Part shown: in pieces, positions 1-38,105 of the stretch | Position numbering within the stretch: the first letter of the stretch is position 1 | Layout: every line of letters starts with the position of its first letter | Source: Acidobacteriota bacterium | GTDB taxonomy: Bacteria; Acidobacteriota; Terriglobia; Acidiferrales; UBA7541 | Reading direction: 5' to 3' | DNA length: 38,105 bases | Assembly: GCA_003224145.1 (NCBI GenBank) | Contig: QHYN01000212.1 | Coordinates: 1 to 38,105, forward strand | Translations under genes and position numbers: made by a program | The notes under the pieces: model-generated | Databases searched by the model: none | Seen by the model: only the letters and a program-made list of their open reading frames with translations | What the model was told of the DNA's origin: nothing

Positions 1-1131
1 CCGCCGAGCCATCCTGCGACTCCCACCCCCTCGGGTGCGCCGCCAGATCAACCGAGAGGCGATCTCGTGATGTTTCTCCTAGGCCGCGTGGCAACCGATG
101 ACGGGACACCTGTTCCACACGATGCGTTGGTTGAGCGGGTCTGCAACAACAGCGTACGTCAGCAGGTGTATGCAAGTTCCCGCGGCGACTTCAGCATGCA
201 ATTGGGAGCAATGAAGGATTCTTACCTTGACGCTAGCGGGGACAGGTCTCCGCAGTACGGCCAGGCTAGCAAGGTTCCGGGGGCGGGAATTTCACGACTC
301 GAGTTAAAAGATTGTGAGCTACGGGCCACGGTTTCTGGTTTTCATTCCGGTGTCATCAGCCTTGTGGATCTCACGCCCGCCAGCAGCAGCATGGACGTCG
401 GCTCCATTGTGGTGCACAGAGCTACAAAGATCAAAGGCATGACGCTGAGCGCCGCTCCCTACAACGCACCGAGAGATGCCAGAAGAGCGTATGAGAAAGG
501 CCTCGAGGCCGAGAGGAAGGGCAGACTTGTCGATGCACGCCAATACTTTGAAAAGGCAGTAGAGATCCATCCGAAGTACACGAACGCCTGGTTCCGGTTG
601 GGTGCTGTCTTGCAGAAGCTAGCCCAGAAGGAATCGGCTCGCACGGCGTATACCCACGCGACGACGATCGACAGCAAGTTCCTGCCGCCTTATCTGTCGC
701 TCGCGTCAATGGCCTACGAAGCGGAAGATTGGACCCAAGTCCTTAACCTTACGAATCACGTCTTGGATGGCGATCCGTTGAGATACGCCAACGTCACTGG
801 TTACATCCTGGATCTCGATCCGCTGGATTACGCCGAGGCTTATTTCTATAACTCGGCCGCAAATTACAAGCTCAACAAGATCGAAGACGCTGAGAAGAGC
901 GGGCTCAAGGCGGAACGCCTGGACGTGCGCCCGCGTTTTCCGCAACTGCATCTTTTACTGGCTGAAATATTTGCTCGAAAAAACAACTATGCCACTGCAA
1001 TCTCAGAGACAAAAATTTACTTGGAGTTAGCTCCGCATGCGAAAGACACGGATCAGGTACGGGAGCGGTTGGCAAAATGGGAGAAGCTGAACGGCTCGGT
1101 GTCAACCAGTGAAAAACCCGATCAGAAGTGA
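1..1131 (+). CDS. Carboxypeptidase-regulatory-like / TPR protein, 5' partial
   Basis: The frame is open to the left edge, so the gene begins outside the window. The in-frame GTG/ATG at 67-72 is probably internal, because the residues before it are Pro-rich like a linker behind a signal peptide. The first 100 visible residues read as a beta-sandwich of the carboxypeptidase regulatory-like type (GRVATDDGTPVP, then a YASSRGDFSMQLG strand). From about residue 135 (counted from 67) TPR helices follow, e.g. AYEKGLEAERKGRLVDARQY and AWFRLGAVLQKLAQKESART. This pairing is common in exported proteins of Acidobacteriota; the role is not known and is probably protein binding at the envelope. No catalytic residues are evident. 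It converges on the sulfur enzyme to its right. Confidence 0.75.
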   Translation, partial: PPSHPATPTPSGAPPDQPRGDLVMFLLGRVATDDGTPVPHDALVERVCNNSVRQQVYASSRGDFSMQLGAMKDSYLDASGDRSPQYGQASKVPGAGISRLELKDCELRATVSGFHSGVISLVDLTPASSSMDVGSIVVHRATKIKGMTLSAAPYNAPRDARRAYEKGLEAERKGRLVDARQYFEKAVEIHPKYTNAWFRLGAVLQKLAQKESARTAYTHATTIDSKFLPPYLSLASMAYEAEDWTQVLNLTNHVLDGDPLRYANVTGYILDLDPLDYAEAYFYNSAANYKLNKIEDAEKSGLKAERLDVRPRFPQLHLLLAEIFARKNNYATAISETKIYLELAPHAKDTDQVRERLAKWEKLNGSVSTSEKPDQK

Positions 1132-1142
1132 CTATCGGCGTT

Positions 1143-1169
1143 GGCTCGCAGCTCCCTAGCTCGCGAGCC
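1143..1169. terminator. Hairpin between convergent genes, possible bidirectional terminator
   Basis: GGCTCGC (1143-1149) pairs with GCGAGCC (1163-1169) and AGCT (1150-1153) with AGCT (1158-1161), with one unpaired C and a CCCT loop. It sits 12 bases after the TPR gene stop and before the convergent stop at 1276. There is no T-run on either side, so it is not a textbook intrinsic terminator. Confidence 0.4.
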
Positions 1170-1275
1170 GCGCACGTGCAAACCAGTTCGCGTCGCCGTA
1201 CCGGACATCTGCCTTTTTGGCCGATTGCACTACTCCAGTAAGCGTGTTGGCTGCACTCGTACGCGCCGTGGCTCG

Positions 1276-2679
1276 CTAAGTTTGGGCACTGCGAACCGAC
1301 AACTTCGCCGCCTCCCATGCTGCGATGCCTCCCGCAATTTCACAGACGGGATCAAATCCACTGCGTTGCAACAAGCTCGCGGCGATGGACGACCGGTAGC
1401 CCCCCGCACAGTAGACCAGCAGGGGACGGTTTTTCGGCAGCGTTTCCAGATGTTCCGTCAGGTGATTGAGCGGAATGCCCAAGCTGCCGCCAATATGTTT
1501 CTGCTCACGCTCACGCGGCGTGCGGACGTCGATGGCCAGCGGCGGCTGGCTCGATGACAGGAGTTCCTCCGCGAATGGTGCGCTGAGGTGCTCGGTGAAG
1601 GCGACAAGGTCCGGCCGTGATTCGAGACTGCGCATTCCGTTCTGCAAATATCCGGCCACGTGATCGAACCCGATGCGTCCCAGCCGGATGGCCGATTCAT
1701 TCTCCCGGCCAGGGTCCGCGATGATGACGATCGGATGCGTTCGATCGAGCACCGTTCCGGCCCACGTTGCGTACTGACCGCCGAGGCCGATGTTGACGCT
1801 TCCCGCCAGGTGCGCCGCCCCAAATTCGTCCGGATCACGGGTGTCGAGGATCTGCGCGCCCTCTGCTTGCAATGCCAGCAACTCGTCGAGCGTGAGCGGC
1901 TTCAACTCGCGCTCCAGCGCCTCTTCGAGCGTAGGTCGCTCTTTACTGTTCAGCACCACATCATAGACGAAATAGGGCGGAGCCTCGGGTTGGTCGGCGG
2001 TTACCAGCTCTATGAACGCTTTCTTGCTCATCGGCTGCAGGGCGTAATTCAACCGCCGCTGCTCTCCTATAGTCGAAACCGTTTCCTTGCTGATGGCCTT
2101 CCCACAGAGCGACCCGGCGCCGTGAGCCGGATAGACCAGACTCGCGTCCGGCAACGGCAACAACTTGGATTGCAAGGAATCGAAGAGTAGCGCGCCAAGA
2201 TCCGTAGCGGACCAGCCCAGTGCCGCACGAAGATCCGGCCGTCCCACATCGCCAATGAACAATGTGTCGCCGGTCAAGACCGCGTGCGGCTCACTTTCGC
2301 TCCGATGGAGGTCGTAAACAACGATCGAAATGGATTCGGGGGTGTGACCCGGCGTTTCGAGAACCTTCAGTCGCACCCTCCCGAACTCGACCACATCGCC
2401 GCCTCCGAGCGGTGTAAACCGGTATTCTGCCTGCGCTTTGACACCAAGGTAAATCGTTGCGCCCACGCGATCCCGAAGCTCCAAATGACCAGCCACAAAG
2501 TCGGCGTGTAGATGGGTCAGGAACACGTGCTTGATTTGCAGCCTATGTTCGGCTGCAAATGCCAGATATTGCTCGATGTCCCGTTGCGGATCGACGACGG
2601 TAGCGGTGCCCGTCTCCTCGTCACCGATCAAGTACGAAGCGTGGGCGAGGCAATTCAGGTAGAACTGCTTGAGGATCAC
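1276..2679 (-). CDS. Metallo-beta-lactamase / tandem rhodanese protein (persulfide dioxygenase-like)
   Basis: 467 residues. The N-terminal MBL domain carries THLHADFVAGH (H56, H58, D60, H65), H112 in ETPGHTPES, D138 in LTGDTLF and H186 in YPAHGAG, the ligand set of ETHE1/SDO-type persulfide dioxygenases. Two rhodanese domains follow (about 265-350 and 375-460). The second has the active-site loop VYCAGGYRS with C424. In the first the equivalent position reads IIADPGRE and has no cysteine, so it is probably structural. The layout resembles CstB and related enzymes that oxidise persulfide and handle thiosulfate/sulfane sulfur in the cytoplasm. The start is GTG at 2679 behind a GAGGA element. 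A promoter lies directly upstream. The exact reaction is inferred from family. Confidence 0.85.
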   Translation of the reverse strand: MILKQFYLNCLAHASYLIGDEETGTATVVDPQRDIEQYLAFAAEHRLQIKHVFLTHLHADFVAGHLELRDRVGATIYLGVKAQAEYRFTPLGGGDVVEFGRVRLKVLETPGHTPESISIVVYDLHRSESEPHAVLTGDTLFIGDVGRPDLRAALGWSATDLGALLFDSLQSKLLPLPDASLVYPAHGAGSLCGKAISKETVSTIGEQRRLNYALQPMSKKAFIELVTADQPEAPPYFVYDVVLNSKERPTLEEALERELKPLTLDELLALQAEGAQILDTRDPDEFGAAHLAGSVNIGLGGQYATWAGTVLDRTHPIVIIADPGRENESAIRLGRIGFDHVAGYLQNGMRSLESRPDLVAFTEHLSAPFAEELLSSSQPPLAIDVRTPREREQKHIGGSLGIPLNHLTEHLETLPKNRPLLVYCAGGYRSSIAASLLQRSGFDPVCEIAGGIAAWEAAKLSVRSAQT

Positions 2680-2709
2680 GCTGCACCATCCTCATTTCAA
2701 GTCATGAAC

Positions 2710-2738
2710 ACTATACGACGACCGCGGCTCTTCGTCAT
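2710..2738 (-). promoter_or_regulatory. Sigma-70-like promoter for the MBL-rhodanese gene
   Basis: On the minus strand ATGACG (2733-2738) is followed after exactly 17 bases by TATAGT (2710-2715). Transcription would start near 2703, about 25 bases before the GTG start. It suggests the sulfur enzyme is transcribed separately from the PilZ/DnaJ gene upstream. Confidence 0.5.
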
Positions 2739-2780
2739 TCCAGCAGCGAACTTAACATTCTGCTGAAAAAGTATCTCTTG

Positions 2781-4691
2781 TTAAGCCTTTCGCCGGAACA
2801 GATTGGAGACAAATTGAAAGGATTTTTCCAGTTGATCTTCCTGCTTGGGTTCAAGCTCGCTTAAGCGTTCGAGGGCCTTGTTGTGCTCTGGATCGATGTC
2901 GAGAATCTTCCGGTATAGAGGAATCGCCCGCCATGGCAATCGCATCAGCTCGTAGAGTTCTCCAAACTGAAAGTACGTCGAGGTGTTCCACGGGTCCAGT
3001 TCGATAGCTTTCTCAAAATGGTGAGCGGCTTCTTGGCGGTACTGCGGCACAGCCGCCAAACTCCGCGCCAGGAGCGCCTGGTGCTTGGCCACCTCCGGAG
3101 CGATCTCCACGCACTTGCGGAGCCACAGAATCGATCCCGCAAAATTGTGCGCACGCAAGCATTGTTTGGCTCGAACGAGGCAGTCGTCCACAGTTCTTTG
3201 GCTTTCGGTCTTGCCTTGGCCGAGAGTGAAAGCGCCTGCCTCGGCAAGCTGCTTGTCGTAACTCGCGCGCTTCTTCTCGTCCGCAAGGGTCTTGTAAGCC
3301 GTCGTCAGTTGGCTCATTAAATCCTGCAACAATCCGAGTCGTTCGCTTTGTCCCATATGCCGGTCGGGGTGAAATTTCCGGGCCAGACGATGGAAACTTT
3401 CCTTGATGTGACTCGGGAGCGCGCTGCCGGTAACCCCTAGTAGCTCGTAGTAGGTTCCCTTTTCCGCGAGGTCCAGCAGCCTGCGGACTTCTTCCTCAAA
3501 TTGACTTTGGCTCGGCCACTCCTCCAGAGGCCGTCGTTCGGGCTCTGGAGGAGGAGTAGTCGGGACAGCGGGCTCCTGTTCCGATGGCGTACCGTGCGGC
3601 ACGCAAACAACGGCTCCTAAGACCATCAAGCTGTAGAGAGCGCGGGTGGCCTTGGCCTTCGGTAGCCCGCTCTGGCGGAGCAGTTCCCGAGCGGCTACGA
3701 CTCCAGAGAGCGCACCAAGCAGACTTCTTTCACCTTCGCTAAGCTCCACGACCTGGTAACGCTGCAACGGGTCAGATGTAAGCTCTACATATAGCTCACC
3801 GTCTTCTGCGAGATGGTCCAGAGGCAGGTCATTGGCTCGGTACACCGCCTCCAGCAGGAGTTTCCCTAACGGCACCGGTATGCCGATTTCCGGAACAATG
3901 TTTTTCTCGAGAGAGCTGAAGAAATAATATCGGCACGAAGGATAGTCCAGCACCGAAGAGGTGATCTGTGTAAGCTGCCGCTGTACCCAGCCGGCAATTT
4001 CCTCAACGCTGCACACGCCCATCTCAGCAATGGCGGAGCCAAGGCGCTGGCCCGTGCGCACCAGTTCGGAAGCTTCTTCGAACTGGCTTTGCGTCAAGGC
4101 GCCCGCTCGCAGCATCATCTCACCCAAGCTGTCTTGCCGGTCACTGCTGGTCGCGAAGATCAGCTGCCCGCTGTCGAAAAAAAGCTGCTTTTCAACACGG
4201 CCCAAAACAAGTTGCAGCTTACCGGTTAGCCGGGCGGAATAGATTTTGTTGAGCAGCGCGAACAACTCGTGATGGCCCCTGATTTCCCCGGAGTCCAGGG
4301 GTTGCCCATCTTGGGTGAACCAGCTCGAGGGGGCAGCAACTACCTCTTTCCGCTGTTCTTTCTCGAGTTGCTGGGCAAACCGATACAGCCGTGCCCGAGA
4401 GTCCGAGTCCATATGCACGAACTGCATGCCCATGCCTCGGCCAGCTCTTCCGTGTCGAATGATGGCGCGCCCGCGCACCTCTCCGCTTGGAGCGTCGAAA
4501 ACGAATTGAACCATCGTTCCTACGGGTAATGGCTCGGTTACGAAGAGAAACACGCCGCCCAGGCTCAACGTGTCTACGGTCGAGGCATTTCGCTTTCCAC
4601 CGCCCTGCCAGCCCACCAGCGTCCCTTTGGGCGCGTTAAACCGCCTAGAACGTCGCCGGTCTGGCTTTGTTTTCTCGATGGGTGGATTCAC
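2781..4691 (-). CDS. PilZ - DUF4388 - DnaJ - TPR multidomain protein
   Basis: 636 residues with four recognisable parts. A PilZ domain (about 10-110) has the arginine cluster RRRSRR at 12-17 and TLSLGG at 41-46, a variant of the (D/N)xSxxG cyclic-di-GMP motif. A DUF4388 (PATAN-like) region spans about 138-360 (FDSGQLIFATS, LGEMMLRAGALT). After a Pro/Glu-rich linker comes a J domain (about 413-480) with an intact HPD at 441-443, and then TPR repeats to about 620. No signal peptide or membrane helix is seen, so it is cytoplasmic. It may couple cyclic-di-GMP to DnaK recruitment or a motility/secretion complex; this is inference. DUF4388 proteins often accompany gliding or surface-motility systems, but none is encoded here. 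Confidence 0.85.
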   Translation of the reverse strand: MNPPIEKTKPDRRRSRRFNAPKGTLVGWQGGGKRNASTVDTLSLGGVFLFVTEPLPVGTMVQFVFDAPSGEVRGRAIIRHGRAGRGMGMQFVHMDSDSRARLYRFAQQLEKEQRKEVVAAPSSWFTQDGQPLDSGEIRGHHELFALLNKIYSARLTGKLQLVLGRVEKQLFFDSGQLIFATSSDRQDSLGEMMLRAGALTQSQFEEASELVRTGQRLGSAIAEMGVCSVEEIAGWVQRQLTQITSSVLDYPSCRYYFFSSLEKNIVPEIGIPVPLGKLLLEAVYRANDLPLDHLAEDGELYVELTSDPLQRYQVVELSEGERSLLGALSGVVAARELLRQSGLPKAKATRALYSLMVLGAVVCVPHGTPSEQEPAVPTTPPPEPERRPLEEWPSQSQFEEEVRRLLDLAEKGTYYELLGVTGSALPSHIKESFHRLARKFHPDRHMGQSERLGLLQDLMSQLTTAYKTLADEKKRASYDKQLAEAGAFTLGQGKTESQRTVDDCLVRAKQCLRAHNFAGSILWLRKCVEIAPEVAKHQALLARSLAAVPQYRQEAAHHFEKAIELDPWNTSTYFQFGELYELMRLPWRAIPLYRKILDIDPEHNKALERLSELEPKQEDQLEKSFQFVSNLFRRKA

Positions 4692-4866
4692 TGCTTCTAG
4701 ATTCTTCTAGCGCCTGGGGTCAACGGAAGAGCTGGTGTCGTATAACGTACTGGCTAAGACCCCTAAGTCGTGAGAAGCATGAGAGTTGGCATGCCTATAT
4801 TTCTCGGTCCACGGCTGCCCCATATTGAGGAAGGAGAACTAAGCCCTGGTTCACTAAGAGGAAAAC

Positions 4867-5301
4867 GTGATCTCGCATGTCTTGCTGCAGCCGAAGGGCA
4901 AGCCGCTAGAACGCTGGATTCACATCCTCGTCGTGGACGATGAGGAAGACGTTCGTGGCGTATTGCGTTCGTTCCTCGAAGCCAGCGGATACTACGTCCT
5001 CGTGGCCGAAAATGGCCCTTCCGGATTGAAGCTGCCTAAGGGTTTTCCCGGCTCCATTGATCTGCTCATCACAGATATTCGCATGGCTCACATGGACGGC
5101 ATCGCGTTCGCTCGGCAAATGCGAGCTGTTCGCCCAGAAATGAAAATACTCTACATGTCGGCCTCTGGGGGCGAACTCTCTCCTGCCGAATTGGAACCCA
5201 ATACAAACTTCATCGCAAAGCCTTTCTCACAGGAGAGTCTTGCAAAAAGGCTGCTCCACATCCTCGGACGACCGCAAAGCGAGAGTAATCACACACGGTA
5301 G
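4867..5301 (+). CDS. Single-domain response regulator (orphan receiver)
   Basis: 144 residues, essentially one CheY-like receiver domain. The acidic pair is D24/D25 in VVDDEEDV, the phospho-acceptor is D70 in LLITDIRM, S98 sits in the switch position (YMSAS), and K118 is the conserved lysine in AKPF. There is no output domain. The start is GTG at 4867, 5 bases after AGAGGAAAAC; the first 18 residues precede the fold. No histidine kinase is present within the window, so the partner is unknown. The gene converges on the FMN reductase with 20 bases between stops. Confidence 0.88.
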   Translation: MISHVLLQPKGKPLERWIHILVVDDEEDVRGVLRSFLEASGYYVLVAENGPSGLKLPKGFPGSIDLLITDIRMAHMDGIAFARQMRAVRPEMKILYMSASGGELSPAELEPNTNFIAKPFSQESLAKRLLHILGRPQSESNHTR

Positions 5302-5321
5302 CAGATTCTCTTCTTCGAACT

Positions 5322-5951
5322 TTACGCGCCGGGGTTCATTGGCGCGCCTTCCCAGAGGCGCAGGAATTCGAGAGCTTTCTCAGAGGTATGCAGATAGCTG
5401 AATCGGGCCACCTGGCGACCCAAATCGAGCAGCCGCTTCTCGATTTCGGGATTTTTCAGATTCCCCTTCTCATCGAATGCTTTCCAAGCTTCAGAAACGG
5501 CAGCTTGCTCGGGAATGACCCAGGCGTGGAGCGCACGGCCTACCGTTCGCAGATGACTCAGGGCGTGCACTGCGCCGAGAGCTCCGCCGGAAACGCCTAC
5601 GAGGCCGATCATCTTTCCTTCCAGCTCCTCAAAACCCATCAGGTCGAGCGCGTTCTTCAACACGCCGCTCAGCCCGCCGTGATATTCCGGAGTACCGAGA
5701 ATCAGTCCGTGAGCGCGTTTGACCTCGTCTCGCAGCCGGAAAACGTCTTTGGGATATTTACTCTCATCATCTTTCCCATCGCAAAAGATCAACTGATAGT
5801 CTCGAAGATCAATCAGCGTCGCCTCCGCGCCGGTTTCACGGGCGCCTCGCAGCGCCACCTGCAGGGCCATCCGCGTATAACTGCCTGGGCGGAGGCTTCC
5901 ACAAATGGCCACGATCCGAATTTGGTCTCTTGCCTTTTCGTTCTCAGCCAT
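5322..5951 (-). CDS. NADPH-dependent FMN reductase family flavoprotein
   Basis: The ATG at 5951 was chosen because GGAGG lies 8 bases upstream; the frame stays open to 6044, but that would overlap the next gene and adds non-conserved residues. About 209 residues. The flavodoxin-like fold shows the flavin phosphate loop AICGSLRPGSYTRMAL near the N-terminus and the second flavin loop GTPEYHGGLSGVLKNALD, both typical of SsuE/azoreductase/chromate-reductase-type enzymes that reduce FMN or quinones with NAD(P)H. Its native substrate cannot be read from sequence. It is last in a leftward run with two VOC proteins and an amidohydrolase remnant, so a role in aromatic or xenobiotic breakdown is possible. 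Confidence 0.85.
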   Translation of the reverse strand: MAENEKARDQIRIVAICGSLRPGSYTRMALQVALRGARETGAEATLIDLRDYQLIFCDGKDDESKYPKDVFRLRDEVKRAHGLILGTPEYHGGLSGVLKNALDLMGFEELEGKMIGLVGVSGGALGAVHALSHLRTVGRALHAWVIPEQAAVSEAWKAFDEKGNLKNPEIEKRLLDLGRQVARFSYLHTSEKALEFLRLWEGAPMNPGA

Positions 5952-6013
5952 GTGGACCGCCTCCAAGAAACGACAAAACCAAGTTCCGTACGTTGTCCAA
6001 AGACGAGGCGTGG

Positions 6014-6523
6014 CTAGTCTGGGGATTGATTCAAGCGTTTCCACTCGTCCAACGAAACTACCCCAATCTCAGGTCTCCTTTTGCCGGGAAGCTTCGCCAA
6101 GAACTCCAGAAGGTGACCGTCCGGGTCGTTGAAGTAGAGGGAAGCCGCTGGCATCCAACCAAAAACGCTGGGTACGTCGGTGATTTGCCCGAAAAAGTTG
6201 CGCATCTCGATCCCTCTCTGCTTTGCGGCAGCCACTGTGCGCCCGAGATTGACGAAGTCGATCTCGAAGGCGAAATGTTGGGTGATCATCTGGTCCTTGG
6301 GATTCGTTCCGGAGGCCCAGGGTGGTTTCTCCCACAGACCCAACGCGGTCCTCCCCTGTCCGCCTATCCAGTAGAAAGCCACGCGTCGCTCTTGCTCCTT
6401 CATAGCAAGCTCGAGACCCATGACCTTCTCGTAGAACTCCATGGAACACTCGAGATTCGCCACCGCAAGGTGCGTCTCAAAGAGTCCTGTAATGAAAGCA
6501 GCCGGTGACTGGTTCGTTGTCAT
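6014..6523 (-). CDS. VOC (glyoxalase/dioxygenase superfamily) protein 1
   Basis: The start is the ATG at 6523, with AGGAG 5 bases upstream; upstream in-frame codons to 6640 run into the neighbouring gene and are not used. About 169 residues. The paired beta-alpha-beta-beta-beta modules of the VOC fold are visible, with candidate metal ligands His in FETHLAVAN, His in QHFAFEID and Glu in GHLLEFLA. The family includes glyoxalase I, extradiol dioxygenases and fosfomycin-resistance enzymes; the reaction cannot be assigned. It lies 47 bases from the second VOC gene and 62 from the FMN reductase, probably in one transcript. Confidence 0.82.
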   Translation of the reverse strand: MTTNQSPAAFITGLFETHLAVANLECSMEFYEKVMGLELAMKEQERRVAFYWIGGQGRTALGLWEKPPWASGTNPKDQMITQHFAFEIDFVNLGRTVAAAKQRGIEMRNFFGQITDVPSVFGWMPAASLYFNDPDGHLLEFLAKLPGKRRPEIGVVSLDEWKRLNQSPD

Positions 6524-6570
6524 TCGGACTCCTACTGCTTCGATGCAGCGCACGCTGCTTTGAGGATGTG

Positions 6571-7002
6571 CTATTGATCCGGCAACCTGTAATCGTTGCG
6601 CTCCTCGGGATCCTGAGAATGGTACTGCACAAACTCCCAATCGTTGCCCTCGGAATCGTAGAAATACCGGCGCTTTCGGTGCGGATGCGTGTTGGTCGGC
6701 GTGGACTCTCTGTAGCCCGCTGCCTTCATCCGCTTACACAATGCCTCAACGTCATCGACCTCATAAGCAAGATGATTCACGCCCGGCATGCCGCGGTACG
6801 GTGCCCAGGGTTTCTCGGGCTTCGTGTTCGCTGGGCTCAAGGCAATGTAGGTTTCCTGGGTTCCGATGTGTACCCATCGAGAGCCGTCTCGGCTCTTGCC
6901 TTCGCCGCGCACTCGAAACTCAAGGAACGCCGTCTGCAAGAAGCGGATCATTCCCTCGATATCCCGTACAGTGATGTTCGCATGTTCAAGCCGAGCAACC
7001 AT
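6571..7002 (-). CDS. VOC (glyoxalase/dioxygenase superfamily) protein 2
   Basis: The start is the ATG at 7002, with GGAGG 6 bases upstream (an ATG 24 bases further out is less likely). 143 residues. The sequence opens MVARLEHANITVRDIEGM, a typical VOC first strand with a candidate metal His. A second His lies in VNHLAYEVDD and a Glu in NDWEFVQY near the C-terminus, giving the usual 2-His-1-Glu set. The substrate is unknown. Its start is 27 bases after the stop of a truncated amidohydrolase, which suggests the original operon paired an amidohydrolase with VOC enzymes. Confidence 0.82.
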   Translation of the reverse strand: MVARLEHANITVRDIEGMIRFLQTAFLEFRVRGEGKSRDGSRWVHIGTQETYIALSPANTKPEKPWAPYRGMPGVNHLAYEVDDVEALCKRMKAAGYRESTPTNTHPHRKRRYFYDSEGNDWEFVQYHSQDPEERNDYRLPDQ

Positions 7003-7028
7003 TGCATACCTCCAAGTCGAGTGCACGC

Positions 7029-7235
7029 CTAATGCGGCCTGCTTTGTGGCTGGCCCTTTTCGTCAAGCCTCAGAAAGCGCGCCGCGTTGTTGTAGAGGAT
7101 ATCGCGTTTTTGCTCTTCGGTGAGGAAGTCCGCCGACTCCATGCTCTTCATCGCTATTTTGATCATCTGGGGCCATACCGTTGCGTCGGACCCGAACAGA
7201 ATCCACTTTCGATAGCCCGCGTCCACTAGGCGCGA
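7029..7235 (-). pseudogene. 3' remnant of an amidohydrolase (amidohydrolase_2 type)
   Basis: Only the C-terminal 65 to 70 residues of the family are present: LFGSDATVWPQMIKIA carries the conserved GSD with the metal-binding Asp, followed by SADFLTEEQKRDILYNNAARFL, the classic final helices. Residues upstream of about position 7235, although in an open frame to 7364, do not look like this family, and the metal-binding His motifs of the barrel are absent. The gene has therefore lost its 5' part, probably by deletion or rearrangement. The left boundary is the stop at 7029; the right boundary is approximate. Confidence 0.75.
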
Positions 7236-7352
7236 TTCACCGGGCAGGCGTGATTTGTTTGACCGATTATCGTGGCGGGGCGCCGCGAACGCAATGGGGA
7301 ACCCAGAACCGGAATGACGGCTGGCGCGGAAAAAGGAACAGATGATCTGGAG

Positions 7353-7381
7353 TTGACAACGCAACCGTTGAAAAAAATATC
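7353..7381 (+). promoter_or_regulatory. Possible promoter for the SnoaL-like gene
   Basis: A perfect -35 hexamer TTGACA (7353-7358) is followed after 17 bases by AATATC (7376-7381), a weak -10. An alternative extended -10, TGCTATGAT, lies at 7407-7415. Either would drive the gene starting at 7485. Confidence 0.4.
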
Positions 7382-7484
7382 CAAGGCTCTCCCTTACCTA
7401 ACCCGGTGCTATGATTGACTCCTCACCCGGCGTGGAATAAACCCAATCGTATTGCAACTTGCTCGCCTGCGAAAGGAGTCCGTC

Positions 7485-7922
7485 ATGACCACCAGCAAGA
7501 AAAACATCGAAGTGATGCTCGAAATCTTTTGCGCCATCGAACGCCGCGACCAACACCGCATGTTCGAACTCGTCCATTCCGATGCCGAGTTTCTTTGGCC
7601 GCCCTCGCTTCCCTACGCTGAAGCGCGCAAACCCAAGCCCGGCGGCCCGGGCTGGGGCGCGACCTGGATCCCTCTGCAACCGGAGGAGGCCGACCGCCGC
7701 CTTGAACCGCGCGTCGTAGCTTCCAGCGACGAAGAAGTCGTCATCCACTGGCAGCAAAAGGGCGTCAGCTCCACCGGGGATCGCATCAACACTCCTGTGC
7801 TGGGGCTTTATCGCCTGCGCGACGGCAAACTCGCTCGCGCCCAAATGTTCTACTTCGATCCCGCGGCCGTCGTTGCCTTCCTCTCCAAAGCGAAAGCGCA
7901 GGCCGCTTCCGCGACCCCGTAA
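7485..7922 (+). CDS. SnoaL-like / NTF2-fold protein
   Basis: 145 residues starting at the ATG at 7485, which has AGGAG 6 bases upstream; a TTG at 7452 is in frame but has no ribosome-binding site. The pattern is that of an NTF2-like cone fold: an N-terminal helix (NIEVMLEIFCAIERRD), FELVHSDAEFLWPPS, then strands VVIHWQQKGVS and LGLYRLRDGKLARAQMFYFD. Family members are either small enzymes (isomerases, cyclases, hydrolases) or simple ligand-binding proteins, so the function stays open. The Ala/Lys-rich tail is unremarkable. An aldo/keto reductase in the same direction follows after 81 bases, with its own likely promoter. Confidence 0.75.
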   Translation: MTTSKKNIEVMLEIFCAIERRDQHRMFELVHSDAEFLWPPSLPYAEARKPKPGGPGWGATWIPLQPEEADRRLEPRVVASSDEEVVIHWQQKGVSSTGDRINTPVLGLYRLRDGKLARAQMFYFDPAAVVAFLSKAKAQAASATP

Positions 7923-7970
7923 ACTCGACTGTGACTCCGCCCCAGTCATGCCAACCCTGTTCGACCCACG

Positions 7971-7976
7971 TATAAT
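7971..7976 (+). promoter_or_regulatory. Consensus -10 box before the aldo/keto reductase
   Basis: TATAAT (7971-7976) matches the bacterial -10 consensus exactly and lies 27 bases before the ATG at 8004. No good -35 hexamer is seen 16 to 18 bases upstream (ATGCCA at 7948-7953). It may need an activator or act as a weak promoter. Confidence 0.45.
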
Positions 7977-8003
7977 GTGCCCGCAACTTTAGGAGAGCAC
8001 AGT

Positions 8004-8999
8004 ATGCGCTACCGCCGCTTCGGCCGCATCGGATGGAACGTCAGCGAAATTGGCTACGGCATGTGGGGTATGGGCGGGTGGACCGGCTCGGACGATGCCG
8101 AATCCCTCGATTCGCTCCAGCGCGCCATCGATCTTGGTTGCAATTTCTTCGACACCGCGTGGGCTTACGGCGACGGCCACAGCGAACAACTTCTCGGGAA
8201 AATTTTTCGCGTAAACAAGAACAACTCATCAGCCGGCGGGCCCGATAAAAAACTCTACATCGCCACGAAAGTTCCGCCGAAGAATCGCCGCTGGCCCTCT
8301 CGCCCTGAATATTCTCTCGACGAGAGTTATCCGCCCGACTATATCTTCGAGTACGTCGACAAAAGTCTGAAAAATCTCGGCGTCGGCACGCTCGATCTCA
8401 TTCAGCTTCACACTTGGGACGATTCCTGGCTCAACGACGGGCGAATTCTGCGCGCCATTGAAAAACTTCGCGGCAGCGGGAGAGTCCGGGCCTTCGGCCT
8501 CAGCCTCAACCGCTGGGAGCCGTCGAACGGCATTCGTGCCGTCCGTACCGGGCTCATCGACGCCGTCCAGGTCATCTATAACATTTTCGACCAGAATCCC
8601 GAGGACGAACTTTTCCCCGCGTGCCGCGAAAAAAAGGTCGGCGTCATCGCCCGCGTCCCCTTCGACGAAGGCTCGCTCACCGGCACGCTCACGCTCGACA
8701 GCAAGTGGCCCAAGAACGATTGGCGCAGCACCTATTTCGTTCCCGAAAATCTCAAGGCCAGCGTCGCGCGCGCCGACGCCCTCAAGCCGCTCGTTCTCGC
8801 GGGTATGACCCTGCCGGAAATGGCATTGCGCTTCATCCTCAACAATTCCGATGTGCACACCATCATCCCCGGCATGCGCAAGCGCAAACACGTGGAAGCC
8901 AACCTCGCCGCCAGCGACAGAGGTCCGCTGCTCCCACGGCTCCACGCGCAACTCCGCCCCCACCGCTGGGTCCGCACCCCCACCAAGTGGAGTCAGTAA
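8004..8999 (+). CDS. Aldo/keto reductase
   Basis: 331 residues from the ATG at 8004, with AGGAG 8 bases upstream. The catalytic tetrad of the AKR superfamily is complete: D50 and Y55 in FFDTAWAYGDG, K89 in YIATKV and H136 in IQLHTWD. The C-terminal cofactor-binding part has ALRFILNNSDVHTIIPG, typical of the YghZ/IolS-like branch that uses NADPH. It is a soluble enzyme that reduces aldehydes, ketones or sugars; the substrate is unknown. The insertion around 70-110 (NKNNSSAGGPDKK to RPEYSLDESYPP) is somewhat longer than in E. coli homologues. The gene converges on zapA with 33 bases between stops. Confidence 0.92.
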   Translation: MRYRRFGRIGWNVSEIGYGMWGMGGWTGSDDAESLDSLQRAIDLGCNFFDTAWAYGDGHSEQLLGKIFRVNKNNSSAGGPDKKLYIATKVPPKNRRWPSRPEYSLDESYPPDYIFEYVDKSLKNLGVGTLDLIQLHTWDDSWLNDGRILRAIEKLRGSGRVRAFGLSLNRWEPSNGIRAVRTGLIDAVQVIYNIFDQNPEDELFPACREKKVGVIARVPFDEGSLTGTLTLDSKWPKNDWRSTYFVPENLKASVARADALKPLVLAGMTLPEMALRFILNNSDVHTIIPGMRKRKHVEANLAASDRGPLLPRLHAQLRPHRWVRTPTKWSQ

Positions 9000-9032
9000 G
9001 GGAAATGAGGATCAGAGTAGAAGAAGATTTTT

Positions 9033-9323
9033 TCAAGCAGTTTGTTTCAGAGCGCGCTCGACAAGGGTGAGGCAGCGCTCGGCTTGTTCGCGCAACAATT
9101 CTTCCTCATCGCTGCGTTCACGCTGCATGCTGTGCAGCTCATCCGCGATGGCAAGCGCTGCAAGCACGGCAAGTTTTTGCGTGTCCACCGTCCCCGTGGC
9201 ATCGGCAATCGCTTGCATCTTTTCGTCCAGGTATTTCGCGAGCTTCTGTACGTAGCGTGCGTCGAGCTCACCCTGAATGGAGTAAGTCTGGCCGAAAATC
9301 TGCACTTTTACCGGCGCGCTCAT
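9033..9323 (-). CDS. zapA: Cell division protein ZapA
   Basis: 96 residues. The N-terminal strand-rich head (VKVQIFGQTYSIQG, then YVQKLAKYLDEKM) and the long C-terminal coiled coil (AIADELHSMQRERSDEEELLREQAERCL) match ZapA. ZapA is a tetrameric cytoplasmic protein that bundles FtsZ filaments and stabilises the Z ring. It lies 93 bases downstream of pheT and ends the translation block. A pheT-zapA neighbourhood is frequent in several phyla, which supports the call. The window shows no 6S RNA-like element beside it. Confidence 0.9.
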   Translation of the reverse strand: MSAPVKVQIFGQTYSIQGELDARYVQKLAKYLDEKMQAIADATGTVDTQKLAVLAALAIADELHSMQRERSDEEELLREQAERCLTLVERALKQTA

Positions 9324-9416
9324 GTTTCCGAATTGTAGCGCAGGGCAAAGCCGCGCGGGACTTTTCTTGAGGAATAAAAAGGCTGCAGCTCGAAAGCCAC
9401 GCGTTCCAATGCGCTT

Positions 9417-11516
9417 CTAGCTGGCGCGGAGCTGCGCGCCGTGACGATGCTCGAGAATGGAAATGATTTTTCCCGCGAAATGATTGATTTGTGCGTCGGT
9501 CAGGGTACCTTCGCGGCTTTGGAACGTGATTCGAACGAGCAGGGAATATTTACCCGGCGGAACATTTTTGCCGCGGAACAAATCGATCGCCTCAATGGAA
9601 GTGATTTCCGCGATATGGAGCGAGCGGATCGAATCGGCAATTTCGGAAAACGGGATTCTATTGGCGAGCAGCAACGAGAAATCGCGGTCGACGCTGGGAA
9701 ATCGCGGCAGCGGCTCATAGCGCCTTGAGGCGCTTGCGGTTTGCATCGCCTCGTACAAAGGATCGAGTTCGAGTTCGGCGAAAAAAACATCCTGCCGCAC
9801 CTTCAGCCGGTCCGCGATGCGCCGTGGAAGCTGGCCTGCTGCGCCGAGTTCGGCGTTGCCGAGGAACACTTTCCCCCTCTTAGCGGCGTGCAGCCAGTCC
9901 GGCCCACCGTCGCGCCATTGGAATCCATTCGGCTGCGTGCCGGCGGCCAGTTGACCGATGGCATCAAGATCGCCTTTCAAGTCCGCGAAGGAAAATTCGC
10001 GGGCGGAATCGTAGAGGCCTTTTTCGCGAGCCGCGCCGGTTGCGCCGATGGTGAGGATGCACGTTTCCGATGACTGAGTTCCATTTAAACGATAGTGGCG
10101 GCCGATTTCGAATAACCGCGCGTTGCGCTGGCCGTGGTTGAGGTTCCATTCGAGTGCGGCGGCCATGGTGACGATGCCGGTCGAACGCAGGACGCCGGCT
10201 TCTTCGGAGAGCGGATTCGAAAGGCGTGCAGGGGAGACACCTGCCGGGCGAAAAAGGGCGTCGCGCTCCTCGGCGACGTGCGGAATGGTAAGAATCTCGC
10301 GATAGCCGAGGCCGATGAGCCTTTCGCGTAAACGCGTTTCCGCTTCGTGGTGCGGCAAGCGCGCTGCTCCCTGCCGTGCGGCAGGCAAACGCGGCGGGAA
10401 TTTTTCCAAGCCGTAAATGCGCGCGATCTCCTCGATCAAATCGATCTCGCGTTCAACTTCGGCGCGCCAGGAAGGCTGGGTGCATTCCCAGGCGGCAAGG
10501 AGCGAACCTTCCGCACCGCGGTTGTGGTCGATTCGAACGGGCGCAAAGCCGAGCGCGCCGAGGCTGGTTTCGATTTCCTTGTCGGGGAGGTCCGCGCCCA
10601 TCACGCGCAGAATTTCCGCGCGCGTAACACGGATTTTTTTCAGAGCGCGCTTGCCAGGATAAGCATCCACAACGCCGGCGAGAAGCTCGCCGCCTGCAAG
10701 CTGCAAAATCAGTTCCGCGCAGCGCCGCGAAGCCAACTCGGCCATTTCCGGGTCGGCGCCGCGGCCGAATCGCGTGGACGCTTCGGTATGCAATTTTAGA
10801 AAACGCGTGGCGCGGCGGATGGCGACCGGTTCGAACCAAGCGCACTCGATCAAAACATTTTTCGTGGAAAACGAGATTTCCGTTTCGGCGCCGCCCATAA
10901 TGCCGCCGATGCCGACGGCGCGGGAACCGTCACCGTCGGAAATCATGCAGATGCCGGGATCCAAGCGGCGTTCGACACCATCCAGAGTGCGGATCTTTTC
11001 GTCCGGCCTGGTGCTGCGGACAACAATTTTCTGATCGCGGACTTTGTCGTAATCGAAAGTGTGGAGAGCGTGGCCGAGTTCGAGCATCACGTAGTTGGAG
11101 ATATCCACGACGTTGCTGATGCTGGCGACGCCCGAAGCTTCGAGGCGGTCTCTCAGCCATTTCGGGGAGGGCTGAAGTTTCACGTTGCGAATCACGCGCG
11201 CCGTAAAGCGGCCGCAAAGTTCAGGTGCTTGGATATCGACTTTTACGAAGTCGCTTGCTTTGGCCGCACTCTCCGATGGTTTAGTTGAAACGTGTTTCAA
11301 TGGCAGCTTGTAAATGGCGGCCACTTCACGCGCGATTCCGTAGTGGCCGAGACAATCGGGCCGGTTCGAACCGACTTCCGCGTCCAGCACCGCGCCATGC
11401 GGGCCGTTTTCCACGCCGCCGATATTTGTGCCGGAGAGTGCGAGGCGCGAGGCGAGTTCCTCTGGCGGCGCAGTGACGTCGACGAAGTCTTTCAGCCAGT
11501 TGTAAACAACCTTCAT
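9417..11516 (-). CDS. pheT: Phenylalanine-tRNA ligase beta subunit, lacking the EMAP-like domain
   Basis: 699 residues, against about 790 to 800 in E. coli. The N-terminus starts normally (MKVVYNWLKDFVDVTAPPEE) and runs to about residue 40 (IGGVENG). It then passes directly to AEVGSNRPDCLGHYGIARE, the start of the B3/4 region. The roughly 110-residue EMAP/OB-fold tRNA-binding domain that normally lies between is missing. The B3/4 editing region, B5 and the C-terminal ferredoxin-like anticodon-binding domain (YEPLPRFPSVDRDFSLLL, then TLTDAQINHFAGKI) are intact. The enzyme, as alpha2-beta2 with PheS, charges tRNA-Phe. Start is the ATG at 11516, 4 bases after the methyltransferase stop. Confidence 0.95.
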   Translation of the reverse strand: MKVVYNWLKDFVDVTAPPEELASRLALSGTNIGGVENGPHGAVLDAEVGSNRPDCLGHYGIAREVAAIYKLPLKHVSTKPSESAAKASDFVKVDIQAPELCGRFTARVIRNVKLQPSPKWLRDRLEASGVASISNVVDISNYVMLELGHALHTFDYDKVRDQKIVVRSTRPDEKIRTLDGVERRLDPGICMISDGDGSRAVGIGGIMGGAETEISFSTKNVLIECAWFEPVAIRRATRFLKLHTEASTRFGRGADPEMAELASRRCAELILQLAGGELLAGVVDAYPGKRALKKIRVTRAEILRVMGADLPDKEIETSLGALGFAPVRIDHNRGAEGSLLAAWECTQPSWRAEVEREIDLIEEIARIYGLEKFPPRLPAARQGAARLPHHEAETRLRERLIGLGYREILTIPHVAEERDALFRPAGVSPARLSNPLSEEAGVLRSTGIVTMAAALEWNLNHGQRNARLFEIGRHYRLNGTQSSETCILTIGATGAAREKGLYDSAREFSFADLKGDLDAIGQLAAGTQPNGFQWRDGGPDWLHAAKRGKVFLGNAELGAAGQLPRRIADRLKVRQDVFFAELELDPLYEAMQTASASRRYEPLPRFPSVDRDFSLLLANRIPFSEIADSIRSLHIAEITSIEAIDLFRGKNVPPGKYSLLVRITFQSREGTLTDAQINHFAGKIISILEHRHGAQLRAS

Positions 11517-11519
11517 GCG

Positions 11520-12299
11520 TCAGTCCCTGCCTGCTCGCAATTGTCCAAAATAAAGACGCGTCCAGTATTCCATGAGAACGCGGCCGTCTCGTTCGTGGGC
11601 GCGGAAAATGCGCTCGAGCTCCGCCATCATCGGAGCGTAGTTCGGATGACCTTCCGTGGGAGCGAAAGAGCTGCTGCGCAGGCGTCCGCGCAAGCCCTTC
11701 CAATCCAAAATCTGCTCATTTGGCATGTCGCGAGCCACGAACGTGCCTCCAGCGAAGAAATTGCTAATGTGATGCATCTCCGGGTAAGCATCTTTCACGC
11801 GCTTGTAGTCGATGCCGAAGCGTTCTTGCAATTCCTCGTATTCGCGAGTGAGTTGTTTCTCTTCCAATCGCCTGTCATTCCAAAGGACCGCGACCCATCC
11901 ACCAGGTACGAGTATGCGAGCAAATTCGCGGCGCGCGGCGACAGGATCAAACCAGTGAAACGCCTGGCCAGCAGTGACGAAATCGGCGCTGGCATCGTTG
12001 AGTGTGGTGGATTCGGCGGACCCGTTCACGCTGGTGAAGCCGGGATACGGTTGCAGATACTCTTCACCGGCCTCGCGCATCTCCTGGTTTGGTTCGACAC
12101 CGATCACGCGGTTTCCGTTTTTCAGGAACAGCTCGCTCAACAAACCTGTTCCCGAACCGATGTCAGCGATCACGTGTTCCGGGCGCAGGCCGCCCTGCGC
12201 GCGCAAGAGCTCCAGCACGGCGGCGGGGTAGCCCGGGCGATAGCGGACGTAGTCCGCGACGCGATTGGAGAAACGTTGTTTGGCGTCGGTGAAGGTCAT
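11520..12299 (-). CDS. Class I SAM-dependent methyltransferase between pheS and pheT
   Basis: 259 residues. Motif I is VIADIGSGTGLLSELF (about 43-58), the acidic residue at the end of strand 2 is E69 in VIGVEPN, and ADFVTAGQAFHWFDP with LVPGGWVAVLW are the later motifs of the UbiE/Methyltransf_11 group. The frame (MTFTDAKQRFSNRVADYVRYRPGYP) resembles widespread small-molecule methyltransferases. The target is unknown. Its stop is 3 bases from the pheT start, so the two are almost certainly co-transcribed and perhaps translationally coupled. The gene before it, pheS, ends 196 bases upstream. No sign that it modifies tRNA or the synthetase can be read from sequence. Confidence 0.85.
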   Translation of the reverse strand: MTFTDAKQRFSNRVADYVRYRPGYPAAVLELLRAQGGLRPEHVIADIGSGTGLLSELFLKNGNRVIGVEPNQEMREAGEEYLQPYPGFTSVNGSAESTTLNDASADFVTAGQAFHWFDPVAARREFARILVPGGWVAVLWNDRRLEEKQLTREYEELQERFGIDYKRVKDAYPEMHHISNFFAGGTFVARDMPNEQILDWKGLRGRLRSSSFAPTEGHPNYAPMMAELERIFRAHERDGRVLMEYWTRLYFGQLRAGRD

Positions 12300-12304
12300 G
12301 AAAG

Positions 12305-12331
12305 AAGTTGACAGTCCAAAGTTGAAAGTTG
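12305..12331. repeat. Heptad-spaced AAGTTG repeat
   Basis: AAGTTG occurs at 12305, 12319 and 12326, so all spacings are multiples of 7. On the transcribed strand this is CAACTT three times, just upstream of the methyltransferase ATG at 12299. It looks like a short microsatellite; a regulatory role is not shown. Confidence 0.5.
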
Positions 12332-12389
12332 AAATGCAAGAACACGTGACCTGTCATGGATCGAAGCATGCGTGACGGCCAAGACCGAA

Positions 12390-12475
12390 GAGAGATTTCT
12401 CACTGCGCAGTCCGACCACTTCTCAGGAGCGAAGTGGCAAGGAAAAGCGTCGGCCTGCTTCGTTCGAACTGACAG
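12390..12475. repeat. Dispersed repeat family B, copy 1
   Basis: The left arm begins AGAGATTTCTCACTGCGCAG and continues TCCGACC; the right arm is CGGCCTGCTTCGTTCGAACT followed by GACAG. The arms resemble those of the copy at 23905-23983 (AGAGATTCCTCGACTGCGCAG; GTCGGCCTGCTCCGCTCGG). The middle differs. It fills most of the spacer between pheS and the methyltransferase. The family has no coding capacity and could form an imperfect stem between its arms. Confidence 0.7.
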
Positions 12476-12495
12476 TAATTGGCTTGCGTACCTGG

Positions 12496-13629
12496 TCATG
12501 GGAATTGCTTCAGGAAGCGCACATCGTTCTGAAAAAAAACCTGAATGTCGTCGATGCCGTACTTCAACATGGCCATACGGTCGATGCCGATGCCGAAAGC
12601 GAAGCCGCTGACTTTTTTGGCGTCGTAGTTGACAAAGCCGTAGACGGCGGGATCAACCATGCCCGCGCCGAACAGTTCGATCCAAGCAGCGCCTTTGCAT
12701 TTCGAACAGGTGCCGCCACCCGCCGCAGTTCCGGTGCCGCCGCAGAAGATACAGGAAGCGTCGAGCTCAACGGAAGGCTCGGTGAACGGGAAGTAGCTGG
12801 GACGGAAGCGCGTCTTGACGCTGGGACCGAAGAATTGCTTCACGAAATATTCAACGGTGCCGGTGAAATCGCAGAAGGTGATGTCCGCGTCCACAGCGAG
12901 ACCTTCGACCTGATGGAACATGAAGGAATGCGTGGCGTCAGGATTGTCGCGGCGATACACCTTGCCGGGGACGATGACGCGCAGGGGCGGCTTCTGTCTT
13001 TCCATGGTGCGAATCTGCATGGGCGAGGTGTGGGTGCGAAGAAGCAGCGGAGTGGGCGCGCCTTTAGGAAGCTCGATATAGAACGTGTCCATGTCGTCGC
13101 GCACGGGATGGAATTCGGGAATGTTGAGCGCTTCGAAATTGTAGTAAGGCGTTTCGATTTCGGGGCCTTCGACGACCGAGAAGCCGATGGAAAAGAAAAT
13201 GTCTTCGATTTCCTGGAAGACCTGGCGGATCAAGTGATGCGAGCCAATGGGGCGAATGACGCCGGGGAGAGAGAGGTCGACTCGCTCTTTGGCAAGGGCC
13301 GCTTCTTCGGCGCCAGATTCGATAGCTAGGCGGCGGGCTTCAATCTGAGATTCGACGTGCGCCCGGAGTTCGTTGAGAGAAGCACCGACGGCGCGCTTCA
13401 ATTGCGGAGTAGCGGGTTTCAGCCAATTGTCGCTGATTTGCGTGAGAACACCGGATTTACGCCCAAGCCAAGCATCACGGAATTGCTTCCAGGCGGATTC
13501 GTCGTGCGCACGAGCACAGTCAGCGTCGAAGCGCCCGCGAAGGTCAGCGAACAGAGCTGCGAGTTCCTCGGGCCGAGTGATGCCGAGCTGAACGAGAGGC
13601 AACCCTGTTTTGTTTTCGTGTGCCTTCAT
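12496..13629 (-). CDS. pheS: Phenylalanine-tRNA ligase alpha subunit with CxxC pairs
   Basis: 377 residues from the ATG at 13629; the open frame to 13704 adds non-conserved residues. The N-terminal coiled coil is followed by the class II catalytic core: motif 2 is GKVYRRDNPDATHSF-FHQVEG and motif 3 is GFAFGIGIDRMAMLKYGI. Near residue 293 the core has CIFCGGTG, then after 11 residues CSKCKG, giving four cysteines (C293, C296, C308, C311) in two DnaJ-like knuckles that could bind zinc; E. coli PheS lacks them. It forms alpha2-beta2 with PheT and charges tRNA-Phe with phenylalanine. It follows rplT after 84 bases. Confidence 0.95.
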   Translation of the reverse strand: MKAHENKTGLPLVQLGITRPEELAALFADLRGRFDADCARAHDESAWKQFRDAWLGRKSGVLTQISDNWLKPATPQLKRAVGASLNELRAHVESQIEARRLAIESGAEEAALAKERVDLSLPGVIRPIGSHHLIRQVFQEIEDIFFSIGFSVVEGPEIETPYYNFEALNIPEFHPVRDDMDTFYIELPKGAPTPLLLRTHTSPMQIRTMERQKPPLRVIVPGKVYRRDNPDATHSFMFHQVEGLAVDADITFCDFTGTVEYFVKQFFGPSVKTRFRPSYFPFTEPSVELDASCIFCGGTGTAAGGGTCSKCKGAAWIELFGAGMVDPAVYGFVNYDAKKVSGFAFGIGIDRMAMLKYGIDDIQVFFQNDVRFLKQFP

Positions 13630-13713
13630 ACCACCTGGCCACAAATTCCGCGGGAGGCAATGGGCCGCGCCCCGCGGACGTTGAACCGCGTGAAAAGGGA
13701 ACAACTCCCGGAA

Positions 13714-14088
13714 CTAGGCCTTTTTCTTTTGCGATGGAGCGGCAGATTTGGCCTTGGCCGCGAGCTGCGCGAATCCCGCGGCGTCCTTGACGGCGATGTC
13801 CGCGAGGACTTTGCGGTCGAGCGCGATGCCCGCGGCTTTGAGGCCGTGAATCAGCTGGCCGTAGGTCAAACCGTTCAGCCGGGCGGCGGCGCCAATGCGC
13901 TGAATCCACAGGCGGCGGTACTGGCGCTTTTTGTTGCGGCGGTCGCGGAAGGCGTAGCGATCGGCGCGATTGGCCGCTTCCTGTGCCGACTGGAAGAGCT
14001 TGCTCTTGGTGAGGAAAAAGCCTTTGGTCCTCTTGAGATACTTCTTGCGCCGAGCCCGGCGCTTGGTGCCGCGTTTTACGCGAGCCAT
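13714..14088 (-). CDS. rplT: Large ribosomal subunit protein bL20
   Basis: 124 residues, near the usual 115 to 120. The strongly basic N-terminus ([20 protein letters not shown], then [20 protein letters not shown]) and [27 protein letters not shown] are diagnostic. bL20 binds 23S rRNA early in 50S assembly and in other bacteria represses rpmI-rplT translation. The tail ([14 protein letters not shown]) is a short lysine-rich extension. ATG at 14088 is preceded by AAAGGAGA. The distance to rpmI is unusually long at 519 bases and is filled with palindromes. Confidence 0.97.
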
Positions 14089-14274
14089 GGGTTTCTCCTT
14101 TGTATTGCAGCGGTTCTTCGTAGAGAACGGGATTCGCAGCCGGCCGCAATTTGCCCGGCCGGAGAGAAAACCCCGCGGTCTAAAGACCCACTGCTACAAA
14201 CCTTAGGGAGACCAACAGGTCGCGAGCGCGCGGAAACGGCGCGCAACGCAACGGGTTTGTCTCCAGGTTGGTGC

Positions 14275-14521
14275 GCCGGTCTAAGAGACCGGCCACTTCA
14301 AATTGCTCCGGCAAGGCCGAAGCGGATCGGCCGGCAGGCACCCGTGAAGCACTGCCTGGCACGAGACGCAGGGCTCGCGCCCTGCGGAACAAGTTACAAC
14401 TTGCCATTCCAGAAGAAAGAACTCAACGAGGATCAACCGATGTTGATCCTTCCGTCCGGCAAAAGACGCCGGGCCTCAGGATGACAATTCCTTCAACCGA
14501 GTCTCATGGAACGGGAGACTC
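14275..14521. repeat. Palindrome cluster in the rplT-rpmI spacer
   Basis: Four separate hairpins lie in tandem. GCCGGTCT/AGACCGGC with an AAG loop is at 14275-14293. GCAGGGC/GCCCTGC with a TCGC loop is at 14368-14385. AGGATCAAC/GTTGATCCT with a CGAT loop is at 14429-14450. GAGTCTC/GAGACTC is at 14499-14521. All stems are perfect. A fifth, longer palindrome follows at 14526. No open frame of note is present. The spacer (14089-14607) is therefore a mosaic of short structured repeats between two genes that are normally close together. Confidence 0.75.
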
Positions 14522-14525
14522 TAAT

Positions 14526-14547
14526 GGGGCGCAGCATGCTGCGCCCC
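14526..14547. repeat. Dispersed repeat family A, copy 1 (perfect 22-bp palindrome)
   Basis: GGGGCGCAGCA is followed directly by its reverse complement TGCTGCGCCCC, then CTACAAA-like flanking bases. Related copies are at 14903-14930 and 23779-23805; all share a GCATGC core and end in GCCCCTACA. Such elements resemble REP/nemis-type dispersed palindromes. Confidence 0.8.
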
Positions 14548-14607
14548 TACAAATCGAAATTTGCAAGACGCGTGCAAAACGAGGCACGCGAAAAAAATCG
14601 TCACGGC

Positions 14608-14829
14608 CTAGCCGTAGGGCAACATCTGCCGGATGGCGGCGACGTCGCGCGGACTAACCGACGTCAGCTTCTTGAGCTTGCGCATGCGGCCGGAGGCCTT
14701 GAGACCGGTAAAGTGGCGCTTGGCAGCATGCCCGCGCAGGATCTTGCCCGTGGCGGTGATCTTGAAGCGCTTGCGGGCGCCGCGGTGCGTCTTCAATTTC
14801 ATTTTCGGTTTCGAAGCGTTGCGTGGCAT
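14608..14829 (-). CDS. rpmI: Large ribosomal subunit protein bL35
   Basis: 73 residues from the ATG at 14829 (AGGAGAG 10 bases upstream); the frame to 14883 is not used. MPRNASKPKMKLKTHRGARK, KRFKITATGKI and RGHAAKRHFTGLKASGRMRKL are clear bL35 signatures. The protein is a small basic component of the 50S subunit. It lies between infC and rplT in the conserved order, but is separated from both by repeat-containing spacers of 150 and 519 bases. Confidence 0.96.
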   Translation of the reverse strand: MPRNASKPKMKLKTHRGARKRFKITATGKILRGHAAKRHFTGLKASGRMRKLKKLTSVSPRDVAAIRQMLPYG

Positions 14830-14902
14830 TGTGAAAATTCTCTCCTGGGCTAAATATGCCGGAGGCGCCCACCGCGTAACCAAATCCTACGATGGTGCCA
14901 AC

Positions 14903-14930
14903 TGGGCGCAGCATGCTTCGCCCCTACAAA
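14903..14930. repeat. Dispersed repeat family A, copy 2
   Basis: TGGGCGCAGCATGCTTCGCC continues into CCTACAAA. It differs from the 14526 copy by single bases (TTCG for TGCG), so the palindrome has one mismatch. It lies in the infC-rpmI spacer, so the translation cluster carries the family twice. Confidence 0.75.
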
Positions 14931-14979
14931 AGCAATTCCAAAGAGTTTCGGACGAGATTCAGTGCAACCCCTTCGCGGC

Positions 14980-15567
14980 TTACTGCGACTGCTGAACGCT
15001 GGAAGCCGATTGAGCCGCGGGTTTCGCGGCGCTGGCGCCTTTTTTGGGAGCCAGAAGCGCGACGAGAACATTGCCTTCCATGCGGGGCATGGTCTCAATC
15101 TGCGCTTGGTCGCCAATATCGCCGAGCAACCGGTTCATCTTGGCGCGGCCCACTTCCTGGTGGGCCATTTCGCGGCCGCGATGAAAAATCATGGCGCGCA
15201 CCTTGTGGCCATCGCCGAGGAACCGGATAATCTGGTTTCTGCGAACCTGATAATCGTGCTCCGCGGTGTTGGGCCGGAATTTGACTTCCTTCAACTGAGA
15301 AGCGCGGCTGCTCTTGCGCTGCTCGTGGGCCTTTTTGTTCTGCTGGTATTGATATTTCCCGTAATCCGTAATTTTGCAGACCGGCGGGTCGGCCGAAGGC
15401 GAGATTTCCACGAGATCGAGCGCTTTCTCTCGCGCCAGCTTCATGGCCTCGAAGGGCTGCATGACCCCGAGCTGCGCACCATCTTCGTCAATCACCCGGA
15501 TTTCGCGTGCCCGAATTCGCTCGTTTACGCGTGTGCGGTCACTCTGCCGGAAGTTGCGTTCAGCGAT
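14980..15567 (-). CDS. infC: Translation initiation factor IF-3, probable AUC start
   Basis: The IF-3 N-domain (RVNERIRAREIRVIDEDGAQ, LGVMQPFEAMKLAREKALDL) and C-domain (KFRPNTAEHDYQVRRNQIIR, then KVRAMIFHRGREM) are unmistakable. No ATG lies near the conserved start. The best start is ATC at 15567, 4 bases after GAGGGGGTTTT and giving 195 residues (fMAERNFRQSDRTRVNERIR). IF-3 genes commonly use AUU, AUC or AUA, which IF-3 itself discriminates against for autoregulation; AUC is known in Myxococcus. GTG codons further upstream are possible but would add non-conserved residues. The Ala/Ser/Gln-rich tail is a lineage extension. IF-3 binds the 30S subunit and checks the start codon. Confidence 0.93.
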   Translation of the reverse strand: MAERNFRQSDRTRVNERIRAREIRVIDEDGAQLGVMQPFEAMKLAREKALDLVEISPSADPPVCKITDYGKYQYQQNKKAHEQRKSSRASQLKEVKFRPNTAEHDYQVRRNQIIRFLGDGHKVRAMIFHRGREMAHQEVGRAKMNRLLGDIGDQAQIETMPRMEGNVLVALLAPKKGASAAKPAAQSASSVQQSQ

Positions 15568-15586
15568 AAAACCCCCTCGAGACGAT

Positions 15587-15665
15587 AGGCACCTGCTTTC
15601 CCGGGTACGACCAGGAGCTGGCCCCGAATCCACCCACCTCCCATCCACCGGGCAAAAGGTGCCTG
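15587..15665 (-). promoter_or_regulatory. infC leader with 8-bp long-range inverted repeat
   Basis: AGGTGCCT (15658-15665) and AGGCACCT (15587-15594) are perfectly complementary and bracket about 63 bases of the 5' leader. On the mRNA the 3' arm ends 19 bases before the ATC start, just ahead of the GAGGGG element. It could hold the ribosome-binding site in a structured context. The motif might also be part of a dispersed GGTGCCTGGGGAC-type repeat. Confidence 0.45.
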
Positions 15666-15680
15666 GGGACGGGGTACAAA

Positions 15681-15711
15681 GTATAGCATGCCAGATGCAC
15701 TGCACCGCAAT
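15681..15711 (-). promoter_or_regulatory. Promoter for infC
   Basis: On the minus strand TTGCGG (15706-15711) is followed after 19 bases by TATACT (15681-15686) with an extended TGC in front of it. The 19-base spacer is long, but an extended -10 compensates for that. A transcript from here would have a leader of about 105 bases before the ATC start. It lies 24 bases after the stop of the Tat-exported VOC gene. Confidence 0.55.
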
Positions 15712-15734
15712 AGTGCGCAGGCGCGAGCAACGAG

Positions 15735-16442
15735 CTAGCTGGTCACCGTGAATTGGGCTTTCGGGCCCGCGATGGTGGCGATCAGAAGTGGTTTTTCTGC
15801 TTTGGTGATGGGGAGGTCGAGACCCAGGAGGGCCGTCATTTTGGTAAGGTTGCCCGGATCGGGCGTGGCGGCTTCAAAGTGGACCAGGGAACAACCTTTG
15901 GGAGAATCCGCGGAGGGATGAAGCGAATCGGCAGACCACTCGATGAAGAAAGGAAGCAGGCCCTGGGCATCGTCGTGAAGAGTGAGCGTGTTCCAGTGGA
16001 GCACTCGTCCATCGGGACGTTTGCGGGAGCCGGGCGTGGGGCCCTCGGCCTTGATTCCAGATTGAGCCAGCTTCGTGGCGAGGGACTGAATATCGCCGGG
16101 ATGAGCGGCCCAGCCAATGAGCTGCGGTTCTTTTAGCGTGGTAATTACGGAGAACTGTTGCACGCTAGCCTGCTTGTGGTCGGGTGCGATGATTTCGAGG
16201 TAGCGGCGTGTGCCGAGCGAGAGGAGGGCGTTCTGCGTGCCGCGGCCGGGATGGACTCCGCCGAATGCAGCGCGCACGCCGGTATGCTCCTCGACAAACG
16301 CGATGCCGCGATCGAGATCGCTGCAGCCGAGAAGGATGTGGTCGAGCAATGCAGGCACGTCCTCTGCTGCCCAAGAGACCGAGGGCGCGATGACAGCGCC
16401 TGCAGTGACTCCAAGGAAAGCTCGGCGCGAAATGGTTTGCAT
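15735..16442 (-). CDS. Tat-exported VOC/glyoxalase-like protein
   Basis: 235 residues with a twin-arginine signal: SRRAFLGVTAGAVIAPSVSWA, cleavage probable after AAEDV begins at about 25. The mature part resembles the glyoxalase-like domain 3 group: LLDHILLGCSDLDRGIAFVE, an internal RYLEIIAPD strand and FIEWSADSLHPS. It therefore probably acts folded in the periplasm. The reaction is unknown. It lies upstream of infC in the same direction, 24 bases from the infC promoter, and is foreign to the usual thrS-infC order. Confidence 0.8.
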   Translation of the reverse strand: MQTISRRAFLGVTAGAVIAPSVSWAAEDVPALLDHILLGCSDLDRGIAFVEEHTGVRAAFGGVHPGRGTQNALLSLGTRRYLEIIAPDHKQASVQQFSVITTLKEPQLIGWAAHPGDIQSLATKLAQSGIKAEGPTPGSRKRPDGRVLHWNTLTLHDDAQGLLPFFIEWSADSLHPSADSPKGCSLVHFEAATPDPGNLTKMTALLGLDLPITKAEKPLLIATIAGPKAQFTVTS

Positions 16443-16523
16443 ATGCAGCTTAGTCCACGCACGGCAGATTACACTGTTGAGCCGGGATTGTGGAGTGCGC
16501 GGGCGCTGGTGACTTCAGGTGCA

Positions 16524-17177
16524 TTATTGGGGCGTGAGCTTACGGGCGAGGATGTAGGCTCTGCGGCTTTGATACTCGACTTCTGGCGGATAGGGATCCC
16601 GCTCGAGAGAGTCTTCGACGGCAAAGCCAGCCTCCATGAGGTAGCGCTCCACCTCTTTCCTACGGAAGAGGACAAGATCCAGCGAGACTTGGTGACCCCA
16701 GCAATCTTCTTCGTGAAGGACTTCGTCACCCAAATGAAAGGCGAGGAAGAGGAAGCCGCCGGGCTTCAGAACGCGCTGCATCTCGCGAAAGGCCTGCGGG
16801 ACTTCGGCTCGGGGGATGTGCACGATGGAATAGAAGGCGATGATCCCGGCCCAGGCGCCGTCTTCGACGTCGAGCGCCAACATGTTGCCCTGCTGGAATT
16901 CGATGTTCGAGTTCAACTTGCGCGCTTGTTCGAGCATGCCCGGTGAGAGATCGACGCCAAAGATGTCCACGCCGCGGTCGTGCAAGTAGCGCGCCACGTG
17001 GCCCGGGCCGCAACCGAGATCGCAGACGCGGCCGGTGCCGTTGACGCGGGCGGCAAATCCCTCCAGAAGCATGCGATCCAGCGGTTTGTCCTTCAGCTCG
17101 CCGGCGATTCTGACCGTGTATTCCTCGGCGATGCGGTCGTAGCTGGACTGATAGTTAGAGAGTTTTTGAGGGTCCAT
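16524..17177 (-). CDS. Class I SAM-dependent methyltransferase
   Basis: 217 residues. The SAM site is VCDLGCGPGHVARYL (51-65) with VDIFGVDLSPGMLEQAR after it; IIAFYSIVHIPRAEV and VLKPGGFLFLAFH are the later motifs of the Methyltransf_25/11 type. The last 60 residues (HLGDEVLHEEDCWGHQVSLD) are a substrate region that gives no clear hint. Cytoplasmic. The second methyltransferase in the translation block, it is not obviously a duplicate of the pheS-pheT one. It is 49 bases downstream of the glycosylase gene in the same direction. Substrate unknown. Confidence 0.85.
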   Translation of the reverse strand: MDPQKLSNYQSSYDRIAEEYTVRIAGELKDKPLDRMLLEGFAARVNGTGRVCDLGCGPGHVARYLHDRGVDIFGVDLSPGMLEQARKLNSNIEFQQGNMLALDVEDGAWAGIIAFYSIVHIPRAEVPQAFREMQRVLKPGGFLFLAFHLGDEVLHEEDCWGHQVSLDLVLFRRKEVERYLMEAGFAVEDSLERDPYPPEVEYQSRRAYILARKLTPQ

Positions 17178-17226
17178 GGATGTCCCGGTGAGCTGAACGA
17201 GCCGCAGAGATTATCACAGACTTCGG

Positions 17227-17865
17227 TTACAAGCTCACGGTTGAGCTGCGCTTGCCGCGCTTCGAGAGATAGGCATGCCAGAAGAGGCGGGCGGCAACGG
17301 CGCGCCACGGTTTCCAGGGTGTGCTGATGGCTTCGAGTTTCTCCGGAGAAGGACGCTTGCGAAGGCGCTTCACTTCCTGTACGGCGGTGGCGAGAGCAAG
17401 ATCGCCGGTAGGCCAGATATCTGGGCGGCGGAGGGCGGAGAGGAGATAAATGTCGGCAGTCCAACGGCCGATGCCCTTGAAAGCGATGAGCATCTTGCGC
17501 GCGGCGTCATCATGCAGCTCGTGAAGATAGCGAAGGTCGAAATGGCGGCGAGCGAGTGATTCGGCGAGAAGGCGAGTGTAAAGAGTTTTTTGGCGGCTGA
17601 AGCCGATGCGAAGCAATTCGGCGTCGGTGAGTTTTAGAAAGCGCCGTGGAGTAAGGGGCTTCGTGGCGGCTTTGAGGCGTTCGAACGCAGCGCGGGCGGA
17701 GGCGAGAGAGACTTGCTGCTCGAGAATGATATAGACGAGCGTGGGGAAACCGGGTTCGCGAACCCAGAGGGGAGGGACCCCGTAGGTTTTGACGACACGG
17801 GCAAGGTCATGGTCGCCGGCGGTGAGCCTACCCACGCTTCGAAGGAAAAGAGCCTTATCGAGCAT
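17227..17865 (-). CDS. DNA-3-methyladenine glycosylase II (AlkA/HhH-GPD family)
   Basis: 212 residues, the size of single-domain AlkA homologues without the N-terminal TBP-like domain of E. coli AlkA. The helix-hairpin-helix lies in LIAFKGIGRWTADIYLLSAL (126-145), and the catalytic aspartate is probably D155 in DIWPTGDLAL. LEQQVSLASARAAFERL is the conserved first helix pair. The enzyme removes alkylated bases such as 3-methyladenine from DNA to start base excision repair. There is no [4Fe-4S] cysteine cluster. The gene starts 14 bases after the stop of the upstream hypothetical gene, so the two look co-transcribed. Confidence 0.88.
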   Translation of the reverse strand: MLDKALFLRSVGRLTAGDHDLARVVKTYGVPPLWVREPGFPTLVYIILEQQVSLASARAAFERLKAATKPLTPRRFLKLTDAELLRIGFSRQKTLYTRLLAESLARRHFDLRYLHELHDDAARKMLIAFKGIGRWTADIYLLSALRRPDIWPTGDLALATAVQEVKRLRKRPSPEKLEAISTPWKPWRAVAARLFWHAYLSKRGKRSSTVSL

Positions 17866-17879
17866 CCCAGGCTACCTCT

Positions 17880-18545
17880 TCAGTCCTTCGGATCACGCGC
17901 AGATTTGGTTGACGGAATATTTTCGGCGCCACATGCCTTCATTGAGTTTCGTGTTTCTAAAGCCCATCGGACCAGAGGGTTTGCGTCATCAAAGATTGCT
18001 GCATCGAGGTCTCCGGTGTAGGAATGGACATAAAGTTCGTGAACCGTAGGATCCATGATGATCGTGTCAAACTCCCATCCTAACCGTGCTTGCGCGAGTT
18101 TTTGAATTGCGATTCTGAGTGCGGGGCACTGCCGCTCAGTCAACTCCCAATCTTTAAACTTCAGCTTCTTCTCGGCTTCATCGATCGGTTTTGCGAGGAA
18201 CTCCTTATGGAAGGCGAGCAATTGACGACCCAAGGGTTGGCCATCCGGCACGTGAATGTGGGCGAAGAGGCTCCCTTTCCCCTCGCGGCGTCGTTCTGAA
18301 ATCGAGAACGAGTACTCGGGGTCACCCACCTGGAGAGTCTCATACGAGCGATAAGAGACGAGGACGTCGTTTCCTTTCTCAAGTGCAAACATATGATCCA
18401 GAACGTTATGGAAATTTTCATTCAGCCAAGTCCAATCAGCGTCCAACGGAGTTGCAACTTGCACCGGAGGAGAAGACAGCACGGAGAACGCAATAAGCAC
18501 TACCAGAATCCAATGAGTGAAAGAGTACGCGACCAGCGACCGCAT
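17880..18545 (-). CDS. Secreted or membrane-anchored hypothetical protein
   Basis: 221 residues that I do not recognise. The N-terminus (SFTHWILVVLIAFSVLS) is a signal peptide or anchor. The rest is soluble and mixed, with strands such as GKGSLFAHIHVPD and a region KLKFKDWELTERQCPALRIA. ELYVHSYTGDLDAAIFDDAN suggests a beta-rich C-terminus. No catalytic motif is evident; two cysteines (in QCPAL and KACGAE) could form a disulfide. It starts 12 bases after the thrS stop and is probably expressed from the thrS promoter. Codon use resembles the neighbours, though the region is slightly less GC-rich. Confidence 0.65.
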   Translation of the reverse strand: MRSLVAYSFTHWILVVLIAFSVLSSPPVQVATPLDADWTWLNENFHNVLDHMFALEKGNDVLVSYRSYETLQVGDPEYSFSISERRREGKGSLFAHIHVPDGQPLGRQLLAFHKEFLAKPIDEAEKKLKFKDWELTERQCPALRIAIQKLAQARLGWEFDTIIMDPTVHELYVHSYTGDLDAAIFDDANPLVRWALETRNSMKACGAENIPSTKSARDPKD

Positions 18546-18557
18546 AGGCGACGTCCC

Positions 18558-20513
18558 TCAGGAAGTGCTTCTGGAATCGACTTCGCGCTGGAGCGATTCG
18601 ACGACATCTGCGAGAGGCTTGGGGCCGAGGTCGCCCTTGCTGCGGTGGCGGACGGAGACGGTGCCAGCTTCGGCCTCTTTGGCACCGACGACGAGCATGT
18701 AAGGAATCTTTTGTAACTGCGCGTCGCGGATTTTTGCGGGCAACTTTTCGTTGCGGTCGTCCAGGTGAACGCGCAAGTTGTGGCGCTTCAGCGTTTCCGT
18801 GACATGCTTGGCATAGTCAGCAACTTTTTCGCTGACGGGACAAATTTCCACTTGCACGGGAGCAAGCCAGAGTGGGAACGCGCCGGCGTAGTGCTCGATG
18901 AGGATGCCGAAGAAGCGTTCCACGGAACCGAGCAGCGCGCGGTGCACCATGAGCGGCTGATGCTTGGCGCCGTCTTCGGCGACGTACTGCAAGCCAAAGC
19001 GCGCGGGCAAATTGAAATCGAACTGCACCGTGGTGAGCTGCCAGGGGCGGCCGATGGCGTCAATCAGCTTGATGTCGATCTTCGGCCCGTAGAACGCGCC
19101 TTCGCCCGCCACTTTCTTATAGGGAATGTCCATGCGCGCCAAAGTGGTAGCGAGAGAATCTGAAGCATGTTGCCAGTCTTCGGCCTTCCCGGGGTAATTT
19201 TCAGGATGCGCGGGATCCCAATCGGAGAGCTCGACTTCGAATTTGTCGAAGCCGAAGTTTTTCATCACCGCATAGGCGAAATCGACGCAGGCTTCGACTT
19301 CGGCTTCAATTTGCGAAGGCATGCAGAAGATGTGCGCGTCGTCCTGCGTGAAGCCGCGGACGCGCATCAACCCATGAAGGACGCCGCTGCGTTCGTAGCG
19401 ATACACGGTTCCGAGTTCGGCGAGGCGCACGGGCAGATCGCGGTAGCTGCGCAGCTTTGATTTGTAAATAAGGATGTGGCCCGGGCAGTTCATGGGCTTG
19501 AGCTGGTATTCCCCCTTCTCGACTTCGATCGGCCCGAACATGCTGTCTTTGTAAAAATTGGTGTGCCCGCTGGTTTTCCACAGATCGCGACGCATGATGT
19601 GAGGCGTAAAGACGAGATCGTAGCCGCGCTTGAGCAATTCGTCGCGCAGCCAGTCTTCGACAATCTTTCGAATGAGGCCGCCCTTGGGATGCCAGAAGAT
19701 CAGGCCCGGGCCGGCTTCTTCCTGAATGCTGAAGAGGTCGAGTTCGACGCCCAGCTTGCGGTGGTCGCGGCGCTTGGCCTCTTCGAGGCGGTGGAGATAT
19801 TCATCCAGCTCTTTTTGCGTGAAGAAAGCCACAGCGTAAATGCGCTGGAGCTGGGGATTGCCTTCCTGGCCCTTCCAGTAAGCGCCGGCGACGTTCATCA
19901 GCTTGAACGCCTGAATGCGCTTGGTGGAAGGGATGTGCGGACCGCGGCAGAAGTCAATGAATTTGCCAGTGGTGTAGAAAGAGACCATCGGCTCGGTGGC
20001 TTTTTCTTCCACGAGCTCGCACTTGAAGAGCTGATTGGATTTTTTGTACAGGTCGAGCGCTTCGGGCTTGGGAATCAGCTTGCGTTCGTTCGGCAAGTCC
20101 TGCGCGGCAAGCTCATGCATCTTTTTTTCAATTTTGGCTAGGTCTTCCTGTGTGAACGGTTCCTCGCGCAAAAATTCATAGAAAAAGCCCGTATCGATGG
20201 GCGGCCCAATGCCCAGTTTTACGTTGGGAAAGAGCTCCACCACCGCGGCGGCGAGCAGGTGGGCCGCAGAATGGCGGAACACAAAGAGCGCGTCAGGGTC
20301 TTTTTCCGTCAGGATTTGCAGCTTCACGTCGCGATCGAGCGGGCGGCGCAGATCGATGAGTTCGCCTTCGCCATCGTTGGGCGCGGCAACGCGCGCCACC
20401 AGCGCGGCATCCGCGAGCCGTGGTGAAATCTTGCGGGCGATATCCGCCGGCGTGGTGCCTTTCGGCACTTCCTGGACACTGCCATCCGGCAACGTGATGT
20501 GAATCTGCTCCAT
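18558..20513 (-). CDS. thrS: Threonine-tRNA ligase
   Basis: 651 residues from the ATG at 20513, with AGGTGA 8 bases upstream; a GTG 12 bases earlier is possible. Domains in order: TGS (1-65), the N2 editing domain with HSAAH at 81-85 and the later CRGPH motif, the class II catalytic core (PMNCPGHILIYK and ELGTVYRYERSGVLHGLMRVRGFTQDDAH, zinc-binding Cys/His residues), and the anticodon domain at the C-terminus (APVQVEICPVSE, VHLDDRNEKLPAKIRDAQ). It charges tRNA-Thr and removes misacylated serine. It has a strong promoter of its own and opens the translation block. Confidence 0.97.
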   Translation of the reverse strand: MEQIHITLPDGSVQEVPKGTTPADIARKISPRLADAALVARVAAPNDGEGELIDLRRPLDRDVKLQILTEKDPDALFVFRHSAAHLLAAAVVELFPNVKLGIGPPIDTGFFYEFLREEPFTQEDLAKIEKKMHELAAQDLPNERKLIPKPEALDLYKKSNQLFKCELVEEKATEPMVSFYTTGKFIDFCRGPHIPSTKRIQAFKLMNVAGAYWKGQEGNPQLQRIYAVAFFTQKELDEYLHRLEEAKRRDHRKLGVELDLFSIQEEAGPGLIFWHPKGGLIRKIVEDWLRDELLKRGYDLVFTPHIMRRDLWKTSGHTNFYKDSMFGPIEVEKGEYQLKPMNCPGHILIYKSKLRSYRDLPVRLAELGTVYRYERSGVLHGLMRVRGFTQDDAHIFCMPSQIEAEVEACVDFAYAVMKNFGFDKFEVELSDWDPAHPENYPGKAEDWQHASDSLATTLARMDIPYKKVAGEGAFYGPKIDIKLIDAIGRPWQLTTVQFDFNLPARFGLQYVAEDGAKHQPLMVHRALLGSVERFFGILIEHYAGAFPLWLAPVQVEICPVSEKVADYAKHVTETLKRHNLRVHLDDRNEKLPAKIRDAQLQKIPYMLVVGAKEAEAGTVSVRHRSKGDLGPKPLADVVESLQREVDSRSTS

Positions 20514-20543
20514 CTGCGTGTTCACCTGAACGCGGGAATATCA

Positions 20544-20572
20544 AGCTTATCGGCGAGTCTCACGCTGGTCAA
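20544..20572 (-). promoter_or_regulatory. Sigma-70-like promoter for thrS
   Basis: On the minus strand TTGACC (20567-20572) is followed after exactly 17 bases by TAAGCT (20544-20549). Transcription would begin near 20537, giving a leader of only about 24 bases, so there is no room for a T-box or attenuator. Ahead of it on the same strand lies a run of nine T at about 20608-20616, after the stop of the amidohydrolase remnant. Confidence 0.6.
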
Positions 20573-20618
20573 GAAGACGGAACGTAGAGGTGCGGCGTGA
20601 ATCGAAAAAAAAACAGAG

Positions 20619-20852
20619 CTAGGATTCGAAGGTCCAGCGGCCGCCGGCCATAGTGCGTTCCACCGGAATCGTGACGAGGGTCGACGGATTTTCTTTCAAG
20701 GGATCGCGGTCGATGACGACCAAGTCCGCGAGCTTGCCGGCTTCGATCGAACCTTTGAGATTTTCTTCGTAAGAAGCATAGGCGCCGTTCAGCGTGCCCA
20801 CGCGAATCGCTTCTTCCACGGTAATTTTTTGTTTTGGTCCCCAGACGTTGCG
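20619..20852 (-). pseudogene. 3' remnant of an amidohydrolase (YtcJ/amidohydrolase_3 type)
   Basis: Only about 75 C-terminal residues remain: NVWGPKQKITVEEAIRVGTL, then NGAYASYEENLKGSIEAGKLADLVVIDRDP and a final VERTMAGGRW strand. These are the closing motifs of metal-dependent amidohydrolases. The barrel with the metal ligands is gone; upstream of about 20852 the sequence no longer matches, and no start is supported. A run of T follows the stop. This is the second such stump in the window, from a different subfamily than the one at 7029. Confidence 0.75.
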
Positions 20853-21839
20853 GTGCGCTGCGATCCGCAGATGAGGAATGAGTATTTGCACCGCTGCCAC
20901 AGCAAGGCGAAAGGAGTGGCGAGGAAATTGGCGATTCGACTCTACTGGATGCTACGCACCAACAAGGGGTATCTAGAGGTCGTTCGTGTCGAGAGCAGCT
21001 CTTGGGTGGCCCTGGTCAGCGCAAGCTAGACCGAAGTGTTGATTGGGCGCTCTCGTCCCGGTGAAAACCGGGATTCGGATAGAAGAATCATGGTCGCAGT
21101 TTAGGCCGTATCGATGGTTGGCGGAACGATTCGCCGAAGAGTGATTCACCGTGAGAGTTTCAGAGCTTCGGTCCTCCACCACTCTGACAGTCACTCGGTG
21201 CTTCCGAGCATTGCGGCGAAGGAGTGTCTCTTGACAACGCCTTCGCTCTTATCGAGGGCCACCCGGAAGATTCTAGCGGATCGAGGGGCGGCCACCCGCC
21301 CGCAAGAAGTAGCAGCGGCCTTACGCCGCTTCAGTCGGGGCAGCCGGAACAAACTGCGCAAATAGCCGCCTGCATCGCGCTCCGAATCCAGAACGCCCGC
21401 TGGCAAAGCGTTTGAAGTGTACAGACAACTGGGAGTAAGTAGGGGCCAGCTTCGAAAATTAGGGGAGACACCTGTAGCTAATATCCAGTTTTCTCTTGCT
21501 AGCTGCAACCAGCGCCGTAGTGGTACGGAATGCGAGGAATCCGGGGTGGATTGGTACGAATTCGGAAAAGCGCTCGCAATTCTTAGATGTGGAGTGCAGC
21601 GCGGGAGATGGCAGTGTCCAAGAAGGGCACGCTGGTGGCCGCTAGCTCGGCAGGAGCCGGGTTCGGTGTGCTGATCACTGTTGCGGCTGTCGGACGGCTC
21701 TGAGCCGCGCACATCGGGACGGACCAAAGTCGTGGAGCCAAGAAGGGGTCGAACCGACCTACGTGGAGGGCCAGATCCAGGAAATAGACAAGGCTTATTC
21801 CTTGCGAAGCAGCGACATTTAATTAGGGAGTTAAGGCCT
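20853..21839. other. Gene-poor stretch of about 1 kb
   Basis: Several open frames overlap here on both strands, but none shows a recognisable motif, a good ribosome-binding site or consistent coding character. The region separates a broken amidohydrolase from a secreted protein gene, so it may be decayed sequence left by the deletion that removed the amidohydrolase 5' part. One clear structure is the hairpin at 21056-21073. Short repeats of family A or B were not seen. Confidence 0.55.
21056..21073. other. Hairpin with a GAAA tetraloop
   Basis: TCCCGGT (21056-21062) and ACCGGGA (21067-21073) pair perfectly around GAAA, a GNRA loop on the plus strand. No T-run follows, so it is not a clear terminator. 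It could be part of an unrecognised RNA or a decayed repeat. Confidence 0.4.
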
Positions 21840-23684
21840 ATGCGCAAATATCATTTGCTTTTTCTCATCGCACTTCCCTGGCTGCCTGTTCAAGCTTGGG
21901 GACAAACAGGAGCGACAGGAGAGACGGTTTATCTCTCCACGTTCAGTGGCAACCAGGTTATACGGGTGGTAGACTCTAGCCCAGCGAGTGTTTCAGTCAT
22001 CTACACGAACACCTCGGCAACTCCTGCGTTCCTGCCTGAAGATATCGTGGTAGGCCCGGACAATAAGATTTACGTTTGCGATGCTACAGCTAGCCGCATC
22101 TGGCGGGTAACGCCGACTGGTGCCGCAGTGAAAATTTACGACGCCTCCACTGCGGCCCCTCCCAATAATCCTCATGGCGGCGAGGGACCGAGCTTTAATA
22201 GCGCGGGAGACTTGTTCTTCAACACTCGAAACGATTCCGGGACCCCTACTGGAATCTGGAAGCTCGCTGCCCCGGCGAACATACCTGATAGTGGGCCATT
22301 TACTCCCGTCCAGGTTTTCTCAAATAGCTTCTTCGGCGAGGGGACGGTATTCGACAGCCGCGATAACCTACTTTTTGTGGACGGATCGGGTAACCGAGTC
22401 CTCGAGTCAAGCCCGCCGTATACTGCCGAATCCGTGTTGATCACGGATCCGACAGGGACTACCTTCCTCAGCATCCCGATCGGTATCGCGACTAACAGTC
22501 AAAGTGATATTTTTGTGGGTAATTTAGGTCTGCGGAATATCAATCGTTTCAGTCCATCTGGGGCGTTCCTGAACACATATGCGACCTTCAATAGCCCTGA
22601 CTCCCCGGTCTTTATGCAGTTCGACGCTTCGGATAACCTCTTTGTCGTTACGGTACAGAACGGGTCCGCAGATAACGGGAAGCTCTGGCGCATTCCTCCT
22701 GTTGCCGCACCGTTGCCAGCTACCCCTGCGCTCGTCGTCGATCTGAGCACCGTAAGGACCCTGCCCACTAGCAAGGCCGTGGGCCTTGGGCTGCCCGCAA
22801 CCACTTTCACCACGGCGCAGCAGCTGATCGCGCCGGGCATGACCACCACGTTCAACGACGGCACGATAATGGACCAGTCGGTTCACCTCCCTGTCGACGC
22901 GAACACCGGTGGCGCTTTTTTCATGGCGGTCAGCTTCATGCAGGTAGCGCCGGCTGTTTTTGACTCAACCAGACTTCCCCCGACGGGCAAGAATACCTGG
23001 GCTGGCGGAGGACCTGTTCCTGACGGGACGACCTGCACCGCCATCGGCGGTACCGGTGGTAACTGTGTGGTCGCAGAGAACCTGTGCTTCGACGCGCATG
23101 ACAGTCCCATCGTCCCATGCAACATAACCGCGCCAACGACTCTTATCCAGCTCTCTTCTCACTACAAGACGCAGTCGCCGCAGCCCAACCCGGGGCTCAT
23201 AATAGCCTCCGACCGTCAGAACAACTGGAGGGACATCACCACCGGCTTCGACCCGGCCGACCCCACCATCACAGGAGGGACTAAGGCCTTGAACTCTGAC
23301 GAGGTGATCGTCAACCTCGCCTGCACCCCCGGGCCGAACGAGGATGACGTTGAAGGCGATGGGGACGAGCAAGGTGATGATGGGCATAAGGGCCACTTCC
23401 GTTTTTGCAAACATTCCGGCGACATGGATTTTGACGAACCTGACACCGGCAAGGGAATGAGGGGCCACATGGATGCTGTTACCATCTCAGGGAACCAAGC
23501 CATTATCACCGGCTTGGGCACCCTGCGCGACGGCACCCCCGTCCAGTACACTGCAGTTGTTCTCGGCAATGCACCCGTGATCGGGGCGAACCTCTTCGCG
23601 ATTAGCTGGATTACAGCTACAGGTTCGACCTTTCATACGTCGGGACCGCTGATTGACGGTAGTATTGTGGTTCACACGCAATAG
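21840..23684 (+). CDS. Secreted NHL/SMP-30-like beta-propeller protein
   Basis: 614 residues from the ATG at 21840 (AGGGAG about 10 bases upstream); the longer frame from 21681 is not supported. A signal peptide is clear (KYHLLFLIALPWLPVQAWGQ, cleavage near residue 22). Residues 25-350 contain repeated propeller-like segments: PEDIVVGPDNKIYVCDATAS, GPSFNSAGDLFFNTR, GTVFDSRDNLLFVDGSGNRV and FMQFDASDNLFVVTV. The C-terminal third is different and contains an Asp/Glu/Gly/His-rich stretch (EDDVEGDGDEQGDDGHKGH) that could bind metal. Function unknown; probably a periplasmic or outer-surface binding protein. Confidence 0.75.
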   Translation: MRKYHLLFLIALPWLPVQAWGQTGATGETVYLSTFSGNQVIRVVDSSPASVSVIYTNTSATPAFLPEDIVVGPDNKIYVCDATASRIWRVTPTGAAVKIYDASTAAPPNNPHGGEGPSFNSAGDLFFNTRNDSGTPTGIWKLAAPANIPDSGPFTPVQVFSNSFFGEGTVFDSRDNLLFVDGSGNRVLESSPPYTAESVLITDPTGTTFLSIPIGIATNSQSDIFVGNLGLRNINRFSPSGAFLNTYATFNSPDSPVFMQFDASDNLFVVTVQNGSADNGKLWRIPPVAAPLPATPALVVDLSTVRTLPTSKAVGLGLPATTFTTAQQLIAPGMTTTFNDGTIMDQSVHLPVDANTGGAFFMAVSFMQVAPAVFDSTRLPPTGKNTWAGGGPVPDGTTCTAIGGTGGNCVVAENLCFDAHDSPIVPCNITAPTTLIQLSSHYKTQSPQPNPGLIIASDRQNNWRDITTGFDPADPTITGGTKALNSDEVIVNLACTPGPNEDDVEGDGDEQGDDGHKGHFRFCKHSGDMDFDEPDTGKGMRGHMDAVTISGNQAIITGLGTLRDGTPVQYTAVVLGNAPVIGANLFAISWITATGSTFHTSGPLIDGSIVVHTQ

Positions 23685-23778
23685 CCACTCAGCGGAGGTC
23701 TTTCCGCCTGCAAGCGGTCGGTCTTGTGCCCGCTCCGGGCCCCCTCGTCACTCGCCATTCCTCAGCGGCTACTGATGC

Positions 23779-23805
23779 GGGCACGGCATGCAGTGCCCCT
23801 ACAGA
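23779..23805. repeat. Dispersed repeat family A, copy 3
   Basis: CGGGCACGGCATGCAGTGCC continues into CCTACAGA. It keeps the GCATGC core and the GCCCCTACA end seen at 14526 and 14903, with compensating changes in the arms (GGGCAC/GTGCCC), which supports selection for the hairpin. Confidence 0.7.
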
Positions 23806-23844
23806 AGAAAGCTGTGGGGAAAAGGCGCGATTTACATCGGAGCT

Positions 23845-24019
23845 CCCGACCGGAGTCGGGACAGGTTCCGCTCCGACCTCCTAAGGAAGGGGAGTTAAGC
23901 GAAGAGAGATTCCTCGACTGCGCAGGCCGACATTCCCTGCGCGAATGTAAGAAAAAGTCGGCCTGCTCCGCTCGGAATGACGCTCGCGGGGGCGTTGATG
24001 TCGGAGCTAAAGCTCCGAC
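23845..24019. repeat. Repeat cluster including family B copy 2
   Basis: Three elements follow one another. CCCGAC-CGGA-GTCGGG is at 23845-23860. A family B element is at 23905-23983, with left arm AGAGATTCCTCGACTGCGCA and right arm GTCGGCCTGCTCCGCTCGG then AATGACG. A perfect hairpin GTCGGAGCT-AA-AGCTCCGAC is at 24000-24019. With the family A copy at 23779 they fill the 401-base spacer between the propeller gene and the PIG-L gene. No gene is seen in it. Confidence 0.7.
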
Positions 24020-24085
24020 CCCCATTTGTCGTGCCCCTGCGCGGATTCGCGGAGCGAAACCTTCCTGCGATACCATGAAACCCCT

Positions 24086-25462
24086 ATGAAGAGACTATTT
24101 GGCGTCGTACTCCTTGTTTATCTCTCGGCCAATGCACAGGAGCCGAAGGCGCTGCCGCAGGCGGACGAGAGGTACAAAGCGGACATCCTGGTGGTCGTGG
24201 CCCATCCCGATGATGAAGGGGCGGTGACACCGTACTTGGCGCGGGCGCTCGATGAGCACAAGCGTATCGCCGTGGTGTTTGGCACGCACGGCAGCAGCGG
24301 TTCCAACGAAGTGGGAGCCGAACAGGCGGCGGCGCTCGGTGCAGTGCGCGAGATTGAAGCGCGAAATGCGTTGATGACACTCGGCATAACCAACGCGTGG
24401 TTTCTCGGCGGAAAAGATACGGCCTCGCAGAACGTGCTGCATTCGCTGGCGAATTGGGACCACGGCAAATGCCTCGAACGATTGGTGCGGCTGGTGCGCC
24501 TGACACGACCCGAAGTGATTCTTACTTTTTTGCCGGGCACGTTCATCGGAGAAGATCACGGCGACCATCAAGCGGCGGGCGTGCTGGCGACGGAGTCCTT
24601 TGATTTGGCGGGCGATCCCGCAGTGTTTCCCGAGCAGGTTGCCGGACCTATGAAACGCCTGGAACCGCTTCTGGAAAACCTTCGGCCGTGGCAGCCTAAG
24701 AAGCTTTATTACTTTCCGGATGCAGAGCGCGAAGATATTTTTCGAGGGAAAGGTCCGGCCTATTCCGTGAAAGAAATATCGAAATTAAGCAAGCAACCGT
24801 ACTGGCGCATGGCGCTCGATTCGTTCCGCGCGCACCAGACACAAGCAAAATCGTACCTCGATCAGATCGCGCAGATGGATGAGGCACAGATCGAAAAGAT
24901 GGCCACCTCGAAGAACGGCTGGGGAGAAGATCAGCACTACGTGCTCGGAAAATCTCTGGTTGGCGGGAGCGTGAGCGGAGATATTTTTGAGAGCATTACG
25001 CCGGGCGCGATTGCTTTCGGCCGGCCGGAAGTTGCACCAGAGCCTGCAAAGCCGGAGCTGTCAGTGGAACTTGCCGGCCCCTGGAGTTTCTACGCGGAAT
25101 TCCGCCGCGCCCATGGGCTGACGAATTTGCCTCATCCTGAACCGCCGGAGATCGCCCTGCAGGCACCGGGTACGCTGGTGATTCCGTTGTGGATTCGCAA
25201 TCGAACGGCGAAGACGCAAGAGATTACGCTTTCCGCCGCGTTGCCAGCGGGATGGATCGCGCAAAGCGGCACCTGGAAATTCACGGTGGCAGCGAAACAA
25301 GTGGCGGCTGCGCGAGTGGAAGTGGATCTGCCTGCACCCGCGGAGAACGCAGCAAAGAAACCGGAGCCGCAGGAAGTTACCGTTCGCGCGGAGGCAAATG
25401 GGCAAGTTATCGGAGAGGTGAAAATCCGCGTGGAGCTGCGAAAACACGCGTTGCCGCAGTAG
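24086..25462 (+). CDS. PIG-L family deacetylase, secreted
   Basis: 458 residues from the ATG at 24086, which gives a signal peptide (MKRLFGVVLLVYLSANA). The zinc-binding AHPDDE is at 39-44 and the second motif GEDHGDHQAAG supplies H158 and H161; this is the LmbE/PIG-L fold that removes N-acetyl groups from GlcNAc-type sugars. About 170 residues after the catalytic domain form a beta-sandwich-like region (ITLSAALPAGWIAQ; VTVRAEANGQVIGEV) resembling alpha-galactosidase NEW3-type domains. It therefore probably acts outside the cytoplasm on glycans or glycolipids. The ribosome-binding site is weak. Confidence 0.88.
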   Translation: MKRLFGVVLLVYLSANAQEPKALPQADERYKADILVVVAHPDDEGAVTPYLARALDEHKRIAVVFGTHGSSGSNEVGAEQAAALGAVREIEARNALMTLGITNAWFLGGKDTASQNVLHSLANWDHGKCLERLVRLVRLTRPEVILTFLPGTFIGEDHGDHQAAGVLATESFDLAGDPAVFPEQVAGPMKRLEPLLENLRPWQPKKLYYFPDAEREDIFRGKGPAYSVKEISKLSKQPYWRMALDSFRAHQTQAKSYLDQIAQMDEAQIEKMATSKNGWGEDQHYVLGKSLVGGSVSGDIFESITPGAIAFGRPEVAPEPAKPELSVELAGPWSFYAEFRRAHGLTNLPHPEPPEIALQAPGTLVIPLWIRNRTAKTQEITLSAALPAGWIAQSGTWKFTVAAKQVAAARVEVDLPAPAENAAKKPEPQEVTVRAEANGQVIGEVKIRVELRKHALPQ

Positions 25463-25468
25463 ATGCAA

Positions 25469-26323
25469 TCAGGATTTTTTCTGGCGTGCGGCTTCCATTT
25501 TCTCCCAGGCAGCTTCAGGCAAGACCAGCAGGTCGTTGAATTCTCCGGCACCCCGCAGCCATTGTCCGCCGTCGATCACCACGCATTCGCCGTTGATGTA
25601 CTCCGCCATATCGCTGATGAGGAATGCGGCGAGATTGGCCAATTCCTCGTGGCGGCCGAAGCGCTTCATGGGATGCTTGTCTTTGGCATGTTCTTCGAAT
25701 TGTTTCGAAGGCATCAGGCGCGACCACGCCCCTTCGGTGGGAAACGGGCCCGGAGCGATGGCGTTGAGTCGGATGTGATATTTGGCCCATTCGACAGCCA
25801 GCGAAGTGGTGAGCGCCAGAACTCCGGCTTTGGCGCAGGCCGAAGGCACGACGAAGCCCGAGCCACAATTCGCGGCCGCATAAGTCGTCACGATGTTCAA
25901 TACGTTCCCCCCGAGCTTTTGAGAAATCCAGCGCTTGCCGAAGACCTGCGTGCAGTGAAAGGAGCCGTTCAACACGATATCAACGACGGCGTCGAATGCA
26001 TTGGGGCTGAGTTTTTCTGTGCGGGCCATGAAATTACCCGCGGCGTTGTTGACGAGGGTGTTGATTTCGCCGAACTGCTCCTCGGCTTTCGCCGCGGCGG
26101 CTTCGACGGCGGCATAGTCACGGACATCGCAAGTGGTGTAGGCGGCGGCGCCGCCTAGCCGGAGGATCTCATCGCACGTTTCGCGCAAGGGATCTTCGCG
26201 CCGGCCGACGAGGAACAGGCGAGCACCCAATTGAGCAAACCGCAGGGCCATGGATCGGCCGAGCCCGGTGCCGCCTCCTGTGAGGAAGATGGCCCGGCCT
26301 TTCAGTAAATCTTGTTGAAACAC
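25469..26323 (-). CDS. SDR family oxidoreductase, 2,4-dienoyl-CoA reductase-like
   Basis: 284 residues from a GTG at 26323. The Rossmann motif is TGGGTGLGRS (15-24) and NNAAGN is at 92-97. GSGFVVPSACAKAG followed by SLAVEWAKYHIRLNAIAPGP closely follows mitochondrial 2,4-dienoyl-CoA reductase (DECR1), as does APGPFPTEGAWSRL. In that family the catalytic pair is a Tyr in TTIYAETGSGF and the Lys after PSASA; here they are Y148 and K165, with two extra residues between them. The standard SDR YxxxK Tyr is replaced by Ser161, as expected for this subgroup. It probably reduces dienoyl-CoA with NADPH in unsaturated fatty acid oxidation. Confidence 0.88.
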   Translation of the reverse strand: MFQQDLLKGRAIFLTGGGTGLGRSMALRFAQLGARLFLVGRREDPLRETCDEILRLGGAAAYTTCDVRDYAAVEAAAAKAEEQFGEINTLVNNAAGNFMARTEKLSPNAFDAVVDIVLNGSFHCTQVFGKRWISQKLGGNVLNIVTTYAAANCGSGFVVPSACAKAGVLALTTSLAVEWAKYHIRLNAIAPGPFPTEGAWSRLMPSKQFEEHAKDKHPMKRFGRHEELANLAAFLISDMAEYINGECVVIDGGQWLRGAGEFNDLLVLPEAAWEKMEAARQKKS

Positions 26324-26495
26324 AAATCACCGCCTCGCCCGAGCGATCCATGGTGGTCCGCTCGTGAGAAGCGCGATTCTAGACCATCGGGAAGAATCTG
26401 GCGCCTTTTTTCAAACGACGACTGTGGGAAAGACGATGCTTCGATACAGCGCCAATAATGGCGATCTGCAGGGTTTTCTTCTCCGTTCCAGAAAC

Positions 26496-27392
26496 CTATT
26501 CGCCAGGTTCTCGGGGGCCCATTCGTGCCGGGACGATGTGGCCCGTGGCCTTGGCGTATTCCGCGGCGTAAAGCGGGCTCTCGGGAAATTCCTCGGTCAA
26601 CTCGCGCAGGAGTTTCCGCGCCAAGGCGTTTTGTTTCTCGCGGCGAGCCGCAAGGGCCAGCATGATTTTGGCGAACGGCCGGAGATAGCGGCCGTTCTCC
26701 GCAGTGTTGGCGACTTGCTGCATGCCGAGCTTTTTGTCGCCGTGAATTCCGCCAAACCAAAGAGCGAAGCGGAAACCAGGGTTCAGCGAGCCAATGATGT
26801 AATTGGCGATGCCGGGCGCGATGTACGCGTCAGCAGCATCGGGATGCCGGGCGAGCAACTGCTTGGCGTAATCATTGGCCTCTTTCATGCGCTTCAGGCC
26901 GTCGAGATGCTTTTTTTCTAAAATCGACAACGCGTCGGACTCCATTCCGGCGGACAGCGTCAGCGCAAAGAGAGCTTCGCCGTCTTTGGGATTCGTTTTC
27001 TGGCGTTCGTGGGCGAGTTGGCGGGCTTGCGCGAGCGCTTCGCGGAAATGACTCATGCGCTCGGGGGCGGGTTTGCCGTCGATGCCATGCAAGAATTTCT
27101 TTTCGTTGAGGAAGAAATCGCTGCTCAGCACGCCCTGGCGGTACAACTCCTCGAAGAGATAGCTGGCGGCGATGGCCACCTGGCCGAAGGGCTCGTCTGG
27201 ATTGCGAGATTCCCAGTTGGCAAAAGCTTTGCGGGCTTCGGTGAATTTCTGCTCGTAGAGCAGCCGAAAACCAGAGCTAATTTCCGGCACATTGGTGAAT
27301 GCAGGCGACTCCAGGTCTCCCTCGGGACGCGCATGCGCGAGACCCGAGGTCAACAAGAGAAGAGATGAGAGGCTGAAGGTTCGCCAACGCAT
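26496..27392 (-). CDS. Exported TPR-like protein in the polyketide operon
   Basis: 298 residues from the ATG at 27392; the frame to 27707 overlaps the methyltransferase gene and is not used. A signal peptide is evident (RWRTFSLSSLLLLTSGLAHA). Helical repeats follow: SSGFRLLYEQKFTEARKAF, EPFGQVAIAASYLFEELYRQ, EALFALTLSAGMESDALS and LARHPDAADAYIAPGIANYI. The final part (YLRPFAKIMLALAARREKQN, ALARKLLRELTEEFPESPLY) is TPR-like. No enzyme motif is seen. It begins 14 bases after the methyltransferase stop, so it should be co-transcribed with the polyketide synthase. Its job might be scaffold or lipid handling; that is a guess. Confidence 0.75.
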   Translation of the reverse strand: MRWRTFSLSSLLLLTSGLAHARPEGDLESPAFTNVPEISSGFRLLYEQKFTEARKAFANWESRNPDEPFGQVAIAASYLFEELYRQGVLSSDFFLNEKKFLHGIDGKPAPERMSHFREALAQARQLAHERQKTNPKDGEALFALTLSAGMESDALSILEKKHLDGLKRMKEANDYAKQLLARHPDAADAYIAPGIANYIIGSLNPGFRFALWFGGIHGDKKLGMQQVANTAENGRYLRPFAKIMLALAARREKQNALARKLLRELTEEFPESPLYAAEYAKATGHIVPARMGPREPGE

Positions 27393-27406
27393 GGGAGCAA
27401 TTCTCT

Positions 27407-27979
27407 TCAAAAGAGGCCGGGCAAGAAACGGGGCTTGTGCCCCATGGCGGCGCGATATTCGGGATTGGCCATGAGCACGCCTTCTTCCGCTCGGATACGC
27501 ATGGACAACGCAGCGGCATAAACCAGCGAGGTTACGACCGCGGTAATCCATGCCGTGTGGATCAGCGGAAGCGAAATCATCTCCAGGATCACTCCGGTGT
27601 AATTGGGGTGCCGCACGAAACGAAACGGCCCTGTGGTCACAACACCGAGTTGCGTCGAGTCCATGACTTGCACGCTCCAGAGGTCGCCCAGGGTCCGAAC
27701 GACCCACAGCCGCACTAAGTTAGATGCAAGAAATAGCGCGAGCATCAGCCCTCCCAGGAGCGGAAGAAACGGGCGCTTGAGCAAAACGACTTCGGCGGCG
27801 GCGCCGACCAGCACGCCGGTGTGAACGGCCACCATCCACTTGAAGTGCGGCTCCGGGACGCGCACAGCCCCGCCGGCCAGCATGCGTTGCTGATGCTGCC
27901 GCGAGATTCTCAGCTCTACGAGGCGGAGCAGTCCCACCGCGGCGAGCAAAGCCAGGTAGAGATAGACGCTCAGGCCCAT
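27407..27979 (-). CDS. ICMT-family membrane methyltransferase
   Basis: 190 residues from the ATG at 27979, overlapping the polyketide synthase stop by 10 bases. It has several membrane segments (YLYLALLAAVGLLRLVEL; VAVHTGVLVGAAAEVVLL; LLGGLMLALFLASNLVRL; TAWITAVVTSLVYAAAL). The SAM-binding signature of the isoprenylcysteine carboxyl methyltransferase family is GPFRFVRHPNYTGV (117-130) with RAEEGVL in the C-terminal helix. Small proteins of this family next to type III polyketide synthases (BpsB in Bacillus, SrsB in Streptomyces) O-methylate alkylpyrones or alkylresorcinols, so this is the likely role. It acts in the membrane. Confidence 0.88.
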   Translation of the reverse strand: MGLSVYLYLALLAAVGLLRLVELRISRQHQQRMLAGGAVRVPEPHFKWMVAVHTGVLVGAAAEVVLLKRPFLPLLGGLMLALFLASNLVRLWVVRTLGDLWSVQVMDSTQLGVVTTGPFRFVRHPNYTGVILEMISLPLIHTAWITAVVTSLVYAAALSMRIRAEEGVLMANPEYRAAMGHKPRFLPGLF

Positions 27980-29064
27980 TGGAGCAACAGAAATTCGGCG
28001 CTGAACCCAGGACCGAAGGCGGCTGCGAGGGCATATTCGCCGTCCTGAAGCGGCCGCTTCTCGAGCCATTCCTGGAGGATGAAAAGAATGGTGGCGCTGG
28101 AGAGGTTTCCGACGTTGCCGAGGATGTCCCACGATGGCTTCGTGTCGCACTTGCACAAGCCCAGCTCGGATTCGATGTTTGCGAGCAAACGCGCTCCGCC
28201 CGGATGCAGAATCCAGCCCTTGATGTCTTCTCGTTTTCGGCCGTTGCGCTGGAGAAAACCCTCAACCAGCCCGCGGATTTTCCCCCCGATCATTTCCGGA
28301 ACCTCTTTGTCCAACAGAATATGGAAACCGGAATCGCGGAGATCAAATCCCATCGCGTAGAGTGAATCAGGAAAAGTGTAAGTTTCCGAAACGAGAATTT
28401 TCGGCCCGCGCGCTTCTTTTCCACTGACGATCACGGCGGCCGCGCCATCTCCAAAAAGAATCGAAGAAATCAGATTGGCCTGGGAACTGTCCTTTCGCTG
28501 AAAGGTGAGCGAGGGCAATTCCACAGAGATGATCAGGACGTTTCCGCCCGGATGTGCTTTCAGATAATCGGCTGCGCGGCCCAGCGCCATGGCTCCTGCG
28601 GCGCAGCCCAACTCGGTGAACGGCATGCGGCGGACATTCGGGCGAAACCCCATCATATGGATGAGGTGCGCGTCGAGCGAAGGAATCATGAATCCGGTGC
28701 AGGAGACGGTGATGATGAGATCAATGTCCTCCGGCTTGAGCCCGGCGCGTTCAAGACATTTTTCTGCAGCCTCGCGGCCGAGCTTCACCGCGTGTTCGAT
28801 GTACTCGTTGTTGGTTTTCGACAGGGCGCGCGGCTCGATGGTGTAATCGATGGGAAAGATGGAATGCCGTTTGTGAACCTGCGCGTTGTCGACAATGCTC
28901 ATCATAGCTTCGAGGCGCCGCTCGGGGATGTCGAAAACGCGGCCCATGTAATACTTTACGTCGTCGCGAGTGATGGTGTGGGGCGGAAGCGCCGTAGCGG
29001 TCGCGGCAATGGTCGGATGCGCTGCTCCGGCAGCTTCTTTGGGAGAGTTGCTCGGCGAATCCAT
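27970..29064 (-). CDS. Type III polyketide synthase (chalcone synthase-like)
   Basis: 364 residues from the ATG at 29064 (GAGGAG 4 bases upstream). The catalytic triad is complete: C154 in ELGCAAGA, H286 in GWILHPGG and N319 in GNVGNLSSAT. FGDGAAAVIV is also conserved. Bacterial members with an ICMT-type partner gene (BpsA-BpsB, SrsA-SrsB) condense a long-chain acyl-CoA with malonyl-CoA to alkylpyrones or alkylresorcinols. The same arrangement, with a 10-base overlap, is seen here, so an alkyl-polyketide lipid is likely; chain length and ring type cannot be read from sequence. The divergent hydrolase gene starts 276 bases away. Confidence 0.9.
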   Translation of the reverse strand: MDSPSNSPKEAAGAAHPTIAATATALPPHTITRDDVKYYMGRVFDIPERRLEAMMSIVDNAQVHKRHSIFPIDYTIEPRALSKTNNEYIEHAVKLGREAAEKCLERAGLKPEDIDLIITVSCTGFMIPSLDAHLIHMMGFRPNVRRMPFTELGCAAGAMALGRAADYLKAHPGGNVLIISVELPSLTFQRKDSSQANLISSILFGDGAAAVIVSGKEARGPKILVSETYTFPDSLYAMGFDLRDSGFHILLDKEVPEMIGGKIRGLVEGFLQRNGRKREDIKGWILHPGGARLLANIESELGLCKCDTKPSWDILGNVGNLSSATILFILQEWLEKRPLQDGEYALAAAFGPGFSAEFLLLQWA

Positions 29065-29340
29065 CAGTCTCCTCAGAGTGCAAAGATAAAGCTAGTGGCT
29101 GGCCACCATGTGAGCCATTTGGATGCAACACCCTTCCGAGCGGGCTGCTATGGTGACCATGACTTTACAACATTTCATGCAAGAACCGCACTATTTTGCA
29201 TGGGCTCCGCGTGGCCAATTCCCCGATCACGCTGGCCTTGATTCGGAGACCGCCATCGCACGCGTAATATTCCTCGAATTGGTGGCGCTGGCCATTCTTC
29301 CCTGCGTAAAATGCCCGAGGAGTGCCGGATGGAGGCTTTT

Positions 29341-30921
29341 GTGATTCGTCAATTCGTTTTATCTCTCCTCCTGTTGGTGATTACGAATCTGTCGGCGGCG
29401 GGCCAGCAAGCACCACCTTTCGCGACAGCCGAAGGCAATTTCGTCGCCAAGAATTTCAAATTTCAATCGGGAGAATCCTTGCCGGGGCTGCGCCTTCATT
29501 ACACGACGTTGGGGAAGCCCGCGCGCGACGCGCAAGGCCGCGTCACCAATGCGGTCTTGATTCTGCACGGCACCGGCGGCACCGGTCATCAATTCCTTCA
29601 ACCCATTTTTGCGGCCGAACTGTTCGGGCCGGGGCAACTCCTCGACGCTTCGCGCTACTACATCATTCTTCCCGACGGCATCGGCCATGGAGAATCCTCA
29701 AAGCCCAGCGACGGGCTGCACGCGCGCTTTGCGCAATACGACTACGACGACATGGTTGCCGCGCATCATCGCTTGCTCACCGAAGGGCTGGGCGTGAATC
29801 ATTTGCGCCTGGTCATGGGCACTTCGATGGGCTGCATGCATTCCTTTGTGTGGGGAGAGACGTATCCCGATTTCATGGATGCATTGATGCCACTCGCTTG
29901 CCTGCCCGTACAAATCGCAGGACGCAACCGAGTGTGGCGAAAAATGGTGATGGACGCGATTCGCAACGATCCGGAATGGAAGGACGGGGAATATTCTTCG
30001 GAGCCGCAGCAGGCGCTGCGCACGGCGCTCGATCTGTTGCTGATTGCGGGTAGCGCGCCGCCGCACATGCAGAAAACTTACCCGACGCGCGATGCCGCAG
30101 ACAAATACCTCGACGATTATTCCAAGATGCGCTCTGCCGGCCTGGATGCGAACGACCTGTTGTACGCGGTGAACGCGTCGCGCAATTACGACCCTTCGCC
30201 GCAGCTTGAAAAAATCACCGCGCCGGTGATGTATATCAACTCCGCGGACGATTTTATCAATCCGCCGGAACTAGGCGTCGCCGAACGCGAGATCAAAAAG
30301 GTGAAAAACGGTCGTTTCGTCTTGCTGCCCATCAGCGACGAAACGCGCGGCCACGGCACCCACACCCGCGCCGCCGTCTGGAAGCAATACCTGGAAGAAC
30401 TGATGAACCGCTCAGCGGATGCCCATCGCCCGACGAGGGTTGCGGAGGAAACAATGAAATCGTCGAATGCAGCGACAGCCGAGGCGGAACTTCAGGCAGT
30501 GGAGAACGAGCGGCACAAAGCCAGCGTCGAGGGAGACTCAGACAAAATCGCCAGCATCATGACTGATGATTATCTGCAGACCGACATTTACGGGCACGTG
30601 CAGAACAAGGCCACATGGCTGGACGAATATTTCAAACCCCTCGCCCAGTTGATCAAAGCCGGCAAATTCCGTTGGGAGGTGTTTGAAGAGAAGGACGCGC
30701 AATTTCGCGTGCACGGCGACAACGCGATTGTTGTGGGCGACCTGGAGCTAAAGGGTGTGGGTGCTCGGCTGAACCGCGAACGGCATACCTGGGAAGCCGA
30801 TCCGAATGCGAGTTTTGGTGGAACGCTGCGATTTACACATGTTTATGTTCGGCGCGACGGCAGATGGCTGCTTGCCGCGCTTCACAACTCCGTGCCTCAG
30901 CCGATGACAACCGGCAAGTAA
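29341..30921 (+). CDS. Secreted alpha/beta hydrolase fused to a DUF4440/SnoaL domain
   Basis: 526 residues. The start is the GTG at 29341, 5 bases after GGAGG; an ATG at 29329 lacks such spacing. A signal peptide is clear (MIRQFVLSLLLLVITNLSAA). Residues 45-355 form a MetX-like alpha/beta hydrolase with the nucleophile S162 in MGTSMGCMH, an acid in YINSADDFINP (D303 or D304) and H338 in RGHGTH. From about 372, MKSSNAATAEAELQAVENER opens an NTF2-like DUF4440 domain that ends GGTLRFTHVYVRRDGRWLLA. The second half has its own ribosome-binding site (see the next entry). Despite the MetX likeness, export argues against a role in methionine synthesis. Confidence 0.85.
   Translation: MIRQFVLSLLLLVITNLSAAGQQAPPFATAEGNFVAKNFKFQSGESLPGLRLHYTTLGKPARDAQGRVTNAVLILHGTGGTGHQFLQPIFAAELFGPGQLLDASRYYIILPDGIGHGESSKPSDGLHARFAQYDYDDMVAAHHRLLTEGLGVNHLRLVMGTSMGCMHSFVWGETYPDFMDALMPLACLPVQIAGRNRVWRKMVMDAIRNDPEWKDGEYSSEPQQALRTALDLLLIAGSAPPHMQKTYPTRDAADKYLDDYSKMRSAGLDANDLLYAVNASRNYDPSPQLEKITAPVMYINSADDFINPPELGVAEREIKKVKNGRFVLLPISDETRGHGTHTRAAVWKQYLEELMNRSADAHRPTRVAEETMKSSNAATAEAELQAVENERHKASVEGDSDKIASIMTDDYLQTDIYGHVQNKATWLDEYFKPLAQLIKAGKFRWEVFEEKDAQFRVHGDNAIVVGDLELKGVGARLNRERHTWEADPNASFGGTLRFTHVYVRRDGRWLLAALHNSVPQPMTTGK
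30444..30456 (+). promoter_or_regulatory. Internal ribosome-binding site and ATG before the DUF4440 half
   Basis: GGAGG (30444-30448) stands 5 bases before ATG (30454-30456), in frame, exactly where the DUF4440 domain starts (codon 372). It could yield a separate protein of about 155 residues without a signal peptide. It may also be a remnant of an ancestral two-gene arrangement. Confidence 0.55.
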
Positions 30922-30949
30922 GAAAGCAGAACGGTGAGAGGCTCACCTT

Positions 30950-32785
30950 TTATCCCGCGGCTTCCTGGCTGGCGCGGATTTCCTGCCAGCGGCGTGGGCG
31001 CTTGTTGGCATTCAACACTTTTTTGCGCAAGCGGATGGTCTTCGGCGTGATCTCCACGTATTCGTCGTCGGCGATGAATTCGATGGCCTGCTCGAGGCTC
31101 AGCTCGCGGTGCGGAATCAGCCGGATGGCTTCGTCCGCGCTCGAGGAGCGCATGTTGGTCTGCTTCTTTTCCTTGGTCACGTTCACGTCCATGTCCTGCT
31201 CGCGCGAATTTTCGCCGAGGATCATGCCTTCGTAGACGTCCACGCCGGGACCCACAAACAGGTCGCCCCGTTCCTGCAAGTTCCACAGCGCGAACGCTGT
31301 CGAGACCCCCGCGCGATCCGCGACCAGCGCGCCCGTCGGACGCAGCGCCATTTCCCCGCCATATTCCGTCCAGCCTTCGAAGATCGAGTGAATCAGCGCC
31401 GTGCCGCGAGTATCCGTCAGCAACTGGCTGCGCAATCCAATCAGGCCGCGCGACGGAATCTTGAAGTCCAGCCGCACGCGCCCCGAGCCGTGATTGCTCA
31501 TCTTGGTCATCTCGCCGCGGCGGCCGCCGATGGTTTCCATGATGATGCCGATGAACTTCTCAGGGATGTCGATCACCAGGCGCTCGACCGGCTCGAGCTT
31601 CATTCCGTTTTCCGTGCGGGTGACGATTTCCGGCTTGCCCACCATCAATTCGAAGCCTTCGCGCCGCATTGTTTCGATCAAGATCGCGAGCTGCAACTCG
31701 CCGCGCCCCAGCACGCGAAACGATTCCGGCGTGTCCGTATCTTCCACACGAATGGAAACGTTGGTCAGCAGCTCCTTCTGAAGCCGGTCGCGCAGGTCGC
31801 GGGAGGTCAGGTAATTTCCTTCGCGGCCGGACAGCGGACCGTTGTTGACGGTGAAAATCATCGCTAGCGTTGGCTCGTCGATTAGCAGGGGCTCAAGCGG
31901 GGCAGGGTTTTCGAGCGAAGTCACGCTCTCGCCGATCTGAATCCCCTCCACACCGGCGATGGCCACGATATCGCCCGCAGGGACGCTCTCCGCCTCGTCC
32001 CGCTCCAGTCCGCGGAAGGTAAAAAGCTTGGTGATTTTCGTCGGCTCGATTTTTCCGTTCAACTTGCCGATGCCCACTTCTGAACCGCGGTGCAGCGTGC
32101 CGTTGAAGACGCGCCCAATGGCAATTCTTCCCAGAAAGTCGCTGTAATCAAGGTTCAGCACCTGGATTTGCAGTACGCCGCCGGGATCGCCCGTTGGAGC
32201 CGGGATATGCTCCACGATGGCTTCGAAGAGCGGCAGCAAGTCTTTGGAAGGATCTCCCTGTTTGCGGTGCGCGACGCCCTCGCGCGCATTGGTGTAAATC
32301 ACCGGGAAGTCAAGCTGGTCTTCGGTGGCGTCGAGATCGATGAACAAATCGTAGATTTCGTCGAGAACTTCCTTGGGGCGGGCGTCGCCTCTGTCAATCT
32401 TGTTCAGCACAATCACCGGAGGCAGCTTTGCCGCCAATGCTTTTTGCAGCACGTAGCGCGTTTGCGGCAACGGGCCTTCGCTGGCGTCCACAAGAACGAC
32501 CACGCCATCGACCAATCGCAACGCGCGCTCGACTTCCCCACCGAAATCGCTGTGGCCAGGAGTATCCACGATGTTGATTTTCGTGCCGCGAAAAAAGAGC
32601 GCGGTGTTCTTCGCCAGAATGGTGATGCCGCGCTCGCGCTCCAGTTCGTTGGAATCCATCACGCGCTCGACAACCGCTTCGTTGGCGCGGAAAATGCCGC
32701 TCTGCCTCAGCATGGCGTCGACCAAGGTGGTTTTGCCGTGGTCCACGTGCGCGATGATGGCGATGTTGCGAATTGCTTGGCTCAT
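30950..32785 (-). CDS. typA: Ribosome-associated GTPase TypA/BipA
   Basis: 611 residues, the normal length. G1 is AHVDHGKTT (12-20), switch I has [10 protein letters not shown]3 is [16 protein letters not shown] and G4 is NKID. The BipA-specific C-terminal part is present ([51 protein letters not shown]). It is a translation GTPase of the EF-G family that binds 70S ribosomes and supports 50S assembly and stress or cold adaptation. It converges on the hydrolase-DUF4440 gene with 28 bases between stops. The ribosome-binding site is GAGGATC, close to the ATG. Confidence 0.96.
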
Positions 32786-32853
32786 GATCCTCGTTCTTCG
32801 TGGCGCTCGTGCGCCAACTCCTGTAAAGACAGAAATGGCTGCTGAAACAACCA

Positions 32854-32956
32854 GTGCCGTTCCAACTTGCTAGTGCGAATTTCAGAGAGCTGGACAAATT
32901 CGCGGGAGTAGTTCAGCAGACGTTCCAACGATTTAGCTCAAAAGTTGGAACGGCAC
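32854..32956. promoter_or_regulatory. Three-armed GTTCCAAC structure between typA and the CocE gene
   Basis: GTGCCGTTCCAACTT (32854-32868) and AAGTTGGAACGGCAC (32942-32956) are a perfect 15-bp inverted repeat. A third arm, CGTTCCAAC (32921-32929), can pair with the same right arm (32944-32952) as a 9-bp hairpin with a 14-base loop. The two hairpins exclude each other. No T-run follows. It lies 69 bases upstream of the typA ATG. Confidence 0.65.
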
Positions 32957-33035
32957 GAGCAGCCGGACGAATCTCCTTCTTCGTACTATCGGAACCCGAA
33001 GCACTCGGGATCAGCTTCTCAGGTGCGGTTTCCTG

Positions 33036-33050
33036 CTGTTATTTTAACAG
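33036..33050. promoter_or_regulatory. Palindrome CTGTTA-TTT-TAACAG
   Basis: A perfect 6-bp inverted repeat with a 3-base centre, 121 bases before the CocE gene start. It is AT-rich inside a GC-rich region, as expected of an operator, but no regulator is linked to it. Confidence 0.35.
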
Positions 33051-33171
33051 ACGCACAGTCCCGCTCCTAGCGTCCATGGCAGCGAGATGTGCTTGCCTTG
33101 CTGTGGTAAGCTCGACGCCGTTTTCCGGGAGTCTCCCATCTGACCGTCGAATCGTCGACCAGGAGTTCCTA

Positions 33172-35058
33172 ATGTCCTTGCTGCGCCGGTGCCAATTAGT
33201 TTGTGTGACGCTGAGTATCTTTCTTCTGCCCGTTCGGCTGGCCGCACAGCAGGACCGTCCTGACTATTCCAAGCTCTTCGACAAGACGGAAGTCATGATC
33301 CCCGCGCGCGACGGCATAAAACTCCACACCGAGATTTATTCGCCGAAGAATGCCACCGAGACGCTGCCCATCATCTTCGAGCGTACTCCCTATGGCCTGA
33401 ACGACGACGAAAAGGGCTTCAGCCGTAAGCTCCGTCGCTATGAGGAGATGATGCCCGACGGCTACATCTTCGTCTTTCAGGACATTCGCGGGCGTTACGG
33501 CTCGGAAGGAAAATTCGTCATGCAACGCCCGGTGCGCGATCCAAAAAATTCCAAAGCCATCGACGAGGGCACAGATACATACGACACCATCGATTGGCTG
33601 GTGAAAAATGTGCCACACAACAATGGCCGCGTGGGCCTGTTGGGTATCTCGTATGGCGGCTGGCTCACGGTGATGGGCATGCTCGAACCGCATCCCGCGC
33701 TCAAAGCTGTTTCCGAGCAGGCTTCCCCGGCGGATATGTTTCTCGGCGACGATTTTCACCACAACGGCGCCTTCCGCCTGAGCTATGGCTTCGAATACTC
33801 CACGATGATGGAGACGGACAAGACTAATTTCTCTTTTCAATTCGACCGTTTCGATACCTACGATTGGTATTTGCGCCTGGGCGCTCTTTCGAATGCCAAC
33901 AAGAATTACCTGCATGGGACGCTTCCGACGTGGAATGACTTCGTCGCGCACCCGAACTACGACTCCTTCTGGAAACAGCAAGCCATGCCCTTCCTCTTGA
34001 CACGGCCCAAAGTGCCCAATCTGAATGTCGCGGGCTGGTGGGACCAGGAAGATTTTTACGGTCCGATGAAGATTTACGAAATTCTGGAAAAGGAGGACCC
34101 GGAACACCTCAACTATCTCGTTGCCGGCCCATGGAACCATGGCGGCTGGGCTGGCGGAGCGGGCAAATCGCTCGGAGCCATTCCTTTTGGCAGTGACACC
34201 GCGCTTTATTTCCGACGGAATATCGAGGCGCCTTGGTTTGCCTACTGGTTGAAAGACAAAGGCAGCCTGCCTCTCAAAGAAGCTCTGCTCTTCCAGACCG
34301 GTAGCGACGCTTGGGTGCAATTTGATTCCTGGCCGCCGCGCGACGCGAAAGTGCGGAATCTATATTTTGGCGAGGACGGCAAGCTCTCTTTTGATGCGCC
34401 TACCGTGGAATCCTCTCAAGCGTTCGATAGCTATGTAAGCGATCCGGCGCATCCCGTGCCTTACCGCAATCGCCCCATCGACATGACGTATCCGGAGGAC
34501 CATCCCGGAGGTTGGTATACGTGGCTGGTGCAGGACCAGCGCTTCGTGGATAACCGGCCTGACGTCCTCACGTGGCAAACGGAAGAACTCAAGGACGACG
34601 TCACGCTTGCGGGTCAGGTGACAGCAAAGCTGTTCGCCTCCACAACGGGGAGCGATACAGATTGGATCGTCAAACTCATCGATGTGTATCCGGAAAAGTA
34701 TCCCGAGAACTGGAAGCTCTCGGGCTATGAGCTGATGATTGCCGACGAGGTGTTCCGCGGGCGCTTCCGGAATTCCTTCGAAAAGCCGGTGCCGATTGCC
34801 CCTGGCGTGGTCACTCCGTTTACCATCAATTTACATACGGCAAACCATATGTTCAAGAAGGGCCACCGCATCATGGTCCAGGTGCAGAGCACTTGGTTTC
34901 CGGTCATCGACCGCAACCCGCAAAAGTTCGTCCCGAACATTTTTGAGGCCAAGGAATCGGACTACCAGAAAGCGACGCAGCACATTTACCGTTCGAAACG
35001 ATTCCCTTCGCGCGTGGAAATATCCGTGCTCCCTTCCGCCACAGCAGCAACGAACTGA
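33172..35058 (+). CDS. CocE/NonD-type X-Pro dipeptidyl peptidase-like hydrolase, secreted
   Basis: 628 residues from the ATG at 33172 (AGGAG 6 bases upstream); the open frame to 32854 is upstream noncoding DNA. A signal peptide is present (MSLLRRCQLVCVTLSIFLLP, cleavage near AAQQ). The alpha/beta-hydrolase domain has S160 in GLLGISYGGW, an acid in AGWWDQEDFYG (D291 or D294) and H323 in GPWNHGGW. The C-terminal jelly-roll domain of the X-Pro peptidase family follows (LAGQVTAKLFASTTGSDTDW; INLHTANHMFKKGHRIMVQV). Relatives include cocaine esterase, glutaryl-7-ACA acylase and PepX. It cleaves an ester or peptide outside the cytoplasm; the substrate is unknown. Confidence 0.92.
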   Translation: MSLLRRCQLVCVTLSIFLLPVRLAAQQDRPDYSKLFDKTEVMIPARDGIKLHTEIYSPKNATETLPIIFERTPYGLNDDEKGFSRKLRRYEEMMPDGYIFVFQDIRGRYGSEGKFVMQRPVRDPKNSKAIDEGTDTYDTIDWLVKNVPHNNGRVGLLGISYGGWLTVMGMLEPHPALKAVSEQASPADMFLGDDFHHNGAFRLSYGFEYSTMMETDKTNFSFQFDRFDTYDWYLRLGALSNANKNYLHGTLPTWNDFVAHPNYDSFWKQQAMPFLLTRPKVPNLNVAGWWDQEDFYGPMKIYEILEKEDPEHLNYLVAGPWNHGGWAGGAGKSLGAIPFGSDTALYFRRNIEAPWFAYWLKDKGSLPLKEALLFQTGSDAWVQFDSWPPRDAKVRNLYFGEDGKLSFDAPTVESSQAFDSYVSDPAHPVPYRNRPIDMTYPEDHPGGWYTWLVQDQRFVDNRPDVLTWQTEELKDDVTLAGQVTAKLFASTTGSDTDWIVKLIDVYPEKYPENWKLSGYELMIADEVFRGRFRNSFEKPVPIAPGVVTPFTINLHTANHMFKKGHRIMVQVQSTWFPVIDRNPQKFVPNIFEAKESDYQKATQHIYRSKRFPSRVEISVLPSATAATN

Positions 35059-35138
35059 AATCAGACCTTCGGAAACGGCTCGCGAACCAAATATGTGACA
35101 AGGTGGCAACAGCGGAGCGGCTCCCCGCCTTCCCACGC

Positions 35139-35155
35139 GAGACAAAAATTGTCTC
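35139..35155. promoter_or_regulatory. Palindrome GAGACAA-AAA-TTGTCTC
   Basis: A perfect 7-bp inverted repeat around AAA, 80 bases after the CocE gene stop and 224 before the winged-helix gene. It could be an operator or a weak terminator; no T-run follows. Confidence 0.35.
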
Positions 35156-35221
35156 ATTGGCAACATCCGCCCCCCTCGAGATCTACAAATTCATATAAAC
35201 TGCATCTAAATTCTTGGCGTT

Positions 35222-35241
35222 ACATCAGGTAACATCTGGTT
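35222..35241 (+). promoter_or_regulatory. Tandem 10-bp direct repeat, possible winged-helix operator
   Basis: ACATCAGGTA is followed at once by ACATCTGGTT; 8 of 10 bases match. OmpR/PhoB-type regulators typically bind such head-to-tail repeats about one helical turn apart. It lies 137 bases before the regulator gene at 35379 and about 50 bases before its likely promoter. Autoregulation is inference. Confidence 0.4.
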
Positions 35242-35290
35242 CTTTGTGATTTGTCCTCTATGTCTTTAGGCCTTCCCAGTACGCTCATCA

Positions 35291-35319
35291 TTGACGGAAC
35301 CCAAACGAAAGAATATTCG
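35291..35319 (+). promoter_or_regulatory. Possible promoter for the winged-helix regulator
   Basis: TTGACG (35291-35296), 17 bases, then TATTCG (35314-35319). The -10 is weak. A transcript would have a leader of about 50 bases. Confidence 0.4.
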
Positions 35320-35378
35320 TCATCTTAGGAAAACACTGGAGCGGCTTTTACGTCTATAGATTCTAAGGGTGACCGTCT

Positions 35379-36023
35379 ATGCCGTCGGAAGTGATCTCCA
35401 TGCGAGAACCGGAAGAAGCCACAGGTTCTGAGCGCACGATATTGTCCTCGAGGCGCTATATCCGTTTTGGGCCGTTTCAGATTGATCAGCAAAGACAGGA
35501 AGTCACGCGGAGCGGATCCCGGCTCAAGCTTCAGGGCAAGGTCTACCAGATTTTGCTCATCCTGCTGGAAAGGCCCGGCGAGGTGGTTACCCGGGAAGAG
35601 TTGCGCGGCCGACTCTGGCCGGCTGACACGCATGTCAACTACGATGCGAATGTAAACACGGCGGTTAACAAATTGCGCCAGGCGCTGGGCGATTCTTCCG
35701 ATAATCCCCTTTACATCGAGACTATTCCGAGAAAGGGATACTGCCTCCTGGCTCAGCCGGAGGTCTCCGACAGGCCCGGGAATTCGCAATCCCTGCAGAC
35801 CGAAACATCGAGGGAAGTGACAGAAGAATCTCACGGATTCTCGCGAGTCTTCAAGTTTTCGAAGTCGGACCTCTGGATTGTCCTCAGTGCGTTTGGTCTA
35901 ATTCTTGCCGGGATGCTCCTCGGCGCAGGAATCATGCGCCTTTGGATGAATCATGCGGCTTCCGTTCCGGCTCACTCTCTGGCGCTGATTCTTTTCCATT
36001 TTCTGGAGAAGACTGTTCTTTAG
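35379..36023 (+). CDS. OmpR-type winged-helix protein with C-terminal membrane anchor
   Basis: 214 residues from the ATG at 35379 (AAGGGTGA 6 bases upstream). The winged helix spans about 27-125: YIRFGPFQIDQQRQEV, LQGKVYQILLILLERPGEVV, REELRGRLWPADTHVNYDAN and the wing YIETIPRKGYCLL. A transmembrane helix follows at about 164-187 (DLWIVLSAFGLILAGMLLGA), giving a CadC-like topology with the DNA-binding domain inside. Many relatives continue beyond the helix with TPR or TolB-propeller sensor domains; here only about 25 residues follow. It may be a natural short form or a truncated gene. The signal it senses is unknown. Confidence 0.85.
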   Translation: MPSEVISMREPEEATGSERTILSSRRYIRFGPFQIDQQRQEVTRSGSRLKLQGKVYQILLILLERPGEVVTREELRGRLWPADTHVNYDANVNTAVNKLRQALGDSSDNPLYIETIPRKGYCLLAQPEVSDRPGNSQSLQTETSREVTEESHGFSRVFKFSKSDLWIVLSAFGLILAGMLLGAGIMRLWMNHAASVPAHSLALILFHFLEKTVL

Positions 36024-36085
36024 GATTTGTCTTCGGAACAGGCACTGGAGCGGCTGGATTGATGGAACCCGGCCTTCAGTCACCA

Positions 36086-37561
36086 CTACCTTGCAGCATC
36101 CCGGCGTGCAAAAATCAGTCCGCGCGTGCGCCCGGCATCCAGCGTGAACCCTTTCACAACCTGATTCGAATCTCTCTGAAAGTGAAGGGAAACGTGTACT
36201 TTTTCCATGGCGAATTCATCCAAGGCCGTGGCGGCAAAAGGTTTGAGAGGAAGATTCATTGTCCGAAGGCTGCCTGCTCCGTCCAGGAGGGCTGCAACTT
36301 GGAGGCGACCATCCACAATTCCCAAGCGGTAAGTGACGCCCAGTTCCGCGCTCCAATAGTCGCCGACATAAGGCTTCAATTGTTCCGCTCCCAAAGAGAT
36401 GGTCTTCTTTTCGTTTTCTGTCTCTCCCCCCTGTTCCTTCTTTTCTTCTTTTGGTTTCATCAAAGCCCCGAGGTAAATATCGGCGACTCTTTCGGCGCGG
36501 TTCGATGGGCTTGCGTCGCCCAAGTTGCAAAGACATCCCACGGAAAAGTGCTGTTCCGGAAAACGTAGTAGCTCCGCCCGGTAACCACCCCAGGAGCCGC
36601 CGTGCCGGACGGCATGAAGACCTCGGTAGTCCGCGATGAACAATCCTTTGGCATATTCCAGCGCTTTGCCATTGTTCAGCTTGCCCGTTTCTTGAATTTC
36701 AGTGAGCAGCTCTTTCCCGCCAATTTTTCCGGTGTAGAAATTTTCATCCCATTTCTGCAAATCTTCGACCGAGGTGTGCACCGCGCCGTCGCCGGTCTGT
36801 TCGAAATAGGAAACATCCAGTGTGTAGCCTGCGCCTTTTTCATTCGGATCGTAGGCCAGCGCGCGATTTGGGATCAGCGACGTATGGTTGTCACGGAATT
36901 GCGTGTGCCCCATCCCGAGCGGCGTGAAAATGTTTTCTGCTGCGAATTCCCGCAGCGTCTTGCCGCTCGCGCGTTTCACAATCACCGACAGAAGAAAGAA
37001 TCCAGTGTTGCTGTAGAGCCAGTCACTTCCGGGAGCGAAGTTCAGGGCTTTTTGCCGGGCGATGATTTGGAGTGCGTCCTCGTCGGTCGTTACGCTATCA
37101 GTGTTGATGCCCGCCAAATCCATGAGCGTGAGATAGTCGCGCAGGCCGCTGGTGTGATTTAGCAGATGGAGAATGGTAATCTTTTGCCCGTAATCCGGGA
37201 GTTCCGGAATGTATTTCCGGATGTCGTCGTTGACCGAAAGTTTTCCCCGCTCTTCCAAAAGCAAAATGCTTGCCGCCGTGAATTGTTTCGAAGTGGAGCC
37301 GATGTCGAAGACGCTTTCCGGCGTGATGGGCACGTTTTCTTCGAGATTTGCCAGACCGTAGCCTTTGGAATAGATGATCTTTCCGTCTCGATATACGCCC
37401 AGTGCGCAACCCGGCGAACCAGGTTTGGTCAAGTCCGCGAAGACCTCGTCCACCGCCGCCGCCTTCTTATCTTCGGCCGCGCTCGCCGCCGGTCCGCTGG
37501 CAGCCATGAAAATCAGCAGCCCCGCCAGTATTCCGCTTGTGACTCTGCGCCAAATCACCAT
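36086..37561 (-). CDS. Serine hydrolase of the beta-lactamase/D-Ala-D-Ala carboxypeptidase fold
   Basis: 491 residues from the ATG at 37561 (AAGGAG 8 bases upstream). A signal peptide lies at the N-terminus (TSGILAGLLIFMAASGPAAS). Class C-like motifs are present: SxxK is S89-T-S-K92, YxN is Y183-S-N185 and HxG is H320-G-G. A separate C-terminal beta-domain (about 395-491, LKPYVGDYWSAELGVTYRLG) follows, as in DUF3471-type members. A Lys/Glu-rich linker (KPKEEKKEQGGETENEKK) joins the two. Such enzymes include esterases, D-amino peptidases and peptidoglycan hydrolases; true beta-lactamase activity cannot be claimed. Periplasmic. Confidence 0.9.
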   Translation of the reverse strand: MVIWRRVTSGILAGLLIFMAASGPAASAAEDKKAAAVDEVFADLTKPGSPGCALGVYRDGKIIYSKGYGLANLEENVPITPESVFDIGSTSKQFTAASILLLEERGKLSVNDDIRKYIPELPDYGQKITILHLLNHTSGLRDYLTLMDLAGINTDSVTTDEDALQIIARQKALNFAPGSDWLYSNTGFFLLSVIVKRASGKTLREFAAENIFTPLGMGHTQFRDNHTSLIPNRALAYDPNEKGAGYTLDVSYFEQTGDGAVHTSVEDLQKWDENFYTGKIGGKELLTEIQETGKLNNGKALEYAKGLFIADYRGLHAVRHGGSWGGYRAELLRFPEQHFSVGCLCNLGDASPSNRAERVADIYLGALMKPKEEKKEQGGETENEKKTISLGAEQLKPYVGDYWSAELGVTYRLGIVDGRLQVAALLDGAGSLRTMNLPLKPFAATALDEFAMEKVHVSLHFQRDSNQVVKGFTLDAGRTRGLIFARRDAAR

Positions 37562-37573
37562 TTAATTCGCTCC

Positions 37574-37602
37574 TTCATTGATTGCGACGCTGAGTCTATA
37601 CG
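37574..37602 (+). promoter_or_regulatory. Possible promoter for the DDAH-like gene
   Basis: TTCATT (37574-37579), 17 bases, then TATACG (37597-37602), about 50 bases before the ATG at 37652. It lies in the 90-base divergent region with the serine hydrolase gene. Confidence 0.4.
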
Positions 37603-37651
37603 CTCCCTCGCTGTCCCTCAATAGAATGTCGTGTACACTTCTTTCCTCATC

Positions 37652-38105
37652 ATGCTTACTGCGATCACGCGCGCTGTCAGCCCGGCCATTATCCATTGCG
37701 AGCTTTCCTTTATCGATCGCAAACCGATTGACCTGGCCAGAGCTCAGGAGCAGCATCACGCCTACGAAACGCTTCTCGAAAAATTGGGCGCTCGTGTCGT
37801 TTCCCTTCCTGCCGAATCTGATCTTCCCGATTCCATGTTTGTCGAAGACCCAGCCATCGTTCTTGATGAGTTGGCGGTGATCCTGCCACTCGGCACGGAG
37901 AGCCGGCGGCGCGAAGCCGTTTCGCTGGCGCAAGCGCTCTCGAAATATCGAAAGCTCGCCTACGTCACGTTGCCGGGAACTCTCGAAGGTGGTGACGTAC
38001 TTCGCATTGGCCGGAAACTTTTTGTTGGCCTCACCAAGCGGAGCAACGCCGAAGGCATACGCCAGCTCACCGAGATTCTGCAGCCTCTCGGCTACGAAGT
38101 CATCG
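37652..38105 (+). CDS. Dimethylargininase-like (DDAH) amidinohydrolase, 3' partial
   Basis: 151 residues are visible from the ATG at 37652, and the gene runs off the window. The sequence MLTAITRAVSPAIIHCELSF, then DLARAQEQHHAYETLLEKLG, DSMFVEDPAIVLDE and GTLEGGDVLRIGRKLFVGLT follow N(G),N(G)-dimethylarginine dimethylaminohydrolase and its relatives. The Glu-Asp pair in VEDPA and the LEGGDV loop are substrate-contact positions of the guanidino-group-modifying superfamily; the catalytic His and Cys lie beyond the edge. It would hydrolyse methylated arginine to citrulline or act on a related guanidino compound. No clear Shine-Dalgarno precedes the ATG. Confidence 0.85.
   Translation, partial: MLTAITRAVSPAIIHCELSFIDRKPIDLARAQEQHHAYETLLEKLGARVVSLPAESDLPDSMFVEDPAIVLDELAVILPLGTESRRREAVSLAQALSKYRKLAYVTLPGTLEGGDVLRIGRKLFVGLTKRSNAEGIRQLTEILQPLGYEVI

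Follow-up and report, generated by a model that had tools for sequence, protein, structure and literature searches.

A PRK06489-type hydrolase gene fused in frame to a DUF4440 domain, with a Shine-Dalgarno-like motif and ATG at the junction

The fused gene and its surroundings

The window, by which we mean the whole 38,105-nucleotide stretch of DNA analyzed here, contains a plus-strand reading frame that runs from 29311 to 30921 without a stop codon and in which an alpha/beta hydrolase and a DUF4440 domain share one frame across their junction. The gene itself (29329..30921, +) encodes 530 aa in the order hydrolase, linker, DUF4440. Its start is taken from the congeners, where a conserved GAGG stands upstream of an ATG that aligns with ATG 29329 of the window; this is probably the hydrolase start, rather than GTG 29341, where a sequence-only reading of the same DNA had placed it. 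Counted from ATG 29329, the methionine at the junction (ATG 30454) is residue 376 of 530; the profile matches below are numbered from ATG 29311, which makes it residue 382.

The protein begins with a signal-peptide-like N-terminus, MEAFVIRQFVLSLLLLVITNLSAAGQQ... (29329..29421, extent approximate, +), judged by eye rather than by a predictor, and congener hydrolases have similar hydrophobic N-termini. The hydrolase domain proper (29400..30420, +) is delimited by its profile matches and by the ends of the congener orthologs. It scores 545 bits over residues 18-369 against NCBIfam model NF005071 (PRK06489), whose curated cut-off is 305 bits, and matches Pfam Abhydrolase_1 at residues 80-322. The model for MetX homoserine O-acetyltransferase, TIGR01392, scores 100 bits, below its curated cut-off of 500 bits; homoserine O-acetyltransferases of solved structure, such as 5e4y, are distantly similar in sequence. 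The relatives are usually single-domain hydrolases that end near residue 370; here the frame continues into a 155-aa DUF4440 part (30454..30921, +) that has no signal peptide of its own and matches PF14534 at residues 394-521 over the full profile (positions 1-107 of 107), at 53.1-57.8 bits against a gathering cut-off of 25.2. The difference from the relatives is one of architecture and does not concern the hydrolase domain itself.

A consensus scan places a terminator-like hairpin, GGTGAGAGGCTCACC followed by TTTTAT, just past the gene (30933..30947, +). Beyond it lies the convergent gene typA (30950..32785, -), recognized from its ORF and from synteny in 17 congeners, which marks the insertion site discussed below. 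The scan recognized no sigma-70-like promoter in front of DUF4440, nor one elsewhere in 29000-31100, and for that reason the negative result says little. On the other side, divergent from the hydrolase, a chalcone-synthase-like (type III polyketide synthase) ORF (27970-29064, -) stands beside an isoprenylcysteine-methyltransferase-like ORF (27407-28156, -), both identified by eye.

The hydrolase end and the DUF4440 family in related genomes

Most congeners encode the hydrolase, at 68-86% identity and ending near residue 370 (61 genomes searched). All 23 in which the 3' end can be read have a stop codon at the homologous position, typically in the form WKQYLAELLEKSAH* about 11 codons before the place of the internal ATG, and none of the 23 has DUF4440 at that end. 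The window has the codon GCC (30421..30423, +) aligned with that stop, in an alignment that is loose past the last hydrolase codons. It is followed by the linker HRPTRVAEET (30424..30453, +), which is absent from congeners and may be the translated leader of a former DUF4440 gene.

Convergent typA lies 3' of the hydrolase in 17 congeners, 15 of them with a stop-to-stop gap of -4 to 209 bp. The spacer of genome G017, 780 bp long, contains a toxin-antitoxin pair, a MazE-like antitoxin with a PIN-domain protein (L005 2600-3380, G017:C73); the 524-bp spacer of G027 contains an unknown ORF on the minus strand, about 143-164 aa long and matching nothing in Pfam (L013, G027:C50, oriented ~2600-3130). 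The spacer thus varies between species in its small genes, and DUF4440 would be the insert of the window's own lineage. At two loci (L006 and L011) the hydrolase C-terminus is extended, and its stop codon and that of convergent typA share a few bases.

DUF4440 domains occur in all 36 genomes of the genus, at 5 to 26 each, and the closest to the window's domain within the genus is only 34% identical. The nearest found anywhere is a free-standing protein with a signal-peptide-like N-terminus in G646, elsewhere in the phylum, at 48%; searches of the genus, class, phylum, GTDB contigs and plasmids yielded no relative above that value. A recent duplication of one of the host's other DUF4440 genes (its genome has 12 family matches) was considered and rejected, as G000 gives no second protein match. 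Of a sample of 30 DUF4440 proteins from the genus, about 27 begin with a signal-peptide-like stretch, the sample consisting of high-scoring members, about one per genome, with hydrophobicity judged by a crude rule rather than a trained predictor. No signal peptide follows ATG 30454 in the window, and two free-standing DUF4440 proteins (L105 and L044) apparently lack one as well. The window's domain was either once a signal-less gene, or it now relies on the signal peptide of the hydrolase. With most of the genus's sampled DUF4440 proteins looking exported and the window's lacking a signal peptide, the product that does the work is more likely the exported fusion.

Among the genomes searched, the hydrolase-DUF4440 fusion is known from one only. 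Strong hydrolase matches occur in 142 genomes of the class sample and 52 of the phylum sample, two samples that overlap, and include no second example, in the sense that none matched past about residue 400 of the query and that the long frames of some genomes were read; a strongly diverged fused DUF4440 might escape such a search. Likewise, no homolog was found that retains both domains while lacking the GGAGG-ATG, no other fusion of the hydrolase to DUF4440 having turned up. Of the long hydrolase frames read in the class, two continue into cyclophilin, and the rest have either a normal end or a short tail of unknown nature. In the two, from G083 and G348 of another family of the class (L064/L080, G083:C148; L065/L081, G348:C596), the same hydrolase passes at the same point, without a change of frame, into a cyclophilin-type peptidyl-prolyl isomerase, which argues that the hydrolase C-terminus tolerates added domains. 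Within the genus, DUF4440 also lies in long open frames of 535-741 aa (G017:C194, G018:C120, G027:C5, G010:C167), so the genus may hold further fusions of DUF4440.

The junction motif and the origin of the fusion

A Shine-Dalgarno-like GGAGG (30444..30448, +) ends 5 bases before ATG 30454. The motif, its spacing, the common frame and the position at the domain junction are all as the sequence-only reading described them, and GGAGG-N5-ATG gives the gene one feature of dual-initiation genes, an internal in-frame start with a Shine-Dalgarno sequence. No other in-frame GGAGG-N4-9-ATG occurs in the whole fused gene. Codon shuffles of the gene contain at least one such motif somewhere in 9.7% of cases, and in 19% of synonymous shuffles it reappears at 30454. 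Counts from real genes are lower: 2 of 441 internal ATGs in 46 hydrolase/typA stretches of relatives have the motif in frame, as do 0 of 130 in the window's 19 long ORFs (2/571 combined). These counts give an empirical rate of roughly 1e-4 per codon and, for the stretch of approximately 27 codons that separates the old end of the hydrolase from the DUF4440 profile, an estimated chance of ~0.3%. Since GGAGG-ATG is so rare inside genes, its position at the junction is unlikely to have arisen by chance. As a ribosome-binding site, however, GGAGG is common in front of the genus's free-standing DUF4440 genes. It would appear, from the sequence, that GGAGG-ATG 30454 was the start of a former DUF4440 gene; that it is used today does not follow. 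At the 45th percentile for local RNA folding and the 75th for A-richness, the surroundings of 30454 are unremarkable and give no initiation signal, so nothing besides the motif argues for use of the start.

The reading we favor, and consider likely on the evidence of the sequence, is that a DUF4440 gene, bringing along its own ribosome-binding site, was inserted behind the hydrolase, that the hydrolase stop codon was lost, and that the old start is now a relic. The sequences themselves show the intact common frame, the stop codons of 23 congeners, the absence of DUF4440 there, the variable spacer and the complete domain. The proposal that two genes had been joined by loss of a stop codon, one of two offered by the sequence-only reading, is thereby supported, as every readable congener keeps the stop and lacks DUF4440 and the linker resembles a leader with a ribosome-binding site. 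We infer an order of events and two consequences, export and residual use of the internal start, as follows. A DUF4440 gene with its own GGAGG would have landed in the short, variable spacer between the hydrolase and convergent typA, and the hydrolase stop codon would have been lost during that insertion or afterwards. Ribosomes would then translate the old leader, now the linker ...AHRPTRVAEET, and continue into DUF4440, and a transcript running from upstream of 29329 to the hairpin at 30933-30947 would yield one exported protein of 530 aa. The relic ATG 30454 may still start some short, signal-less, 155-aa DUF4440 protein, as a leftover rather than as an evolved device for making two products. 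By chance alone, about one in five leaders of about 11 codons would keep the frame and contain no stop (estimated as 1/3 times (61/64)^11), and the joint frame therefore needs no selection. Such a fusion is a routine, ordinary kind of event.

How active the relic start may be is a separate matter from how the fusion arose, and the likelihoods given for the next two readings concern only the former and are not intended to sum to one with that of the origin. One reading is pure domain capture: the exported fusion alone matters, DUF4440 relies on the signal peptide of the hydrolase, and nothing starts at GGAGG-ATG. The prevalence of signal-peptide-like N-termini in the genus sample, set against their absence from the window's domain, speaks for it, as does the signal-peptide-like N-terminus of that domain's nearest relative; but family members without a signal peptide exist, and a consensus Shine-Dalgarno sequence and ATG in structure of average accessibility would normally permit some initiation. 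We regard capture as a serious possibility that stops a little short of probable. That the gene is instead a dual-product gene, whose internal start is in use, is kept by selection and supplies a cytoplasmic DUF4440 protein beside the exported fusion, seems unlikely. The strong GGAGG at optimal spacing, rare inside genes, would suit such a gene, the signal-less free-standing proteins L044 and L105 offer a parallel for the shorter product, and in-frame proteoform pairs that differ in location exist in bacteria (PMC11005335), which keeps a dual product plausible. However, a fusion seen in one genome has no conservation to cite, the motif is already accounted for as a former gene start, neither folding nor A-content stands out at the site, and most DUF4440 relatives look exported. 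It is similarly doubtful that a fresh fusion still works as two genes, one mRNA giving both the exported fusion and a cytoplasmic DUF4440.

The insertion reading itself faces two difficulties. In the closest free-standing relatives a signal peptide precedes the domain, and none follows ATG 30454; what was inserted may therefore not be a complete gene with its start at that ATG. The arrangement is also confined to one genome, a single draft of 359 contigs, which leaves room for a mistake of assembly or base calling at the junction: the genes could be separate and overlapping, with the hydrolase stop removed or the frame shifted by error. The stop present in every congener would fit this, and a one-base shift upstream would end the hydrolase at a TGA overlapping ATG 30454 (ATGA). 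Yet the flanking genes keep the order seen in the congeners, neither domain is damaged and nothing interrupts the frame at the junction, and we consider an artefact very unlikely.

Relation to known systems

If the insertion origin is right, the locus would be a clear natural example of the birth of a multidomain protein by insertion into a spacer, loss of a stop and translation of a leader-like linker; if the old start still works, it would capture an intermediate stage with two products. Neither domain is known to have a role that the fusion would account for. The PRK06489 hydrolases (NF005071), which we take to be related to MetX and esterase E22, include the window protein well above the cut-off, but no other sampled member has DUF4440 behind the hydrolase. 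To the NTF2/SnoaL-like DUF4440 family the window contributes a full-length profile match that is fused and signal-less, whereas the sampled proteins of the genus are mostly free-standing and exported-looking. The hydrolase-cyclophilin fusions of G083 and G348 share the hydrolase and the C-terminal joining point, but differ in the partner domain and occur in two genomes.

In-frame alternative initiation is documented by ribosome profiling for 26 curated genes in Salmonella (PMC11005335), and 42 conserved cases in E. coli are cited in the same work. The window gene has in common with such N-terminal proteoform pairs (e.g. SsaQ, ClpB; PMC11005335) an internal in-frame Shine-Dalgarno start and a possible change of location between products; it differs from them in that its internal start is known from sequence, in one genome.
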